This document shows positions 1-64,000 of a DNA stretch of 64,000 nt, in pieces (position 1 is the first letter of the stretch; the number at the start of each line of letters is the position of its first letter). Location of the stretch: contig NZ_LQBN01000001.1 of assembly GCF_001507535.1 (NCBI RefSeq), positions 744,001 through 808,000 on the forward strand, read 5' to 3'. Position numbers and translations under genes: made by a program. The stretch is from Thiomicrospira sp. WB1 (lineage in GTDB: Bacteria; Pseudomonadota; Gammaproteobacteria; Thiomicrospirales; Thiomicrospiraceae). Below the pieces are notes generated by a model that ran no database searches, was not told the origin of the DNA, and was given only the letters and a program-made list of their open reading frames with translations.

Positions 1-1253
1 CGGAGGTGAAACCGGACTTTGTGAAGGTCGACAAGCATTTTATTGCCGGCATTGATCGCCAGGCCGACAAGTACCGTTTTATGGAAACCATCCTGACGCT
101 GGCCAAGAGCTTGGGCACCAAGGTCATCGCTGAGGGCGTGGAACGGGAATCAGAGTTGCGCATGCTGGAGAAGCTGGGGGTGGACCTGATTCAGGGGTAT
201 TTGCTCAAACGCCCGGCGCCTTCGGCGTCGATGGTGCTGGACTATGAGCTGACCCCACAGGTTGCCGGGCAGAGCGGCCCGACTGAGGCGGTCAAGCTGG
301 TGTGCAAACAGGCCGACCCCATGCCGCCGACCCTTTCGGTGCAGGCCATGACCGAACGCATGCTCAAAGATCAGCAACTGGAGTTTGTGCCCATCGTGGA
401 CCAAGGCATTGTGCGCGGCATCGTCTGGCGACGCGAGCTGATGGATGTCATGGCCCGTCCGTTCGGCCATGATCTGCACACGCGCAAAAAAATCACCCGG
501 TTTATGGATCCGGATCCGTTGGTGTTTGATGCCAATACGCCTCTGGTAGAGGTCAGTCGCACCATCACCGAGCAGGGCAATAACGAGCGTGGCCACTTTA
601 TCATCACCGAAGAAGGGTTTTATCAGGGCTGTGGTTCGTTTATGGAGGTACTTCGGGTGATGACGGACCTGAAGGTGGCCAGTGCCCGTTATGCCAACCC
701 GCTTTCCGGCCTGCCGGGCAATGTCCCGATTCAGAATTGCATTCAGGACCACCTGGATCAGGATCGGCCGTTTACCGTCATGTATGTGGACGTGGATAAT
801 TTCAAACCTTACAACGACTATTACAGTTTTGAACAGGGCGATCAGGTGATCAGTGAAGTGGCCAAAGTGCTTCACTCCGCTGTCGGGCTGAAGCAAGCGT
901 TTATCGGCCATGTCGGGGGCGACGATTTTGTGGTGGTCACGCAGGACGATGATTACCAGGTCATTTGTGACAACATTCTCAGTGGTTTTTCCGAAGCGGT
1001 GGCACAGTTTTACACCGAAACCGATCGTCAGCGAGGCGGTATCGTCGCTCAGAGCCGGGAAGGCGAGGAGCGGTTTTTCCCGATGATGAGTCTGTCGATC
1101 GGGGTGTTGCTGGTGGCCCCCGGTCAGTTTGACCACACTCAAAAACTGTCGTCGTGCGCCACGCGTGCCAAAAAAGGGGCCAAGGCCCAAGGTGGCAACA
1201 CGTATTTTGTTGCCGATTCGCGTTTGCTGCAGGCGAGTCCGGTGACGCCTTGA
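1..1253 (+). CDS. EAL-CBS-GGDEF c-di-GMP signalling protein, 5' end cut by window edge
   Basis: Only the C-terminal 417 or so codons are present; the frame is open to the left edge, so the first in-frame GTG at 6 is not the true start. The visible protein begins in the second half of an EAL phosphodiesterase domain (KVDKHF, IAEGVE, then LIQGYLLKRP, roughly residues 1-75). A CBS-type pair follows at about 100-215 and a GGDEF-like domain at about 235-405. The signature loop reads GGDDF instead of GG(D/E)EF, and I see no RxxD inhibitory site just before it. By family knowledge this module makes or degrades cyclic di-GMP; I infer that the GGDEF part may be regulatory and not a cyclase. The EAL catalytic residues lie outside the window. 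The CBS pair suggests adenine-nucleotide sensing (inference). Confidence 0.9.
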   Translation, partial: EVKPDFVKVDKHFIAGIDRQADKYRFMETILTLAKSLGTKVIAEGVERESELRMLEKLGVDLIQGYLLKRPAPSASMVLDYELTPQVAGQSGPTEAVKLVCKQADPMPPTLSVQAMTERMLKDQQLEFVPIVDQGIVRGIVWRRELMDVMARPFGHDLHTRKKITRFMDPDPLVFDANTPLVEVSRTITEQGNNERGHFIITEEGFYQGCGSFMEVLRVMTDLKVASARYANPLSGLPGNVPIQNCIQDHLDQDRPFTVMYVDVDNFKPYNDYYSFEQGDQVISEVAKVLHSAVGLKQAFIGHVGGDDFVVVTQDDDYQVICDNILSGFSEAVAQFYTETDRQRGGIVAQSREGEERFFPMMSLSIGVLLVAPGQFDHTQKLSSCATRAKKGAKAQGGNTYFVADSRLLQASPVTP

Positions 1254-1299
1254 ATGGGGCGTGATTAAGCGGTCGTCCGAGCTTGTGTTTTGATTTTGC

Positions 1300-1327
1300 T
1301 TGCATTTATGGGGTTGCACGTTAAAAT
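1300..1327 (+). promoter_or_regulatory. Candidate sigma-70 promoter for purEK
   Basis: TTGCAT at 1300-1305 and TAAAAT at 1322-1327 are separated by 16 bp, about 30 bp upstream of the purE start. This is a match by eye. I see no PurR-like operator. Confidence 0.4.
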
Positions 1328-1357
1328 ACACGGTTTTTTAACGAAAAGGTCCGTGTT

Positions 1358-1876
1358 ATGACAGCGACGACTTCTGCCTCAACGGCGGTCAAAGTGGGCG
1401 TGATCATGGGGTCCAAATCGGATTGGCCCACCATGACCCAGGCGGCTGAAATGCTGGAGAATCTGGGTGTGCCCTATGAGGTGAAAGTGGTGTCCGCACA
1501 CCGCACGCCTGACTTGATGTTTGAGTACGCCGAGCAGGCCGAAGTGCGCGGGCTGAAAGTCATCATTGCCGGTGCCGGCGGCGCGGCTCATCTGCCCGGC
1601 ATGGTCGCTGCCAAAACCCTGATCCCGGTGTTGGGCGTACCGGTTCAGTCCCGCGCTCTGAGCGGTCAGGATTCGCTGCTGTCCATTGCCCAGATGCCTG
1701 GCGGCATTCCGGTGGGCACGCTGGCCATTGGTGAGGCCGGGGCCAAAAACGCGGGCCTGCTGGCGGCGCAGATTGTTGCCAATCACGATCCGGCGGTGCG
1801 AGAGGCATTGCATCGTTTTCGAGATGACCAGACTCAGACCGTTCTGGACTGCCCTGACCCGCGCGACGCCGACTAA
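1358..1876 (+). CDS. purE: N5-carboxyaminoimidazole ribonucleotide mutase (PurE, class I)
   Basis: PurE converts N5-CAIR to CAIR in de novo purine synthesis, using the product of PurK. The 172-residue length fits class I PurE. Family motifs are present: GSKSD at 18-22, SAHRTP at 46-51 and GGAAHLPGM at 74-82, which line the active site. The ATG at 1358 follows an AAGG element about 10 bp upstream. purK starts 24 bp after the stop on the same strand, so the two are almost certainly cotranscribed as the classical purEK pair. The N-terminal 10 residues (Thr/Ser/Ala-rich) precede the conserved core and are probably a disordered tail. Confidence 0.96.
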
Positions 1877-1900
1877 ATTCTCAGCAGCAAGGCTTTTTTC

Positions 1901-3025
1901 ATGACCGCATCTGACGACACTTCCGCGTTTGAATCCAAAACCATTGGCGTGCTCGGCGCCGGGCAACTGGGGCGAATGATGGCACTGGCGGGTTACCCGC
2001 TGGGCCAGCGGTTTGCGTTTTTGGGTCAGTCCGAGGTCGAGCCGTCAGCGCCGTTGGGCGCGTTTTATAACGCTCAGGAAAACCCCGACGCCTGGCAGGC
2101 GCTTGCGACCGAATGCGATGTGATCACCTATGAAAGTGAAAACACCTCGGTGGAATGGGTGCGCGAGATCGCCCGAACCACGCCGGTGTATCCAAGCGAG
2201 CGTTCCTTGTATGCCAGTCAGGATCGGGGGCGCGAAAAAGCCCTGTTTGAACAGCTGGGCATTCCGTGCGCGCCTTATCGTCTGGTCAACAGTTTGGCGG
2301 ATCTGAAACAGGCCGTGGCCGAGCTGGGATTGCCCGCCATTTTAAAAACCACGCAGGAAGGTTATGACGGCAAAGGTCAAAAACGTCTGAAAACCGAAGA
2401 CCAAATTGACCAGGCCTGGTCAGAACTCGGGCACCAGCCGTTGATTCTGGAAGGTTTTGTGGATTTTCAGCGAGAGTTGTCATTGGTGGCGGTACGCAAT
2501 GGCGATAACCAGCATGTGTACTACCCACTGGTGCAAAACGTGCATCACGAGGGCATTCTGCGTTACACCATTGCCCCGGCTCGCAACGTATCCCAATCGG
2601 TTCAGGCGCAGGCCGAGCAGTATTTGACCGCTTTGCTGGATGAACTGGATCACGTCGGGGTTTTGACGCTGGAGCTGTTTGAAACCGCTGAGGGGCTGGT
2701 CGCCAATGAAATGGCCCCGCGCGTGCACAATTCCGGGCACTGGAGTCAGGACGGTGCGGTGACCAGCCAGTTTGAGAATCACGTGCGTGCCATCACCGGA
2801 TTGCCGTTGGGGGTGACCACGCCGCGTGCGCCCCTCTGTGCCATGGTGAATATCATTGGTGAGACCGGGCCCGTTGATCGAGTGCTGGCGCTGGACCATG
2901 CCAAACTGCACCTCTACAACAAGTCAGAGCGCCCCGGGCGCAAGCTTGGTCACATTAATCTCTGGGCCGATGACGAAGACGGCCTGTATCAAACACTGAA
3001 CGAACTCAAGCCATTTTTGCCATAA
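1901..3025 (+). CDS. purK: N5-carboxyaminoimidazole ribonucleotide synthase (PurK)
   Basis: ATP-grasp ligase that carboxylates AIR with bicarbonate and ATP to give N5-CAIR, the PurE substrate. The 374 residues carry GAGQLGRM at 19-26 (N-terminal nucleotide-binding-like fold), the central ATP-grasp with EGFVDFQREL, and the C-terminal HNSGHWS active-site segment typical of PurK. It lies 24 bp downstream of purE. Codons around 2409-2420 contain a copy of the window's repeated palindrome, read in frame as Asp-Gln-Ala-Trp. Its 3' end overlaps the convergent nnr gene by 20 bp. Confidence 0.95.
   Translation: MTASDDTSAFESKTIGVLGAGQLGRMMALAGYPLGQRFAFLGQSEVEPSAPLGAFYNAQENPDAWQALATECDVITYESENTSVEWVREIARTTPVYPSERSLYASQDRGREKALFEQLGIPCAPYRLVNSLADLKQAVAELGLPAILKTTQEGYDGKGQKRLKTEDQIDQAWSELGHQPLILEGFVDFQRELSLVAVRNGDNQHVYYPLVQNVHHEGILRYTIAPARNVSQSVQAQAEQYLTALLDELDHVGVLTLELFETAEGLVANEMAPRVHNSGHWSQDGAVTSQFENHVRAITGLPLGVTTPRAPLCAMVNIIGETGPVDRVLALDHAKLHLYNKSERPGRKLGHINLWADDEDGLYQTLNELKPFLP
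2409..2420. repeat. Copy of the ACCAGGCCTGGT palindrome (inside purK)
   Basis: Exact 12-bp copy of the dispersed palindrome, in the purK reading frame as D-Q-A-W. It is flanked on the left by ATTG, as in several other copies. Confidence 0.9.
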
Positions 3026-4472
3026 GCGTGCGGATGCGCGCGGGCAATTCGGAGGGCAGTACGCCGCGCAGGCCGTGTTGCTGACAGAGCAGATCCCCTG
3101 CCGCTGCGTGCAGCCACACACTGAGACAAGCCGCTTCAAACGCTGGCATGCCTTGTGCCAGCCAACCGGTGATCAAGCCAGTCAGGACATCCCCCATCCC
3201 GCCTCGGGCCATGCCCGGATTGCCCGCGGTACAGACCTCACACTGATGACCGTCGTAAATCAAGGTTCCAGGGCCTTTGAGTACAATCACGCCACCGTAT
3301 TGCTGTTGAAGCGCCTTGACCGCCGTCAGTCGGTCTTGCTGGATGTGTGCGGCGTCGGTGCCCAGCAATCGGGCCGCTTCGCCCGGATGCGGGGTCAGCA
3401 CCCAATCGTTGCGGTGGCGGGGGGCCTTCGCCAGCCAGTTCAGCGCATCGGCATCCAATACTTTGGGCACATTCACTGACCCGGCCTGGTCAACCAGACG
3501 TTGGCCCCAATCGTCCTGGCCCAGTCCCGGTCCCATGCCCAGTGCGTTCGCCGACGCGGTTAATTGGGGCAAGGCGCTTTCGTCATACACCATCCATTCG
3601 GGCTGCGATGCGCCCAGGGTTTGCGCGTGTTCAGAGCGGGTGATTAATTTGACCAGGCCTGCCCCGCTGTGGAGACAGGCGGTGGCCGCCATGTGCAAAG
3701 CGCCGGTCATGGCGGTGTTGCCACCGAGCAGCCAGGCGGTGCCGGCGCTGCCTTTGTGACTGGCAAGCGGGCGCTCAGGGCGGCGCTGCCACCAGTAAGC
3801 CAGGCTGTGGGAGTGGGCCAGAGGGGTGGCACTGTCCCAGCTGTCTGCAGGCAGGTGTAAGTCAGCATAGACGACGTCGCCGGCGGTGTCGGGTCCCTGG
3901 TTTTGGGTCAGGCCCAGTTTGCGGGTAATGAAGGTGATGGTGGCATCGGCCTGGATGGCCTGGCCGAGTACGGCCCCCGTGTCGGCGTGCAGACCGCTGG
4001 GTAAATCCAGAGCCAGTACTGGTTTGTTCGATTGGTTGATGGGCTCAAACAGGGCGCTCAATGCCGGTTTGACCGTTTGGGTGAGGCCTGTGCCGAGAAT
4101 CGCGTCGATTAGTACATCGGCCTCATTCAGCAAATCCGGGTGAAACGGTTCCGGGGCGATGCCGAGTTCGGTCAGTTCCTGCAGTGCTGTGGCTGCTTCA
4201 TTCTGATAGCGATCCGCTTGCGCAAACAGCGCCACACGCACGTCATAGCCCTGCAGAGCGGCGTATTGCGCCAGAATGAAACCATCTCCGCCATTGTTGC
4301 CGCCGCCGCACAATATCAGCAGGCGGCGCGGTGCGGGCCAGCGTTGTTTGAGGTATTCGGTGGCGGCCATGCCGGCACGTTTCATCAGGGTGATGCCGGG
4401 GTACCCACCTTGCTCGATCAGGTGTCGGTCCAGTGTGCGGCTTTGTTCTGCCGAATAATAAGCCTTCGCCAT
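3006..4472 (-). CDS. nnr: Bifunctional NAD(P)HX epimerase / ADP-dependent dehydratase (Nnr)
   Basis: Metabolite-repair enzyme for hydrated NAD(P)H. The N-terminal half (about 1-215) is a YjeF_N epimerase with a Gly-rich CGGGNNGGDGF loop. The C-terminal half is a ribokinase-like dehydratase with TPHPGEAARLLG and GGMGDVLTG, whose Asp is the expected catalytic base. I place the start at the ATG at 4472 (488 aa) because GGGAGGGA sits just upstream; the frame runs 25 codons further with no ribosome-binding site. It lies 22 bp downstream of uppP on the same strand and converges with purK. In Enterobacteria this gene usually precedes tsaE; here it does not. Confidence 0.94.
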   Translation of the reverse strand: MAKAYYSAEQSRTLDRHLIEQGGYPGITLMKRAGMAATEYLKQRWPAPRRLLILCGGGNNGGDGFILAQYAALQGYDVRVALFAQADRYQNEAATALQELTELGIAPEPFHPDLLNEADVLIDAILGTGLTQTVKPALSALFEPINQSNKPVLALDLPSGLHADTGAVLGQAIQADATITFITRKLGLTQNQGPDTAGDVVYADLHLPADSWDSATPLAHSHSLAYWWQRRPERPLASHKGSAGTAWLLGGNTAMTGALHMAATACLHSGAGLVKLITRSEHAQTLGASQPEWMVYDESALPQLTASANALGMGPGLGQDDWGQRLVDQAGSVNVPKVLDADALNWLAKAPRHRNDWVLTPHPGEAARLLGTDAAHIQQDRLTAVKALQQQYGGVIVLKGPGTLIYDGHQCEVCTAGNPGMARGGMGDVLTGLITGWLAQGMPAFEAACLSVWLHAAAGDLLCQQHGLRGVLPSELPARIRTLMAKMA

Positions 4473-4494
4473 GGTTCCCTCCCGCAAACGATCT

Positions 4495-5304
4495 TTACAA
4501 GAATACCCATAGTAGCACGGCGCCCAGTGCAAAACGATACCAGGCAAAAGGCGCCATACCCAGACGCTGAATCCATTTCAGGAACAGGGCGATTACCACC
4601 CAGGCGGTGACCGCGGAAATCACCAGTCCGCCCAGCAGGGCGTTCCATTGGATGGCGCCCTCATAAGCGAGCAAATCCAGCAGTTTGAGCAAGCCTGCCC
4701 CGGCGATGATTGGAATCGACAGCAAAAAGGAAAAGCGTGCCGCCGCTTCTCGCGTGAGGCCGATCAGCAGGCCTGCGGTCATGGTGATGCCGGAACGGGA
4801 CGTGCCGGGAATCAGGGCCAGTGCTTGAGCAAAGCCCAGAATGGCGATGTCCCGATACGAAAGGGTGTGCTCATCCCGGTTCTGGCGTCCGCGGACGTCT
4901 GCCCACCAAAGCAGAGCGCCGAAACCGATGGTGGTGGTGGCAATCAAAATGGGGTTGCGCAGCGCGGCCTCCCAGCCCTGATTGATCAGCAGACCCAGTG
5001 CTACCGCAGGAAGGGTGGCCCAAATCACGGCCCAGGCCAGGCGGCTGTTGGTGGTGGCTTGGCGGGTGATGAGGGAGCAGGTCCAGTCTCGTGTCATGAG
5101 GGCGACGTCGCGACGAAAGTAGGTCAGCACCGCCAGCAGAGTGCCCAGATGCACCGCCACATCAAACGCCAGTCCCTGATCGGGCCAGCCCAGTAATTGT
5201 GGCAGCAGGATCAGGTGGCCGGAACTGGAAATGGGAAGAAATTCGGTCAGTCCCTGGATGAAGGCCAGAAAAGTGATTTGCAGCCAGTCGAGCGTCGGGT
5301 CCAT
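4495..5304 (-). CDS. uppP: Undecaprenyl-diphosphate phosphatase (UppP/BacA)
   Basis: Integral membrane phosphatase that recycles C55-PP to the C55-P carrier for peptidoglycan and LPS sugars, and can confer bacitracin resistance. The 269-residue protein has the two family signatures: QGLTEFLPISSSGH near the N terminus (catalytic Glu about 21) and PGTSRSG in the middle, with several hydrophobic helices between and after. I use the ATG at 5304 and not the in-frame TTG at 5310, because AAAGGA lies 7 bp before the ATG. nnr follows after 22 bp, so the two probably form one transcript. A palindrome copy sits in the leader at 5322. Confidence 0.95.
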   Translation of the reverse strand: MDPTLDWLQITFLAFIQGLTEFLPISSSGHLILLPQLLGWPDQGLAFDVAVHLGTLLAVLTYFRRDVALMTRDWTCSLITRQATTNSRLAWAVIWATLPAVALGLLINQGWEAALRNPILIATTTIGFGALLWWADVRGRQNRDEHTLSYRDIAILGFAQALALIPGTSRSGITMTAGLLIGLTREAAARFSFLLSIPIIAGAGLLKLLDLLAYEGAIQWNALLGGLVISAVTAWVVIALFLKWIQRLGMAPFAWYRFALGAVLLWVFL

Positions 5305-5321
5305 GATCAATGTCCTTTTTA

Positions 5322-5333
5322 ACCAGGCCTGGT
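5322..5333. repeat. Copy of the ACCAGGCCTGGT palindrome (intergenic)
   Basis: Exact copy, with TTTTTA on the left and AAGAAA on the right. It lies between the midA stop and the uppP start. Confidence 0.9.
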
Positions 5334-5345
5334 AAGAAAGCCGGT

Positions 5346-6560
5346 TTAGAGTTGGTGGCGCAAATCGCGAAATTCAAAGCCGACCAGCGGTTGGTCCAGG
5401 TCTTTGCTCAGTGCCATGACTTTAAAGGTTTCGCCCATTTCATCGGGCAGAGTCAGGGTTTTGATCTGCTGGGCCAGTTTCAGCTGTTCGGTGACTTCGG
5501 CGTCGGGCTGATGCGCGAGGTCCATCAGGCCGCTGCTCATCAAAAAGTGGGCCTGCGTGGTGTAGCCGGCGATTTTAAAACCGGCGCTGAAGGCGTTCTC
5601 GGCCACGGCGGTAAAGTCAACGTGGGCGGTGATGTCCTGCAGGCCAGGGTAAAAGAACGGATCACTGTGCGCCAGATGCTGGTAATGGCAGCGCAGTGTG
5701 CCCATGTGACGAGCGGGCTGATAGTATTCCTGGCGCGGATAGCCGTAATCGACCAACAGCACCAGCCCGCGTGTCAGACTCTCGCTCAAACTCTGCAACC
5801 ATGGATAAAGATTGAGATTGACCTCGGTGTCGTAGCCACGCTCGCTGACTGAGCCCAGGCTTTGCAGTAGCTGATTGCTGATGCGTTGCAACTCGGGTTC
5901 GACAATGGGTTCGTAGGTCCATTCCAGAGCCTCATGCGCCTCGTTATAATAAACGTACGCCCGCAAGGTCTGCTCGGGCTCCAGGCGCAGGCGCTCAAAT
6001 GGCATGGCATCCAGCACCTCGTTGGCCAGTACCACGGCTTCCAGTGGTGTTTTAGGCAGCTCAGAGAGCCATTCGACCTTGTTGGCCAGGTGAGCCGGGA
6101 GGCTGTTGAGCAGGGTTTGCTGTCGGTCTCTGAGGTCGGCGCTCAGTTCAAGGATGTAATAGCGTTGCAGGCGCTCGGCCTGACCGGCTTCGTCCAGCGC
6201 CAGCAACAGGTCTCTGGCCATGGTGCCGCGCCCGGCGCCGAATTCGATCACATTCGGGGTGGTCAGCAGGCTTAAGCCCTGCGCAACCTGGCGGGCCAGG
6301 CATTGCGAGAATAAGGGGCTGATTTCGGGCGCGGTGACAAAGTCGCCGCCGCGCCCGATTTTGGGCAAGCCGCTGGTGTAGTAGCCCAGTCCCGGCGTGT
6401 AAAGCGCCATTTGCATGTAGTCGCTGAACGGCAACTGGCCATGTCGCTTCAAACGCTGGCGGATTTTTTTGACCAGATCGGCGCTCTTTTGCTTGAGCTC
6501 GTCCGGTGGTTCAGGCAAACGGGCCCGTTGGCGGCTGGTGTGTTTGAGTTGCAGGGTCAT
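5346..6560 (-). CDS. SAM-dependent methyltransferase of the MidA/NDUFAF7 family
   Basis: A 404-residue class I methyltransferase of the COG1565 family. Visible motifs are SDYMQMALYTPGLGYY near the N terminus, a family signature, and IEFGAGRGTMARDLL, the SAM-binding loop. In eukaryotes the homologue NDUFAF7/MidA methylates an arginine of a complex I subunit; the bacterial substrate is not established. The ATG at 6560 is chosen because an AGAGG element precedes it and homologous sequence begins after it; the open frame continues about 40 codons upstream. uppP follows about 40 bp downstream on the same strand. Confidence 0.85.
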   Translation of the reverse strand: MTLQLKHTSRQRARLPEPPDELKQKSADLVKKIRQRLKRHGQLPFSDYMQMALYTPGLGYYTSGLPKIGRGGDFVTAPEISPLFSQCLARQVAQGLSLLTTPNVIEFGAGRGTMARDLLLALDEAGQAERLQRYYILELSADLRDRQQTLLNSLPAHLANKVEWLSELPKTPLEAVVLANEVLDAMPFERLRLEPEQTLRAYVYYNEAHEALEWTYEPIVEPELQRISNQLLQSLGSVSERGYDTEVNLNLYPWLQSLSESLTRGLVLLVDYGYPRQEYYQPARHMGTLRCHYQHLAHSDPFFYPGLQDITAHVDFTAVAENAFSAGFKIAGYTTQAHFLMSSGLMDLAHQPDAEVTEQLKLAQQIKTLTLPDEMGETFKVMALSKDLDQPLVGFEFRDLRHQL

Positions 6561-6817
6561 GCGGCCTCTTGCTGTCAGGTGGCGTTTGCGAGGGCGGTCG
6601 GCCACGCGGCTGAAAACCGGGTAAAATACCTCAAGCTGTCGAGCCGGTGGGAACAGAGTGTGCCCATCGAATTTGGGCAATATTATAAAATGTCTGCCTG
6701 TCTCTGTGACGGGAATTGGTCAAAACGTGAGTAAAATGGCTTGAAAACCTGGCCCCATTGCAGACTGGTCATGTTCTTGCTTGTGGGTGTATGGTGGATA
6801 AATTAAATGGATAAGGC

Positions 6818-7282
6818 ATGAAAGTCGGGATTAGAAAGGTTCAGGAAAACGAGTGGCTGGTGCACATCGGGTTTGCCAACATGCATCTGGATCGGTTTTC
6901 GGTCGAGCTCTTGGCGATCACGCTTGAGCATGTACGAGCCCTTGAACATGGCGAAACCCATTCGATTCTGAACAGTTATGTGCAATTGGCGCTGCGCATC
7001 AAGGAACTGGATGACAAAGGCCTGCAACGACTGACTCGTGAGGTCGAAAGTCAGGATCTGCTCGAGCTGATGGTGCTGGCCCAGGACACAGACATGAACG
7101 AACGCATCCTGAAAAATCTGGGGAGCATGGTGGCCAAGCAGTTGCGCTCGGACCTGATCAAAGCCGACAGTGTCAGCGAGCGGGCCGGGAAAGAGGCGGT
7201 CAAACGGGTGATTGAAACCATGTTTGCGCTTGAAACCCAAGGCATCATTGAATTTTACAACGACACGACTCAGTATATTTAG
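6818..7282 (+). CDS. Stand-alone FliG_C-like protein, first of a tandem pair
   Basis: A 154-residue soluble protein whose C-terminal half (about 65-150) closely resembles the C-terminal domain of the flagellar switch protein FliG. It shows LDDKGLQRL, then ESQDLLELM, then ILKNL..MVAKQLRSDL and a final helix ending in ALETQG. The acidic pair DD that opens the torque helix in FliG is present. The N-terminal half is not recognised. No flagellar genes are nearby, and the protein lacks the FliG N and middle domains. The next gene encodes a paralogue 17 bp downstream. I infer a scaffolding or regulatory role, but function is unknown. Confidence 0.7.
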   Translation: MKVGIRKVQENEWLVHIGFANMHLDRFSVELLAITLEHVRALEHGETHSILNSYVQLALRIKELDDKGLQRLTREVESQDLLELMVLAQDTDMNERILKNLGSMVAKQLRSDLIKADSVSERAGKEAVKRVIETMFALETQGIIEFYNDTTQYI

Positions 7283-7299
7283 CGAGAAACGGAATCGAT

Positions 7300-7761
7300 A
7301 TGGAAGTCAACGCCAAACGTCTGGAAAGCGGTGAGTACAATCTCGACATGGGGCCGGTGTCGCTGACTCTGGAAGAGCCAGTACTGGAGCGGTTGTATGA
7401 CGTGATTCATGAACGTCTGCACCGGAGCGGCAAACAGGAAGCTGAAGCGCTGAACAAAAAACTCACAGCCTATCGGACCTTGTGTCGCAAGCTGGTGAGC
7501 GTGGACGATCGAATTCTGCAGAATCTGTTACCGCAATTGACACCCGAACAGACAGTGACCATGGTGCGTCTGGCCGGTGAGGAAATGTATCAGAAAGTAA
7601 TGCGTAACTTGTCGCGCCAGAACGCACAGCAGTATGAAGAAGACCACCACGATCTGAATAAAATCACCGTGCATCAGGCCATTCTTTATATGGAACAGAT
7701 CATGCCCCTGATCAAGCGCGCGGCGCAGGAACAGAAAAAACGCCAGGCGGAGCTGAACTGA
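7300..7761 (+). CDS. Stand-alone FliG_C-like protein, second of a tandem pair
   Basis: A 153-residue paralogue of the upstream gene. The shared module reads VDDRILQNL, a variable stretch, VMRNLSRQNAQQYEED and a C-terminal amphipathic helix. This matches the FliG C-terminal pattern, but more loosely than its neighbour. The N-terminal 60 residues are predicted helical and unrecognised; the last 15 are Lys/Gln-rich. The 17-bp spacing makes cotranscription with 6818-7282 likely. The pair probably arose by tandem duplication and has diverged strongly. It converges on folB, with only 8 bp between stops. Confidence 0.65.
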   Translation: MEVNAKRLESGEYNLDMGPVSLTLEEPVLERLYDVIHERLHRSGKQEAEALNKKLTAYRTLCRKLVSVDDRILQNLLPQLTPEQTVTMVRLAGEEMYQKVMRNLSRQNAQQYEEDHHDLNKITVHQAILYMEQIMPLIKRAAQEQKKRQAELN

Positions 7762-7769
7762 CGACGGGG

Positions 7770-8129
7770 CTATTCCCCTCGGTGGCGCTCAATGCTCAGG
7801 CCCACATTGCCCACATAAGGCACCGCGTGGGGTTTCATAAGTTTCATTTTTACCGATTGCGCCAGCGGATAACGGTCCAGCAATTGTTGGCACAACGTTT
7901 CTGCCAGCGTTTCAATCAATTCAAATCGGCTGGCTTGGGCCCACGCCAGTACATCATCGGTGATGGCTTTGTAATCCAGCGTTTGGGTCAGATCATCGCT
8001 TTGCCCCGCAGCGCTCAGGTCGCAACCTAAGTTCAAATCAATCTCAATCGGCTGTGGGGACTGTTTTTCCCAGTCGTGCACGCCAATCACGCACTGAGCG
8101 CGAATGCCCTCAATGTGAATCCAATCCAT
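7770..8129 (-). CDS. folB: Dihydroneopterin aldolase (FolB)
   Basis: Cleaves 7,8-dihydroneopterin to 6-hydroxymethyl-dihydropterin in folate synthesis. The 119-residue length is usual. Visible motifs are GVHDWE near residue 17-22, TLDYKAI in the middle with the family's catalytic-region Tyr, and LMKPHAVPY near the C terminus, where FolB/FolX carry KP. The start at 8129 follows GGAGATAAA at good spacing; the frame extends 11 codons upstream without support. Confidence 0.92.
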   Translation of the reverse strand: MDWIHIEGIRAQCVIGVHDWEKQSPQPIEIDLNLGCDLSAAGQSDDLTQTLDYKAITDDVLAWAQASRFELIETLAETLCQQLLDRYPLAQSVKMKLMKPHAVPYVGNVGLSIERHRGE

Positions 8130-8206
8130 TTTTATCTCCGGTTGTTTGTCAGATAACCTCATGTCTTGATCTTTGCACGCCTGCTCGAAACAAAACAGGC
8201 GAAATG

Positions 8207-10177
8207 CTATTTTTTCGTCTTGAGATTACCCGTCTTCTCGACAAGCTGTGTCATTTTTTCTTCCATATCCAGATTGGCGGCATTCATCTGCTCGACCAGA
8301 GCAGCATTCTGTTGGGTTGTCTGATCCATTGAGCCAATCGCCTGATTAATTTGTGCAATGCCATTGGATTGCTCCGACGAGTGGTTGCGAATCTCCGACA
8401 TACGTTGAGCCACTTCTTCGACACTTTGCACAATCGCATTAAGCTGCTGACTGGATTTTTCTGACAGATCGGCGCCGTTTTGAATTAAGTCCGTGGTCTG
8501 ATGAATTAATTGAGCGATGTCTTTGGCGGCATCGGATGATTTTTGCGCCAGCGCCCGAACTTCTTGCGCCACAACGGCAAAACCACGTCCGTGCTCACCG
8601 GCTCGGGCTGCTTCCACCGCCGCATTGAGAGCCAGAAGATTGGTCTGGAATGCAATCGAATCAATCATGCCGACGATGTCAGCCATCTTTTCACTGGACT
8701 CATGAATGGAACTGATCGCCTCGCGTGTTTGTCCCATGACTTGAGCCCCCTCTTTGGCAGCGGTTTGTGTCTCGCTCGCCTGTTGCTCGACCTGCTTGGC
8801 ACTTTCGAGCGCCTGCTGAACACTGGCCGTCATCTGTTCCATAGACGCTGCGGTCTGCTCAATCGACGCCGCCTGATTCTGCGTCCGTTCATTCAGCTCA
8901 TTGTTGCCGGCGGCGACCTGTTGCACATTTTGCAGGGTTTCGGTTGCCGCCAGCTTGATGGCCTCAAACTGTTCCGACAGATTGGTCATTGACTGGTTGA
9001 TGGTGGACTGCAATCGGGCTAGCTGTCCTTCGAACTGGCCTCGAACCTGAACCGTCAAATCGCCCTGGATCAGGGCATTTAAACTCTCATTAAAGGATTC
9101 AAACCCACTGTCGAGGTCCGACAGAGCGCCATTCAAATTGGTCTTCAACGCTCCTAGCTGCCCGGATAGCTGTGCCTGAACCGGTTTTGAGAAATCCGAT
9201 GCGCGCATCCGGTTGGCGACTTCATCCAGCTCGGTCAATGCCGAATCCAGTGCGGAACGTGCTTGCTCGGCACTGCTCAAAGCCTGTTTGAAACCACCCT
9301 GCATGGACGCCATTTGTGGCACGGATTGTGAAAAATCGCCATCTTTAAAAGCTTCCAACGAATGGTTCAATTGCCCCATGACCGATTCCAGTGCTTCGGC
9401 CGTTCGGTTGACATCCATTTTTAATTCATCCAAGTCGCCCCTATATTCACCCTGAATCCGACGATTAAAGGTGCCTTGCGACACATCCGACATCACCGCT
9501 GAAATTTCATCAATGGCCTTGCCCACTGTTTTCAACATTTGATTGAACGCCTGGACACTGGGTTCTTGTTCGTGCTGTGTGATGCGTGCGCCAAAATCCC
9601 CTTTCTGGATCACCTGGTCCACCGAATCAATGGTGGCCTGCAGAATCTGTTCATCCTTTTTCATTTCGAAGCTGTAATAAATCAATACCGCTGCTTCGAT
9701 CACCACAAAAAACGCATGCAAAAACGTAATATTCCAATTGCAGTCATAATTGAACAGCATCACCGGCATTTGCCAGAGATTGACTTCGTTTAGCTGCAAA
9801 AATGTTAAAGCAATGTGATGCACCGCCCCGACCAAGGCCGCAACCAAAATCGCTAACCAGTCTTTAAAAATCAACAAAAATGCCAGGCCCACAAAGATAT
9901 GGAAGTGCATTTCAATCCGTCCGAGCTGGCTTTGAATCAACGTAGCGGAGTAGAGCATCACCAATACACCCGTGGCCACCCCAAACCAGCGTGTGCCGCG
10001 TAACAGGCCATAGGCGATCAAACTCAGTGCCCCCACTCCCAGAGCGGCAATCAGTGCGAACGTTTCTGTGCCGTACCCCATTGGCGCGAGTATGCCCACA
10101 AATGGAACATGGGCCAAAAGCAAATACAGCACGGTTTTATCGGTTTTCAGACGTTTTTTCTGGGCGTTGTGGTTCAT
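8207..10177 (-). CDS. Methyl-accepting chemotaxis protein with a six-helix membrane sensor
   Basis: A 656-residue chemoreceptor. About 170 N-terminal residues form six hydrophobic helices with no large periplasmic domain. They carry conserved-looking histidines (MHFHIF, VHH, LHAFF) that could bind a metal or heme (inference). HAMP-like and helical linker repeats follow. The C-terminal signalling tip is canonical: [20 protein letters not shown], then GRGFAVVA and EVRALAQ, which contact CheA/CheW. AAAGGA precedes the ATG at 10177. The start lies 4 bp after the stop of the SCO gene, so the two are cotranscribed. No other che gene is in the window. Confidence 0.9.
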
Positions 10178-10181
10178 CCTG

Positions 10182-10811
10182 TTATCCTTTCGCGCTCTGC
10201 AAACGCGCTATGTCCTGCAATATTTTGTCGTAACGTAAATGTTGATTGGGGTAGAGATAGCGCAGCTTTCCCTGCGGGTCAATTACATACAAAAACCCCG
10301 GGTGCGTCACCTCATAATCTTCCTTGTTGTCGACGCTGGCTTTCGGTTCATGGCTGAAGGGCGCATGGTAACGGTTGGCCAGCGCCTGGGTCGCTTTGAC
10401 ACTTCGCGCGGTCAAAGCATGAAAATTATCGCCGAACTGCTCAAAATAACGGCGCAGAGTTTCCGCTGTATCTCGCTTGGGGTCCATGGTCACAAACAAA
10501 AAGTCGATTGGCAGATTGTCTGGTTTTTGATGATTGAGATTAAACATGACCCCGACTTGATTATGACACACCTCATCACAATGAATGTAACCGAAATACA
10601 GCAATACAAAGCGGCCTTCATGCTGAGACAGACTGTGCGGTTGCCCCTGTGTGGAAAGCAAGGTAAATGCCGGAGCCGGTTTATCCAGACGAATGCCATA
10701 GGCTGGATTAAGCCAGGACATCAATGCCGGCAGAAGCCACAACCAACTCAAAGCCAGCACGAGTACAACGCCGAACAACCCGCCTTTTTTAAAACGCACG
10801 CCCCTAAACAT
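10182..10811 (-). CDS. SCO1/SenC/PrrC-family copper-binding thioredoxin-fold protein
   Basis: A 209-residue membrane-anchored protein. One N-terminal helix (about 10-33) exposes a thioredoxin-like domain to the periplasm. The CDEVC motif and the later His in [11 protein letters not shown] form the known SCO copper site. SCO proteins deliver copper to, or reduce, the CuA site of cytochrome oxidases; no oxidase gene is near. Instead the next gene, 4 bp on, is a chemoreceptor with a His-rich membrane domain. That suggests a copper- or oxygen-related signal, but this is inference. AAGG lies 7 bp before the ATG. Confidence 0.9.
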
Positions 10812-10975
10812 GAAAAAACCTTAGATCAATCCCAAAATATGGATGCCCGTTTTTCTTCAGAATTTGAATCCGGTGCAAAATGCTCTTCTGTTCAGTCAGA
10901 GGCGCGGATCCATTTGGGTTCGGTTTATGCATGGGGTTAGAATACACGCTTTTGTATGAATCTGGGAAGCGTTTC

Positions 10976-11593
10976 ATGGATGTAAATGGGTGGTTAATGG
11001 TTTGGGGGCTGGGTGCCTATCTGTTGGGGTCGGTTTCTTCGGCCATAGTGGTGTGTCGTCTGATGGGTTTGGGCGATCCGCGTGAAGACGGTTCGGGCAA
11101 CCCGGGTGCCACCAACGTTAAGCGCCTTTATGGCAATCGACCGGCGGCATTGACCCTGGCTGGAGATCTGCTGAAAGGGTTGGTGCCGGTCGCTGTGGCG
11201 GTCTGGTACGGTGTGTCAGCCGAAGCCGTGGCAGTGATCGGGCTGGCGGCTTTCTTTGGGCATTTGTATCCGGTGTTTTTTCAGTTTCGCGGCGGCAAAG
11301 GCGTGGCGACCTTTTTGGGGGTGATGTTCGGTCTGCATGGCTTGATCGGCGCGATCGTCGCCGGCATTTGGTTGTTTGTGGCCAAAGTGCTCAAAGTCTC
11401 ATCGGTGTCGGCGCTGGTGGCGGCGTTGCTGGCGCCGTTCGTGGTATACGCCAGTTTGACCTGGTTGGGCCGTGCCGAGCAAGCCTGGCTTCTGGCCGCG
11501 ATGACCGCTGTGATGTCGCTGGTGTTGTTCTGGCGTCATCGCAGCAATATTCAGCGTTTGATTTCCGGGGAGGAAGACCGCATTCAGCGTTGA
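10976..11593 (+). CDS. plsY: Acyl-phosphate:glycerol-3-phosphate acyltransferase (PlsY)
   Basis: Integral membrane enzyme that acylates glycerol-3-phosphate from acyl-phosphate, the first step of phospholipid synthesis. The 205 residues show the three PlsY motifs: LLGSVSSAI near the N terminus, GSGNPGATNVKR and, later, GHLYPVFFQFRGGKGVAT. Five hydrophobic helices are visible. The ATG at 10976 follows GGGAAG; the frame is open 32 codons further but reads unlike PlsY. Convergent with tsaD, with a long perfect palindrome between them. Confidence 0.94.
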   Translation: MDVNGWLMVWGLGAYLLGSVSSAIVVCRLMGLGDPREDGSGNPGATNVKRLYGNRPAALTLAGDLLKGLVPVAVAVWYGVSAEAVAVIGLAAFFGHLYPVFFQFRGGKGVATFLGVMFGLHGLIGAIVAGIWLFVAKVLKVSSVSALVAALLAPFVVYASLTWLGRAEQAWLLAAMTAVMSLVLFWRHRSNIQRLISGEEDRIQR

Positions 11594-11624
11594 GAATCGG
11601 CTCGAAACGCTGAGAGCGTTTTTA

Positions 11625-11636
11625 ACCAGGCCTGGT
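11625..11636. repeat. Palindrome copy with the longest symmetry (24 bp, 11619-11642)
   Basis: The 12-bp core is flanked by TTTTTA and TAAAAA, giving perfect symmetry over 24 bp. It lies between the stops of convergent plsY and tsaD. Confidence 0.93.
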
Positions 11637-11645
11637 TAAAAATGG

Positions 11646-12704
11646 TTAAATCGGAGATAGGCTTTCCAGATCCCAGCGGGGGCGGCAGGCAAAATTGAGG
11701 TCGCTGTGCTGGCCTGCCATCAGGCGTTGGGCACCGGCGTAGGCGATCATGGCTCCGTTGTCGGTGCAAAAGTCCAAGCGGGGATAATGTGCCTGGCCCC
11801 CTTGTTTGACCATCAGTTGCGTTAGTTGCTCGCGAATGGCCTGATTGGCGCTGACGCCGCCTGAGACCACCAGGCGGTTCAGCCCTTCCTGTTCCAACGC
11901 ACGGCGGCATTTGATGCGCAGGGTGTCGGCCACCGCCAGCTCAAACGCTCGACAGATGTCGGCGCGGGTCTGATCGTTATCGTCCCCAGCATTTTTGGCT
12001 TTCTGCCAAGTATTCAGGCTGAAGGTTTTCAAACCGCTGAAACTCATGTCGAGACCGGGGCGGTCAATCATGGGGCGCGGGAACCGATAGCGTTCGCTGT
12101 CACCTTTGAGCGCCAGGCGAGAGACTTCGGGACCGCCTGGGTAGCCCAGCCCCAGCATTTTGGCGGTTTTATCAAACGCCTCGCCCACCGCATCATCCAG
12201 TGTGTCGCCCAGCAGCCGATAACGGCCGATGCCATCCACACGAATGATTTGAGTGTGTCCGCCGGAGATCAACAGACAGATAAATGGGAAGGCTGGCGGG
12301 TCGGGTTCGAGCATGGGCGCCAGCAGATGGCCTTCCATGTGGTGAATCCCCAGTGCCGGGATCTGCCAGGCAAAGGCCAGACTGCGCGCCACGGAGGCTC
12401 CGGTCAGCAAAGCGCCCATTAACCCCGGTCCGGCAGTGTAAGCGATGCCATTGACCGCTTCGGCGGCACAATCGGCCGCGCTCAGGGTTTCATCGATCAA
12501 TGGGATCAGGCGTCGAATATGATCGCGTGAAGCCAATTCCGGCACCACGCCACCGAACTGCGCATGTTGCGCCACCTGGCTGTACAGCCGATGGGCCAGC
12601 AGCCCGTGTTGAGCATGGTAGAGCGCGACCCCGGTTTCGTCACAGGAGCTCTCGATGCCCAGTGTTAAAAAATCGGCGGTGTGAGGGGGTTGGGTTGCAT
12701 GCAT
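11646..12704 (-). CDS. tsaD: tRNA N6-threonylcarbamoyladenosine transferase (TsaD)
   Basis: Catalytic subunit that transfers threonylcarbamoyl to A37 of ANN-decoding tRNAs, acting with TsaB and TsaE. The 352-residue ASKHA-fold protein shows [13 protein letters not shown] at the N terminus, HMEGHL with the metal-binding histidines, and ISGGHTQI. It is divergent from rpsU, a conserved arrangement in gammaproteobacteria. ATG at 12704; the Shine-Dalgarno is weak. No tsaB or tsaE is in the window. Confidence 0.95.
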
Positions 12705-12834
12705 GGCGTTGAATCGCGGTCATTTTCCGACCGGCTGCGTTGAAAATGAATGGAAAGGGATTTTACCAGACTTTGATCCGGGATGCGGGGTCATGGCGCG
12801 GATGCCTGCCAGAGGCAAAACGGCAAAGTTTTGA

Positions 12835-12863
12835 TTGCAAAGTGTTTCTGCTCTCTTTATAAT
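12835..12863 (+). promoter_or_regulatory. Sigma-70 promoter of rpsU operon
   Basis: TTGCAA at 12835-12840, a 17-bp spacer, and TATAAT at 12858-12863. The implied leader is about 115 nt and contains a small hairpin (ACGAT...ATCGT). Confidence 0.7.
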
Positions 12864-12985
12864 GCCCGTTTTACGATTTTTGTATCGTTTTGCGTCCTGC
12901 TATTCAGATGTGAATAAGCAAAAAACGGTCTTTTCAATCAACGAGATACCGAAATCTTTCAAAGAATTTAGAAGGTGAGTAATTT

Positions 12986-13201
12986 ATGCCAAGTGTAAAA
13001 GTAAGAGATACCGAACCCTTTGACGTCGCATTGCGTCGTTTCAAGCGTGCCTGTGAAAAAGCAGGTGTCTTGACCGAGTCGCGCAAGCGTGAGTTTTACG
13101 AGAAGCCAACCTGGGCTCGTAAGCGTCAGAAAGCGGCGGCGGTAAAACGTTTGGCCAAGCGTTTGTCTCGCGAAAACCGTCGCGTTAACCGTAAGTACTG
13201 A
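12986..13201 (+). CDS. rpsU: 30S ribosomal protein S21
   Basis: A 71-residue, very basic protein of the small subunit needed for initiation on many mRNAs. The N-terminal segment [18 protein letters not shown] and the C-terminal RKR/KRL repeats are typical. A GAAGGTGAG element precedes the ATG. It is the first gene of the macromolecular synthesis operon. Confidence 0.98.
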
Positions 13202-13215
13202 GGCGCTCTGATCCC

Positions 13216-13671
13216 ATGGCAAGCGAACTGAAAGCCCGTCTGTCTGACGAAATGAAAGCGGCGATGAAAGCGAAGGATAAGCCTCGTTTGGGCGTGATTC
13301 GCTCGATTCAAGCCGCGATTAAGCAGGTAGAAATTGACAAGCAGGTCACACTGGACTCGGATGCCGAGGTGTTGCCAGTGTTAGATAAAATGCTTAAACA
13401 GCGCCGTGATTCGCACCAGCAGTATATGGACGCCGATCGTCCCGAGCTGGCGGAAACCGAAGCGTATGAAATGGAAGTGATTCAATCCTTTTTGCCACAG
13501 CCTTTGACCGACGAAGAAGTGACGCAGTTGATTGACGCAGCGGTGGCAGAAACCGGAGCCGCTTCCATGCAGGACATGGGCAAAGTCATGGGGCAGTTGA
13601 AGCCCAAGATGCAAGGGCGTGCCGACATGGGCGAAGTCAGCAAAAAGATCAAGGCCAAACTCAATGGTTGA
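13216..13671 (+). CDS. yqeY: GatB/YqeY domain protein
   Basis: A 151-residue helical protein of the YqeY family, related to the tail domain of the amidotransferase subunit GatB. Conserved features seen are LSDEMKAAMKAKDKPRLGVIR, the EIQFI-like helix EMEVIQSFLPQPL, and the C-terminal GKVMGQLKPKMQGRADM. Its precise role is not established; a tRNA-related function is inferred from the fold. It lies 14 bp after rpsU and is followed by a terminator hairpin, so rpsU-yqeY may form a short transcript with partial read-through into dnaG. Confidence 0.93.
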   Translation: MASELKARLSDEMKAAMKAKDKPRLGVIRSIQAAIKQVEIDKQVTLDSDAEVLPVLDKMLKQRRDSHQQYMDADRPELAETEAYEMEVIQSFLPQPLTDEEVTQLIDAAVAETGAASMQDMGKVMGQLKPKMQGRADMGEVSKKIKAKLNG

Positions 13672-13715
13672 TCGCGTCTGACTTGGCTTTTGTACTGAAG
13701 GCTAGCGTAAGCTCG

Positions 13716-13749
13716 AAACCCGCCAATGGCAAAGCCATGGCGGGTTTTT
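13716..13749 (+). terminator. Rho-independent terminator between yqeY and dnaG
   Basis: AAACCCGCCA..TGGC pairs with GCCA.TGGCGGGTTT across an AAA loop with one bulged A, and ends in TTTTT. An attenuating terminator between rpsU and dnaG is known in E. coli; here it sits after yqeY. Confidence 0.8.
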
Positions 13750-13840
13750 GCGTTTTAGGCGCTGTGTATAAATGTGTGCATAAGCTGTGAGTGATCCCGC
13801 GTAACAAGACGCTTGATGCCACAGCAAACAGGGTGACAGG

Positions 13841-15637
13841 ATGGTGGGCTCAAACCAAACTCAGCAAAGCGGCAGCATTCCCCGTGCCTTTATTGACGAT
13901 CTGCTCAACCGCACAGACCTGGTGCAGCTGATCAATGCGCGCGTGCCCCTCAAAAAAGCCGGTACCAACTACAAAGCCTGTTGCCCCTTTCACGACGAAA
14001 AAACCCCGTCTTTCAACGTTAATGGCGTCAAGCAGTTTTATCACTGCTTTGGATGTGGGGCCAGTGGCGATGCGATTCGTTTTTTGCAGGACTATGATGG
14101 CCTGACCTTTGTGGAAGCGGTGGAAGCGCTGGCTTCCTTTAATGGGATGGAAGTCCCGCGCGAAAAAATCAGCCCGGCGATGCAGGCGCAGCAGCAAAAA
14201 ACCCGTGACCTCTATGACCTGATGTTTCAGGTGGCGAAGTTTTACCGTCAGCAGCTTAAACTGCATGCCCGCTCCGAAGAGGCCAAGCAGTACCTGCGCC
14301 AGCGGGGGTTGACGCCTGAAATTGCCAAGACCTTCGCCATTGGCTATGCGCCACCAGGCTGGGAAACCCTTCTGACCGACTTTGCGCCGACCTGGGGGGA
14401 ATCCACCGAGCTACCCTCTCAGCTGGTGGACACCGGCATGCTCATCGAAAAAGAAGGCGGCCGGCGCTATGATCGCTTTCGACATCGCATTATGTTTCCC
14501 ATTCGTGACGGACGGGGGCGTGTGGTGGCCTTTGGTGGTCGTGTGGTTTCAGATGACGACCAGCCCAAGTATCTGAATTCGCCGGAAACCACGCTGTTTC
14601 ACAAGACCCAGACCTTGTACGGCGTGTATGAAATGCGACAGTCGCGTCAGCGCTTTGATCGGGTGCTGGTGGTCGAGGGCTATATGGATGTGGTGGCACT
14701 GGCTCAGTTCGGCATTCGCAATGCCGTGGCCACCCTGGGCACGGCGGTGACCGCTGAGCATCTGCAGACGTTGTTTCGCGAATTGAACGAAGTGGTGTTT
14801 TGCTTTGACGGCGACCAGGCGGGTCAGAAAGCGGCCTGGAAAGCGCTGGAACTGGCTTTGCCTCAGATGCAGGCCACACGCTCGGTCAAATTCCTGTTTT
14901 TGCCCGAAGGCGCCGACCCGGATTCGTGTGTGCGTGAAGAGGGTGTGGAAGGGTTTACCCGCCGTGTCGATCAGGCGCTGACCTTGTCGGCGTTTCTGTT
15001 TAAGGGGTTGGAAGCCAGATTGACATTGCCGTTGTCGACGCCGGAGGGGCAGCAACAACTGATTGCGCTGGCCAAGCCTTATATTACCCAGGCGCCCGAA
15101 GCCTTGCCGGATGTGCTGACCCAGCAATTGTCGGATAAAGTGCAGGTGCCAGTTTGGCGGCTGGGGCAGATCATGGGCATTCGTGTGGCCGGACGAAATC
15201 GACCGAAAAACGAAGGCGTCTCTGAGCCGCTGCCAAAATTAAAAGTGCACTCCAAAGTGCTTCGGCTGTTGAAAATCCTCTCTGCCTACCCCATGTTAAC
15301 GAAGGGTGTGCCGCCGGAATTGTTTGAGCGCTTGCAACAGAGCGATCAACCGGAACACCGCTTTCTGGTGGAGGCGATGCAAACTCTGTTGGCGCACAAT
15401 TGTCTGTCACAGGCGCTTGCCGACTGGTTGCAGGACACCAGGCGTCAGAGAGCGGTAGCCCTGTTGGATCAGCTTGAGCTGCCCGCCACCAAGGAAGGGG
15501 TGGTGGACGATTTTCAGTTTCTGACCCAGCAGCTGCACCAGGAATTAACCCAACCAGGCCTGGCAAAAAGAGCGGATGACTGGTCCCTGGAGGACATCGC
15601 GGCGTGGCAGGCCCAGCAAAAAGCCCAGAAATTATAA
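13841..15637 (+). CDS. dnaG: DNA primase (DnaG)
   Basis: Synthesises RNA primers at the replication fork. The 598 residues begin with a CHC2 zinc finger (CPFHDEKTPSF, then YHCFGCGASGD, about residues 46-71). The RNA-polymerase/Toprim core follows, with VVEGYMDVVAL and FDGDQAGQKAA, whose acidic residues bind metal. The C-terminal region (about 430-598) should be the DnaB-binding domain. The last part contains a one-mismatch copy of the palindrome at 15553-15564. Third gene of the rpsU-yqeY-dnaG-rpoD cluster. Confidence 0.96.
   Translation: MVGSNQTQQSGSIPRAFIDDLLNRTDLVQLINARVPLKKAGTNYKACCPFHDEKTPSFNVNGVKQFYHCFGCGASGDAIRFLQDYDGLTFVEAVEALASFNGMEVPREKISPAMQAQQQKTRDLYDLMFQVAKFYRQQLKLHARSEEAKQYLRQRGLTPEIAKTFAIGYAPPGWETLLTDFAPTWGESTELPSQLVDTGMLIEKEGGRRYDRFRHRIMFPIRDGRGRVVAFGGRVVSDDDQPKYLNSPETTLFHKTQTLYGVYEMRQSRQRFDRVLVVEGYMDVVALAQFGIRNAVATLGTAVTAEHLQTLFRELNEVVFCFDGDQAGQKAAWKALELALPQMQATRSVKFLFLPEGADPDSCVREEGVEGFTRRVDQALTLSAFLFKGLEARLTLPLSTPEGQQQLIALAKPYITQAPEALPDVLTQQLSDKVQVPVWRLGQIMGIRVAGRNRPKNEGVSEPLPKLKVHSKVLRLLKILSAYPMLTKGVPPELFERLQQSDQPEHRFLVEAMQTLLAHNCLSQALADWLQDTRRQRAVALLDQLELPATKEGVVDDFQFLTQQLHQELTQPGLAKRADDWSLEDIAAWQAQQKAQKL
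15553..15564. repeat. One-mismatch palindrome copy inside dnaG
   Basis: ACCAGGCCTGGC, followed by AAAAAG. Read in frame as Q-P-G-L-A, unlike most coding copies. Confidence 0.7.
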
Positions 15638-15678
15638 GGCGCTCAATGGCTTAAAACACCGGACAGAATAATTAACCA

Positions 15679-15707
15679 TTCAAATTTTTGGCCGATAAGC
15701 GTATAAT
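15679..15707 (+). promoter_or_regulatory. Candidate promoter for rpoD
   Basis: TTCAAA at 15679-15684, a 17-bp spacer and a perfect TATAAT at 15702-15707, in the dnaG-rpoD gap. This would allow rpoD expression apart from dnaG. Matched by eye only. Confidence 0.5.
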
Positions 15708-15763
15708 ATACGGTTCGTTTTTTGAAGGACCGTCTTCATCCCCAAATCATATTCGAGGCGAGC

Positions 15764-17551
15764 ATGACCAGAGTAGAAAGAAAGCAGCAATTAATCGACT
15801 TGATTGAACGCGCCAAGGACCTTGGCTATCTGACCTTTTCCGATGTCAATGACGTTCTGCCCGATGACATCGAAGAAGATCAGTTGGGTCAAGTCCTGAC
15901 CATTCTGCGCGACTTTGGGATTCAGCTGTTTGAGTCTGCGCCCGATGCCGAAGAGCTGATCACACAGGAAGGGGAAACCTTTGATGATGCCGCGGCGGAA
16001 GCGGCGATCCTGGCCTTGGCGGAAGTGGACGCCGAATTTGGTCGCACCACCGATCCGGTGCGCATGTACATGCGCGAGATGGGGTCGGTGGAGCTGCTGA
16101 CACGCCAAGGCGAAGTCGAGATTGCCAAGCGAATTGAATACGGCATTCGCGATATGCTGGGCCAGATGGCGCGTTATCCCAAAGTGGCGATTGATCTGCT
16201 CGAATCCTTTCGCAAGATCGAAGAAGGCGAAGGCAAGATCGCCGACCTGATTCAGGGGTTTGTTCGCCCGTCCGATCTGGTGGACATTCCCGTGGAAGAG
16301 CTCTCGCCGGATAACGACAACACCGAGCCCAAAGAAGACGGCATTAACCCGGACGAACTCAGCGAATTCCTCAAAAACCTGCAAAAAGCCAATGATGCAG
16401 CGCTGGCCGCCGAAGAAAAACACGGCTACGACGACCCCAAAGCGATCAAAAAACGCGACAAAGTGGTCGAACTGCTGGCCTCGGTCAAACTGGCGCCGGT
16501 GTTCGTCAATCGTTCGATCAAAAACATCAAATTGCGCGTGGCCGCGATCCGCGAGCAGGAACGCAGCATTGTGGATGTGGTGATGCGCAAGATCAAAGTG
16601 CCGCGTCCTAGTTTCCTGAAAACGTTTGTCGGCTCTGAGACCGACTACAGCATGCTGGACCGATTGATGGAAGCGCATCCGGACAAAGCCGATAAGCTGG
16701 AAGCCCGACGCGCCGATGTCAAACGCGCTCAGAAACGTCTGGCGATGATCGAAAAAGCCGAGCGCATGCCGATTTCGGTTTACAAAGAAACCTACAAACA
16801 GTTGAGCAAATCCGAAACCACGGCGCGTTTGGCCAAGCGTGAAATGATCGAAGCCAACCTGCGTCTGGTGATTTCCATTGCCAAAAAATACACCAACCGC
16901 GGTCTGCAGTTCCTGGATCTGATTCAGGAAGGCAACATCGGTCTGATGAAAGCGGTGGAAAAATTCGAATACCGTCGAGGCTACAAGTTCTCGACCTACG
17001 CCACCTGGTGGATTCGTCAGGCGATTACCCGCTCGATTGCCGACCAGGCGCGCACCATCCGTATTCCGGTGCACATGATTGAGACCATCAACAAGCTCAA
17101 TCGCATTCAGCGTCAGCTTTTGCAAAAAATGGGGCGTGAACCCACGCCGGAAGAGCTGGCCGAAGAAATGGAAATGCCGGAAGACAAGGTGCGCAAGGTG
17201 ATGAAAATCGCCAAGGAACCGATTTCCATGGAAACCCCGGTGGGCGACGACGAAGACTCATCACTGGGTGATTTCATCGAAGACGGCAACATCCTATCAC
17301 CACAGGATTCGGCCGATCTGGAAGGCATGGGCGAAACCGTACGCGAAATGCTGAGCACGCTGACCCCACGTGAGGCCAAAGTGCTGCGCATGCGTTTTGG
17401 TCTGGACATGAACACCGACCACACGCTGGAAGAAGTGGGCAAGCAGTTTGATGTCACTCGCGAGCGAATTCGTCAGATTGAGGCCAAAGCGTTGCGCAAA
17501 CTGCGTCACCCAAGCCGTGCCGAGCGCCTGAAAAGCTTTTTGGACCAGTAA
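15764..17551 (+). CDS. rpoD: RNA polymerase primary sigma factor RpoD (sigma-70)
   Basis: Housekeeping sigma factor, 595 residues. Region 1.1 occupies the first 80 or so residues. Region 1.2 starts at [13 protein letters not shown] large acidic non-conserved region lies before region 2. Region 2 contains [20 protein letters not shown] and [15 protein letters not shown]. Region 4.2 ends with [21 protein letters not shown] use the ATG at 15764 after GAGGCGAGC; the frame is open 14 codons upstream but conserved sequence begins here. Followed by a strong terminator, then a tRNA gene. Confidence 0.98.
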
Positions 17552-17565
17552 GGCTCCAATCACTC

Positions 17566-17613
17566 ACCCGGTCGTGGGATCAAAAAATCCCGCAAAAACG
17601 ACCGGGTTCTTTA
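17566..17613 (+). terminator. Terminator after rpoD
   Basis: ACCCGGTCGT pairs with ACGACCGGGT around an inner GGGAT/ATCCC hairpin, followed by TCTTTAT. Confidence 0.85.
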
Positions 17614-17640
17614 TAATACGCACCCAAAACCTCTCTTTTC

Positions 17641-17652
17641 ACCAGGCCTGGT
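17641..17652. repeat. Palindrome copy with 20-bp symmetry, just before the tRNA
   Basis: Core flanked by TTTC and GAAA, so 17637-17656 is perfectly symmetric. It ends 8 bp before the tRNA gene. Confidence 0.92.
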
Positions 17653-17659
17653 GAAATCT

Positions 17660-17736
17660 GCCTCCTTAGCTCAGTTGGTTAGAGCACCCGACTCATAATC
17701 GGTAGGTCCACAGTTCAAGTCTGTGAGGAGGCACCA
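17660..17736 (+). tRNA. tRNA with CAT anticodon, probably tRNA-Ile2 (k2C-modified), else tRNA-Met
   Basis: A 77-nt cloverleaf: acceptor GCCTCCT/AGGAGGC with encoded CCA, D-loop AGCTCAGTTGG, anticodon loop CTCATAA, T-arm with TTCAAGTC. The anticodon stem (CGA/TCG) and the TTCAAGTC T-loop resemble bacterial tRNA-Ile2, which reads AUA after TilS modification, more than elongator Met. The acceptor alone does not decide. A CAT tRNA after rpoD is a recurrent gammaproteobacterial arrangement. It borders an AT-rich defence insert. Confidence 0.9.
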
Positions 17737-17947
17737 TTTATTAAGCCATTGACCTTACTGTCTATTGCCCAAATTTAGAGCTAATACAGAATCTCAATGC
17801 CTGAAGAATTGATTATGACATCGCTTATCTACAATGGAAGCACACTTTCAATACATTTTCGAAATAATGTACGTATGAATTGTTTTTGTACAGCTCTATA
17901 GGTTAATATGTTTTTTCTAGTGAAAATATCACACGGGAGTGATTAAA

Positions 17948-19324
17948 GTGCTTGTTCGTTTTGCCGTTGAGAATTTTATGTCTTTTCGTGAATCTGCTGA
18001 ACTGTCAATGGTGGCAAGTAGGGTTCAACTTCATCCTGATCATGTTGTTCGCCCTAAAAGACGAACAGGGTTACGACTATTAAAGTCTTCAGTGATATAC
18101 GGTGCGAATGCTTCAGGAAAATCAAACCTAATTAAGGGGATGAATTTAGCCCAAAAATTGGTGACGGCAGGGGAGGTGGCTGGTAAAAACCTTCCTTTTT
18201 CACCTTTTAAACTGGACAAAACTGCACTTAAGAAGCCGACGCGATTTGAGTTTGAAATAAAGTGCGGTGAAATATACTATGCTTATGGATTTTCAATGAA
18301 TAGCAAACGCTATGTTGAGGAGTGGCTATATGAAATTCATCGTAAAAAAGAGAGGTTGATTTTTGAGCGAGAGTATATTGATCAAAAAACTATCTTTAAA
18401 TTTGACGGGTTGAAAACAAAAACAGATTCGGATAGGCAGTTTCTTGAGTTTATTGGCAGGGGGACACCTGAAAATAGACTGTTCCTCCGAGAGTGCTTTG
18501 AGAGGAATGTTTTTAAGGACCTCTCTTACCTTTCTTCGTTAAAAACTGTATATGCTTGGTTTGATGATAGGTTGACAATTTTGTTCCCTAGTTCCAAGTA
18601 CGCTGGTCTCGAAATGGATCTTCATTCTGATGACCTTAATGTCGGTTTGCTTTCTACAGTATTAAATCATTTTGATACAGGTATTTCTAATTTAAGCCTA
18701 AAGAAAATTGACTTAAAGAATGATGCCCCAGAAATACCTGAGGAAGTAAAAGAAGAGGTTTATAAAAGGCTTGAAGAAAAAGAGGCTGCCTTGGTTTCTG
18801 GACCAAGAGGTATTCGTTATCATGTTTTCTTGGATTCAGATGGTCAGGCTTTTGCACATAAGTTGATGACCAGTCATCTTGATTCTGATGGTGATGAGGT
18901 TCAGTTCGAGCTAAATCAAGAATCTGATGGAACGCAGCGATTATTAGATATTGCACCTGGTCTTCTAGATCTACTTTCTCAAGATGAAGTGTCACAAGAC
19001 AAAGTCTATGTGATTGATGAACTTGACCGTAGTCTTCATACTGAAATTACAACAACTTTAGTTAATACTTTTTTACATATTACAGCTAACCGTGATAGTC
19101 AATTAATCGTTACTACACATGAATCTAATTTATTAAACCTTGATCTACTTAGAAGAGATGAAATTTGGTTTACTCAAAAGAATAAATATGGGCAGTCAAA
19201 GCTTTATTCTTTAGAAGAGTTCAAAGCGCGTTTTGATAAAGACATTCGAAAAGACTATTTGGTAGGCCGGTTTGGCGGAGTGCCTGTGATAAAAGATTTA
19301 TTAAAGGATTTGACCAATGCCTAG
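17948..19324 (+). CDS. AAA15 ATPase of an AbiL/RloAB-type abortive infection pair
   Basis: An OLD/SMC-like ABC-type ATPase of 458 residues. MLVRFAVENFMSFRES is the family start and GANASGKS (52-59) is Walker A. KVYVIDELDRSLH near the C terminus is Walker B, followed by a D/H-loop region LIVTTHESNLL. I choose the GTG at 17948 over the frame-first GTG at 17939, because GGGAG at 17935-17939 is then 8 bp away, and homologues start with M-L-(I/V)-R-F. The next gene starts inside its last codons (8-bp overlap), so the two are translationally coupled. Known relatives (RloA, AbiL, PARIS AriA) act in phage defence with a Toprim nuclease partner. Role here is inferred from pairing. Confidence 0.85.
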   Translation: MLVRFAVENFMSFRESAELSMVASRVQLHPDHVVRPKRRTGLRLLKSSVIYGANASGKSNLIKGMNLAQKLVTAGEVAGKNLPFSPFKLDKTALKKPTRFEFEIKCGEIYYAYGFSMNSKRYVEEWLYEIHRKKERLIFEREYIDQKTIFKFDGLKTKTDSDRQFLEFIGRGTPENRLFLRECFERNVFKDLSYLSSLKTVYAWFDDRLTILFPSSKYAGLEMDLHSDDLNVGLLSTVLNHFDTGISNLSLKKIDLKNDAPEIPEEVKEEVYKRLEEKEAALVSGPRGIRYHVFLDSDGQAFAHKLMTSHLDSDGDEVQFELNQESDGTQRLLDIAPGLLDLLSQDEVSQDKVYVIDELDRSLHTEITTTLVNTFLHITANRDSQLIVTTHESNLLNLDLLRRDEIWFTQKNKYGQSKLYSLEEFKARFDKDIRKDYLVGRFGGVPVIKDLLKDLTNA

Positions 19325-19970
19325 GCAGCGGCGCTCGTTCAATCGTATATCAGGAGTTAAAGATCCTTCTTTGATTGTTATTGCCTGTGAGGGTGAGGTC
19401 ACCGAATTGGCATATTTTGAGGGGGTACGAGAAAAGCTTGATGAAGCTGGATCAAAACTAAAAATTAAACCTTTACCTGCCCGAGAAAATAGCCATAGTG
19501 CTCCAAAATACGTTCTTGATCAAATGGACTCTTATAAGAAACAATATGGTAAAGATAGAGGTGATGAACTTTGTTTAGTAATTGACCGAGATGAACAAGC
19601 ATGGGAGACATCTGCTATTGCTGACGTTGCTCAGCAATGTTTTCAAAAAGATTATCTTTTGGCCTTAAGCAACCCATGCTTTGAACTCTGGCTACTATTG
19701 CACCATGAAGATGTTGACAATGTCCCTGAAGAACTTAAGAGACAATTTTTAGAGAACAACTGTAACTGTAGGTTTATAAAATCACGTCTTGTTAATGTTA
19801 TGGATGGATTTAATCCAGCAAACCTAAGAATTGATGATTTTTGGGAAAAAACAAACTTAGCGATAGATAGAGCAAGAAGTCTCGATGTAAATCCTGGAGA
19901 CAGGTGGCCGAATACGCTAGCAACGCGTGTTTATTTGATAATGGAAAAAGTTTTAGATCGTCTGACTTGA
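19317..19970 (+). CDS. RloB-family Toprim-like effector of the AbiL-type pair
   Basis: A 217-residue protein with the RloB pattern: CEGEVTELAYFEG near residues 24-36, LVIDRDE in the middle and LALSNPCFELWLLLHHED, then a C-terminal DRWPNTLATRVY. The Glu and Asp-x-Asp positions match the acidic metal site of Toprim nucleases. The first 10 residues are basic (PRQRRSFNR), as is common in RloB. It starts within the end of the ATPase gene. By analogy with AbiL and PARIS, the ATPase would sense infection and release this nuclease. Target unknown. Confidence 0.85.
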   Translation: MPRQRRSFNRISGVKDPSLIVIACEGEVTELAYFEGVREKLDEAGSKLKIKPLPARENSHSAPKYVLDQMDSYKKQYGKDRGDELCLVIDRDEQAWETSAIADVAQQCFQKDYLLALSNPCFELWLLLHHEDVDNVPEELKRQFLENNCNCRFIKSRLVNVMDGFNPANLRIDDFWEKTNLAIDRARSLDVNPGDRWPNTLATRVYLIMEKVLDRLT

Positions 19971-20062
19971 GTTGCTACACTGAATTCAAATTTTTATAGG
20001 CTCGAGCGTTATTCTTTACGAAGGCCTATGTCTATCAAATGATCTCTTGTCAAAGGAGATAA

Positions 20063-20287
20063 ATGCCTTACAAAACCATTCAACAACTGCCGGATTCGGT
20101 CAAAGACAACCTGCCCAAAGAGGCGCAAACCATCTATAAAGAGGCATTTAACAGTGCCTGGAAAGAGTACGCCGACCCTAAAGAACGTCGCGATGATGCG
20201 TCACAGGAAGAAGTGGCACACAAGGTAGCCTGGAGCGCGGTGAAAAACGTGTACCACAAGCAAAATGGGGAATGGGTCAAGAAGTAA
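20063..20287 (+). CDS. ChaB family protein
   Basis: A 74-residue protein matching ChaB: MPYKTIQQLPDSVKDNLP, then AQTIYKEAFNSAWKEY, and a C-terminal AHKVAWSAVKNVYHK. E. coli ChaB is linked to the ChaA cation antiporter, but its molecular role is unclear; no chaA is near. AAAGGAGATAA precedes the ATG. Its end overlaps the convergent hydrogenase gene by 11 bp. Base composition returns to the backbone level here, marking the right limit of the AT-rich insert. Confidence 0.9.
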   Translation: MPYKTIQQLPDSVKDNLPKEAQTIYKEAFNSAWKEYADPKERRDDASQEEVAHKVAWSAVKNVYHKQNGEWVKK

Positions 20288-22352
20288 CCCTTTTCAGAGA
20301 GAGAATCAGTGGCTTTGATTCAGTGCTCGTGTTCTGTTCGGTCAATATCAATTCAAAGTGACAATACTCGCCGTTAGGCGTGATCACGCTCAAATCTTCG
20401 CGATCGGCACGAGACGCCATTTTGTGGCGTTGAAACCCTGGACCAAATTGGCGCGGTGGCAAACGCTGTTCGATCAGGGCGGCAATCTGTGCGTGACCCG
20501 TTACTTCACCAAAAGGCGAGGCGGTGTTCCAACGCCCATCAGGATGAAACAGTTCGGCGGCGGCCTGGCCGTCACGACGATCGACGCAATCAAGAAAACG
20601 CATCAACATCAGTCGCTTGGAATGACGGGGCGCATAGTGGGTGTGCAGTAACGCGTGGGCCTGATCCGATCCGGGCTGCGTCAGCTCGGTTTGATAGAGT
20701 GTTTGAATGTCTGGGTTTTCATAAGAACGACGACGGGGCGCATTTTGATCAATGCTGTAAATGGCCTGCATGCGTTTTTCCAAAACCTGCGGGTCCATGG
20801 ATTTGGGTTCCCCACCACCGCCCAGGCAGCCTCCGACACAGGCCATGACTTCGATGGCGACAAATTCGTCACGCCACAGGTCGGTGGTCAGTAACTCTTG
20901 TGCTGCCGCAATGCCATTGCAGATCGCCACCTTGCCCACGCCAGGAATCTCGGCGGTTTTGATCCCTTTCGCCACCCCGCGCAGTTGGTGCCACTCCAGC
21001 GGCATTTGATCTTCCTGACCGATCAAGTGCGCGGCGGTGCGCACCACGGCTTCCATCACGCCGCCCGAAGCACCGAAAATTTGCGCTGCGCCGGTGCTTT
21101 CTCCCAGCGGATTGTCAAAACGACCGTCTTCGGGCAGGGCGTTAAAAGCAATGCCGCGGGTTTTGATCATGCGCGCCAGTTCGCGTGTGGTCAGCACCTG
21201 ATCCACATCACCGGAGACACCGGGGCGTTTCGACTCATCTTTTTTCGCGGTGCAGGGCATGATGCTGACCACATAGGGTTCGGCCTGACCTTGGGCGAAG
21301 TCATCGCCCAGTGAGCGGGCAAAGGCGCCGCGCTTGCTGAGTGCACCGTGCATTTGCTGAGGCGATTTGGTGGTGCTCAAATGGGGCAAAAGGTCGGGCC
21401 GATTGAGTTCCACCCAATTGATCCAGCCGGGACAGCATGAGGTGAACAGAGGCAGGTTTTTCTGCGCTTTCAGCCGATTTAACAGTTCGGTGCCTTCTTC
21501 CATAATGGTCAGATCGGCAGCAAAGTTAGTGTCGAAGACGTGATCGAACCCCAGTTGGCGCAAGGCATTGATCATCCGCCCGGTGCTGATGGTGCCGGGT
21601 TTCATGCCAAATTCTTCACTGATGGCCACGCGTGTGGCCGGGGCGACCTGCACCGCTGAAACCCGACGGTGATGGTCCAGTGTGTGGATCACATCATGCC
21701 AGTTGGGTGTTTCAATCAAGGCGCCAACCGGGCACACCAGCGTGCATTGGCCGCAGGAAATGCAGTTGGTTTCGGCCAGAGACCGATCAAATACCGTGAC
21801 TGGAATGCGCCCGGAACCCGGCTCGGCAAAACCGATAATGTGCAGTTGCTGACCCGGGTCGCCACAGGCTTCGGCACAAAGGCCGCATTCAATGCACTTG
21901 GACAAATCGCGCCAGATACTGGGCGAGGTGTGGTCGGTCAGGCGATGCTCAGGATGCACTTGTGACCCGCGTGCCAGTTTGGGCCAGACATCTTCCAGTT
22001 GGTATTCGCTCACGAGATTTTGAAACTGACAATCGCCATTGGCTTCGCAACGGATGCAGTCGTTCGGATGGCGTGCCAGTAACCATTCCAGATTGGCTTT
22101 GCGAAATTCGGTCAGTTCAGGCGTGTCGGTGGTGACCTGATCGCCATCCTTGGCTGGCGCAATGCAGGCAGGTTGAGATCGGTTTTCACTGCTGACGTCC
22201 ACCAGGCACATCCGGCAGACACCATGACAGGGCAAAAGCGGATAATAACAAAGCGTTGGAACATGCACCCCGGCGGCTTTGGTCGCATCCAGCAGCGTGG
22301 CACCGTTTTCAACTTCCACCGATTTTCCATTGACCGTGACGCTAAGCATCAT
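20277..22352 (-). CDS. [FeFe] hydrogenase with full Fe-S relay and a C-terminal SnoaL/NTF2-like domain
   Basis: A 691-residue, CpI-like soluble hydrogenase. In order: [2Fe-2S] domain (C35, C46, C49, C63); His-ligated cluster H95-x3-C99-x2-C102-x5-C108; two [4Fe-4S] motifs (C153/156/159/163, C197/200/203/207). H-cluster motifs follow: TSCCPGW (304-310), MPCTAKK (365-371), EVMACVGGC (501-509). The proton-relay Cys306 is kept. The small-subunit-like segment ends at LLHTHY (568-573). About 115 further residues (577-691) read like a SnoaL/NTF2 fold (FLDCVDRRDG, ELFHPDGRWN, FGEVTG), which I do not know from this family. GGGAGGG precedes the ATG pair at 22352/22349. HydE/F/G maturases are not in the window. 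No signal peptide; cytoplasmic. Confidence 0.93.
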   Translation of the reverse strand: MMLSVTVNGKSVEVENGATLLDATKAAGVHVPTLCYYPLLPCHGVCRMCLVDVSSENRSQPACIAPAKDGDQVTTDTPELTEFRKANLEWLLARHPNDCIRCEANGDCQFQNLVSEYQLEDVWPKLARGSQVHPEHRLTDHTSPSIWRDLSKCIECGLCAEACGDPGQQLHIIGFAEPGSGRIPVTVFDRSLAETNCISCGQCTLVCPVGALIETPNWHDVIHTLDHHRRVSAVQVAPATRVAISEEFGMKPGTISTGRMINALRQLGFDHVFDTNFAADLTIMEEGTELLNRLKAQKNLPLFTSCCPGWINWVELNRPDLLPHLSTTKSPQQMHGALSKRGAFARSLGDDFAQGQAEPYVVSIMPCTAKKDESKRPGVSGDVDQVLTTRELARMIKTRGIAFNALPEDGRFDNPLGESTGAAQIFGASGGVMEAVVRTAAHLIGQEDQMPLEWHQLRGVAKGIKTAEIPGVGKVAICNGIAAAQELLTTDLWRDEFVAIEVMACVGGCLGGGGEPKSMDPQVLEKRMQAIYSIDQNAPRRRSYENPDIQTLYQTELTQPGSDQAHALLHTHYAPRHSKRLMLMRFLDCVDRRDGQAAAELFHPDGRWNTASPFGEVTGHAQIAALIEQRLPPRQFGPGFQRHKMASRADREDLSVITPNGEYCHFELILTEQNTSTESKPLILSLKRVTS

Positions 22353-22515
22353 GTTTTCCCTCCCACCATTTCTATAATACTGAAGTAGCGTGCGGAGTAG
22401 GAAATGTTTTGAGTAAGGAGGGCTGAAATGGGTGGTTCATCCAATTGAGACTCGAACCGGGCGGGCGCTTCGTCTAGAATGAGCGCACTAAAATCAAGAC
22501 TTAAATGGATGTATT

Positions 22516-23076
22516 ATGGCCGGATCGTTGTTTGATCAGTTGAAAAGCTCGGGCTTGGTGGACGAAAAGAAAGCCAAACAAGTGCAACGAGAAAAGCACC
22601 AACAAAACAAAAAAAGCAAAGCCAACAAGGCCAAAAAAGGCCAGAAGCAAACCAGTCAGTCAGCACAATTGGCTCAGGAAGCGGCGCAAAAACAAGCCGA
22701 GCAGGCTCAGCGTCTTAATCAGCAGAGAGCACAGCAGCAAGCCCAAAAAGCCCTGCAGGCCGAGTTGAAACAAATCATTGAAAACAGTCAGATCAAAGGC
22801 TATGCAGGCGACATTCGCTATCACTTCGTGGACGATGGCCAAGTGCAAACCCTGCAGGTCAATGCCAAAACTCAACAGCAGCTCGGCAAAGAATCATTAA
22901 GGATTGTGCGTTTCAAACAGGGCTATGCCCTGGTTTCAAAAGAGACCGCCAACAAAATTGCCCAGCGCGATGCATCGTGTTTGGTGGCAGTGCCAAGCGA
23001 CAAAAATGAGAATCTTTCTGAAGAAGACGCAGCCTATTACGCCAAGTTTAAAATTCCGGACGATCTGATCTGGTAA
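22516..23076 (+). CDS. DUF2058 family protein (YaiL-like)
   Basis: A 186-residue protein with MAGSLFDQLKSSGLVDEKKA at the start, a long Lys/Gln/Ala-rich coiled coil (about 20-95), and a globular end (GDIRYHFVDDGQVQTL...CLVAVP...AAYYAKFKIPDDLIW). All these are typical of DUF2058/YaiL, a conserved gammaproteobacterial family of unknown function, sometimes called nucleoprotein/polynucleotide-associated. Divergent from the hydrogenase, with 163 bp between starts. Confidence 0.9.
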   Translation: MAGSLFDQLKSSGLVDEKKAKQVQREKHQQNKKSKANKAKKGQKQTSQSAQLAQEAAQKQAEQAQRLNQQRAQQQAQKALQAELKQIIENSQIKGYAGDIRYHFVDDGQVQTLQVNAKTQQQLGKESLRIVRFKQGYALVSKETANKIAQRDASCLVAVPSDKNENLSEEDAAYYAKFKIPDDLIW

Positions 23077-23213
23077 ACGTATCAGTGCAAAGAGCATGGC
23101 GTGATGAGGGCCATAGAGTAGCCAAGCAGAATGTCAAAAACTTAACTAACTAACTGTCGCACGCTAAAGAATTATTTACAGGCTCGAGTTAAACCGTCCT
23201 GATAACGGGTTAG

Positions 23214-23453
23214 AACCCCCGCAGGGATAATGCCGTTGTCGAGCGCTTCTTCGGCAGCCTCAAGCATGAATGGTTGAACATTATGATTCACATTGAGCAC
23301 CAAAACATGAAGTCAGACGTTGATGGATATGTCCGTTATTACAACCATCGACGACTGCATTCCACCTTGGGTGATATGAGCCCGGTGAAGTATGAACTCA
23401 TCGGCGGTGTCGCTGAAGATAATTTAACGGAAAAAGTGTCCGATTTTTGTTGA
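23214..23453 (+). pseudogene. IS3-family transposase (OrfB) C-terminal remnant
   Basis: One frame, closed upstream by TAG at 23211, reads RDNAVVERFFGSLKHEWLN, then GYVRYYNHRRLHSTLG, MSPVKYE and VSDFC-stop. This is the C-terminal end of the DDE transposase of IS3-type elements, including the glutamate of the DDE triad in VVERFF. The rest of the element is missing. The stretch after the stop (TGACCGG) resembles an IS right end. Confidence 0.85.
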
Positions 23454-23461
23454 CCGGAACA

Positions 23462-23563
23462 GCGCAATATTTAGCCACACAGTGGTTGTGGACCTACAAT
23501 AAAGAAAGACCGAATTCGGTCATTGGTCGAGCGCCGCCAAGATACTTAATAGATGCGGCTTAA
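23462..23563 (+). pseudogene. Second IS3-family transposase tail fragment
   Basis: AQYLATQWLWTYNKERPNSV, then IGRAPPRYLIDAA-stop, matches the last 35 or so residues of another IS3-type (IS51/IS407-like) transposase. It begins 8 bp after the first remnant, so two different insertions have collapsed together. Confidence 0.75.
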
Positions 23564-23754
23564 ATCTCTACTTTTAAATCCGGTTAGAAATGGGGGGATT
23601 ACAAAGTTATGCCATGATTGGCAACGATTTTATAGTCTTTCCTACCACAAATGAATAACTAAATTGTCAGAGAGCCTAACACATTACTGTATTTTTTATA
23701 GTTAAGGTGTTATAACTACATACGGTTTTATGAAAAATCAATGAAGGAGTTGTT

Positions 23755-26244
23755 TTGAATCCTCGCATTAAAAATGCATTTTTAAATGGAAGACTTGTCT
23801 TAATGCTAGGTGCAGGAGCATCTATTGGTTGTAAAAACTCTCTAGGTGAAGATCCTCCTTTAGCTGACGCGCTAGCTAAATTACTAGCAAAGGAAATTGG
23901 GGAAGAATATTCTAATGAGGATTTATCCGAGGTTTACACTGCCGCAAAAGAAAGCATGGGAAACCAAATCCACCTATTTTTTGAAAAGTATTACAAGCAC
24001 TGTCAGCCGTCCAATGAATACAAAAAACTTGTACAGTACCCCTTTTTCAGAATCTATACCTTGAATATCGATGACGGCTTTGAGAAAGCGGCGCATCAAT
24101 CCGGTCTCCAGAAATTCAATGTTAAAAATAGAGATGACAATATCTCTGAAGTAGATCAATTTTATAGGACATTAGATTATATTAAGCTAAACGGTGATGT
24201 TAATTTACCTAAGAAAGGGTTTATTTTTTCGCCTCAAGAATATGCTATGGGGTCAGTGAGTGAACACCAATGGTATGATGAGTTAGGCAGTGATTTTCAG
24301 AAATATACCTTCCTTTTTATTGGTACTCGACTAAAAGAACCATTATTTCTACATCATGTTGAAAAATATAAAAAAAGAACCGGAGGTAGTCAACAAAAAA
24401 GCTATATTCTGGTGCCGAATTTAACTCCTATCCAAAAACGTAGTTTAGAAGCATCAAATATTGAACACTTAGAAGGCAAACTAAGTGATTTAGTTGAATG
24501 GTTAGAAGCTGAGTTTTCAACTCATCCAACGGGAAAAGACATAGTTTTAAAGACTCGTCCTGAGTTAGCTTTAGAAAGTGATGAAAATTTAAGTTTGTTT
24601 TCAGGTGTAATTCCCGTAAACAGATCATCTTTATACCTAATAAAAAAGGATACGTACAATTCATCTATAAAAAACTTTTACAAAGGATTTAAACCGACTT
24701 GGTTTGATTTGCTTGAGGGAGTTCCAGCTAAACTAGAAAAACCAGATCAATTCTATAATCGAGTATTAAAAGATGATAATGCAAAACCTCTCGAATTACA
24801 CCTGATTTTTGGTTCGGCTGGTTCCGGAAAAAGCACTGCATTAAAGCAGATGGCCTTAAACATCTCGGATGAAAGTATTAGGTCTGTCTACTTTATTGAA
24901 GAATACAAAAACAACTTTCAAGAACTTATTTTTGAGTTAGATCGAAGGCACAAAAAACCCTATTATATTTTTATAGAAAGAATTGGTGATACAGCACAAC
25001 AAGTTCTTGAAATAATTAAATCGTCAAAATCAACAAAAGCTATTTTTATAAGTTCTGAAAATCCTAAAATATGGAGAACAAGAGTTGAGGAATATCTAAG
25101 AGAATATCTAACATCATCAATAGATATTTCTCAAATAACAGAAAATGACGCAGAACAAATATTAGAGAAATTAAAAATTCATGGAAATTGGACTAGACTA
25201 GGTCAGATGTCCGCTAAAAAAAGAAAGATTGAACTTTATAAAAAATCTAAACATCAACTTCTAATTGGTTTAATAGAAGCGACTTCTGGTGAGGGGTACA
25301 ATCAAATAATTAAAAAAGATTATTCTGCGATTGAATGTGAATCAGAAAGATCTTTACTTCTACTTGCTGGTTTGGCGACAACACAAAGAGTTCCTGCAAA
25401 TGAGGCAACTTTGACTAGGGCGTTATCACACCTTGGTTTGAATTGTAATGTACATCAACTGACAGATAAGATGGAAGGAATTGTTACATATAACAATGGG
25501 AGTGTTTTAACTCGACATAGGGTCTATGTTGAACGTCTATTTAATAATTATGTTCCTCATAAAGAGTTGCTACAAGTAATTGAGGCGTATATTCAAGCAT
25601 TTTCAGTATACAAGTTTCCAATTGTCCAAAATATCTCTCGTAATGAAGGCTCAATTTATAAGCATTTAGTTAATGCAAAATCCCTAAAAAAGTTACTTAA
25701 AAACAATAAGGAAAGTGTCTTGTCTGTTTATGAACGGTTTGAAAAGACATTTGAAAACGAAGGACTCTTTTTGATGCAATATGGATTAGCTCTCCGTTCT
25801 TTTGATGAAAACACTCAAGCTTATGAAAAGTTAAGGATAGCGCATCAAGCATTCCCAGAATCTCCGCATATCGAGCATGCGTTAGCTCAACAACGAATTA
25901 TTTTAGCTTGTTCTGAGTCTGATGAAACTATAGCTTTAGCACACTTCAACGAAGCAGAGGATGTATTAAATCGACTCAACACAGCTAATCTTAGAGGCTT
26001 TTCAGATCGATACCCTATTATTACTTTATCTGAAGGTCATGTGAAAGTTATGGAACATTTGGGTTACAAAGATGAAGCAAAAGTCTTAGCGAGGCAATAT
26101 CATGATCGAATTAGCAAACAAGCTAATGCAAAATCAAATCACAGGCTTGCTCAAACAATTAGCAATCTAGCAAGATATTATGTTTCTGGGATTTGGCCAG
26201 AAAAACAACTTGAAGTGGTTAACAAATCTCGGACGATAAATTAA
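23755..26244 (+). CDS. SIR2-domain NTPase, Avs5-like candidate antiphage protein
   Basis: An 829-residue, AT-rich gene. The N-terminal SIR2_2-type domain (about 1-260) shows LGAGAS (18-23), TLNIDD with the NAD-contacting Asn104, and FLFIGTRLKEPLF. The usual catalytic His motif reads KLNGD (144-148), so His is replaced by Asn. A P-loop NTPase follows, with Walker A GSAGSGKS (353-360) and a possible Walker B IFIERIGD. The C-terminal third is helical and TPR-like. SIR2-STAND proteins (Avs5) deplete NAD on infection; this assignment rests on domain order only. Start is TTG, supported by GGAG 5 bp upstream; no ATG alternative fits. Confidence 0.8.
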   Translation: MNPRIKNAFLNGRLVLMLGAGASIGCKNSLGEDPPLADALAKLLAKEIGEEYSNEDLSEVYTAAKESMGNQIHLFFEKYYKHCQPSNEYKKLVQYPFFRIYTLNIDDGFEKAAHQSGLQKFNVKNRDDNISEVDQFYRTLDYIKLNGDVNLPKKGFIFSPQEYAMGSVSEHQWYDELGSDFQKYTFLFIGTRLKEPLFLHHVEKYKKRTGGSQQKSYILVPNLTPIQKRSLEASNIEHLEGKLSDLVEWLEAEFSTHPTGKDIVLKTRPELALESDENLSLFSGVIPVNRSSLYLIKKDTYNSSIKNFYKGFKPTWFDLLEGVPAKLEKPDQFYNRVLKDDNAKPLELHLIFGSAGSGKSTALKQMALNISDESIRSVYFIEEYKNNFQELIFELDRRHKKPYYIFIERIGDTAQQVLEIIKSSKSTKAIFISSENPKIWRTRVEEYLREYLTSSIDISQITENDAEQILEKLKIHGNWTRLGQMSAKKRKIELYKKSKHQLLIGLIEATSGEGYNQIIKKDYSAIECESERSLLLLAGLATTQRVPANEATLTRALSHLGLNCNVHQLTDKMEGIVTYNNGSVLTRHRVYVERLFNNYVPHKELLQVIEAYIQAFSVYKFPIVQNISRNEGSIYKHLVNAKSLKKLLKNNKESVLSVYERFEKTFENEGLFLMQYGLALRSFDENTQAYEKLRIAHQAFPESPHIEHALAQQRIILACSESDETIALAHFNEAEDVLNRLNTANLRGFSDRYPIITLSEGHVKVMEHLGYKDEAKVLARQYHDRISKQANAKSNHRLAQTISNLARYYVSGIWPEKQLEVVNKSRTIN

Positions 26245-26334
26245 GTTTCTCGCCTACTACAACAGGCGCAACGCCATCGTTATAACTGTGTGGACTTTGC
26301 CAAATTTACTTGACCACTACAGGAAAAACCGCGC

Positions 26335-27192
26335 ATGTTATGGAAAGAAGCCGTGGTTCGGTTCATACGCGAAAAGCAAAATAAAGACACGGCCAATGAA
26401 GTGAGCATCTTTAAATACTTGGATGCTTACTTTGGCCATCTTTATGTCGATGAGATTCGGCGGATGCATGTTGACGACATCATTCAGCAACGACTGAAAG
26501 AAGGCGTCAGCAATACAACCATCAACCGATTGCTTCAGAAACTGCGGGCGGTGCTCAACATTGCACACAAAGAATGGGAGGTCAAATGCGACCCTCCCTA
26601 CATTAAGCTCTTGAAGGAACCGAAAAAGCGTGTCCGATGGTTGAGCGAAGGGGAAGCCCAACGCTTGATCATGGCTCTACCATCGCATATTGCGGATATG
26701 GCGACCTTCTCACTGGAAACCGGGCTGAGGGAATCGAATGTGACCTTGTTACGCTGGGATCAGGTCGATTTGTCAGAACGGATCATCTATGTGGAAGGGG
26801 ATGACATTCTAAAAGGGGATACCGCGTTTGTGGTGCCATTGTCGGATGTGGTCATTGACGTGATCAAACGACAGGTGGGCAATCATCCTGAGCGGGTGTT
26901 CACTTATAAAGGGAGACCTGTCAGGCGGGCAAACACCAAGTCATTCAAGAATGCGTGCGAACGTGCTGGGATCGAAAACTTTCGCTGGCATGATTTTCGG
27001 CATACTTGGGCGACTTGGCATGTCCAGAATGGAACGCCTTTGGCAGTGCTTCAAGAATTAGGTGGCTGGTCGGATTATAAGATGGTCAAGCGATACGCTC
27101 ATTTTAGCCATAAGCACCTAAAACGCTTTGTAAACCGCTCCCAGAGCGGCTCTGCTACAAATATCGCTACATTGGCTTCCGTTAGCCAATAA
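26335..27192 (+). CDS. Tyrosine recombinase/integrase, N-terminally shortened
   Basis: A 285-residue integrase. The SAM-like core-binding domain (about 1-90) is followed by the catalytic domain, with Arg in SLETGLRESN, HDFRHTWAT (His-x-x-Arg), then LGGWSDYKMVKRYAH with Trp and the nucleophile Tyr. Family members usually have about 60 more residues, an arm-type DNA-binding part. The frame upstream still reads QEKPR, matching the family linker, but a TGA lies four codons beyond it. So the N-terminal part seems lost and activity is doubtful. Base composition is nearer the backbone than the SIR2 gene. It points toward tRNA-fMet, a plausible attachment site. Confidence 0.85.
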   Translation: MLWKEAVVRFIREKQNKDTANEVSIFKYLDAYFGHLYVDEIRRMHVDDIIQQRLKEGVSNTTINRLLQKLRAVLNIAHKEWEVKCDPPYIKLLKEPKKRVRWLSEGEAQRLIMALPSHIADMATFSLETGLRESNVTLLRWDQVDLSERIIYVEGDDILKGDTAFVVPLSDVVIDVIKRQVGNHPERVFTYKGRPVRRANTKSFKNACERAGIENFRWHDFRHTWATWHVQNGTPLAVLQELGGWSDYKMVKRYAHFSHKHLKRFVNRSQSGSATNIATLASVSQ

Positions 27193-27240
27193 AAAAGCCA
27201 GACTTCAAAACCTCGTAAGGTGTTGAAAAGTCTGGCTTTT
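27193..27240. terminator. Bidirectional terminator between integrase and tRNA-fMet
   Basis: AAAAGCCAGACTT (27193-27205) pairs with AAGTCTGGCTTTT (27228-27240), extended inward by TCAA/TTGA and ACCT/AGGT around CGTA. T-runs on both strands suit the tRNA gene (minus) and the integrase (plus). Confidence 0.85.
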
Positions 27241-27245
27241 GAATG

Positions 27246-27322
<77 letters not shown>

Positions 27323-27367
27323 TCAATGTAAATGTTATCAAGTCCGCCGTGCGTCTTGATGGGGCGT

Positions 27368-27395
27368 ATTATAGTGCGTTACAGATTTATTGCAA
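27368..27395 (-). promoter_or_regulatory. Promoter of tRNA-fMet
   Basis: On the minus strand TTGCAA (27395-27390), a 16-bp spacer, and TATAAT (27373-27368), about 46 bp before the tRNA. The GC-rich stretch after the -10 (GCCCC) may be a stringent discriminator. Confidence 0.7.
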
Positions 27396-27523
27396 GGGGG
27401 GAATCGATTTAAAGTCGGTTTTTCAGAAGAAAAGTTATTTAATTGGTTTTTTTAGGTTTTCTATTTGCCTTGTCAGGGAAAACTGGTTTAATGGGAAATG
27501 AGTTTTGAATGAAGGAGTTGTGC

Positions 27524-28141
27524 ATGATGCGTTTACGTTTGAAACCCCTTTTAGCTGGCATGAGTTTGACGTTGGCGTCGGTCATGCTGGTCGGTTGTGG
27601 CGATCAGGGTGAAGAGGCAAAGCAGTCCTCGCAGGCTGATCCGTCCATGACTGCGCCGGATGGCAGCGAAGTGAGCACGGCGGATGTGAAGCAGGCGGTG
27701 GGCGAAGCCACGGAGTCGGCAAAAGAAACGGCGGAGGAAACCGCAGAGAAAGTCGTGGAAACCACGAAGGAAGTGGCTGACACCGCTGCCAAGGAAGTGG
27801 AAACCGCCACGGAGACCGTGACCGAAAAAACCGAAGAAGTCACTCAGGCCGCTGAGGAAAAGGTGGCTGAAGTCACTGAGCAAGCCGAGCAGGCTGTGGT
27901 GGAAGATGTGGCCTCGGGTGGTCAGTTGTATTCCACCTGTGTCGGGTGTCACGGTGCCAATGGTGAAGGCGGTGTGGGGCCGAAACTTGCCGGTCAGGCC
28001 AAGGCAGATTTGGTGTCCAAAATGAAGCAATACAAAGCGGGTGAAGAAGTCGGTCCGATGAGTGCGATGATGATCCCGCAGGCACAGCAGTTGTCGCAAG
28101 CGGAAATCGAAGCGGTGGCGCAATACATTACAACGTTCTAA
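27524..28141 (+). CDS. Lipoprotein c-type cytochrome with a long repetitive linker
   Basis: A 205-residue protein. The signal peptide ends in a lipobox (MLVGC), so it should be lipid-anchored. Residues about 55-125 are an Ala/Glu/Thr/Lys-rich stretch built on degenerate 11-residue-like repeats (ETAEE, ETTKEVADT, ETVTEKTEE), probably a long helix or coiled coil. The C-terminal 75 residues form a class I cytochrome c: CVGCH heme site, GVGPKLAGQ, and MSAMMIP with the distal Met candidate. Predicted to move electrons in the periplasm at the end of a flexible tether. GGAG is 7 bp before the ATG at 27524. A terminator follows. Confidence 0.88.
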   Translation: MMRLRLKPLLAGMSLTLASVMLVGCGDQGEEAKQSSQADPSMTAPDGSEVSTADVKQAVGEATESAKETAEETAEKVVETTKEVADTAAKEVETATETVTEKTEEVTQAAEEKVAEVTEQAEQAVVEDVASGGQLYSTCVGCHGANGEGGVGPKLAGQAKADLVSKMKQYKAGEEVGPMSAMMIPQAQQLSQAEIEAVAQYITTF

Positions 28142-28164
28142 GCACGTCGTTGCTTGTCACGCCT

Positions 28165-28191
28165 AGCCCCATTGATTTGGGGCTTTTTTTT
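28165..28191 (+). terminator. Terminator after the cytochrome gene
   Basis: AGCCCC-ATTGATTT-GGGGCT followed by a run of T (28165-28191). Confidence 0.9.
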
Positions 28192-28200
28192 GCCTGTCGT

Positions 28201-29178
28201 TTACGTTACAAAATCATCCGATCGACCTTGCAGGCCCCCGGAGTGATAAAGAATGACGTTGGCGCCTCGAGGCAGGCGATCTGCCTGCAAGTCTTGCCGA
28301 AAGGCTGCGAAGGTGCGACTGGTGTATATCGGGTCGAGAGTCAAAGAAAAGGTATTTTCCCACCAGGCCTGGTCAAAAGTGAGGTGTGGGTGCGTGCGTC
28401 CATAACCTCGATAGACGACGCCGTGATGCAGGTGCCAGGAAAGAGGCGCGCCTGGACTGGCCTGATAAGGATAGGGGCATAGCGCCTGGATTTGTCGGTG
28501 TTGTTGTGGGTGGTGTTTGAAGGGACTGACGCCGATCAGTCGTTTCGGGTGTGCGGCGCTCGCTTGCCTGGCCGCACAGCGGACCAGTCCTGCCAGAGTG
28601 CCGCCCGTGCCCACGGCGGTGTAAAGATGTGTCCAGTTTGGGCACTGTTTTTCAAGCTGTGTCATGGGGGCGGCAAAGCCTTGAAGGGCTTGTGAGGTGG
28701 TGCCGCCTTCCGGCAAGAGGGTGAGTTGAGGGTGTGCCTGTCGATACGGTGCTGTCAGTTTTGCCAAAAAAGCCGGATCGGTTTTTCGCCGGTAGTCAGC
28801 TCGGCTGATGAAGTGCAGGTGCATGCCTTGGCGTTGCGCGGTTTTTAAGGTGTGGCTCCATTTGTCCGGGGCGTTGGCCAGTTCGTCACCGCGCACCACG
28901 CCGATGGTGGTAAAGCCATACGCTTGCCCCGCGGCGGCCGTGGCGGCGAGATGATTGGAGTAGGCGCCGCCAAACGTGAGCACAGCGGGGCGTGAGTGGT
29001 GTTGCAGTTGTTGAATCGTGGCCCGCAGTTTGTGCCATTTGTTGCCTTGAATCTGGGAATGGTTCAGGTCGTCGCGCTTGACCCAGACGTCGATGCCTTT
29101 TTCCTCAAAAAGCGGGTGACTCAGTCGTTGAAGCGGGGTTATGGGGGTAGAAAAAAGAGTTTGGGCGCGGCCTTGCAT
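28201..29178 (-). CDS. PLP-dependent ACC deaminase / D-cysteine desulfhydrase family enzyme
   Basis: A 325-residue fold-type II PLP enzyme. KRDDLNHSQIQGNKWHKLR contains the GNKxxK lysine expected to hold PLP, and GGAYSNHLAATAAAG binds the cofactor phosphate region. LLPEGGTTSQALQGF and VGTGGTLAG are family loops. Substrate (ACC, D-cysteine or another amino acid) cannot be read from sequence. I start at the ATG at 29178; the frame runs on for over 200 codons upstream through the ammonium transporter, which is clearly antisense noise. A palindrome copy is read in frame as F-D-Q-A-W-W at 28362-28373. Confidence 0.87.
   Translation of the reverse strand: MQGRAQTLFSTPITPLQRLSHPLFEEKGIDVWVKRDDLNHSQIQGNKWHKLRATIQQLQHHSRPAVLTFGGAYSNHLAATAAAGQAYGFTTIGVVRGDELANAPDKWSHTLKTAQRQGMHLHFISRADYRRKTDPAFLAKLTAPYRQAHPQLTLLPEGGTTSQALQGFAAPMTQLEKQCPNWTHLYTAVGTGGTLAGLVRCAARQASAAHPKRLIGVSPFKHHPQQHRQIQALCPYPYQASPGAPLSWHLHHGVVYRGYGRTHPHLTFDQAWWENTFSLTLDPIYTSRTFAAFRQDLQADRLPRGANVILYHSGGLQGRSDDFVT
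28362..28373. repeat. Palindrome copy inside the PLP enzyme gene
   Basis: Exact copy; on the gene's strand TTTTG precedes it and it encodes D-Q-A-W-W. Confidence 0.9.
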
Positions 29179-29256
29179 ACCCCGGTATAATACGGACCTT
29201 TGGCAAGGTGCGCAAACACTTTGAACGGAATGGAAACGTCGAGAAAGGTGGCTAAA

Positions 29257-30474
29257 ATGGAGCAACTCACACAAAGTTTGGATGTCATGTTCGTGCTGAT
29301 GGGGGCGATTCTGGTGCTGTTTATGCACGCCGGATTTGCTTTTTTGGAAGTGGGAACGGTGCAACATAAAAATCAGGTCAATGCGCTGGTGAAAATCATG
29401 ACCGACCTCGGCGTTTCGACCGTGGCGTATTTTTTTGTGGGTTATGGCGTGGCTTATGGCGTGTTTCTCGGGTTCAACCTTGAGGGCGAGCTGACCGCGG
29501 CCATGCTCGACAAGTCGGGCTATGAACTGGTTAAGTTCTTTTTCCTGATGACGTTTGCCGCGGCCATCCCGGCGATTGTCTCCGGTGGCATTGCGGAAAG
29601 AGCCCGCTTTTATCCGGTGCTGGTGGCGACGTTCTTTACCGTGGCGCTGGTTTACCCATTGTTTGAAGGCATTGTCTGGAATGGCAATTTTGCGATTCAG
29701 GCCGGATTGGAACAAATGTTCGGCGCGCCGTTTCATGACTTTGCCGGTTCGATCGTGGTGCATGGTGTCGGCGGCTGGATAGCGCTGGCGGCGATTATGG
29801 TGCTGGGCGCACGGCATAACCGCTATGGCAAAGACGGCAAGATGCGTCATGTGTATCCGCCTTCCAGCATTCCGTTTCTGGCGTTGGGCGCCTGGATCCT
29901 GACCGTTGGCTGGTTTGGGTTTAATGTGATGTCAGCTCAGGCGATTGAGGGCATTCAAGGGCTGGTGGCGATGAATTCGCTGATGGCGATGGTGGGCGGC
30001 ATTCTGGCAGCCACCGTCATCGGCGACAAGGACCCCGGCTTTATTCATAACGGTCCCTTGGCCGGCTTGGTCGCGATCTGTGCTGGATCGGATGTGGTCA
30101 GCCCCTTGGGAGCGTTGGTGATTGGTCTGGTTGCCGGGGCGCTGTTTGTTAAGGCGTTTACCTGGACCCAAAAGACCCTGAAAATCGATGACGTGCTGGG
30201 GGTCTGGCCGTTGCACGGGTTGTGCGGTGTTTGGGGCGCGCTGGCCGTGGGCGTCTTTGGCAGTACGGCGCTGGGCGGTTTGGGCGGCGTTTCCCTGATG
30301 TCGCAAGTGGCAGGTGTGATCCTGGGTGTGCTGGTGGCGTTTGTCGGTGGCTACCTGGTGTATTGGCTGATCAACCGGTTCGCGCCGATTCGCATGAGCG
30401 ACGAAGAACAATTCGAAGGGGCGGATCTGTCCATTCATAAAATCCATGCCAATCCGCCGCGCGATGAGTTTTAA
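29257..30474 (+). CDS. amt: Ammonium transporter (Amt/MEP/Rh family)
   Basis: A 405-residue membrane channel with about 11 hydrophobic helices. Family motifs seen are FAFLEVGTVQHKNQVNAL in helix 1-2, then HDFAGSIVVHGVGGW, which holds the first pore His, and later VWPLHGLCGVWG with the twin-His partner. Start is the ATG at 29257 after GAGAAAGGTGG; the frame opens earlier at 29200 but lacks support. No glnK is adjacent, which is unusual for Amt genes. It is divergent from the PLP enzyme. Confidence 0.95.
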   Translation: MEQLTQSLDVMFVLMGAILVLFMHAGFAFLEVGTVQHKNQVNALVKIMTDLGVSTVAYFFVGYGVAYGVFLGFNLEGELTAAMLDKSGYELVKFFFLMTFAAAIPAIVSGGIAERARFYPVLVATFFTVALVYPLFEGIVWNGNFAIQAGLEQMFGAPFHDFAGSIVVHGVGGWIALAAIMVLGARHNRYGKDGKMRHVYPPSSIPFLALGAWILTVGWFGFNVMSAQAIEGIQGLVAMNSLMAMVGGILAATVIGDKDPGFIHNGPLAGLVAICAGSDVVSPLGALVIGLVAGALFVKAFTWTQKTLKIDDVLGVWPLHGLCGVWGALAVGVFGSTALGGLGGVSLMSQVAGVILGVLVAFVGGYLVYWLINRFAPIRMSDEEQFEGADLSIHKIHANPPRDEF

Positions 30475-30525
30475 TCTTACGCGTCCGGTTGGTTACATAA
30501 TAAGAGCGAGCAGTTAAGAGTATAT

Positions 30526-32904
30526 ATGGAAAAGTTAACCCACGAGGATTTATACCGTTTCACCCGGCTGGACGAGCAAGCGTTTGCGAGCGAGTCGTCG
30601 GATTCACGCAGCTTTATGCAGCGTTTTCATCCCCGTGCGTATCAATCGCTCAATTTCGGGTTACACCTGAAACGCAACCAGAATCACATTTTTATTATGG
30701 GCGAGCCTGGCGTGGGTCGCATCGGCATGACCAAAGCCATGCTGCGTGAAGCGGCGCACCGCAAGCCATTGCCCGAAGATGTGGTGTTGGTGTCGGATTT
30801 CAGTGAATCGAAAAAAACCCAGTACCTGTCGTTTCGGGCGGGCAATGGGCTGGGATTCAAGCAGGCGGTCGAAGAGTTGGTCACTCAGCTCAAGAGTCAG
30901 CTGCCCGTGGTGTTTGATGGCCATGCCTATCAGTTGCGCAATCAGCAACTGGAAAACGATCTGGCACAAAAACAGGAAGAGGCGCTGACCCCGGCACTGG
31001 ATCTGGCCGATTCGCTCGACATTGAAGTGCAACAGAACGAAAACAATTTTGTGCTCTATGCGCTGGTCGAGGGTGAGCGCTTGCGCATGGCGGACCTGAA
31101 AAAGCTGGATAAGCCGTTGCGCGATCATTTCATGCAGGCGTTGGATCAGGTAGAAGAGGCCCTCAATCAGGGGTTGACGCACTTTCCGTATTTGCAGCAT
31201 GAATACATGGAAGCCGGGCGCAAACTCAACACCGAGGTGGCCAATGAACACCTGACGCCTTTGATTGACACCATTAAGCTGGAGTTTGGCGAAAACCAGG
31301 CGATTCGCGATTATCTGGATGCGCTGCAAAAAACCGTGGTGTCCAAGCTGCACCTGTTTTGGGATCAGTCGTCTGACCAGGTGACGAACAATGCGCAGTC
31401 GTCGATGGAAGAGCTGTTGGCCGAACAGTCGACCATGTCTGTGTTTGAGGTGAACCTGCTGGTGGATCACAGTGGTTTGACCCATGCCCCGGTGATTTAT
31501 GAGCAGAATGCGACCTTGCCCAAACTGTTTGGCTACACCATCAATTCGGCCACGGCCAATGCCATCGACACCTTGACGCTGGCGATGAATCACCAGGCCG
31601 GGTTGCTGCAAAAAGCCCACGGTGGGTTTTTGATGCTCAACATTGCCTCGGTGCTGAAAGACCCGGAAATCTGGTCGCACCTGAAAGCAGCGTTGATGAG
31701 CAAACGACTGACGTTTGAGATTCCTTCGTCCAGCAGTGTGGTGCCGTATCATTTGCCGGACTTTCCGCTGGATGTGACGTTGGTGCTGATCGGCGAGGCC
31801 AAGCATTTTTATGCCTTGCAGGAGATTGATTCGCAATTTGATCTGTTGTTTAAAGTGCAGGTGGAGTTTGAAACCGAACTGGATCGCACCGATGAGCATG
31901 AACTAGCGTTGGCCAAACAATTGAACGAGGAGGTTGCTGACTGGGAAGATTTGCCGGTGGCACCCTGTGCCATGGCGCGTCTAGTGGAATACGCCGCACG
32001 TCTGGCGGAATCGCAATACCGCATGGTCACCAACAAAGCCGTGCTGCGTGATTTGCTGGCCGAAGCCAATGCGTATGCGCGTGCGCACGACCAAACCGAA
32101 GTCACGCGTGAGATCATTGACCAGACCATCGCACAACGCGATTTTCATACTGGCATGGTGGAAGAATATTACCACCGGGCCATCAGTGAAGAGCAGGTGT
32201 TGATTCATGTCACCGGGCGTCATACCGGGATGGTCAATGGCCTGACCGTGTTGACCGTGGGTCGCCAGTCGTTCGGACAGCCGGTGCGCATCACCGCTCA
32301 GGCCTCGGCCGGGGACGAGGGTGTGGTGGACATTGAACGCGAGATTGAAATGGCCGGGCCGATCCATTCCAAAGGGATGCTGATTTTATCGGGTTATGTA
32401 CGCGGTCGCTACATGCGCCACAAATCCTGGGGTTTCAGTGCCTCGATTGTGATGGAGCAGACCTATGATGGGATTGAAGGCGACAGTGCCTCATCCCCGG
32501 AGTTGCTGGCGTTGTTGTCATCGCTGGCGCAGGTTCCATTGCGTCAGGACATTGCAGTGACCGGCTCGGTGAATCAGTTTGGCGACATTCAGCCGGTCGG
32601 CGGCATCAACGAAAAAGTCGAAGGGTTTTTCAAGATCTGTCAGGCGCGCGGTCTGACGGGCCAGCAAGGGGTCTTGATCCCCAAAGCCAATGCCAAGCAT
32701 CTGATGCTGGCGGCACCGGTGCGTGAAGCCGTGGCCGATGGCCGATTCCATCTTTATACCATGGCGCACATTGATGAGGCGCTGGATGTACTGACCGATT
32801 TGCCGGTCGGAAAAGAGCATACCCCGGGTGTGTTCTGTGAAGGCAGCGTCAATGAGCGTGTGGTCAAGGCGTTGACGGAGATGAACCGAAAAGAGGACGA
32901 TTAA
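30526..32904 (+). CDS. Lon-related putative ATP-dependent protease (LonC/YcbZ-like)
   Basis: A 792-residue protein. The N-terminal AAA-like domain has a degenerate Walker A (GEPGVGRIGMTK, Arg where Lys is usual), as is typical for this Lon subgroup. A long helical insertion lies at about 130-300. The C-terminal Lon protease domain carries the Ser-Lys dyad: Ser in EGDSASSPELLALLS and Lys in VGGINEKVEGFF. Targets are unknown. ATG at 30526 with a weak TAAGAG. The last 4 bp overlap the convergent DUF2062 gene. Confidence 0.92.
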   Translation: MEKLTHEDLYRFTRLDEQAFASESSDSRSFMQRFHPRAYQSLNFGLHLKRNQNHIFIMGEPGVGRIGMTKAMLREAAHRKPLPEDVVLVSDFSESKKTQYLSFRAGNGLGFKQAVEELVTQLKSQLPVVFDGHAYQLRNQQLENDLAQKQEEALTPALDLADSLDIEVQQNENNFVLYALVEGERLRMADLKKLDKPLRDHFMQALDQVEEALNQGLTHFPYLQHEYMEAGRKLNTEVANEHLTPLIDTIKLEFGENQAIRDYLDALQKTVVSKLHLFWDQSSDQVTNNAQSSMEELLAEQSTMSVFEVNLLVDHSGLTHAPVIYEQNATLPKLFGYTINSATANAIDTLTLAMNHQAGLLQKAHGGFLMLNIASVLKDPEIWSHLKAALMSKRLTFEIPSSSSVVPYHLPDFPLDVTLVLIGEAKHFYALQEIDSQFDLLFKVQVEFETELDRTDEHELALAKQLNEEVADWEDLPVAPCAMARLVEYAARLAESQYRMVTNKAVLRDLLAEANAYARAHDQTEVTREIIDQTIAQRDFHTGMVEEYYHRAISEEQVLIHVTGRHTGMVNGLTVLTVGRQSFGQPVRITAQASAGDEGVVDIEREIEMAGPIHSKGMLILSGYVRGRYMRHKSWGFSASIVMEQTYDGIEGDSASSPELLALLSSLAQVPLRQDIAVTGSVNQFGDIQPVGGINEKVEGFFKICQARGLTGQQGVLIPKANAKHLMLAAPVREAVADGRFHLYTMAHIDEALDVLTDLPVGKEHTPGVFCEGSVNERVVKALTEMNRKEDD

Positions 32905-33440
32905 TCGTTTTCTGACCGGCTTTGGCGGCGCATGTGAATGCGCTTTTCCCATGTACGGCTGACGTGCCAGCGCCAGAACAGGTGGATCACGACATAGCTA
33001 CTGATCGCCAGTGCGCCACCGACAATCAAGCTGCCCAGATACAGGGGCAGCCACAAGTCACCCAGAGTGGTACTGATCCAGTGCCAGCTCAACTCAAACT
33101 TCAAGTCGTCACGCGGTGGATGACTGACCAGCAAGCTGCCGATCCGGTAGTTGAAATAAAAAATCGGAGCCATGGTAAAGGGGTTGCTGATCCAGACCAG
33201 CACAATGCTTAAGGGCAGGTTGGCTCGTGTGAAAATCGAGACCACGGCCGCCGCCAGCATTTGTGAGGGGATGGGGATGGCCATCCAGAAAAGCCCATTG
33301 GCAAAGGCTTTGGCCACACTGTGTCGATGCAGGTGCCAGAGGCTGGGGTTGGCCAGCAGGTGTGCGATCACTCCCAGGCCTTTGATCCGACGAATTCGCT
33401 CAGGGTGCGGGGTGTATTTTTTGAAAAACTTTCTGGGCAT
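32901..33440 (-). CDS. DUF2062 membrane protein
   Basis: A 179-residue protein with MPRKFFKKYTPHPERIR at the start, then GLFWMAIPIPSQMLAAAV and VWISNPFTMAPIFYFNYRIG, the DUF2062 signature, and three or so transmembrane helices with a basic C-terminal tail. Function unknown. Its start codon directly abuts the ATG of divergent comEC (CAT|ATG at 33438-33443), so each promoter and ribosome-binding site must lie inside the other gene. The same gene pair is adjacent in Pseudomonas. Confidence 0.9.
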   Translation of the reverse strand: MPRKFFKKYTPHPERIRRIKGLGVIAHLLANPSLWHLHRHSVAKAFANGLFWMAIPIPSQMLAAAVVSIFTRANLPLSIVLVWISNPFTMAPIFYFNYRIGSLLVSHPPRDDLKFELSWHWISTTLGDLWLPLYLGSLIVGGALAISSYVVIHLFWRWHVSRTWEKRIHMRRQSRSEND

Positions 33441-35912
33441 ATGTTTCGATTAATTGTCGTCGGGTTTCTGGCGAGTGTCTATGGATTCTACCAACTGCCA
33501 TGGCTGCCGCAAACCATGTTCGAGTGGTTGGGCGCGTTTCTGGTGGCTGCCTTGGCTGGTGCGGCGTTCTGCCGGCGCAAAGCCCGGCATAACCGTCCCT
33601 GTCACCAGGGCGTTCAGCGCCTCAATGCCCTTATTATAGGGCTTATTTTGGGGCTTTTCTGGCCTTTTTTACTGACCGAAGTGCGCTCCCCGCTGCCGTC
33701 TGAGCTGCTGTTTGCACCGATTGAGGTGACCGGAGAAATCACCGGGCTGACTGAGGTGCGTGTGCTGGATGCTGACAGCGGGTTCAAGCGGGCCACGTTT
33801 CGAATGGCGATTCACCGGGCGCAACGTCCAGATCAGTCAGGTGTGCATTTTGACCAGGCCTGGTGGCATTCACCGCCTGAGGTGGAGGTGCACTGGTATG
33901 GACCCAAGCAGGTGCCTCGATCCGGGGAAACCTGGTCGATGTGGGTTAAGCTGAAACCGGCCTGGGGCAGCCGCAATCCCGGCGCGTTTGACTACGAGGC
34001 CTGGCTGTTGCAGCAGGGCTTGTCAGCCCGTGGCTATGTGCGCAAGGAAGGGACACCACAGCGTCTGAATGACACCGTGACCTGGCGGGCCCAGCTGGCC
34101 GAGTTTCTGACCCCGGTGTTAAGTCAGACAGCCTTTGAACCCATTTATCGCGGTTTGATTTATGGCGATCGCAGCGGTCTGACTGAAGCTGACTGGGCAT
34201 TGCTGCGTGAAACGGGTACGGTGCACCTGATGGCGATTTCCGGGTTGCACATCGGCTTGATTGCGGCGATTGGCTATGCGCTGATGGGGTGGCTTTGGTC
34301 GGTTATGGTGCGTGTGCGACCCTATGCCGTTTGGGCGTATGTCCCCCGTCCGTTGTTTTCGGCCTGGGGCGCGCTGATTCTGGCGGCGCTTTATGCCATG
34401 CTTGCGGGTTGGGCCTTGCCGACTCAGCGGGCCTGGCTGATGCTGGGCGCCGGATTGCTGTTTTTATTTCTGCGCCGACGATTTCAGCCGGTGTCGGTCT
34501 TGTTTCTGGCCGCGTTTCTGGTGGTGGCGGTCGCCCCCAGTTCGATTCTGTCGCAAGGCTTTTGGCTCTCGTTTGCTGCGGTCGGGCTGATTTTTGCCCT
34601 GTTGCGTCACCCAGGGGTAAAGGACGCGCCCAGATGGCAACAGTTGTTGCTGGTTCAGGCGGTGTTGACGATTGGTCTGATGCCGTTGCTGGCGGTGTTT
34701 TACCAGCAATGGATGCCGGTGAGTTTTGTGGCCAATCTGGTCGCGGTGCCGTTTGTGACCCTCGTGGGCCTGCCACTGCTGGCACTGGTCACAGTGCTGA
34801 GTGGGGTTTGGGAAACGGGTGCCGGGCTTTTGCTGCAGCTAAGCGATGGGCTTTGGCAACGGCTCTGGCAGTTTTTGCAGTGGCTGGCCCAGGGCGAGAG
34901 CACGCTGCCAACTGCAAGCTGGTCTTTATGGCAGGCGTTGGCGATGTATGCGCTGGTGTATGCGGTCTGGGTGTTTTATCAGCGTTGGCGAGCGAGCGAA
35001 CGACGCTGGGCGAGTGGTCTCAGTGTGCTGGGGTTGGTTGCAATCATTGGCTGGCCGCAGTCGCTCGAGCGCCCGGCATGGGGTGAGGTGACTCTGACGG
35101 TGTTGGATGTGGGGCAGGCGCAGGCATTGGTGTTTGAAACCGCGAATGAGGTGGTGGTGTATGATACCGGGGCACAATGGGGTCCCAGTCTGGACGGCAC
35201 CAAACTGGCGATTGCGCCTTATTTACGTTGGCGGGAACGGGAAAACGTTGATCTGCTCCTGGTCAGTCATGCCGATCAAGATCACATGGGGGGTACGGCG
35301 CGTCTGTTGCAGGCGTGGCCGGTTGCCCGAGCGTTTTCCGGTCAACCGGATCGCTTGAATCGGCGTATGAAACAGCCGGGGGCGTTCAGTGCCTGTGATT
35401 CTGACCAGGCCTGGTGGTTTTCCGGGGTGCATTTTGAGGTGTTGGCGCCCGGACCGGATTTGCCTGCTCCGGTCAATGATAATGATGCCTCTTGTGTGTT
35501 GCGTGTGGCGACTGCCTCGCAATCGGTGCTGGTGACCGGGGACGTGGGCAAACAAATGGAAGCCGCTCTGATTCGACAATCCCCCAAAAAGCTGGACAGC
35601 GAATTGCTGATCGCCGGGCATCACGGCAGTGATACGTCCACCAGCAAGGCCTTTTTGCAGGCGGTGTCCCCTCAGACCGTGGTGTTCAGCAGTGGCTTTG
35701 CCAACCGTTACCATTTTCCCGCTCAGGCGGTGCGCCAAAGGGTGATTGACTCGGGTGCAAACTGGCGCAACACCGCCTGTGAGGGCGCGCTGCGTTTTCA
35801 TCTGCGACCGGAGGGGATGCGGGCGGAGCCGGGTTGGCGCGAGCAGTCAAAGCGGTGGTATCATAATGCCTGCGACGATTACCCCTCAATGGAGCCTTAT
35901 GACCCACCTTAA
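33441..35912 (+). CDS. comEC: ComEC/Rec2 family DNA-uptake channel
   Basis: An 823-residue inner-membrane protein. An N-terminal OB-like DUF4131 part leads into the Competence domain (GLIYGDRSGL, AISGLHIGL, PTQRAW) with many hydrophobic helices. The C-terminal metallo-beta-lactamase-like domain has VLDVGQAQAL, SHADQDHMGG and AGHHGSDTS. ComEC carries single-stranded DNA across the inner membrane in natural transformation. Start at 33441 is fixed by abutting DUF2062; the frame is open 40 codons upstream inside that gene. Two palindrome copies (33853, 35404) are in frame, both reading D-Q-A-W-W. lpxK follows after 54 bp; the exbBD or msbA genes often found between are absent. Confidence 0.93.
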   Translation: MFRLIVVGFLASVYGFYQLPWLPQTMFEWLGAFLVAALAGAAFCRRKARHNRPCHQGVQRLNALIIGLILGLFWPFLLTEVRSPLPSELLFAPIEVTGEITGLTEVRVLDADSGFKRATFRMAIHRAQRPDQSGVHFDQAWWHSPPEVEVHWYGPKQVPRSGETWSMWVKLKPAWGSRNPGAFDYEAWLLQQGLSARGYVRKEGTPQRLNDTVTWRAQLAEFLTPVLSQTAFEPIYRGLIYGDRSGLTEADWALLRETGTVHLMAISGLHIGLIAAIGYALMGWLWSVMVRVRPYAVWAYVPRPLFSAWGALILAALYAMLAGWALPTQRAWLMLGAGLLFLFLRRRFQPVSVLFLAAFLVVAVAPSSILSQGFWLSFAAVGLIFALLRHPGVKDAPRWQQLLLVQAVLTIGLMPLLAVFYQQWMPVSFVANLVAVPFVTLVGLPLLALVTVLSGVWETGAGLLLQLSDGLWQRLWQFLQWLAQGESTLPTASWSLWQALAMYALVYAVWVFYQRWRASERRWASGLSVLGLVAIIGWPQSLERPAWGEVTLTVLDVGQAQALVFETANEVVVYDTGAQWGPSLDGTKLAIAPYLRWRERENVDLLLVSHADQDHMGGTARLLQAWPVARAFSGQPDRLNRRMKQPGAFSACDSDQAWWFSGVHFEVLAPGPDLPAPVNDNDASCVLRVATASQSVLVTGDVGKQMEAALIRQSPKKLDSELLIAGHHGSDTSTSKAFLQAVSPQTVVFSSGFANRYHFPAQAVRQRVIDSGANWRNTACEGALRFHLRPEGMRAEPGWREQSKRWYHNACDDYPSMEPYDPP
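33853..33864. repeat. Palindrome copy inside comEC (first)
   Basis: Exact copy, TTTTG on the left, read as F-D-Q-A-W-W-H. Confidence 0.9.
35404..35415. repeat. Palindrome copy inside comEC (second)
   Basis: Exact copy, read as S-D-Q-A-W-W-F. Confidence 0.9.
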
Positions 35913-35966
35913 CCTCTGCTTGATTTGGCCGTCAGAGCGCCCGGCATTCTGTGTGATGGGGTTGGT

Positions 35967-37016
35967 ATGAGTTGGCCTCGCTTCTGGCAGACGTCGTGTT
36001 TTTCATGGTTAGGTTGGCTGCTTCGCCCGTTGGGGGCGGTGGTCTGTCGGATTGCGCGGCGTCGTTTTGAGCGTTACCGCCAGTCCATGCCTGCTTCTCA
36101 GGCAAGCTGCCCGGTTCTGGTGGTGGGCAATGTCACCGTCGGGGGCAGTGGCAAAACCCCTTTTATTCAGTGGTTGGGGCAGGGGCTGCAACAGCGGGGC
36201 TGGCGTATCGGTGTGGTCAGCCGTGGCTATGGCGGCGAGGCCAAACAGTGGCCGCAATGGGTCACACCCGATTCGGATCCCAAAACGGTGGGGGACGAGC
36301 CGCTCTTGCTGGCGCAGACACTTCAGTGTCCGGTGGCGGTGGCACCCAAACGGGTTGAGGCCGTGCGCTGCCTGCAAGAACGAGCCGAGTTGGACCTCAT
36401 TATCAGTGACGATGGGTTGCAGCATTTTGCCATGGCCCGAGATCTGGAAGTGGTGATCGTGGATGGCGTTCGAGGCTTTGGCAATCAACGCTGTCTTCCG
36501 GCCGGGCCGTTACGCGAACCCTTATCCCGTCTGCGCACGGTCGATTGGGTGGTGAATAACGGGCCCTTTCGGACGGTCACGCAAGACGGTGTGACCGCGC
36601 ATCATCCGGCGGGCAGTGCGGCGCAGCTGACCTTGTCGCCGGCTTATTTTTACCGAGTCAATCAACCGGAGGTGCGTCGCGCGTTGGATGCCTTTGCAAA
36701 TGAGTCGGTCACGGCGCTGGCAGGCATTGGTCACCCGGCGCGTTTTTTTGAAACCCTGCGCCCGCTGGTGGGCGAAATGGACGCACATCCCTTTGCCGAC
36801 CATCAGGCGTATCGTCCGACCGATTTTCAGGCGATGGACCCGCAAAAACCATTGATTATGACCGCCAAAGATGCGGTAAAATGTGAGGCGTTTGCCCAGG
36901 ACAACTGGTGGGCCTTGGCGGTAAAACCCCATTGCCCGACGTCTTTTCTGGACCAGATCGAACAACGACTGGTTCAAATCAGACATTCATCATCGTCAGA
37001 AAGAGAGAAGGCATGA
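35967..37016 (+). CDS. lpxK: Tetraacyldisaccharide 4'-kinase (LpxK)
   Basis: Phosphorylates the 4' position of the lipid A precursor at the inner membrane. The 349 residues show an N-terminal hydrophobic helix, the P-loop [14 protein letters not shown], and VSRGYGG and ISDDGLQHF, both LpxK signatures. Start ATG at 35967; the frame is open 14 codons upstream. The stop overlaps the next start as ATGA, so translation is coupled with the Trm112-like gene and then kdsB, forming an LPS cluster. Confidence 0.95.
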
Positions 37017-37219
37017 ACCCCGAATTATTGGACATTCTCGTCTGCCCTGTGACCAAAGCCGAGTTGCAGTATGACAAAGCCAATCAGGAACTGATTTCGA
37101 CCGCCGCGAATCTGGCCTATCCGATTCGTGACGGCATTCCTGTGATGCTGGAAGACGAAGCTCGTGAATTGAGTGCGCAAGAGAAAGACGCATGGCTCAA
37201 AAAAAAGCGTCAGGCCTGA
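37013..37219 (+). CDS. ycaR: Trm112/YcaR family small protein
   Basis: A 68-residue protein: [20 protein letters not shown] then [18 protein letters not shown]. The Trm112 fold is zinc-ribbon-like, but only one of the usual cysteines (LVCP) is present, as in many proteobacterial YcaR proteins. Function in bacteria is not established. ATGA overlap with lpxK; kdsB starts 4 bp after the stop. Confidence 0.93.
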
Positions 37220-37223
37220 TTTG

Positions 37224-38021
37224 ATGCGTTTTGTGGTCGTGATTCCCGCCCGATTTGAATCCAGCCGTCTGCCGGGCAAACCGCTGATGGACATCAATGG
37301 GCAGCCCATGGTGCAATGGACCTGGCAGCGGGCGGTGGCCGCCGGAGCCGATCAGGTTGTGGTGGCCACCGAGTCCGAGGCCGTGCGCAATGCCTGTGAG
37401 GCCTTTGGGGCAGATGTGTGTATGACCTCGCCTCGTCATCAGTCTGGCACGGAGCGCATTGCCGAAGTGATTGAAACCATGAACTGGCCATCGGAGACCA
37501 TTGTGGTCAATGTCCAGGGCGATGAACCGATGCTGCCGCCGAGCCTGATTCATCAGGTGGCGCAGGGATTGGCCGAACATCCGCACATTCCCATGGCCAC
37601 GCTGTGTGAGCCGATTGAAGAGGTGGACACGGTGTTTGACCCGCACGCGGTCAAGGTGGTGCGCAATGGTGAGAATCTGGCGATGAGTTTTTCCCGTGCG
37701 CCCATTCCGTGGTCACGCGACACGTTTGTCGAGCATCGCTGGCTGCCGGACCACTGGCCGTATCGCCGTCACATTGGTTTGTACGCCTACCGCGCCGGAT
37801 TTGTGCAGCGCTACGTCGACTGGCCGCAATGCGCGCTGGAACAGGTCGAATGCCTGGAGCAGTTGCGCGTGCTCTGGCACAACGAGCCGATTCTGGTGCT
37901 GGATGCGCTGGAAGAAGCCGGTGTGGGCGTGGACACGGAAACCGATCTGCAGAAGGTTCGGGAAAAACTGCTGGATGAATCCTTGCGCAGCGCAGAGTCA
38001 AATGGCCCGAGTGATTCATGA
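37224..38021 (+). CDS. kdsB: 3-deoxy-manno-octulosonate cytidylyltransferase (KdsB)
   Basis: Activates Kdo with CTP to CMP-Kdo for LPS inner-core synthesis. The 265 residues begin FVVVIPARFESSRLPGKPL (nucleotide-binding loop). NVQGDEPMLPP carries the metal-binding Asp, followed by YRRHIGLYAYRAGF. The start at 37224 is 4 bp after ycaR; a longer frame from 37173 overlaps ycaR and is unlikely. Ends in ATGA overlap with the next small gene. Confidence 0.96.
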   Translation: MRFVVVIPARFESSRLPGKPLMDINGQPMVQWTWQRAVAAGADQVVVATESEAVRNACEAFGADVCMTSPRHQSGTERIAEVIETMNWPSETIVVNVQGDEPMLPPSLIHQVAQGLAEHPHIPMATLCEPIEEVDTVFDPHAVKVVRNGENLAMSFSRAPIPWSRDTFVEHRWLPDHWPYRRHIGLYAYRAGFVQRYVDWPQCALEQVECLEQLRVLWHNEPILVLDALEEAGVGVDTETDLQKVREKLLDESLRSAESNGPSDS

Positions 38022-38224
38022 GCAAGCTTTTGAACCTGCTGACCATTCTGGCTGTTTTGTACTTTGTCTTCTGGGTGGTGCGTCGCCATTTCCGGCATCG
38101 AAAGATGGCGGCGCAGGGCTATGAAGTTCCCAAGCAACAAGGCATTCGCCCGATTACCATTTTGAGCCTGGTCATGGTGGTGATGTATGGCGCTTACATG
38201 CTTTATTTCTTCTGGCCGTTTTGA
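38018..38224 (+). CDS. Small two-helix membrane protein, unknown function
   Basis: 68 residues with hydrophobic helices at about 5-22 and 44-66, joined by a basic loop (RRHFRHRK). It is translationally coupled to kdsB by ATGA and overlaps the convergent btuF end by 22 bp. I do not recognise a family. Position suggests a cell-envelope role, but this is inference only. Confidence 0.6.
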   Translation: MSKLLNLLTILAVLYFVFWVVRRHFRHRKMAAQGYEVPKQQGIRPITILSLVMVVMYGAYMLYFFWPF

Positions 38225-39066
38225 ATCACGTCACACAGTTGCGGCAGGTGTTCAATAAATCGGGCGGTGGGGCGTTGATAGACGTCCGCTGAAATTGGGT
38301 GGACACGTTGCGTTTTCACTGCCTGCAGCGATGGGTAAGCTTGCCATGCCTGCTGCCATTCGGCTGCGATCTGCGGTCGCTCTCCCAATAGAATGACATC
38401 CGGGTTGGCTTCAAGCACCGCTTCCACATTGATTTGCGGCACCAAAGGGGCCAGGTGTGCAAACACGTTTTTCCCCCCACATTTTTCAATGCCCTGACTG
38501 ATAAAATGCTGGCCGTTCAGCGTCATCATAGGGCTGTCCCAGAGTTGATAAAAAACCGTCACCGGGCTGGATGGACGGTGACGGTGTGTCAACTCAGCTA
38601 AACGCTGGCGCAATTCGTCGGCACGACGCTCGGCCACGGCCAGGGTGCCGGCCAGACGACCGATTAATTCAATCTGCTGAGGAATGTCTGATAAGGATTC
38701 CGGTTCGGTGGTGACAACCTTGAGCCCGAGCTGCTTCAGACGTTGGATCAGTTGAGGACGATTGCCGCTGCGCCAGGCCAGTACCAAGTCAGGGCGCTGT
38801 TGCAGGATGGCTTCAACCTGAATGCCCTGATAATCGCCGATGCGGTGCAGGGTTTTGGCCAGAGGCGGGTAGTCGCTGTGCGCAACGGTTGCCACCAACG
38901 CTTCGTCAGCGCCGGCGTCATAGACCAGTTCAGTCAGATGCGGCGCCAGGGTGATGATGCGCTCGGCACCGGAAAAGGCTGCGCCAGACCCGAACAAACT
39001 CAGGGTGAGCAGGGTGTTTTTGACCAGGCCTGGTAAAAAACCGGGGTGAGCGCGCAGACGCAACAC
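38203..39066 (-). CDS. btuF: Cobalamin-type ABC transporter substrate-binding protein (BtuF-like)
   Basis: A helical-backbone periplasmic binding protein of about 287 residues: signal peptide, then RIITLAPHLTELVYDAGA, VGTV-like VATVAHSDYP, and RIGDYQGIQVEAILQQRPDLV, all typical of BtuF. Vitamin B12 is the likely ligand because btuB and cobO are upstream in the same operon, under a cobalamin riboswitch. Start is uncertain. GTG at 39066, directly after the cobO stop and 8 bp from GGAC, gives a normal signal peptide. ATGs at 39114/39105 would lie inside cobO. BtuC/D permease genes are not in the window. A palindrome copy lies in the signal-peptide region. Confidence 0.83.
   Translation of the reverse strand: MLRLRAHPGFLPGLVKNTLLTLSLFGSGAAFSGAERIITLAPHLTELVYDAGADEALVATVAHSDYPPLAKTLHRIGDYQGIQVEAILQQRPDLVLAWRSGNRPQLIQRLKQLGLKVVTTEPESLSDIPQQIELIGRLAGTLAVAERRADELRQRLAELTHRHRPSSPVTVFYQLWDSPMMTLNGQHFISQGIEKCGGKNVFAHLAPLVPQINVEAVLEANPDVILLGERPQIAAEWQQAWQAYPSLQAVKTQRVHPISADVYQRPTARFIEHLPQLCDVIQNGQKK
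39023..39034. repeat. Palindrome copy in the btuF signal-peptide region
   Basis: Exact copy with TTTTTG on the left and AAAAAA on the right; read in the gene as L-P-G-L-V-K. Confidence 0.9.
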
Positions 39067-39067
39067 G

Positions 39068-39679
39068 CTAGTAGTCCAGTCCCATTTGTGCCTGAATCCC
39101 GGCATGAAAGGCATGCTTTACCTCTTTGATCTCTGAGACGGTGTCGGCCAGCGCCCGCAAGGGGGCAATGGCCGAGCGACCGGTGACAATCGCGTGCTGA
39201 TCCCTCGGGCGCTGGCTCAAGGCGTCAAGAACACGATCGGCATCCAGATAATTAAGGCTGAGTAAATAAGTCAGCTCATCCAAAACCACCAGATCGTAAC
39301 CCGGATCGGAAAGCATGCGTTCGGCAACCGCCCAGCCACGTTTCGAGGTGTCGATGTCCGCCTGTCGATCCTGGGTGTCCCAGGTAAACCCATCGCCCAG
39401 CACATGCCATTCGCAGTGTGGGTGTTGACTGAAAAAGGCTTCTTCACCGGTATCGGTTCGGGCTTTGATGAACTGACACACGCCGACGTTGAGACCATGC
39501 CCCAGCGCACGCGCCACAGACCCGAAGGCAGAGGTGGATTTGCCTTTGCCATGCCCGGTTAACACCAGCAAAAGCCCCTTTTTCTGGTCGGCTCGGGCAA
39601 TGGCCGCGTCCACCTGTGCTTTTTTGCGTTGCATGCGCACGCGATGGCGGTCATTTTGAGTTGCGTCGCTTTCAGTCAT
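39068..39679 (-). CDS. cobO: Cob(I)yrinic acid a,c-diamide adenosyltransferase (CobO/BtuR)
   Basis: Transfers adenosyl from ATP to cob(I)alamin. The 203 residues show the P-loop GHGKGKSTSAFG and VVLDELTYLL, and a C-terminal LMGLDY-like end (MGLDY). The start at 39679 is supported by GAGGAA; the frame extends 41 codons upstream into btuB without support. It lies 10 bp downstream of btuB and abuts btuF. Together they form a B12 salvage operon. Confidence 0.94.
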   Translation of the reverse strand: MTESDATQNDRHRVRMQRKKAQVDAAIARADQKKGLLLVLTGHGKGKSTSAFGSVARALGHGLNVGVCQFIKARTDTGEEAFFSQHPHCEWHVLGDGFTWDTQDRQADIDTSKRGWAVAERMLSDPGYDLVVLDELTYLLSLNYLDADRVLDALSQRPRDQHAIVTGRSAIAPLRALADTVSEIKEVKHAFHAGIQAQMGLDY

Positions 39680-39689
39680 CCGGTGTTCC

Positions 39690-41534
39690 TCACAGTTGAG
39701 TGCGCACGCCCAAATACACTCGACGCTCCCCATTGCCATAAATGTATTGCGGTGGGGTATTGGTCGCCGGGTAATCGGCAATGGCGTTAATGTAATCGGC
39801 ATTGGTCAAGTTTTCAATGCGCCCGTAAAGTTCAAGGGAGGGTGTGAGCTGGTATTGTGCGCGCAAGTCTAGGACGGTGTATTCCCCGATTTGTTTGCCC
39901 TGACGATCATCCGCCGGGTATTGCGTGCCGGTATAATGCGCGTCCAGACCGATCAGTGCATCGACAAACGCTCGATAGTCCAGCGACAGTTGTGCCGTTC
40001 GTTCCGGCACGTAGGCTTTTGCCTCGCCGTCCTCATTTTCGACCTGCTGCCAGGTCATTGAAGCGGCCAGGGACAGATTGAGAGCGGTCAGGTCAGCCTG
40101 ATAGTTCAGTTCGATCCCTTGTGAGCGGGTTTCCTGGTCGGCATTGACGTAAACATAGTTGGGATAGGTGCCTTCGGCTTCAATTTTGTCCCGAATGTCG
40201 GCTTTGAACCAGGTGGCGGTCAGATCGCCCAGCTCGACACGGACGTCCAGAGAGCGCGACTGTTCCGGGTCCAGCGGCGCGGGGTTATCCGCCTTGAGTT
40301 GAGACAAAAGAGGGGCTTTGTACCCGGTGCCGCCGTGGATGCTGATTGCGTAAGCGGAGGCCCACTGTTTTCTCAGGCCGACTTTTCCGGTCAGAGCATT
40401 TTCGAAGGCATCAAAACGGTCGTGACGCACTGATTCGGTCAATGACCAGCCTTTGCCAAACTGGTTGTGATTGGTCAGGTTGAGCCCGTTCTGGGTATAG
40501 CTTTGATGATTGTCAAAGCTGCTTTGACTGTCATAGGTTTTCTGATTGGCGCCGATCTGAAAAAAATCATGGCTACGATAGGTGCGCTTCAAGGTGCCCT
40601 TTTTCTCAGACAGCGTGCCCTCATAGGTAGAGGTGCCGAAGCCGGTATGGTAGGCGCGTTCAATGCGGTTGTGATGCAGCTGCAATCGAGCAAGCCACGG
40701 GCCGCGGTGATAGCGGTAGCGCAGCGATTGGGCGACCTGATCATAATCAATTTGATTGTCTGCGTCCGGATCACTGCTGCCATCATAGTCGGTGGTGGCG
40801 GTGGAAGATTGAAGCTGTGCTTCCAGACGATGGTTTGAGGTCAGGTTGACGCCGAGTTTAAAAGCGACGTCAGTCTGGTGATGGGCATCGTCCTCATAGC
40901 CTTCGGATGTGTCGTTGTATGGATGAACCGCCGAAAAACCATCGACATTCAGTGTTGACAGGCTGGCCCCAAAATCAACCTGTTCATTGCCTTGGTTGAG
41001 AGCAGCTTGAAGCCGTTTGTGTCCATGGCTGCCGATTTCAAGACCAATTTGAGCGCCGGGTGAGGAGCGGGTAATGATGTTAATGACACCAACGGCGGCG
41101 TTTGGGCCCCAAACGCTGGACTGGGCTCCTTTGAGAATTTCGATGCGCTCGACATTTGCCAGTTGCAATAGATGGAGATTGGCGCCGCTTAAACCGGATG
41201 GGTCTGTTTGTTCAATCCCATTGATCAGGATCAGCAGATTGTCCTGAGAGAATCCACGCAGATAGGTGCTGCTTTGTTGGCCTGCTCCACCGGAACGTTT
41301 GACACTGAAGCCGGGTTGATGCTGCAGGGCGTCGTTCAGCGTTTGGTATTGTTTTCGCTCGATCTCTTGTCGGTCAATCACGATGACGGTGTCGGTGATC
41401 TGGTCCGACTGTTGATCTGTGTCGGTGGCTGTGACCACCAGGTTGTTCAAAGCGGTCGGCGCCTGGGCTGCTACCAGACACGGCGTTGCAGACAAACACA
41501 ACGCTGTGGCGAGATGATAACGCTTGGATTTCAT
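39690..41534 (-). CDS. btuB: TonB-dependent outer-membrane vitamin B12 receptor (BtuB)
   Basis: A 614-residue outer-membrane receptor. The signal peptide ends near LVAAQA, the TonB box is NNLVVTAT, and the plug has LRGFSQDNLLILINGIEQTD and VERIEILKGAQSSVWG. The rest has the alternating pattern of a 22-stranded barrel and ends GVRTQL. Substrate B12 is inferred from the upstream cobalamin riboswitch and downstream cobO and btuF. AAGGAA is 7 bp before the ATG at 41534; eight more upstream codons are open but unsupported. Confidence 0.92.
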   Translation of the reverse strand: MKSKRYHLATALCLSATPCLVAAQAPTALNNLVVTATDTDQQSDQITDTVIVIDRQEIERKQYQTLNDALQHQPGFSVKRSGGAGQQSSTYLRGFSQDNLLILINGIEQTDPSGLSGANLHLLQLANVERIEILKGAQSSVWGPNAAVGVINIITRSSPGAQIGLEIGSHGHKRLQAALNQGNEQVDFGASLSTLNVDGFSAVHPYNDTSEGYEDDAHHQTDVAFKLGVNLTSNHRLEAQLQSSTATTDYDGSSDPDADNQIDYDQVAQSLRYRYHRGPWLARLQLHHNRIERAYHTGFGTSTYEGTLSEKKGTLKRTYRSHDFFQIGANQKTYDSQSSFDNHQSYTQNGLNLTNHNQFGKGWSLTESVRHDRFDAFENALTGKVGLRKQWASAYAISIHGGTGYKAPLLSQLKADNPAPLDPEQSRSLDVRVELGDLTATWFKADIRDKIEAEGTYPNYVYVNADQETRSQGIELNYQADLTALNLSLAASMTWQQVENEDGEAKAYVPERTAQLSLDYRAFVDALIGLDAHYTGTQYPADDRQGKQIGEYTVLDLRAQYQLTPSLELYGRIENLTNADYINAIADYPATNTPPQYIYGNGERRVYLGVRTQL

Positions 41535-41656
41535 GTGAGTTCCTTCATTTGAATTCAAATGAAGGCAAAACGGGGTGACTTAACCCGCCTGAGGCAGGAG
41601 CTTTGTTTTACAAGTGTGCCGCATTGCCCTCCGCAATCGGTCAAACCCGGTTTATG

Positions 41657-41668
41657 ACCAGGCCTGGT
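41657..41668. repeat. Palindrome copy between the B12 riboswitch and btuB
   Basis: Exact copy with G on the left and TGTTTT on the right, directly downstream of the aptamer on the minus strand. It sits where the expression platform begins. Confidence 0.9.
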
Positions 41669-41673
41669 TGTTT

Positions 41674-41850
41674 TCAGGCCGGTATCCGGGCTGAAGAGCC
41701 ATTTCTCAACGCCTTCTCGAGCCGGGTGGCTCAATGGCTGGACGCGGAGTCCGGTTGAGTCTTCTCTATCACCGTTGCGGGGGCAGCATGGGGGTTTCAC
41801 CCATTTCCCGTTTAACCGGGTGCGGCGTTTGACCGCACCTGGCACCTGAA
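41674..41850 (-). promoter_or_regulatory. Cobalamin (B12) riboswitch
   Basis: On the minus strand the aptamer begins TTCAGGTGCCAGGTGCGG. It contains GGGAAATGGGTGAAACCCC, then the B12-box-like GCTGCCCCCGCAACGGTGAT, and ends with CCGGATACCGGCC. These are the hallmark conserved blocks. It leads the btuB-cobO-btuF operon with about 140 nt to the btuB start. Cobalamin should lower expression by hiding the btuB ribosome-binding site or by termination; which one I cannot tell. Confidence 0.95.
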
Positions 41851-41954
41851 ACGAGTGTTATTTTAGTGGTTCGAAATGTGTTTTGGTTGAGTTTGGCTCA
41901 CGTCTGCATGAAAAAAATTCATGTTTAAGGCGGCTGGGCTGGCAGGCCAGAGCA

Positions 41955-42473
41955 TTAAATAAACAAGGATTGCTCTTGCGGCGAACGGGCAAAATAGGTG
42001 GCCGCTCCGGCAAAATCCAGACCGTCAATGAGGTCATCGGTTTGATAGCCCAGGAGATCCATGCTCATTTGGCAGACGGTGAAACGAACCCCCATATCCA
42101 GGCAGAGGGTACGAAGCTGGTCAAACGGCAGCTGGTTATGGTGGGCAAGGGTCTGGTGGAACATCCGGGTGGCCAGCGATGTCATGCCGGGAAGCGACCA
42201 GATGGCATCCGGCAGAAATCGCCAGTTGATCGATTGCAATGCCTTGGGGCCGTAGGGCAGTTTTAATGGCATGGCCGGATTGCCGACGGGGGAGACTTTG
42301 AGTTTTGTGGTGTCTTTGCGCAAACACTCAATGCCATAAAAGGTGAAAAAAATTTCCACCTCTTTGTCCATGGCCGCAGCGGTACTGGCGAGGATCATGG
42401 GCGGATAGGCCCAGTCCAGCGTGCCTTTGGATTGAATCAGACTGACGTCTGCCTGGGGAGCGTCGGTTGGCAT
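41955..42473 (-). CDS. DsrE/DsrF-like (DsrE2 family) protein
   Basis: 172 residues. LDWAYPPMILASTAAAMDKEV, IFFTFYGIECLRKD, and the signature VRFTVCQMSMDLLG with a conserved Cys, then FAGAATYFARSPQEQSLFI. DsrE-family proteins take part in sulfur transfer, often with rhodanese or TusA, in sulfur oxidisers. Neighbours here do not identify a sulfur pathway. Its start overlaps the stop of the small membrane gene upstream by one base, so the three genes 43158-41955 are an operon. Confidence 0.87.
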   Translation of the reverse strand: MPTDAPQADVSLIQSKGTLDWAYPPMILASTAAAMDKEVEIFFTFYGIECLRKDTTKLKVSPVGNPAMPLKLPYGPKALQSINWRFLPDAIWSLPGMTSLATRMFHQTLAHHNQLPFDQLRTLCLDMGVRFTVCQMSMDLLGYQTDDLIDGLDFAGAATYFARSPQEQSLFI

Positions 42474-42706
42474 TACGACTCCGGCGGGGATGGCGGCGGG
42501 TCTGAGGGCTTGGACGGTTTAACCAGTCTTTGGGTGAACCGATAAGACAGCCACAATGCCGGGGCAATGACGACAAAGGTGAAGAGGCTGTTGAGTGCGG
42601 TGGTCAGGATCGTTTCGCCCTGGAACTGAGTGACCACGGCCACTACCAGTGCGATGATGGCAGCATTGCGCAGGGCACGTCGAAGGGGGGCAGGACGTTC
42701 GCTCAT
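42473..42706 (-). CDS. Small membrane protein, unknown function
   Basis: 77 residues with two hydrophobic helices (about 13-30 and 37-58) and a Pro/Ser-rich tail (KPSKPSDPPPSPPES). Coupled on both sides: 4-bp overlap with the DUF1841 gene and 1-bp overlap with the DsrE-like gene. The overlaps argue that it is a real gene. No family recognised. Confidence 0.6.
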   Translation of the reverse strand: MSERPAPLRRALRNAAIIALVVAVVTQFQGETILTTALNSLFTFVVIAPALWLSYRFTQRLVKPSKPSDPPPSPPES

Positions 42707-43158
42707 GCCTGATTCCTTTTAGGAGAGAGTTGTAGTAATCGCTGTTGCAGGCATTGCAGATAGGCGGTTTCATCCGGCTCGCCTTGGGTCTGCTGTGCCT
42801 GCCAAAGTGCTTCCCCCAGACATTCCATCATTTCGTGCTCGGTGGTGTGGAAGTCACGGGTTTTTTCGGTCAGCTTTTCATAAAGCGTTTGGATGCCGGC
42901 GGGCCGGTCAAGAGAAACCTGCTCTTCCAGTGCCAGATGCATCCCCATGTGCAGGAAAGGATTGGTTTCGCCGTCTTCCGGCGCGTAATCGTTGCCCAGG
43001 TGAGCCTGATTCTCCAACATGGCGTGGTATTCAGGATGTTTTTCGATCACCCTGGCGATGAGCGTTTCCATGGCATCCAGCGGTTGATTCAACCGGGCCT
43101 TTTGCCAAGTGTCAGCGTAGAATTGGCGTAATTTATCGCGTTCCTGGGTGTAAAACAT
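42703..43158 (-). CDS. DUF1841 family protein
   Basis: 151 residues. HPEYHAML, then the very characteristic DGETNPFLHMGMHLALEEQ and DRPAGI, followed by TTEHEMMECLGEALW. These match DUF1841, a soluble helical family of proteobacteria with several conserved His/Glu residues that could bind metal (inference). First gene of a three-gene operon. Function unknown. Confidence 0.9.
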   Translation of the reverse strand: MFYTQERDKLRQFYADTWQKARLNQPLDAMETLIARVIEKHPEYHAMLENQAHLGNDYAPEDGETNPFLHMGMHLALEEQVSLDRPAGIQTLYEKLTEKTRDFHTTEHEMMECLGEALWQAQQTQGEPDETAYLQCLQQRLLQLSPKRNQA

Positions 43159-43302
43159 GGCAAACTCGGTGGGTGCATCGTTAAACCTTTATTTTATCGG
43201 CTTTGACATTGGAATGCGAGGGGGCAACTGCATAGTCCTTTCACAAACGTCTTGGGATGAATTGGCTAGAATAATGGTATTCAATCAATCAGGTGAACGG
43301 CT

Positions 43303-44739
43303 GTGTTGGCAAAGTTGTTAGGTGGCATGACGCTACGGGTTAAATTCATTCTGCTTCTGGTGGCGTTTGGCGCACTGATGCTGGGGGTGATGACCTGGAA
43401 CCATCATTACCTCTTGCATTCGACCATGATCAAATATGTGGACAAACGGGATCAGTTGCGTCTGGAGCGGCTTAAAAATAACCTGGAAGTCTACATGGAC
43501 GAAAAGGCAATTTTTGATACCGCTGAAATTTCTCAGGACGTCTGGCAACGTTTGCTGACTGCTTCCCATCGGGTGGATTTGACTCATACCTACATTCCGT
43601 TGGATATTCTGCTTGAACGCCAATACCCCAAGTTGCTGAAAATTCACCCGGATGTGTTTGAACGGCGGGTCAGCTTGGTCAGTCGGGATGGCGACGTGAT
43701 TTACGGCCCCAAGCCGACGCAGGGTGGGCTGATGGAGTGTGTCTGGGTGGACCGGGATGAGGCTGGGCATCTGGCCTACAGTCATCGCCAGGTTCTCACC
43801 GATAAAAACGACATTGAGTTTGCGGCCAACCAGTCCATTGTCTTTACGGCCTGGGCACTGGTGATTTCCGTGATGGCGGTGATTCTGCTTTGGCCGTTTG
43901 CCGATCATTTTCTCAAACCCATCACCACCATTACTCAAGGGATGCGGCGCTTGTCTCAAGGCAAATTTACCACGCGGCTGCCTAAAAACCGTAATGACGA
44001 ACTGGGTCAGCTGCAGCAGGACTTCAACCACCTGGCCGCCAGTCTGGAAAAAAGTCAGCAGAGCCGTAATCAGTGGATTGCAGACATTTCCCATGAGTTG
44101 CGAACACCTTTGACGGTGCTCAGAGGGCGCCTGGAGGCGATCCGCGATGGCATTCACCAGGCGGATGGTGAGCGCATCAATGAACTCTACGAAGAGGTGA
44201 TGGTGCTGAACCGCTTGGTCGAGGATCTGTATCAGGTCACGCTCAATGATATTGGTGGTCTCAATTATAAAATGAATCAGGTTGATCTGGCCGCGCTGGT
44301 GGAGCGTGCCATTGGCTTGGTGGCGGAGCCGATTCGTCAGAAAGGACTGACATTGAACAAGACCTTGCCGCAGGAAAAAATCCGTTTGCAGGGGGATGAG
44401 GATCGTCTACAGCAATTGTTTGTGAATTTACTGGTCAACAGCCTGACCTATACCGATGTGGACGCGCAAAAAGGCGGGGAGATCCGTGTGCGTTTGACCC
44501 GGCAGCCTTCAGAGGTCTGCCTCATCATTGAGGATTCCGCGCCCGGGGTGACGGATCAGGAGTTGACCCACCTGTTTGAGCGGTTGTATCGCACCGATGT
44601 TTCGCGCAGTCGCCGTCATGGCGGCGCCGGGTTGGGATTGGCCATTGCCCAGCAGATTGCCAGTGCTCATGGTGGTAAGATAGAAGCCGAGCAATCTGCG
44701 CTCGGAGGCATTAAAATGACCGTTTGCCTGCCTTTGTAA
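43303..44739 (+). CDS. Sensor histidine kinase, BaeS-like
   Basis: 478 residues: helix 1 (about 12-30), periplasmic region (about 31-178), helix 2, HAMP (KPITTITQGMRRLSQG), DHp with ISHELRTPLTVLRGRLEA (phospho-acceptor His), and an HATPase domain with N box LLVNSLTY, DSAPGV and GAGLGLAIAQQI. The N box has Ser where Asn/Ala often occurs. Start is GTG at 43303 with AGGTGA 7 bp upstream; an ATG at 43327 is the alternative. The regulator gene follows after 33 bp. Kinase-then-regulator order matches BaeSR, which responds to envelope stress; the true signal here is unknown. Confidence 0.92.
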   Translation: MLAKLLGGMTLRVKFILLLVAFGALMLGVMTWNHHYLLHSTMIKYVDKRDQLRLERLKNNLEVYMDEKAIFDTAEISQDVWQRLLTASHRVDLTHTYIPLDILLERQYPKLLKIHPDVFERRVSLVSRDGDVIYGPKPTQGGLMECVWVDRDEAGHLAYSHRQVLTDKNDIEFAANQSIVFTAWALVISVMAVILLWPFADHFLKPITTITQGMRRLSQGKFTTRLPKNRNDELGQLQQDFNHLAASLEKSQQSRNQWIADISHELRTPLTVLRGRLEAIRDGIHQADGERINELYEEVMVLNRLVEDLYQVTLNDIGGLNYKMNQVDLAALVERAIGLVAEPIRQKGLTLNKTLPQEKIRLQGDEDRLQQLFVNLLVNSLTYTDVDAQKGGEIRVRLTRQPSEVCLIIEDSAPGVTDQELTHLFERLYRTDVSRSRRHGGAGLGLAIAQQIASAHGGKIEAEQSALGGIKMTVCLPL

Positions 44740-44772
44740 GGTTGGACGGGCAGACCATTGAAAGGAAAATTT

Positions 44773-45507
44773 ATGACCGAACGCCATCATGCGCCCTGCA
44801 TCCTGATTGTCGAAGACGAAGCCAAAATCGCGGACATTGTTCAGGCTTATCTCGAAAACGAGGGGTTCAAAACACATCAGTTGAACCGTGGAGATGAGGT
44901 GGAACCCTGGTTGGAAGCTAATTCGGCCGATTTGATGATATTGGATCTGATGTTGCCGGGCAAAGATGGCATAGCCGTGTGCAAAGCCGTGCGTGCGTTT
45001 TCACGGATTCCGATTATGATGTTGACGGCCAAGGTGGAAGAGGTCGACCGGGTGATCGGGCTGGAAACCGGGGCCGATGATTACCTTTGCAAGCCTTTCA
45101 GCCCGAAAGAGGTCGTGGCTCGGGTCAAAGCCTTGTTAAGGCGTCGTTATGAGTATGATCTGCAAACCCATGTGGCCGACTGGCAAATGGACGAAGAACG
45201 GTATCAAGTGCATTACCAGGGGCAACATGTCAATCTGTCTGTGGTCGAATTTGCCATTCTCAAGCAGCTCAGTCAGAGTCCGGGGCGAATTTTTTCACGC
45301 GCCCAGTTGATCAGTTCCATCTACCCGGACAATCGGGTGGTGTCCGATCGCACCGTGGACAGTCACATTAAAAAGTTGCGCCATAAGTTATTTGAGGCGT
45401 TGACGGAGGACGACATCATTCACTCTGTGTATGGCGTGGGGTATAAGTTTGAACTGCCCGAGGGCCTGACAGAAAGCGATGTGCAACAAATCTCAGAAAA
45501 ATCGTAA
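44773..45507 (+). CDS. OmpR-family response regulator, BaeR-like
   Basis: 244 residues. The receiver domain has EDEAKIADIV, LDLMLPGKDG (phospho-acceptor Asp), LTAKVEEVDR and the conserved Lys in DDYLCKPFSPKE. The C-terminal winged helix ends in VDSHIKKLRHKL and VYGVGYKFE. AAGGAAAA precedes the ATG at 44773; five further upstream codons are open but lie before that element. Partner of the kinase at 43303. Confidence 0.93.
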   Translation: MTERHHAPCILIVEDEAKIADIVQAYLENEGFKTHQLNRGDEVEPWLEANSADLMILDLMLPGKDGIAVCKAVRAFSRIPIMMLTAKVEEVDRVIGLETGADDYLCKPFSPKEVVARVKALLRRRYEYDLQTHVADWQMDEERYQVHYQGQHVNLSVVEFAILKQLSQSPGRIFSRAQLISSIYPDNRVVSDRTVDSHIKKLRHKLFEALTEDDIIHSVYGVGYKFELPEGLTESDVQQISEKS

Positions 45508-45554
45508 CAATGGGTTGAAATGCTCAGGCATTCGCAATATACTTAGATCAAAAG

Positions 45555-45638
45555 TTGGAAAGAAAAAGCTAAATTCGTCGCGAGGCGGAGGCGGAAAACC
45601 ACGGATCTCACGCAGATGGCCGGGTTGCCTTTCTGGAA
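45555..45638 (+). promoter_or_regulatory. Class I cyclic di-GMP (GEMM) riboswitch, no clear target gene
   Basis: P1: GGAAAG (45557-45562) pairs with CTTTC (45629-45633). After the GCTAAA core, P2 is TTCGTC-GCGA-GGCGGA (45574-45589), with a GNRA tetraloop, as in GEMM. GGCGGAAAACC stands for the usual GACGCAAAGCC. P3 ACGGATCT/AGAT leads into GGCCGGGTTGCC, which matches the conserved 3' half very closely. Several core positions deviate, so ligand binding is not certain. No gene starts within 440 bp downstream on this strand before a terminator at 45906. Confidence 0.68.
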
Positions 45639-45905
45639 AGTTACATCGTTCTTGATGCTCTCTCCGGTTCATCACAAGTTCTCGTGTGATGCCTCTCCCC
45701 ATATTCATTTAGTTTTTTCAGTCTTACAACAGCATTGTTTGGTTTGGCTTACGTCCAGGTTGGCGTACTCAGTACCGTACCGAGACAGCTAAGAGTGTTG
45801 CTGTAAGATTTAGGAAAGCCATTTTCTGTTTTTGACCGTGTTTCAGAGTGCAACTGAAAACCCCCCTTCCCTGTTTGACAGGGGTACCACACTTGGGGGA
45901 ATTTG

Positions 45906-45933
45906 GAGGGCCGCCCGGCCCTCTCTTTTTTTC
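45906..45933 (+). terminator. Terminator upstream of prfC
   Basis: GAGGGCC-GCCC-GGCCCTC followed by TCTTTTTTT. The 45508-46081 gap otherwise holds the riboswitch, two small hairpins (CATCAC..GTGATG at about 45668; CCCTG-TTTGA-CAGGG at about 45871) and the prfC promoter. I support no gene there. Confidence 0.88.
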
Positions 45934-45974
45934 TGCCGACCTGTTTTTTGAATTTTCTGATTGAACTCTTGGTT

Positions 45975-46002
45975 TTGGCAGACTCTTCCAATGAGTTATA
46001 AT
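45975..46002 (+). promoter_or_regulatory. Promoter of prfC
   Basis: TTGGCA (45975-45980), 16-bp spacer, TATAAT (45997-46002), about 75 bp before the prfC start and after the terminator. Confidence 0.65.
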
Positions 46003-46081
46003 GCCCCATCTTTTCGTTTATGGCAAGTTTTCACGTTGTTGTGAGAAGACCTTGCCTGTTTCACCACAGTGTAAATAAATT

Positions 46082-47656
46082 ATGTCTCAGTCCCTGGAAA
46101 CGGCTAAGCGCCGAACGTTTGCCATTATCTCGCACCCGGATGCGGGGAAAACCACCGTGACCGAAAAGTTGCTGCTTTATGGGGGAGCCATTCAGCTGGC
46201 CGGGTCGGTCAAAAGCCGAAAAACCGACCGTGCCGCGACCTCTGACTGGATGAAAATGGAGCAGGAGCGGGGCATTTCCGTGGCCTCATCGGTGATGCAG
46301 TTTCCCTATCGGGATGTGATGATCAACCTCCTGGATACGCCCGGGCACGAAGACTTTTCTGAGGACACTTACCGCACCTTAACCGCTGTGGATTCGGCGT
46401 TGATGGTGATCGATGTGGCCAAAGGGGTGGAGGATCGGACCATTAAACTGATGGACGTGTGTCGTCTGCGTGATACCCCGATCCTGACGTTTATCAACAA
46501 GCTCGACCGCGAAGGCAAAGAGCCGATTGAGTTGCTGGACGAGGTGGAAGACGTTCTGAAAATCGACTGTGCCCCCGTGACCTGGCCCATTGGTATGGGT
46601 AAGCGCTTTAAGGGCATTTATCATCTTTACAATGACACGGTCCGCCTGTTTGAGGTGGCCGATGGATTGAATGCCTCGGAAGGTGAGTTGATCGAAGGTT
46701 TGGATAACCCGCGTTTGGACGAGTGCATCGGCGACCAGGCCCAGGAGTTGCGGGATGAGGTGGACCTGGTCCGAGGGGCGAGCCATGAATTTGATCTGGA
46801 TGCATTTTTGAGCGGCAAGCTCACGCCGGTTTATTTTGGGTCGGCGGTGAATAACTTCGGATTGCAAGAGTTGCTGGACGGCTTTCATGATCACGCGCCC
46901 GCCCCTCAAGGTCGAGAAACGGCGACCCGTCAAGTGGCGTCTTCCGAGGACAAGCTCACTGGCTTTATCTTTAAGATCCAGGCTAATATGGACCCCAAGC
47001 ACCGAGATCGGGTCGCGTTTATGCGCGTGGTCTCCGGGTGTTATGAAAAGGGCATGAGCCTCAAACATGTTCGTCTGGGCAAGTCTGTCAAAATTGCCAA
47101 AGCCATCACCTTTTTGGCCAATCGACGCGATCAGGCGGAAGTGGCCTATCCCGGCGATATCATCGGCCTGCACAATCATGGCACCATTAAAATCGGGGAC
47201 ACCTTTACCCAGGGCGAAGATTTAAAATTCACCGGCATTCCCAATTTCGCGCCGGAGCTTTTCCGACGTGCCCAGCTCAAAGATCCGATGAAAATGAAGG
47301 CGCTACAAAAAGGGTTGACCCAGCTGTCCGAAGAAGGGGCGACACAGCTGTTTCGGCCGGTGGCAAACAACGACCTTATTCTGGGGGCCGTTGGGGTCTT
47401 GCAGTTTGAGGTGGTCGCTCAGCGTCTGGTGGATGAATACAATGTGAATTGCTTTTTTGAGCCGGTCAATGTGCAAACGGCACGCTGGATTGAGGGCGAC
47501 AAGGCAGACATTGATCAATTCCTGGCCAAAGTCAAAGAAAATGTGGCCTATGATGCCGCCGGACAACTGGCTTACATTGCGCCGACGCGGGTCAACCTGA
47601 ACCTGACCGAGGAGCGATGGCCAAACCTGCGCTTTGTGGCCACGCGTGAACATTGA
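46082..47656 (+). CDS. prfC: Peptide chain release factor 3 (RF3)
   Basis: A 524-residue translational GTPase that recycles RF1/RF2 after termination. G1 [10 protein letters not shown]2 region [13 protein letters not shown]3 DTPGHEDF, G4 NKLDRE are all visible in the N-terminal domain; domains 2 and 3 follow, with QFEVVAQRL near the C terminus, an RF3 signature. Length is normal. The Shine-Dalgarno is weak. Confidence 0.97.
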
Positions 47657-47728
47657 TCATAAGTGACTCATTTGCAATGTTTTTTTAATGTGTTAAGGTT
47701 GCTTCATTAATTTGTGAGGTTTGGGTTG

Positions 47729-47740
47729 ACCAGGCCTGGT
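47729..47740. repeat. Palindrome copy upstream of a small membrane gene
   Basis: Exact copy with GGTTG on the left and AAAAATG on the right, between prfC and the small gene at 47762. Confidence 0.9.
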
Positions 47741-47761
47741 AAAAATGATGGGTGGCCGCCA

Positions 47762-47905
47762 ATGAAGTTGAAACGTCGAGACAATATTTTTCGAACACAG
47801 AAAAAGTCGCACGGAAAGTCGTTCTTTCTGCTCCTGCTGATCGTTGCGGCGGTGGGGTTTTATTTTTTTGGTCAGATTAAGTCAGTCCTGGCCGCTTTTC
47901 TTTGA
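47762..47905 (+). CDS. Small single-helix membrane protein, unknown
   Basis: 47 residues: basic N terminus (MKLKRRDNIFRTQKKSHGK) then one hydrophobic helix (about 20-36). A GGTGG lies near the ATG. A longer frame from 47714 would translate the palindrome copy and seems unlikely. No family recognised; reality as a gene is moderate. Confidence 0.45.
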   Translation: MKLKRRDNIFRTQKKSHGKSFFLLLLIVAAVGFYFFGQIKSVLAAFL

Positions 47906-47989
47906 GCCTTGTCAGGTCTTGCTCTCCCGCGAGCCTGCTTTTTTGTCGCCTTAGACCGTCCCTTCCTTAGACCGTCTTTAGACAGACGG

Positions 47990-49348
47990 TTAGATCAAGA
48001 TCACCGTGGCCAGTCCCAGAAACACGAAAAACCCCAATGAATCCGTGACCGTGGTCAACATCAGCCCGGAGGCGAGGGCTGGATCAATTTTCATTTTCTG
48101 TAAAATCAGTGGAATCAGTGCGCCTGCCAGGGACGCTGCAGTGAGGTTGATGAGCATTGCGGCGGCAAAAATCAACCCAAGCACCGGGTCCTGAAACCAG
48201 ATCCCGGCGGTCAAGCCGGTCAGGGTTGCCCAAAACAAACCATTGAACCCACCCACGGATGTTTCCTTCCATATCAGACTGCGTCGATTCCGACTGCCTA
48301 ATTTTCCGGTTGCCAAGGCGCGGATAACGATGGTAGCCGTCTGAGTGCCAGCGATGCCGCCCATACTGGCGACAATGGGCATCAGGATGGCCAGCGCGAC
48401 AATTTCTTCAATCGTGGCTTCAAACACACCGATCACAATGGACGCAAAAATGGCGGTGAGCAGATTGATGCCCAGCCAGAAAGAGCGGCGTCTTGCGGAA
48501 ATCAAAGGCGGGGCAAAGAGGTCTTCTTCCTCGTCCAGGCCGGCGCTGGCCATGGTGGTGCGGTCGGCTTCTTCCCGAATGATGTCGACCACGTCATCGA
48601 TGGTAATGCGCCCGAGCACATAATCCCGTTCATCGATCACAGCAATGGAAATCAAGTCGTTTTTTTCAAAAATACTGGCGACTTCCTTGTCTGGCATGAG
48701 GGCATTGATTGCAAACCGGCTTTTGTCCACCAGGTCTGCGACCAAAGTGTCCTCGTCGTGTGTCAGCAGATCGTTCAGTCGCAGCGTGCCTTCGTATTTG
48801 CCATGACGGTCGCGCACAATCAGGTCCACCATGTCGTTGGGTAGCGTGCCAATTTTTCGCAACAGGCGCAAAACCACTTCCAGCGTGACGTCCGAGCGCA
48901 CCGATATGTAGTCGGTTGACATCAGGCCGCCCGCGGTGTTTTCCGGATACGACAGGGCAGTGATGACGGCGTCTCTGGCTGGTCCCGGCAGCGCATCGAT
49001 CAGATCATGTTTGTCCGACTCCGGCAGGCTCTGCAGGATGTCAGCGATGTCATCGGTTTCCAGCGATTCGGTCAGCGCGATGATTTCGTCGCGTGTGAGC
49101 AGCTTGAGCAGGCTGGCACGGACTTCATCATTGGTGTGCCCCAGGACGGGACCGCGAATCTCAGCCGGGAGGTAATGCCATAGCCCGGGGCGTTCTTTGG
49201 GCGGTGTGGCTTCCAGCGTTTCGGCGATTTCTTCGGGGACCAGACTCAGTAACAGCTGTTCGATGTAGTCGTGGTTCTGTTCCGAAACCGCCTGTTGCAG
49301 TTGTTCGGCGATGGCCAGCTTGTCGTGATGGTAATGCACTTTGCTCAT
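47990..49348 (-). CDS. mgtE: Magnesium transporter MgtE
   Basis: 452 residues. Superhelical N domain (EEIAETLEATPPKERP), tandem CBS domains (about 130-255), and five C-terminal helices. The membrane part shows SMGGIAGTQTATIVIRAL and LMLTTVTDSLGFFVF, where the Asp forms the ion site; the usual GNAGTQ reads GIAGTQ here. MgtE opens at low cytosolic Mg2+, sensed by the CBS and N domains. Convergent with the small gene at 47762. In E. coli this position after hpf holds ptsN; not so here. Confidence 0.95.
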   Translation of the reverse strand: MSKVHYHHDKLAIAEQLQQAVSEQNHDYIEQLLLSLVPEEIAETLEATPPKERPGLWHYLPAEIRGPVLGHTNDEVRASLLKLLTRDEIIALTESLETDDIADILQSLPESDKHDLIDALPGPARDAVITALSYPENTAGGLMSTDYISVRSDVTLEVVLRLLRKIGTLPNDMVDLIVRDRHGKYEGTLRLNDLLTHDEDTLVADLVDKSRFAINALMPDKEVASIFEKNDLISIAVIDERDYVLGRITIDDVVDIIREEADRTTMASAGLDEEEDLFAPPLISARRRSFWLGINLLTAIFASIVIGVFEATIEEIVALAILMPIVASMGGIAGTQTATIVIRALATGKLGSRNRRSLIWKETSVGGFNGLFWATLTGLTAGIWFQDPVLGLIFAAAMLINLTAASLAGALIPLILQKMKIDPALASGLMLTTVTDSLGFFVFLGLATVILI

Positions 49349-49427
49349 GATGCGGACCGGTTGAAAACGTATTTGGTTATTTTACCTCAATGGCATGACG
49401 AGGCCATGACAAGCCGCTATTCGGGCA

Positions 49428-49454
49428 TAAAAAAAGCGCCAAGCGGCGCTTTTT
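49428..49454 (-). terminator. Terminator after hpf
   Basis: AGCGCC-AAGC-GGCGCT with A-run on the left and T-run on the right of the plus strand, so it works for the minus-strand hpf transcript. Confidence 0.85.
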
Positions 49455-49474
49455 CGGGGGCAGTCAGCATCGAA

Positions 49475-49816
49475 TCAAGCTTCTTCCGCCTGGTCGGCCG
49501 ACATCTGACGGGCGCCACCGGTCTTTTTGTGGTGGCTGCTGATTTTTTCTTTGTGTTTGATGATCTGGCGGTCCAGTTTGTCAACCAAAGCATCAATGGA
49601 AGCATACATGTCATCGGTGGTGTGTTCGGCAAACAGGTCTTTGCCTGAAACATGCACCGTGGCTTCGGCCTTCTGGTTTTGTTTTTCAACCGTCAAAATC
49701 ACATGCGTATTGGTCACATGGTCAAAATGGCGGGTGAGTTTCTGCATTTTTTCGGTGACATAGTCGCGCAGAGCGTCGGTGATCTCAACGTGGTGGCCGG
49801 TCAGATTGATTTGCAT
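49475..49816 (-). CDS. hpf: Ribosome hibernation promoting factor (short HPF)
   Basis: 113 residues: MQINLTGHHVEITDALRDYV and EATVHVSGKDLFAEHTTDDMYASIDALVDKLDRQI, the standard HPF/YfiA fold that binds the 30S decoding site in stationary phase. Short-form length, so dimerisation to 100S would need the HPF/RMF mode. AAGGAG is 6 bp before the ATG. It follows lptB with about 110 bp between; the rpoN gene usually located in that position is missing. Confidence 0.95.
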   Translation of the reverse strand: MQINLTGHHVEITDALRDYVTEKMQKLTRHFDHVTNTHVILTVEKQNQKAEATVHVSGKDLFAEHTTDDMYASIDALVDKLDRQIIKHKEKISSHHKKTGGARQMSADQAEEA

Positions 49817-49928
49817 ACATGACTCCTTTTCGTCGTGGTTGCACGCCGTGGTCCGGCGTTTTTGATTTCATTATAGCATAGCGGTCGGCGGCCGATTCAA
49901 TCCGTCGCGCGCTTATTCGCGGGGCGGT

Positions 49929-50651
49929 TTACTGGAAATCATGGCCCAAATAAACGTCACGCACCTCGGGGTTGGACAGAACTTCTTCGGCATTGCCATG
50001 CGCCAGTATGTGGCCGTCGTGGAGAATGTAGGCGCGGTCACAAACCCCCAGTGTTTCGCGCACATTGTGATCCGTGATCAGCACGCCGATGTCGCGTGCT
50101 TTGAGTTGGCGGATGATGCCCTGGATGTCTTTGACTGAAATGGGATCCACCCCGGCAAAGGGTTCATCCAGAAGAATGAATGCCGGTTCCATGGCCAGGG
50201 CACGGGCGATTTCAACTCGGCGACGTTCTCCGCCAGACAGGGATTGCCCCAGCTGGCTTGTGATGTGACCGATCTGCAAGTCGTCCACCAGTGTCTGATA
50301 AAGGGATTCGCGTGTCTGCTTGGTCAGTTCGGGGCGCATTTCCAGAATGGCCAGAATGTTGTCGCGGACACTCAGGCGTCGAAAGACCGAGGCTTCCTGC
50401 GGCAAATACCCGATGCCCAGCCGGGCACGCTGGTCAATGCTTAGAGGGCTGAGTTCGCGCTCATCCAGCCAAATCTCGCCGGCGTCGTTGCGGACCAATC
50501 CGGTCATCATGTAAAAGGTGGTCGTCTTGCCGGCCCCATTGGGGCCGAGCAATCCGACCACTTCCGCGCTGTGAACATCCAGGTCGACAGAGGTGACCAC
50601 CGGACGCTTTTTATAGCTTTTGGCGAGATTTCGGGCGTAAAAGTGAGCCAT
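49929..50651 (-). CDS. lptB: LPS export ABC transporter ATP-binding protein (LptB)
   Basis: 240 residues. Walker [11 protein letters not shown]-loop [12 protein letters not shown], signature [15 protein letters not shown], Walker [12 protein letters not shown]-loop DHNV. It powers LPS extraction by LptFG at the inner membrane. The ATG at 50651 is 1 bp after the lptA stop; a 24-codon upstream extension lies inside lptA. Operon kdsC-lptC-lptA-lptB. Confidence 0.96.
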
Positions 50652-50652
50652 G

Positions 50653-51204
50653 TCAGGGTGTGGTCTCGGTTGGGGGGGTGGGTTTTTCGGCCGCAGGGGA
50701 TTCGTCTTCTGTGGCCGGATCAAAAATCACCTGAACCTGTTCGGTCTCGGATCGATAGGCTTTTACGGTCTGGGCCTTCAGATCGTAAAAGATTTTCTGA
50801 CCTTCAATGCTGTTTTTTTCTGCCTGCTTGACGTAAGCGTTGCCCTCAAGCAAAACCGTGCGTTCGCGTGCACTGTAGGTGATCTTGTCAGCATGGCCTT
50901 CCATCCAGGCCTGCTGTTCAGGCAGAAAGCGTCGAAAATGCGCGGGCTGGCCGGTGACGATGGTCTTTTCCAGCTCGCGTTCGGGGTGGAAAACGGTGGC
51001 CTGGTCTCCGCTGACCCGGGTGCTGCCCTGAACCATGGTGACATGGCCGGTATAGACGCTCTCGCCCGTCTGGTCCTGGCTGATCAGTTCGTCCGCTTCC
51101 ACTGTGATCGGTTGCGATTCGTCCGGCAAGGCGGTTTCCGCCTGGGCGAGAAAGGGCCCGCTGAACCAGAATAGCAGGATGGCAGTCAATAATCGGTGTG
51201 TCAT
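50653..51204 (-). CDS. lptA: LPS transport periplasmic protein LptA
   Basis: 183 residues with a cleavable signal (ending AQA), then an OstA-type beta-jellyroll ([33 protein letters not shown]). It bridges LPS from LptC to LptD across the periplasm. The C-terminal 25 residues are Pro/Glu/Thr-rich. ATGA overlap with lptC. Confidence 0.93.
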
Positions 51205-51848
51205 GATTGGGGGGCTCTCGGGGGTAATGAGTCAAAGCGCTGGCGGTGCAAGGCAGGGACCTGGTCCAGCTTTGGCCAGTGCCGGGTCAGTACCTGATCA
51301 CGCAAATGCAATTGCTGGGTTGTCAGGTCAAGTTCAAATCGTTGGGACCGGGTGAAAGATTGAGGCGTATACATTCGGGTCGTTACCGGACTCTGAGCGT
51401 GGTCGTCAGCGGGGGTGTAGTGCAACACTTGCGTTTCGAGTTGACGCCATTTTGACCAGGCCTGGTTTGATGGATTGTCTGAAGGACGGAACTGAGCAAT
51501 GCGAACGTCCTGCGTCAGGGTCAGTTGGTCTTCGCCCTGGGTTTGGCCGAAAAGGCTTTGGCTGATCAGTAAGCGCTCACCCGACTGGCGAAGCAGAATC
51601 GGTTGGGTCAGGTCGCTTTGTTGCGCTCGATCAAGGTAAGTCACGCGTTGAGCGTAAAGCGCGGTTCGGGTGGTTGTATTTGCGTCGTGTTGGTTGTACC
51701 AGAGGCGTGTGCCATAGGCTTGCCATTGATAGGTGGCATCCACCGAAGGCGCGCTTTGGCTGGGTGCGTCTGTGTCCGGCACTTGCCACAATACCCAGGC
51801 CAGAAAAGGCAGAGCCAACAACAATGTCAAAGACAGACGACGCAGCAT
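51201..51848 (-). CDS. lptC: LPS export protein LptC
   Basis: 215 residues: one N-terminal transmembrane helix (about 5-22) and a periplasmic jellyroll that hands LPS to LptA. Sequence is diverged, so the name rests on length, topology and position between kdsC and lptA. A palindrome copy at 51455 is in frame as N-Q-A-W-S. Overlaps lptA by 4 bp. Confidence 0.85.
   Translation of the reverse strand: MLRRLSLTLLLALPFLAWVLWQVPDTDAPSQSAPSVDATYQWQAYGTRLWYNQHDANTTTRTALYAQRVTYLDRAQQSDLTQPILLRQSGERLLISQSLFGQTQGEDQLTLTQDVRIAQFRPSDNPSNQAWSKWRQLETQVLHYTPADDHAQSPVTTRMYTPQSFTRSQRFELDLTTQQLHLRDQVLTRHWPKLDQVPALHRQRFDSLPPRAPQS
51455..51466. repeat. Palindrome copy inside lptC
   Basis: Exact copy with CATTTTG on the left; read in the gene as N-Q-A-W-S. 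Confidence 0.9.
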
Positions 51849-51913
51849 TCACAGGTTCCGGTTAGTGGTGAATCGGGCGGATTGAGAGTGTGGCTTAAAT
51901 GGTAACAAAGTTT

Positions 51914-52441
51914 TCAGCGAAGGTAGAAGTCCATTTGCGCCTGCCACAGCCCCTGGGCTTTCATCAGCAATTCACACACTTCACGCACGCACCCTTGGCC
52001 GCCGTTGTAACGAGAGATGTAATCCACGCGCGAGCGCACTTCCGGGTCGGCGTCGGCGGGTGAGACGGCCAGGCCGACGCGGGTAAGCAAGGGTAGATCC
52101 AGAATATCATCGCCGACGTAGGCAATCTGTTCCAGCGTCAGGCCCAGTTCTTCCACCAGTTTGAGAAAGGTGGGCAGCTTGTCGGGAACGCCCTGATAGA
52201 GGTGTTTGACTTTGAGGTCCTGCATGCGCTTTTCGGTCAGCGGTGAGCGCCGTCCGGTAATGATGGCGATGTCTATGCCGCTTTTCTGCAACATGACCAT
52301 GCCATGCCCGTCGCGCGTGAAAAAGGCTTTGTATTCCTGTCCGTCGTCGCCGTAAATCAGTTTGTTGTCTGACAGGACACCGTCAACGTCCAGAATCAAC
52401 AGGCGAATGGATTGCGCTTTTTTTGCGATGTCGTTGGCCAT
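51914..52441 (-). CDS. kdsC: 3-deoxy-manno-octulosonate-8-phosphate phosphatase (KdsC)
   Basis: 175-residue HAD phosphatase without a cap: LLILDVDGVLSD (nucleophile Asp), IITGRRSPLTEKR, and YVGDDILDLPLL. It releases Kdo from Kdo-8-P. It is normally preceded by kdsD (arabinose-5-P isomerase), but here yrbG precedes it directly with 12 bp between, so kdsD must be elsewhere or absent. Confidence 0.95.
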   Translation of the reverse strand: MANDIAKKAQSIRLLILDVDGVLSDNKLIYGDDGQEYKAFFTRDGHGMVMLQKSGIDIAIITGRRSPLTEKRMQDLKVKHLYQGVPDKLPTFLKLVEELGLTLEQIAYVGDDILDLPLLTRVGLAVSPADADPEVRSRVDYISRYNGGQGCVREVCELLMKAQGLWQAQMDFYLR

Positions 52442-52453
52442 GCGTTTCCCCGT

Positions 52454-53443
52454 TTATCCGGAAACCGTCCGGAAATAAAGAAATATCATATAGCCTATGA
52501 AACTGGCCAGCAATAACCCGCCTTCAATTTTGGTGATCTCGGCCTTGCCTTTCCTTGGGAGGGCAACCATCAACATGGCCAGGGTTAAGGCGAGCATAAT
52601 AGGATAGTCGTGAAGAAGCGTGTTGTTTTCGATCAGTGAAGGCGCGAGCAAGGCCGGCATGGACATGACCGCCAGCAAATTGAACAGGTTGGAGCCGAGA
52701 ATGTTGCCGATCATCAGATCGGACTCGCCTTTGAGAGCCGCAGAAATGGCGGCGGCGAGTTCAGGCAAGCTGGTGCCGATGGCGATAATGGTCAGGCCGA
52801 TGACGACGTCGGGCACCTGAAAAATCTCTGCGATCTCGACCGCGCCCCAGACCATCATTTTAGCGCTGGTCATGAGCACAATCAGGCCCAGCAGTAAAAC
52901 CAGCAATGCCTTCTTTAAAGACATTTTGGGGATGTCGTCGAGTTCATGCTGAGTTTCTTCCGTCAGTGGGTCGTCCGGTGAGACCTGTTTGTTGGCGCGG
53001 ATCATCCAGAACAGCACAACAAACAAAAGCCCAAGCAGAATAATGCCATCGGTCATGTCCAGATCGCGATCGAGCATGAGTACGATGCCGAGCAATGAAA
53101 TGATCAGCAAAATCGGAAATTCACGGCGCAACAAGGAAGACTTGATGGCAATGGGTGCGACCAGCGCGGTGACACCCAGCACCAGGCCGATGTTGGCAAT
53201 GTTGGAGCCGACTACGTTGCCGATGGCCAGTCCGGGACTGTCATCAAGCGAGGCGAGTATCGATACAAAAATTTCCGGGGCCGATGTGCCAAAGCCCAAA
53301 ACCACAATCCCGATCACCAGGGGGGAAATGTTCAAATGAATGGCTGTGCTCGCAGCGCCTTCGATGAATTGATCCGAGCTCCAGACCAGAAGGATCAGGC
53401 CGATGAGCAGAAGGAGGGACGGTAAAATAAGTGCTGTGGTCAT
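52454..53443 (-). CDS. yrbG: Calcium/sodium antiporter of the YrbG (CaCA) family
   Basis: 329 residues, about 10 helices in two homologous halves, each with an alpha-repeat: GFGTSAPEIFVSILA in the first and AIGTSLPELAAAISAAL in the second, which form the cation site. It exchanges Na+ for Ca2+ at the inner membrane. Position before kdsC-lpt and divergent from mla is conserved in gammaproteobacteria. About 250 bp to the divergent gene at 53693 hold no gene I support. Confidence 0.93.
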   Translation of the reverse strand: MTTALILPSLLLLIGLILLVWSSDQFIEGAASTAIHLNISPLVIGIVVLGFGTSAPEIFVSILASLDDSPGLAIGNVVGSNIANIGLVLGVTALVAPIAIKSSLLRREFPILLIISLLGIVLMLDRDLDMTDGIILLGLLFVVLFWMIRANKQVSPDDPLTEETQHELDDIPKMSLKKALLVLLLGLIVLMTSAKMMVWGAVEIAEIFQVPDVVIGLTIIAIGTSLPELAAAISAALKGESDLMIGNILGSNLFNLLAVMSMPALLAPSLIENNTLLHDYPIMLALTLAMLMVALPRKGKAEITKIEGGLLLASFIGYMIFLYFRTVSG

Positions 53444-53692
53444 AAAGCAACTCGGTTAAAATCTGCGTTTTACGTACTTGGAAACCCTGTCGGGTGCCAA
53501 GCCACGTTCAGACTGTTACAATGTTGTAAAGTGTATGTGCAAGCCGGATGGGCGTGCCTTACATTCGGTTGCCGATTTTGGCGATTGAAGAGGCGGTTGA
53601 CGTGACGTTTTGCCATCGTGCCGCCACCAAAGACCCCGATTATATAATTTTTCGCAATTGAAATAAACGATGTTTATGAGGACGTCCCAAAA

Positions 53693-54358
53693 ATGTTGAC
53701 ATTTGGCACACAGGGCTGGCATCAAGTCATGGGCAAATCACCCGGTTCGGGCTGGGTGGATTTTTACCCTTCGGACATGCCTGAAGACTGGCGTCTGGAT
53801 TTTTACAGTTCGTTTTTTGATTGTCTGTTGGTGAGTCAGTCAACGTGGGAACCTTGTGATTCGGACTGGCTGGCCATGGTTGAAGAAAGTCTGGCAGATG
53901 AGGCCTTTGTTTGGGTGCTTGAGGTTGAAACCCCAAGTGATGAGGCCATGGCGGCGATCCAGCTTCTTGCCAAGCAGCCGGGGTTTTCGTCGCTGCATTT
54001 GTTGTGTCGAGCGCCGCAGGCGCAGTGGTTGTCTCAATTGCCGAAATCGGTTTCGATCACGTTGGCGGTGCCCGAGTCTGAAAATGTTGAAACGGCCAAG
54101 CAGCATTGGCAGGCGTTTTTGGCCGGTTCCGACTGGGATTGGACGGTGAGCGGCATGCACTTGATTGGCGCGCCGCTGGGGTATTGGCCCAACTTGCCCG
54201 ATGATCCAAAACAACAGGCCGGTTGGCTGCAGACGTTTGCCGCCAGTCTGCCCGAGGGCTGGCAGGCGTCTCCCGTTCCTTGCGTGACCGGAGCGCAGGT
54301 CTCGGCGCAGACGCTCAGGGCGTTGAAAGTCATGGCGGATGTGTTGAGGTTAAGATAA
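53693..54358 (+). CDS. Uncharacterised protein upstream of mla
   Basis: 221 residues, soluble, rich in Trp and acidic residues. I do not recognise it with confidence. The start (MLTFGTQGW, then FYPSDMPEDWRLDFYSSFFD) loosely recalls the first strand-helix of DUF72 TIM-barrel proteins (GTSGW, FYP, YYA..F), but later DUF72 motifs are not evident and the protein is short. It ends 41 bp before mlaF on the same strand and may be cotranscribed with mla. Confidence 0.7.
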   Translation: MLTFGTQGWHQVMGKSPGSGWVDFYPSDMPEDWRLDFYSSFFDCLLVSQSTWEPCDSDWLAMVEESLADEAFVWVLEVETPSDEAMAAIQLLAKQPGFSSLHLLCRAPQAQWLSQLPKSVSITLAVPESENVETAKQHWQAFLAGSDWDWTVSGMHLIGAPLGYWPNLPDDPKQQAGWLQTFAASLPEGWQASPVPCVTGAQVSAQTLRALKVMADVLRLR

Positions 54359-54399
54359 TGCCCATCACGCCACGCCATGAATACTCGAGAGGATAAAGC

Positions 54400-55200
54400 A
54401 TGTCGGCATTGATTGAAATTCGGGATTTGACCTTTTCACGCGCCGGGCGCAAGATCTTTGACGGTCTGAGTCTGGACGTGCCGGCGGGCAAGATTACCGC
54501 GATTATGGGGCCAAGCGGGACGGGGAAGACCACCTTGCTCAAGTTAATTGCCGGGCAGCTCTCACCCGACTCGGGCACCATCAAGGTCAATGGCGAATTG
54601 GTGCACCGGATGAGTCGGCGCAAGCTGTATGACTTGCGTTCGCAAATGGGCATGCTGTTTCAAAGTGGTGCTTTGCTGACCGATTTGAATGTGTTCGACA
54701 ATGTGGCGTTTCCTCTGCGTGAACACACCGATCTGCCTGAAGTGTTGATTCGCCCTTTGGTGTTGATGAAGCTCCAGGCGGTCGGCTTGCGCGGCGCCCG
54801 AAATTTGAAGGCTTCGGAATTGTCCGGCGGGATGGCGCGACGTGTGGCACTGGCCCGGGCCATTGCCATGGACCCGAGTATGATTTTCTATGATGAGCCT
54901 TTTGTCGGTCAGGACCCGATTACCATGGGCGTGCTTATTTCTCTGATCAAAAAGCTCAACGACAGTCTGAAGCTGTCGAGTGTCGTGGTGTCGCACGATG
55001 TGGCGGAAGTCCTTTCCATTGCCGATTTTGCCTGTGTGATTGCCAATGGTCAGGTGGTGGCCGAAGGGGATTCGGAGTCGTTGTATCAAAGTGAATCCCC
55101 CCAGGTTCAGCAATTTTTAAAAGGCCTGCCCGATGGACCGGTGCCGTATCATTACCCGGTCGCGGCATTTGGTGATGACCTGAAAACGGAGGCCTCATGA
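54400..55200 (+). CDS. mlaF: Phospholipid ABC transporter ATP-binding protein MlaF
   Basis: 266 residues. Walker A GPSGTGKTT, Q-loop LFQSGALLTDLNVFDNVAFP, signature LSGGMARRVALARAIA, Walker B MIFYDEPFVGQDP. Powers MlaFEDB, which moves phospholipids between membranes to keep outer-leaflet asymmetry. GAGGATAAAGC precedes the ATG. Four-base overlap with mlaE. Confidence 0.96.
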   Translation: MSALIEIRDLTFSRAGRKIFDGLSLDVPAGKITAIMGPSGTGKTTLLKLIAGQLSPDSGTIKVNGELVHRMSRRKLYDLRSQMGMLFQSGALLTDLNVFDNVAFPLREHTDLPEVLIRPLVLMKLQAVGLRGARNLKASELSGGMARRVALARAIAMDPSMIFYDEPFVGQDPITMGVLISLIKKLNDSLKLSSVVVSHDVAEVLSIADFACVIANGQVVAEGDSESLYQSESPQVQQFLKGLPDGPVPYHYPVAAFGDDLKTEAS

Positions 55201-55982
55201 AACAGCCTGTATTGAATGCATTGGGGCATATTGGTCGCCAGACGCTGGGTATTCTGGCGCAATGGGGGCGAGCAGGCTTGTTCCTTTTGCACCTTTTGCC
55301 GGCATTGCCGTATTCGGTTTATCGTTTGGAATTGCTGATCAAACAGGTGTACTTCACCGGTGTGTTGTCCCTGCCCATTATTTTGACGGCCGGTTTGTTT
55401 GTGGGCATGGTGTTGAGCCTGCAGGGCTATAACGTGCTGGTTGATTTCAACTCTGAGGAGGCGGTGGGAACCATGACGGCCTTGTCGTTGCTACGTGAAC
55501 TGGGGCCGGTGGTCGCGGCCCTGCTGTTTGCCGGTCGGGCAGGGTCTGCCATGACCGCTGAGATCGGCCTGATGAAGTCGACCGAACAGCTTTCAGCACT
55601 GGAGATGATGGCGGTTGATCCGCGTAAGTTTGTGTTTGCCCCGCGCTTTAGCGCGACGCTGATTGTGATGCCATTGCTTTCACTAATGTTCATTGCCATG
55701 GGGATTCTGGGCGGTTACATGGTTGCCGTTGGATGGCTCGGCGTGGACGAAGGCGCTTTCTGGTCGCAGATGCATGCGTCGGTGGATTGGCGTGAAGACG
55801 CCGTCAACGGCATCATCAAGTCGGTGGCGTTTGGCGTGTTGATTGCGGTGATTGCCCTGTTTCAGGGGGAAGATGCGGTGCCGACCTCGGAAGGCGTCAG
55901 TGGGGCGACGACCCGGACGGTGGTTCAGTCGTCCTTGGGTATTTTGGCGCTGGACTTTGTGTTGACGGCGGTGATGTTTTAG
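55197..55982 (+). CDS. mlaE: Phospholipid ABC transporter permease MlaE
   Basis: 261-residue permease with about five helices. VSLREL-like LLRELGPVVAALLFAGRAGSAMTAEIGLM is the conserved MlaE loop; EQLSALEMMAVDPRKFVFAPR follows. Works as a dimer with MlaF and the MlaD hexamer. ATGA overlap with mlaF. Confidence 0.96.
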   Translation: MKQPVLNALGHIGRQTLGILAQWGRAGLFLLHLLPALPYSVYRLELLIKQVYFTGVLSLPIILTAGLFVGMVLSLQGYNVLVDFNSEEAVGTMTALSLLRELGPVVAALLFAGRAGSAMTAEIGLMKSTEQLSALEMMAVDPRKFVFAPRFSATLIVMPLLSLMFIAMGILGGYMVAVGWLGVDEGAFWSQMHASVDWREDAVNGIIKSVAFGVLIAVIALFQGEDAVPTSEGVSGATTRTVVQSSLGILALDFVLTAVMF

Positions 55983-56060
55983 TCAAACGCTTGGTGTGGC
56001 ACGCTTGGCATGGCGTGAGCGATAACAATGAACGAGTTTGGATCAAAAGGAAAGCGGATC

Positions 56061-56528
56061 ATGACGCGTAAACAATGGATTGAAATCTGGGTGGGGATGT
56101 TTGTGCTGATGGGAATCATTGCGCTAGCCGTGGTGGCGTTCAAAGTCAGCAATTTTCAAGGGCTTCAGGAGCGCAGCAGTTATCAGGTCCATGCCCTGTT
56201 TGATAACATCGGTGGCTTAAAAGAGCGGGCCCCGGTGAAACTCAGTGGCGTGGTGATTGGTCGGGTGAATGAGATTAAAGTCGACCCGGACACCTACTTT
56301 GCCAAGGTCTCGATGTCGATTTACGACGATTTTGATCAGTTGCCGATTGATACGTCGGCTTCCATCCTGACCTCGGGGTTGCTGGGGGATCAGTACATCG
56401 GATTGAACGTGGGGGCCGATGATCTGTTTCTGAAAGAGGGGGATCGCATTGAGCTGGTGCAGTCGGCGATTGTGCTTGAAGATCTGATCGGCCAGTTTCT
56501 GACCAAATTTGCAGACAGTGGGGAGTAG
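56061..56528 (+). CDS. mlaD: Phospholipid-binding MCE-domain protein MlaD
   Basis: 155 residues: N-terminal transmembrane helix (about 5-27) and a single MCE domain (YQVHALFDNIGGLKERAPVKL, ILTSGLLGDQYIGL). Start at 56061 after AAAGGAAAGC; a 56028 start is open but lacks a site. Forms a hexameric ring on MlaE. Followed by mlaC after 3 bp. Confidence 0.94.
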   Translation: MTRKQWIEIWVGMFVLMGIIALAVVAFKVSNFQGLQERSSYQVHALFDNIGGLKERAPVKLSGVVIGRVNEIKVDPDTYFAKVSMSIYDDFDQLPIDTSASILTSGLLGDQYIGLNVGADDLFLKEGDRIELVQSAIVLEDLIGQFLTKFADSGE

Positions 56529-56531
56529 GCG

Positions 56532-57179
56532 ATGAATAAATGGGTAACCGGTTTGACGACTGCTTTGTTTGGTTGGACGCTGTGCCTGTCTCAGGCCATG
56601 GCGTCCACGCAAGCGGATGAGGCGGGTGCAATGGTGCAGTCGGTGTCGGAAAAAGTGGTGGCGGAACTGAACCAGAATCGCACCCGGTATGAGGGCAATC
56701 CTCAGGCCGTCAAAGCCTTTGCTGAGGAATACGTTCTGCCTTATGTGGATACGTTCCGCATGGCACGCTATGTGATGGGGCGCTATTGGAAACTGGCGTC
56801 CGAAACACAGCAGGAAGCGTTTGCCGAGGCGTTTAAAACCATGTTGTTGCGTTCCTATTCCAAGAGCCTCCTCAAGCTGGAAATTGATTCGGTTAAAGTG
56901 ACACGCATCACTGAAGAGCGCCCGGGGCGTGCATCAATTCAGAGTGAGGTGTTGCAGGCCGATGGCAATGCTTCCCGCGTGGATTACCGGGCGTATTACA
57001 GTGACACCAAGCAGCGTTGGCTGCTGTACGATATGACGGTGGAAGGCGTGAGTTTACTGCTCAATTACCGCAAAACCTATGGCTCCGAGTTTGCCAGCAA
57101 AGGGGTGGCGCGTGTGATCAACGAGTTGGAGTCAAAAAATCAGGAAGCGCTGGCGGAACAAAGCGAGGCGGCCGCGTGA
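56532..57179 (+). CDS. mlaC: Periplasmic phospholipid carrier MlaC
   Basis: 215 residues. Signal peptide to about MAS-TQA, then the Tol-Tol-Ttg2 fold (AEEYVLPYVDTFRMARYVMGRYW, GRASIQSEVL, YDMTVEGVSLLLNYRKTYGSE). Carries phospholipid between MlaFEDB and the outer-membrane MlaA complex. Stop overlaps the mlaB GTG start. Confidence 0.94.
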   Translation: MNKWVTGLTTALFGWTLCLSQAMASTQADEAGAMVQSVSEKVVAELNQNRTRYEGNPQAVKAFAEEYVLPYVDTFRMARYVMGRYWKLASETQQEAFAEAFKTMLLRSYSKSLLKLEIDSVKVTRITEERPGRASIQSEVLQADGNASRVDYRAYYSDTKQRWLLYDMTVEGVSLLLNYRKTYGSEFASKGVARVINELESKNQEALAEQSEAAA

Positions 57180-57487
57180 AGACGGTGAATCTGTCACATG
57201 AAACTGCGGCAGTGTTCGAGCAGTCGTGTTTGCGTCTGTCCGGTCAGATTGAAGCTGAGGCCGTGACTCAGATCTATCAACAGATGCTCAAAACCCCTTT
57301 GGAACCCATTGATCAGGTGGATTTGTCTCAGGTCACCTCGCTGGATTCGAGTTGTTTGTCATTACTGCTCTATCTTCAATCGCAGCAAACATCCCCGGTG
57401 ACCGTGGTGGGCCTGCCTGAGCAAGCTCAGGATCTGGTGAGTCTGTATGATCTGCAGGACGTCTTAAACTGGGCGCCTCCCGCTTGA
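57176..57487 (+). CDS. mlaB: STAS-domain protein MlaB
   Basis: 103 residues of STAS fold (LRLSGQIEAEAVTQIY, VDLSQVTSLDSSCLSLLLYL), the cytoplasmic regulator of MlaF. The Ser in the LDSS position matches the STAS loop. Start is GTG at 57176 overlapping the mlaC stop as GTGA; the longer frame upstream runs through mlaC. Confidence 0.9.
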   Translation: MKTVNLSHETAAVFEQSCLRLSGQIEAEAVTQIYQQMLKTPLEPIDQVDLSQVTSLDSSCLSLLLYLQSQQTSPVTVVGLPEQAQDLVSLYDLQDVLNWAPPA

Positions 57488-57518
57488 GGGGCGCCTCGTA
57501 AAAACGCATGCAAAAACC

Positions 57519-57530
57519 GCCAGGCCTGGT
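57519..57530. repeat. One-mismatch palindrome copy between mlaB and the ABC exporter
   Basis: GCCAGGCCTGGT. With flanks AAACC/GGTTT it is a 22-bp near-palindrome with one mismatched pair (57514-57535). Confidence 0.8.
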
Positions 57531-57564
57531 GGTTTGAGTAAAACACAAGGATGATAAAAGATTT

Positions 57565-58494
57565 ATGAGCACACCGTTTCCCGCTGTGTCATTTCAAAAT
57601 GTTCAAAAAAGCTATGGCGACTTGTCGGCCTTAAAGGGCGTCAGTTTTGATGTGCGCCCGGGATGTTTTTTTGGTTTGCTGGGCCCAAACGGGGCCGGCA
57701 AATCCACCCTGATTAATTGCATGTCAGGATTGGTGCGCCCGACCGACGGCCAGGTGTCGATTCAGGGACAGGATGTGATCAAGAATTACCGCGAAGCCCG
57801 GCGCCTGGTCGGGGTGGTGCCGCAGGAGCTGATCGCCGATCCGTTTTTCTCCATTCGTGAGTTGCTCGATATTCAAAGCGGCTATTTTGCCCTGCGCGGG
57901 GCCGCTCAGAATCGCTGGATTGACTATCTGTTAGAGCGTCTGGCGCTCAAGGACAAATCAGATGCCCTGACCCACGAGCTGTCCGGGGGGATGAAGCGGC
58001 GCGTTCTGATTGCCATGGCGCTGGTGCACAAGCCTCAGGTTGTGGTGCTGGATGAGCCCACAGCGGGCGTGGATGTGGATTTGCGCAAAACGCTCTGGGA
58101 TTTTACCAAGTCGCTGCATCGGCAGGGGCATACCATTATCCTGACGACGCATTATCTGGAAGAGGCCGAAGCGTTGTGTGAGGATGTGGCGATTATGAAA
58201 GGCGGCGAACTCAAAGCGCTTGAAACCACGGACGCTCTGTTGTGTCGCCATCAATACCGCTATCTGCGCGTCAAAACCATGGCGCCGGTGGCGTCGGACG
58301 CCTTGGTCGCGCCCTTGCAGTCGCGATTGGAAGAGCAGGACGCCAACGGCTTTCTGTTGCGCCTGGAAAAAGACATTGCCATCAATGAGGTGTTGGATTG
58401 GTTGGGTCAGAGTCAGGTATCGGTGCAGGATATTAACAGTCGGGATGCCACGCTCGAAGAGGTGTTTTTGGATTTGACGGGGGAGGCGCAATGA
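57565..58494 (+). CDS. yadG: ABC-2 type exporter ATP-binding protein (YadG-like)
   Basis: 309 residues. Walker A GPNGAGKST, signature LSGGMKRRVLIAMALV, Walker B VVVLDEPTAGVDVDLRKTLW, H-loop TTHYLEEAE, plus a C-terminal extension. Pairs with the permease that starts in its last codons (ATGA). The substrate of YadGH is not known. Location between mlaB and ibaG recurs in gammaproteobacteria. Confidence 0.92.
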   Translation: MSTPFPAVSFQNVQKSYGDLSALKGVSFDVRPGCFFGLLGPNGAGKSTLINCMSGLVRPTDGQVSIQGQDVIKNYREARRLVGVVPQELIADPFFSIRELLDIQSGYFALRGAAQNRWIDYLLERLALKDKSDALTHELSGGMKRRVLIAMALVHKPQVVVLDEPTAGVDVDLRKTLWDFTKSLHRQGHTIILTTHYLEEAEALCEDVAIMKGGELKALETTDALLCRHQYRYLRVKTMAPVASDALVAPLQSRLEEQDANGFLLRLEKDIAINEVLDWLGQSQVSVQDINSRDATLEEVFLDLTGEAQ

Positions 58495-59261
58495 TTCCGT
58501 TGTCTTGGTTAGGCGGCTGGTCGCTGTTTGTGAAAGAGGTTCGCCGTTTTTATTCCGTGGCGGTGCAGACAGTGTTTGCGCCCGTGGTGGCGTCATTGCT
58601 GTATCTGTTGATTTTCGGTCAGGTGATCGACACGCGAATGGAGGTGTTTTCCGGTCTGGATTACAGTCAGTTTCTGATCCCGGGACTGGTGATGATGACC
58701 ATTCTGCAAAACGCCTTTGCCAATACCTCATCCAGCCTGATTCAATCGAAGATGCATGGCAATCTGACGTTTGTGCTGCTCAGCCCGGTCTCGCCACTTG
58801 GGTTTTATCTGGCGTTTGTGGGCGCCTCGATCATTCGCGGCTTGGCCGTTGGCATTGGCGTGCTGCTGGTGGGCTGGATCGGGTTTGATCTGACCTGGCA
58901 GTCGCCGGCCTGGGTGTTGCTGTTTGCCGTGTTGAGTGCCGCCGTGATGGGGGCTGTGGGGATGATTGCCGGGATTGTGTCGGACAAGTTTGACCATCTG
59001 GCCGCGTTTCAGAATTTCATCATTATTCCGCTGACGTTTCTCAGCGGTGTGTTTTATTCGATTCAGGCCTTGCCCGGTTTCTGGGAAGCTGCGTCTCATT
59101 TCAATCCGTTTTTCTACATGGTGGACGGTTTTCGCTATGGGTTTTTTAATGCCTCGGACGTCTCCCCCGGTTTGAGTTTGCTTGTGACGCTGGTCTTCTT
59201 TTTGATTGTCACGGTGATTAATCTGATTTTATTGTACAAAGGCGTTAAAATACGCGACTGA
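58491..59261 (+). CDS. yadH: ABC-2 type exporter permease (YadH-like)
   Basis: 256 residues with six hydrophobic helices; QTVFAPVVASLLYLLIFG, LIPGLVMMTILQNAFANTSSSLIQSK and FLSGVFYSIQALPGFWE are the ABC2_membrane signatures. Translationally coupled with the ATPase. Confidence 0.92.
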   Translation: MIPLSWLGGWSLFVKEVRRFYSVAVQTVFAPVVASLLYLLIFGQVIDTRMEVFSGLDYSQFLIPGLVMMTILQNAFANTSSSLIQSKMHGNLTFVLLSPVSPLGFYLAFVGASIIRGLAVGIGVLLVGWIGFDLTWQSPAWVLLFAVLSAAVMGAVGMIAGIVSDKFDHLAAFQNFIIIPLTFLSGVFYSIQALPGFWEAASHFNPFFYMVDGFRYGFFNASDVSPGLSLLVTLVFFLIVTVINLILLYKGVKIRD

Positions 59262-59283
59262 TTTTGCCAACCAAGGGGGCCTT

Positions 59284-59505
59284 ATGTCACCAGAAAAAAT
59301 TCGTGAGCGGATTCAGGCGGTTTTGCCGGACGCGCAAGTGGTTACCAGCGGTGAGGACTGTAATTTTGCGGTGGAGGTCACCAGCGGACAGTTTGAAGGC
59401 AAAAAACCGCTTCAATGTCACCGCATGGTGAATGATATTTTTAAAGACGAACTGGCCGATGGACGTCTGCATGCGCTGTCGATCAAAACCAAGACCCCCG
59501 GCTAA
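59284..59505 (+). CDS. ibaG: BolA-family protein IbaG
   Basis: 73 residues: the BolA fold with VVTSGEDCNFAVEVTSGQFEGKKPLQCHRMVNDIF. The Cys in GEDCNF and the His in CHRMV are candidate Fe-S ligands shared with a monothiol glutaredoxin partner. It sits before murA, as in E. coli and Pseudomonas. Confidence 0.94.
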   Translation: MSPEKIRERIQAVLPDAQVVTSGEDCNFAVEVTSGQFEGKKPLQCHRMVNDIFKDELADGRLHALSIKTKTPG

Positions 59506-59508
59506 TGA

Positions 59509-60771
<1,263 letters not shown>

Positions 60772-60800
60772 ACACGAACACCAAGTACAAAGGTCGATCT

Positions 60801-61442
60801 ATGGCAGACCCGTTAACCATTGCTTTGTCCAAAGGACGCATCTACAAGGATACCTTGCCCTTACTCAAAGCCGCAGGCATTGAGCCAGCAGAGGATCCGT
60901 CCAAATCGCGAAAACTGATTATCCCCACCAATCACGATCACATTCGTTTGCTGATCGTCAGAGCCACCGATGCGCCGACCTATGTGGCGCATGGGGCGGC
61001 CGATCTGGGCGTGGCCGGTAAGGACGTGTTGATGGAGGCGCCCACAGACAACATCAATGAATTGCTGGATCTTCAGATTGCGACCTGTAAGCTGATGGTT
61101 GCCGGGCCGGAAACGCCGAAACCGACCGGCCACCGTCTGAAAATTGCCACCAAGTACATTCAGTCGGCCACGGCTTATTACGCTCAGAAAGGTGAGCAGG
61201 TGGATCTGATCAAGCTCTATGGCTCCATGGAGATTGCGCCGCTGATTGATCTGGCAGATAAAATCGTTGATCTGGTCGACACCGGGAATACGTTGCGGGC
61301 CAATCACCTGAAGCCGGAAGAGCACATTGCCGACATCAGTTCCCGGTTGATTGTGAATGAGCATGCTTATAAGACCAAGTTTGCCCAGATTGATGCCATT
61401 GTGAAACAGTTTAAGTCAGCCGTGGATGCGGCCGCTTCCTGA
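60801..61442 (+). CDS. hisG: ATP phosphoribosyltransferase, short form (HisG_S)
   Basis: 213 residues, first step of histidine synthesis. [18 protein letters not shown], the [13 protein letters not shown] segment, and [14 protein letters not shown], the PRPP-binding loop. It lacks the C-terminal regulatory domain of the long form, so it should need HisZ, which is not in the window. Confidence 0.96.
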
Positions 61443-61463
61443 CAACCTATTAGTGAGTTGATT

Positions 61464-62762
61464 ATGTTGAAGATTGAAACCCTTTCTGCCAATGCCCCGG
61501 ATTTTTATCAAAGACTGGACCAGTTGCTGGACTGGGAGGGCGTCTCGGATGCGTCGGTCAATGAGGTGGTGCGTGATGTGCTCAAAGCCGTTCGTCAGCA
61601 AGGCGATCAGGCGCTGCTGCAATACACCGAAAAGTTTGATCGGTTGTCGCTGCAGGACGCCGCGGAGCTTGAAATCCCAGCGAGTGAACTGAAAGCCGCT
61701 CTGGCACGTATTCCGGCCAAGCAGCGTGAGGCGTTGGAGTTTTCAGCCCAGCGCGTGCGCCAGTATCATGAACGGCAGGTCGGGACCTCCTGGTCTTATA
61801 CCGAAGACAATGGCACCTTGCTGGGCCAACAGGTCACGCCGCTTGATAAAGTCGGGCTTTACGTGCCAGGCGGCAAGGCAGCCTACCCGTCTTCGGTGGT
61901 GATGAACGCCGTGCCGGCGAAAGTCGCCGGGGTCGAGCAATTGATCATGGTGGTTCCGACCCCGGATGGGGAAGTCAACGACATGGTGTTGGCAGCGGCG
62001 GCGATCTGCGAGGTCGACCGGGTGTTCACGCTTGGTGGGGCTCAGGCCGTGGCGGCTCTGGCTTATGGAACGGAAACTGTGCCTCAGGTGGATAAGATTG
62101 TGGGGCCGGGTAATATTTTCGTGGCGACTGCCAAGCGTGAAGTATTCGGCACGGTGGGCATTGATATGATTGCCGGGCCGTCTGAGATTCTGGTGTATTG
62201 CGATGGGCAGACGGATGCCGACTGGATCGCCATGGATCTGTTCTCTCAGGCCGAACACGATGAGGATGCGCAATCGATTCTGGTGACCCCGGATGCCGAT
62301 TTTGCCCAGAAAGTCGAGCAAAGCATTCAAAAGCTGGTCGGTGAGATGCCGCGAGAAGCGATTATCCGAAAAGCACTTGAGACGCGCGGGGCGATTATCG
62401 TGGTGGAGAACGAAGCGCAAGGCTGTGAGGTGATCAATTATGTGGCCCCGGAACATCTGGAGTTGTCGGTGGCCGATCCGCAGGCGATGCTGCCAAGCAT
62501 TCGTCATGCGGGGGCGATTTTTATGGGTCGCTACACGGCCGAAGCACTGGGTGACTATTGTGCCGGTCCCAACCATGTTTTGCCGACCTCGCGCACCGCG
62601 CGTTTCTCCTCGCCTTTGGGTGTCTATGACTTTCAGAAACGATCCAGTCTGATTATGTGCTCGCCGGAAGGCAGCCAGACACTGGGTGAGTACGCCGCTG
62701 AGCTGGCCGATGGGGAAGGCTTGCAGGCCCATGCTCGCTCGGCCCGGTATCGCTTGAAATAA
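61464..62762 (+). CDS. hisD: Histidinol dehydrogenase (HisD)
   Basis: 432 residues; oxidises L-histidinol to histidine in two NAD+ steps. [52 protein letters not shown] and the zinc/catalytic [26 protein letters not shown] are all present. ATG at 61464 after GTGAG. hisC and algW/degS, which commonly follow, are absent; nif3 is next. Confidence 0.97.
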
Positions 62763-62786
62763 ATGCATTCATCGGGCCTGGATTTG

Positions 62787-62798
62787 ACCAGGCCTGGT
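62787..62798. repeat. Palindrome copy between hisD and nif3
   Basis: Exact copy with GATTTG on the left and TAATTT on the right. Confidence 0.9.
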
Positions 62799-62827
62799 TA
62801 ATTTGGAACCAACCGCAAGGGGGAGCC

Positions 62828-63568
62828 ATGGACATTCAAGCGCTGGAAACCTATCTAAATAATTACCTGTCTGTTTCTGAGTTTAAGGATTATGCCCCCA
62901 ACGGGCTTCAGGTGGAAGGGCGCAAAACGGTTCAGACGCTGGTCACAGGCGTCACCGCCTGCCAGGCATTGGTGGATGCGGCGATTGAGCGCAAGGCCGA
63001 TGCCATTCTGGTGCACCATGGCTATTTCTGGAAGAACGAGCCGCAGGCGATTGTCGGCATGAAACGCCAACGCATCGCCAGTTTGTTGCAACATGACATC
63101 AACCTGTTGGGCTATCATCTGCCGCTGGATGCGCACCCGGAGGTTGGGAATAATGCGTGTCTCGGTACCCTGTGGGGGTTAAAAGATATTACGCCCGAAC
63201 CGGGATTGGTTCGCCTGGGTCGATTGCCGGAAGCGGTGTCGATCGAACAGTGGGTCGAACAGGTGGGCACCAGTTTGAACCGCTCGCCTTTGCATCTTCC
63301 CGGAGGGCCAGCGCAGGTAGAAACCGTTGCCTGGTGCAGTGGTGGCGCGCAGGGGATGATGCAGCAAGCGATTGACTGGGGGGCGGATGTCTACATCAGT
63401 GGCGAGGTGTCGGAGCAGACCACGCATCAGGCGCGTGAAAGCGGCATTCATTATCTGGCCGCCGGTCACCATGCGACCGAGACCCTGGGGGTTCAGGCGC
63501 TGGGTCGGCATTTGGCGGATAAATTCGGATTGGACGTATCCTTTGTGGATGTACCGAATCCGGTCTAA
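62828..63568 (+). CDS. Nif3-like dinuclear metal centre protein (YbgI)
   Basis: 246 residues. YAPNGLQVEG, ILVHHGYFWK (metal-binding His pair), INLLGYHLPLDAHPEVGNN and AAGHHATETLGVQALGRHL (second metal-binding His). Forms a hexameric toroid with two metals per subunit; proposed as GTP cyclohydrolase-like or a damage-response hydrolase, unproven. GGGGGAG precedes the ATG. It precedes petA, as in many gammaproteobacteria. Confidence 0.92.
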   Translation: MDIQALETYLNNYLSVSEFKDYAPNGLQVEGRKTVQTLVTGVTACQALVDAAIERKADAILVHHGYFWKNEPQAIVGMKRQRIASLLQHDINLLGYHLPLDAHPEVGNNACLGTLWGLKDITPEPGLVRLGRLPEAVSIEQWVEQVGTSLNRSPLHLPGGPAQVETVAWCSGGAQGMMQQAIDWGADVYISGEVSEQTTHQARESGIHYLAAGHHATETLGVQALGRHLADKFGLDVSFVDVPNPV

Positions 63569-63806
63569 CGGTGCTCTCTGTGTCAATCCATTATTAAGGC
63601 TTTAAGTTTTATTTATGAAAGACATTAATTTTGTTTATAAATAAATTTTTTTAGGGCATAAATAGATATTTATGTAGGGGCTGATGGCCTCTGCTAAAAT
63701 CAAAAATCTTGATTCGCGCCATCTGAGTGTCTTTTTGACTTCAGGTGGCATAGCAACGTATGCATCAAGCGACTGCGGATGCGATTCGGTTAAAGAGGAA
63801 AGCTCG

Positions 63807-64000
63807 ATGTCGTCAAACCAAGATCAACCAAAGACTTCGATGACACGCCGCAAGGTGCTGACTGCAGCGACCGGTGTGATTGGGGCCACAGGGGCGACCT
63901 TTGCCGCGGTGCCGTTTGTCAGTTCCTGGCAGCCCAGTGAAAAAGCCCGTGCAGCAGGGGCTCCTGTAGAGCTTAACATCAGTAAAATTCAACCCGGCCA
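63807..64000 (+). CDS. petA: Rieske Fe-S subunit of cytochrome bc1 (PetA), N-terminal part only
   Basis: The last 64 codons start at the ATG at 63807 after GAGGAAA: MSSNQDQPKTSMTRRKVLTA, then a hydrophobic Gly/Ala-rich helix and FVSSWQPSEKARAAGAPVELN. The twin-Arg signal and the SWxPS/KA(R/L)AAGAPVE segment are typical of UQCR_FeS N termini. The cluster-binding domain is outside the window. The 238-bp gap before it (63569-63806) is AT-rich at first and holds a hairpin at about 63720-63752 but no gene. Confidence 0.88.
   Translation, partial: MSSNQDQPKTSMTRRKVLTAATGVIGATGATFAAVPFVSSWQPSEKARAAGAPVELNISKIQPG

Follow-up and report, generated by a model that had tools for sequence, protein, structure and literature searches.

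A family of SnoaL/NTF2-tailed group A [FeFe]-hydrogenase homologues with no recognisable maturases in Thiomicrospira and other Pseudomonadota

Introduction

Group A [FeFe]-hydrogenases such as CpI and the HydA1 of HydABC are built from F-domains, an H-domain and a small-subunit part (SSU), with the ligands of all their clusters, and their H-cluster is O2-sensitive. When HydA is made in E. coli without the maturases HydE, HydF and HydG (HydEFG), the protein is inactive and carries a [4Fe-4S] cluster only, according to the accessible part of PMC6984386.

Hydrogenase cores joined to a further module have been described, the partner being SLBB in CbA5H, rubrerythrin, or PAS (PMC13397568, PMC11926857 and PMC6984386, as far as their accessible text goes; PAS-fused [FeFe]-hydrogenases appear in the last of these). 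In the cited work CbA5H was matured with HydEFG. Plasmid matches annotated as rubrerythrin also occur among the hydrogenase fusions. In addition, HydA homologues occur in Rhodospirillum rubrum and some anaerobic eukaryotes, scattered organisms whose genomes lack some or all of the maturases. The available text of PMC4744846 reports HydDB group A1 enzymes for Thiomicrospira, and the placing of some members of the family treated here in group A1 is already known. The same source lists T. chilensis, T. kuenenii and T. pelophila with group A1 [FeFe]-hydrogenases and states that they consumed no H2, a test that concerned H2 uptake by the cultures as they were grown in that work. Together with PMC4967309, as far as both are accessible, it holds the only prior mentions that we recognised (maturase-less cases and host genera) in a literature covering few subscription papers.

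The protein described here shares with group A hydrogenases the F-domains, H-domain and SSU, which span its residues 2-577, as well as all cluster ligands, and differs from them in its SnoaL/NTF2 tail, in that HydEFG were not found and no adjacent HydB or HydC was seen, and in a GGGEP motif in place of GGGQP. Its added module is not that of the known fusions and, unlike for CbA5H, no HydEFG were found with it; in contrast to the scattered maturase-less cases, it occurs in 28 genomes of one family.

Results

Domain layout and cluster ligands

The window, that is, the whole stretch of 64,000 nucleotides analysed, contains the gene as a single unbroken reading frame (Table 1), of which residues 4-576 are homologous to CpI-like group A hydrogenases. 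The protein scores 433.5 bits against the group A model TIGR02512 (cut-off 405.95) and stays below the cut-off of the NADH-dependent A6 model NF040763 (666.7 versus 765 bits). Among solved structures it matches HydA1 in 8a6t (489 bits) and 7q4v (440 bits) and CpI (351 bits); these best relatives, bifurcating HydA1 and CpI, align to query residues 573-577 and no further.

Table 1. Position of the gene, its domains and its H-cluster motifs in the window
Feature	Residues	Coordinates	Strand	Basis
Whole gene, orphan group A [FeFe]-hydrogenase homologue with C-terminal SnoaL/NTF2 domain	691 aa	20277..22352	minus	
[2Fe-2S] domain (Fer2_4)	2-77	22122..22349	minus	Pfam
His-Cys3 [4Fe-4S] domain (NADH-G_4Fe-4S_3)	84-121	21990..22103	minus	Pfam
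Two [4Fe-4S] ferredoxin motifs (Fer4)	148-215	21708..21911	minus	Pfam
H-domain (Fe_hyd_lg_C)	233-513	20814..21656	minus	Pfam, 272.6 bits
L1 motif TSCCP, equivalents of CpI C299 and C300	304-308	21429..21443	minus	
L2 motif MPCTAKKDE, cubane ligand 367, pocket Lys 370	365-373	21234..21260	minus	
L3 motif EVMACVGGCLGGGGEP, cubane cysteines 505 and 509	501-516	20805..20852	minus	
Fe_hyd_SSU, small-subunit part of hydrogenase fold	523-576	20625..20786	minus	Pfam, 73.1 bits
SnoaL/NTF2-like C-terminal domain	577-691	20280..20624 (stop codon beyond)	minus	Pfam and predicted fold

An alignment of 21 full-length members bears out a previous reading, made from the sequence only, that the catalytic and Fe-S ligands are intact. 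Cysteines C307, C367, C505 and C509, which we take from CpI to be the ligands of the H-cluster cubane, are invariant in 21/21, as are C306, E286, E289, S326, R293, K370, M365, M503 and F426, the counterparts of CpI C299, E279, E282, S319, R286, K358, M353, M497 and F417, presumably residues of the [2Fe] subsite and proton path. Where CpI has Q325 the members have Q or T, and in place of S232 and S357 they have Ala. The H-domain is conserved in general, with 170 of 301 positions invariant. A set of 23 members shares 54 fixed residues that none of the 6 ordinary HydA compared shows; the latter carry GGGQP in L3. Both full-length sets exclude duplicates and copies cut by contig ends, with L075 and L092 outside the set of 23.

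A SnoaL/NTF2-like tail

The tail had been placed by the sequence-only reading at 20277-20630, correct within two codons, and assigned to the SnoaL/NTF2 fold. In the window protein, searched whole, SnoaL_2 (residues 585-632) scores 30.2 bits (cut-off 27) and SnoaL_4 24.2 (cut-off 24); with the tail alone these scores become 31.4 and 27.5 bits, and in tail-only searches both profiles match 18/18 members at E<=0.01. Predicted alone, the tail has the cone-like alpha+beta fold of the SnoaL/NTF2-like superfamily (mean pLDDT 87.3, pTM 0.83), the top structural match being 5tgn_B (Z 12.2, rmsd 2.3, 96 residues aligned), with ketosteroid isomerases, LinA and NTF2 at Z 10.6-11.5. We consider it confirmed, on profile and predicted-fold matches far above chance, that the tail is a SnoaL/NTF2-like domain. 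Its likeness to Sthe_2403 (5tgn), ketosteroid isomerase and the NTF2-like domain of a Janthinobacterium FMO (8acs), at Z 10.6-12.2, is one of fold alone, the identities being about 10-23%; a search of the PDB with the tail by sequence gave no significant match (best E 0.2). The full-length model (mean pLDDT 63.6, most of the Fe-S region below 50) is too low in confidence to place the tail relative to the H-cluster.

A SnoaL domain on an [FeFe]-hydrogenase was not found in the literature searched, in which bracketed spellings may escape and few subscription papers were covered; SnoaL and NTF2 go unmentioned in the accessible part of PMC13397568.

Hosts, spread and divergence of the family

The tail is not peculiar to one genome and marks a family. 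Fe_hyd_lg_C and SnoaL occur together in single proteins throughout it, 70-94% identical to the window protein, in Hydrogenovibrio, Thiomicrorhabdus, Thiomicrospira, Gallionella, a Nitrosomonas MAG, Pleionea and two genomes of the phylum outside the class; sulfur and iron oxidizers are among these hosts. The fusion is present in T. chilensis (L036), the one of the three species named above in which it is confirmed here. Matches in 27 of the 28 family genomes reach at least residue 683, while that of L033 ends at residue 599 with the tail unseen; a relative, G019, has a broken copy. Four entries (G055, G056, G069 and G070) are the same genomes as G005, G021, G019 and G025, and each was counted once. 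Of the 369 genomes searched in the class, 7 have a homologue at E<=1e-60, the window genome being one of them, in agreement with the earlier remark that [FeFe]-hydrogenases are rare in gammaproteobacteria. One locus search relied on short peptides from the window protein, including one from the tail; it thus reaches close relatives only and is uninformative on how frequent tail-less HydA is.

Between the window gene and L021, dN is 0.014 and dS 0.386 in the core (dN/dS about 0.04), and dN is 0.147 and dS 1.183 in the tail. In a tree with the 6 ordinary HydA, the family forms one side of a branch with support 100/100, its branch length being 2.81 on its side of the midpoint root; the program warns of long branches in this tree. 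The 70-71% identity to the genomes outside the class suggests that the gene may have spread between classes. Horizontal transfer was not borne out by composition: the GC content is 0.564 in the gene and 0.533 in the window, and GC3 is 0.61 in the gene and 0.66 in putative dnaG and rpoD frames assigned by eye, so that there is no foreign signature in the window.

Gene neighbourhood and H2 metabolism

No conserved neighbour was found when reading frames of at least 70 aa were clustered over 41 sequences, no cluster being common to more than 4 of the fetched family loci, many of them with short flanks (at most 1.5 kb in L001-L011, and several MAG contigs are short), and the neighbourhood was dropped as a clue to function. 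The sole larger non-hydrogenase cluster (8 loci) belongs to loci that had been retrieved through matches to NuoG-like proteins or to ordinary HydA. The window gene is adjoined by ChaB and DUF2058; elsewhere, naming by eye, we see YeeE/YedE-like genes (L003, L011, L031 and L035), SelD-like (L007 and L009) and GltD-like (L007, L010 and L036) neighbours, a BFD-like [2Fe-2S] protein (L023) and, on the opposite strand in L040, dihydroorotate-dehydrogenase-like and pyruvate:ferredoxin-oxidoreductase-like proteins. Some of these neighbours are redox proteins, and none recurs widely.

Within two frames on each side of the family genes, inspected by eye, neither HydB nor HydC was seen, and the adjacent pair that marks an electron-bifurcating or NADH-dependent HydABC is thus not found. 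A tie to H2 metabolism through [NiFe]-hydrogenases was not seen either, since the large subunit occurs in 1 of 11 family-bearing relatives and is absent from the window genome.

Maturases

Profile searches returned no maturase over cut-off in any family genome tested: HydG in 0/28 distinct genomes, HydF in 0/26 and HydE in 0/25. Half of the 28 genomes are 99-100% complete, and HydG is absent from all 14 of these. In the window genome, neither HydG nor HydE gives a match at E<=1e-3, and HydF stays below its cut-off; among the HydF-profile matches listed, three of them from the window genome, all lie within positions 2-180 of 392. Among the 14 distinct family genomes that were reached through loci alone, 7 show weak partial HydE matches, and G074 gives one HydG match of 19.8 bits; with cut-offs of 254.6 bits for HydE and 312.15 bits for HydG, all of these fall far short. 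The family genomes tested are thus without the recognisable HydEFG by which a functional [FeFe]-hydrogenase is judged. We found no mention in print of these missing maturases, the literature again including few subscription papers.

Among same-phylum genomes with a HydA match that stops short of the tail, HydG exceeds the cut-off in 4/5 (G147, G156, G267 and G689; absent in G365), and HydF does so in 3/4 ordinary HydA carriers, the two profiles reaching 368-549 bits; the contrast covers HydG and HydF. For HydG, family versus controls, Fisher p is 0.00012, and 0.0007 when two KSB1 MAGs (L038 and L039) are added to the controls. These MAGs have an ordinary HydABC operon and were rejected as a clean maturase-bearing control, HydE, HydF and HydG all being below cut-off, so that the contrast between the family and ordinary carriers is weakened. 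G365, an ordinary carrier that is 96% complete, likewise has neither HydG nor HydF over cut-off, so that genomes without recognisable maturases are not confined to the SnoaL-tailed family.

Discussion

What had been proposed from the sequence holds for the tail, the ligands and the rarity of the protein. The further proposal of an active [FeFe]-hydrogenase regulated through a ligand bound to its tail is not supported: the window genome shows no HydG or HydE and its HydF matches fall below cut-off. The hydrogenase-like protein probably has another job or is built by an unknown route.

We lean towards the view that the family is a redox protein put to a new use, independent of maturases and not active as a hydrogenase, on the basis of its architecture, its conservation, the lack of recognisable maturases and of a conserved neighbour, and the low dN/dS. 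Further points in favour are the contrast in HydG with ordinary carriers, the reported inactivity of HydA made without HydEFG, the lack of H2 consumption in the three species listed in PMC4744846, the scarcity of [NiFe] large subunits in family-bearing relatives, the long and fully supported branch of the family, and the 54 residues that set it apart from the ordinary HydA compared. An ancestral group A HydA would have lost its HydEFG partners and then gained the C-terminal NTF2/SnoaL domain; after a long stretch of change it would have become fixed as a stand-alone iron-sulfur protein, which may then have spread among Pseudomonadota. Without HydEFG, the H-domain would hold the [4Fe-4S] cubane only, with the [2Fe] subsite missing, and the protein would therefore not turn over H2. 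The [2Fe-2S], His-Cys3 [4Fe-4S] and ferredoxin clusters would exchange electrons with the buried cubane, the emptied pocket beside it may bind or reduce a small molecule other than H2, and the NTF2 tail may dock a hydrophobic ligand or make the protein oligomeric.

Several points stand against repurposing. The subsite and proton-path residues are invariant in 21/21 members, which is odd if the [2Fe] subsite was never held; however, the H-domain is conserved generally, and this objection is therefore weak. The ordinary carriers G365 and the two KSB1 MAGs also gave no maturases over cut-off, and the published H2 test covered uptake in culture alone.

The same invariance of ligands, pocket and proton path, the core dN/dS of about 0.04 and the absence of HydG from 14/14 nearly complete family genomes would also suit a genuine hydrogenase or H2 sensor that acquires its [2Fe] subsite along an unknown route without HydE, HydF and HydG. 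We hold this possible, if doubtful: no conserved neighbour offers itself as a new maturase, and several host genera, which we take to be aerobic, sit poorly with an O2-sensitive H-cluster. Moreover, the three species reported with such genes, one of them confirmed here, took up no H2 (PMC4744846, accessible text). It is also conceivable, though rather unlikely, that a catalytic H-cluster or another organometallic cofactor is made without HydEFG by a second route in which the NTF2 tail acts as scaffold or gate.

We give little credence to a sensor or regulator unrelated to H2, in which the Fe-S chain would sense redox state or a gas and the tail would signal through a change of assembly. NTF2-like domains are oligomer hubs, as in the CaMKII association domain (Z 10.6-11.1 to the tail), and other [FeFe]-hydrogenase relatives have been proposed as sensors (PMC13104023, accessible part); against this, none of the 24 Pfam families listed as matches is a kinase, cyclase or DNA-binding family, and there is no conserved neighbour of any kind.

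A true hydrogenase served by maturases too divergent for the profiles would account for the weak HydE matches and the 19.8-bit HydG match, but we consider it improbable: nothing comes near the cut-offs, the window genome yields no HydG or HydE match at all at the threshold used, the HydF matches listed are confined to positions 2-180 of the profile, and the HydG and HydF profiles perform well in ordinary carriers of the phylum. Finally, decay of a lost hydrogenase system, which would fit the maturases not found and the broken copy in G019, is scarcely credible, being contradicted by the core dN/dS and by copies that are intact and 70-94% identical across several families and also outside the class.

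Surveys count such genes as [FeFe]-hydrogenases, as PMC4744846 does for Thiomicrospira, and their hosts may consequently be credited with H2 metabolism. Should the [2Fe] subsite never be present in the family, such calls would be mistaken and the hydrogenase fold would have a further redox role to be discovered; should it be present, the accepted requirement for HydEFG would fall.

Protein architecture and tail fold

Profile searches define residues 2-576 of the studied protein as a complete group A [FeFe]-hydrogenase homologue, comprising, in this order, a [2Fe-2S] domain, a His-Cys3 [4Fe-4S] domain, two [4Fe-4S] ferredoxin motifs, the H-domain and the SSU part. Among solved structures it most resembles HydA1 from bifurcating complexes (8a6t at 488.8 bits, 7q4v at 439.7 bits), then CpI (350.6 bits); these alignments end at query residues 574-577, leaving residues 577-691 as an addition. 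These score above the cut-offs of SnoaL_2 and SnoaL_4, and both profiles match 18/18 aligned family tails (E<=0.01), bearing out the SnoaL/NTF2-like C-terminal domain that the sequence-only reading had proposed on this [FeFe]-hydrogenase homologue. A structure prediction for the tail by itself, based on an alignment of 18 sequences, confidently gives (pLDDT 87.3) the NTF2-type fold anticipated there, its top structural matches being SnoaL/NTF2/ketosteroid-isomerase proteins (5tgn_B: Z 12.2, rmsd 2.3, 96 aligned); the full-length predicted model is too poor for positioning of the tail. In the available text of PMC13397568, the accessory domain of CbA5H is SLBB, a different module, and our literature search found no paper linking SnoaL with hydrogenase and H-cluster.

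Distribution and phylogeny

The SnoaL fusion is a family. Full-length homologues (74-100% identity) occur in 10 of the 55 genomes formed by the window's genome and its relatives, the window's counted. An additional, broken copy lies in the Thiomicrospira MAG G019 (loci L011 and L035), where one TAG interrupts the stretch aligned to query residues 95-189 and the alignment does not pick up again until 272; the copy is intact in close relatives, and the break may be an assembly error. A locus scan whose reach is limited to close relatives yielded 20 loci. Eighteen are SnoaL-type (70-94% identity), hosted by Hydrogenovibrio halophilus, Thiomicrorhabdus, Thiomicrospira MAGs, Gallionella, Gallionellales MAGs, a Nitrosomonas MAG, Pleionea sediminis and other Gamma- and Betaproteobacteria MAGs; T. 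chilensis holds the fusion (L036). The other two, of KSB1 type (45% identity), matched only to residue 576. Among 369 genomes drawn evenly from the class, seven carry homologues at E<=1e-60, three SnoaL-type (the window's included) and four ordinary HydA, that is, matching short of the tail. A phylum draw of 398 genomes gave four homologues, one ordinary and three SnoaL-type (the window's genome and, both outside the class, G428 and G482). In 15 plasmid records with a HydA homologue the matches end at query residues 570-582, and thus none matched over the tail.

The two KSB1-type MAGs (L038, L039) carry, besides a HydABC-type operon, another HydA-like protein whose fusion partner is, judged by eye, an apparent histidine kinase part. 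Their HydA, like those of L072, L073 and L074 and HydA1 of 7q4v, reads TSCSP, not TSCCP, in the L1 motif, with Ser aligned to CpI C300; two TSCSP hosts, G267 and G147, do carry HydG and HydF.

Maximum likelihood, applied to 23 members of the family and 6 ordinary HydA, gave a midpoint-rooted tree in which a single branch separates the two sets (support 100/100), with lengths of 2.81 on the family side and 1.06 on the ordinary side. Resolution within the family is low. The bootstrap had not converged, and the program gave a warning of long branches meeting there. A change of function and its fixation would be expected to leave such a shape, a long stem and then a tight crown, though the tree alone is no proof of it.

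Gene neighbourhood

The hydA homologue stands alone in the window, between ChaB and a DUF2058 gene; in H. halophilus (L021) it lies, by eye, between apparently the same two genes. Across family loci, no HydB or HydC was seen adjoining the gene and no neighbour cluster is common to more than four; single loci have a GltD-like, a BFD-like ferredoxin or a PFOR-like protein nearby. The [NiFe]-hydrogenase large subunit is absent from the window's genome and present in 1/11 family-bearing relatives.

Defence genes also occur in this region. The low-GC pair (0.37-0.39) has AbiLi and AbiLii as best PADLOC matches and is an AbiL-type phage-defence system; the SIR2-like/nSTAND gene (GC 0.34; ThsA-like PADLOC match), adjoining a tyrosine integrase, is likely a mobile-element-borne defence gene. 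The stretch with the defence genes, hydA and the integrase has a tRNA-Met(cat) gene at either end. In L021, by eye, the DUF2058- and ChaB-like genes lie directly beside hydA, followed by a gene resembling the one at window 27509, and by this gene order the window's defence genes appear to have inserted around a hydA locus older than they are.

Features around the SnoaL-fused HydA homologue (window coordinates)
Feature	Position	Strand	Remark
tRNA-Met(cat)	17660-17736	+	
AAA_21 ATPase and RloB-like protein pair	17939-19970		
ChaB	20063-20287		overlaps end of hydA homologue, convergent
SnoaL-fused HydA homologue	20277-22352	-	ORF, 691 residues
DUF2058 gene	22516-23076		divergent from hydA homologue
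SIR2-like + nSTAND NTPase protein	within 23755-27192		829 aa
Tyrosine integrase	26335-27192		
tRNA-Met(cat)	27246-27322	-	

Maturase search

The assembly genes hydEFG, for which the sequence-only reading had suggested a search, were not found over the cut-off in the window's genome or the other family genomes searched (profiles HydG TIGR03955, HydE TIGR03956 and HydF TIGR03918). All three stayed below cut-off in the 55 relatives, HydG with zero matches at E<=1e-3; weak HydE matches occur in 14/55, none of them among the 11 holding the family, and the HydF-profile matches listed are confined to the GTPase part of the profile (positions 2-180 of 392). The genomes of L021-L040 likewise gave 0/20 for each maturase, with one weak HydG piece (19.8 bits, G074) and HydE-profile pieces in 9/20 (at most 42.9 bits against a cut-off of 254.6). 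Neither HydG nor HydF was found in genome G385, nor HydG in G428 and G482. With duplicates removed, SnoaL-type genomes score 0/28 for HydG, 0/26 for HydF and 0/25 for HydE; since 14 of the 28 are 99-100% complete, this absence is no assembly gap.

The searches themselves work, as 1 of 14 control genomes passes the cut-off in each family search (Thermotoga maritima for HydF), and as, within the phylum, carriers of ordinary HydA have HydG in 4/5 cases (G147, G156, G267 and G689; absent in G365) and HydF in 3/4. The contrast with these carriers covers HydG and HydF, and is weakened by G365 and by the two KSB1 MAGs (ordinary HydABC operon, completeness not given), all without any maturase over cut-off. 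Fisher p values, rough because the genomes are related, are 0.00012 for HydG without the KSB1 pair and 0.0007 with it among the controls, and 0.004 for HydF with it.

Residue conservation and interpretation

Core and tail are both under constraint, stronger on the core in most pairs. Between the window and L021 (94% identity), dN and dS are 0.014 and 0.386 for residues 1-576 and 0.147 and 1.183 for the tail; in four further pairs, too, dN stays well below dS for core and tail alike, and one tail has a saturated dS. Fifty-four positions carry a residue fixed in 23 members and absent from 6 ordinary HydA; 26 of these positions lie N-terminal of residue 220, within the Fe-S relay. The L3 motif is fixed as GGGEP versus GGGQP in the ordinary set. 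The cubane ligands C307, C367, C505 and C509 are invariant in all 21 full-length members. So are, by computed alignment, the equivalents of the CpI proton-path residues C299, E279, S319, E282 and R286 and of the pocket residues K358, M353, M497 and F417; the position of CpI Q325 varies (Q or T).

The invariant proton-path residues speak slightly in favour of an occupied active site, and are weak evidence because 170/301 H-domain positions are invariant anyway. A pocket filled via a route without HydEFG seems to us improbable. According to the available text of PMC6984386, HydA produced in E. coli in the absence of HydEFG carries the [4Fe-4S] cluster alone and is inactive. PMC4744846 cites Greening and colleagues for a classification, as group A1 [FeFe]-hydrogenases, of proteins until then hypothetical from T. 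chilensis, T. kuenenii, T. pelophila and at least one other species; its available text reports lack of H2 uptake in these three, leaves the SnoaL tail unmentioned and does not contain 'hydE'.

A repurposed hydrogenase fold is the simplest account fitting the architecture, the missing maturases, the lack of H2 uptake and the strong constraint, and one we favour by a modest degree. In such a protein the iron-sulfur relay would terminate at a bare cubane with the pocket emptied, and the NTF2 tail would serve ligand binding or assembly. The SnoaL-fused family is real and conserved, and the absence of assembly genes across it is of greater interest than the extra domain.
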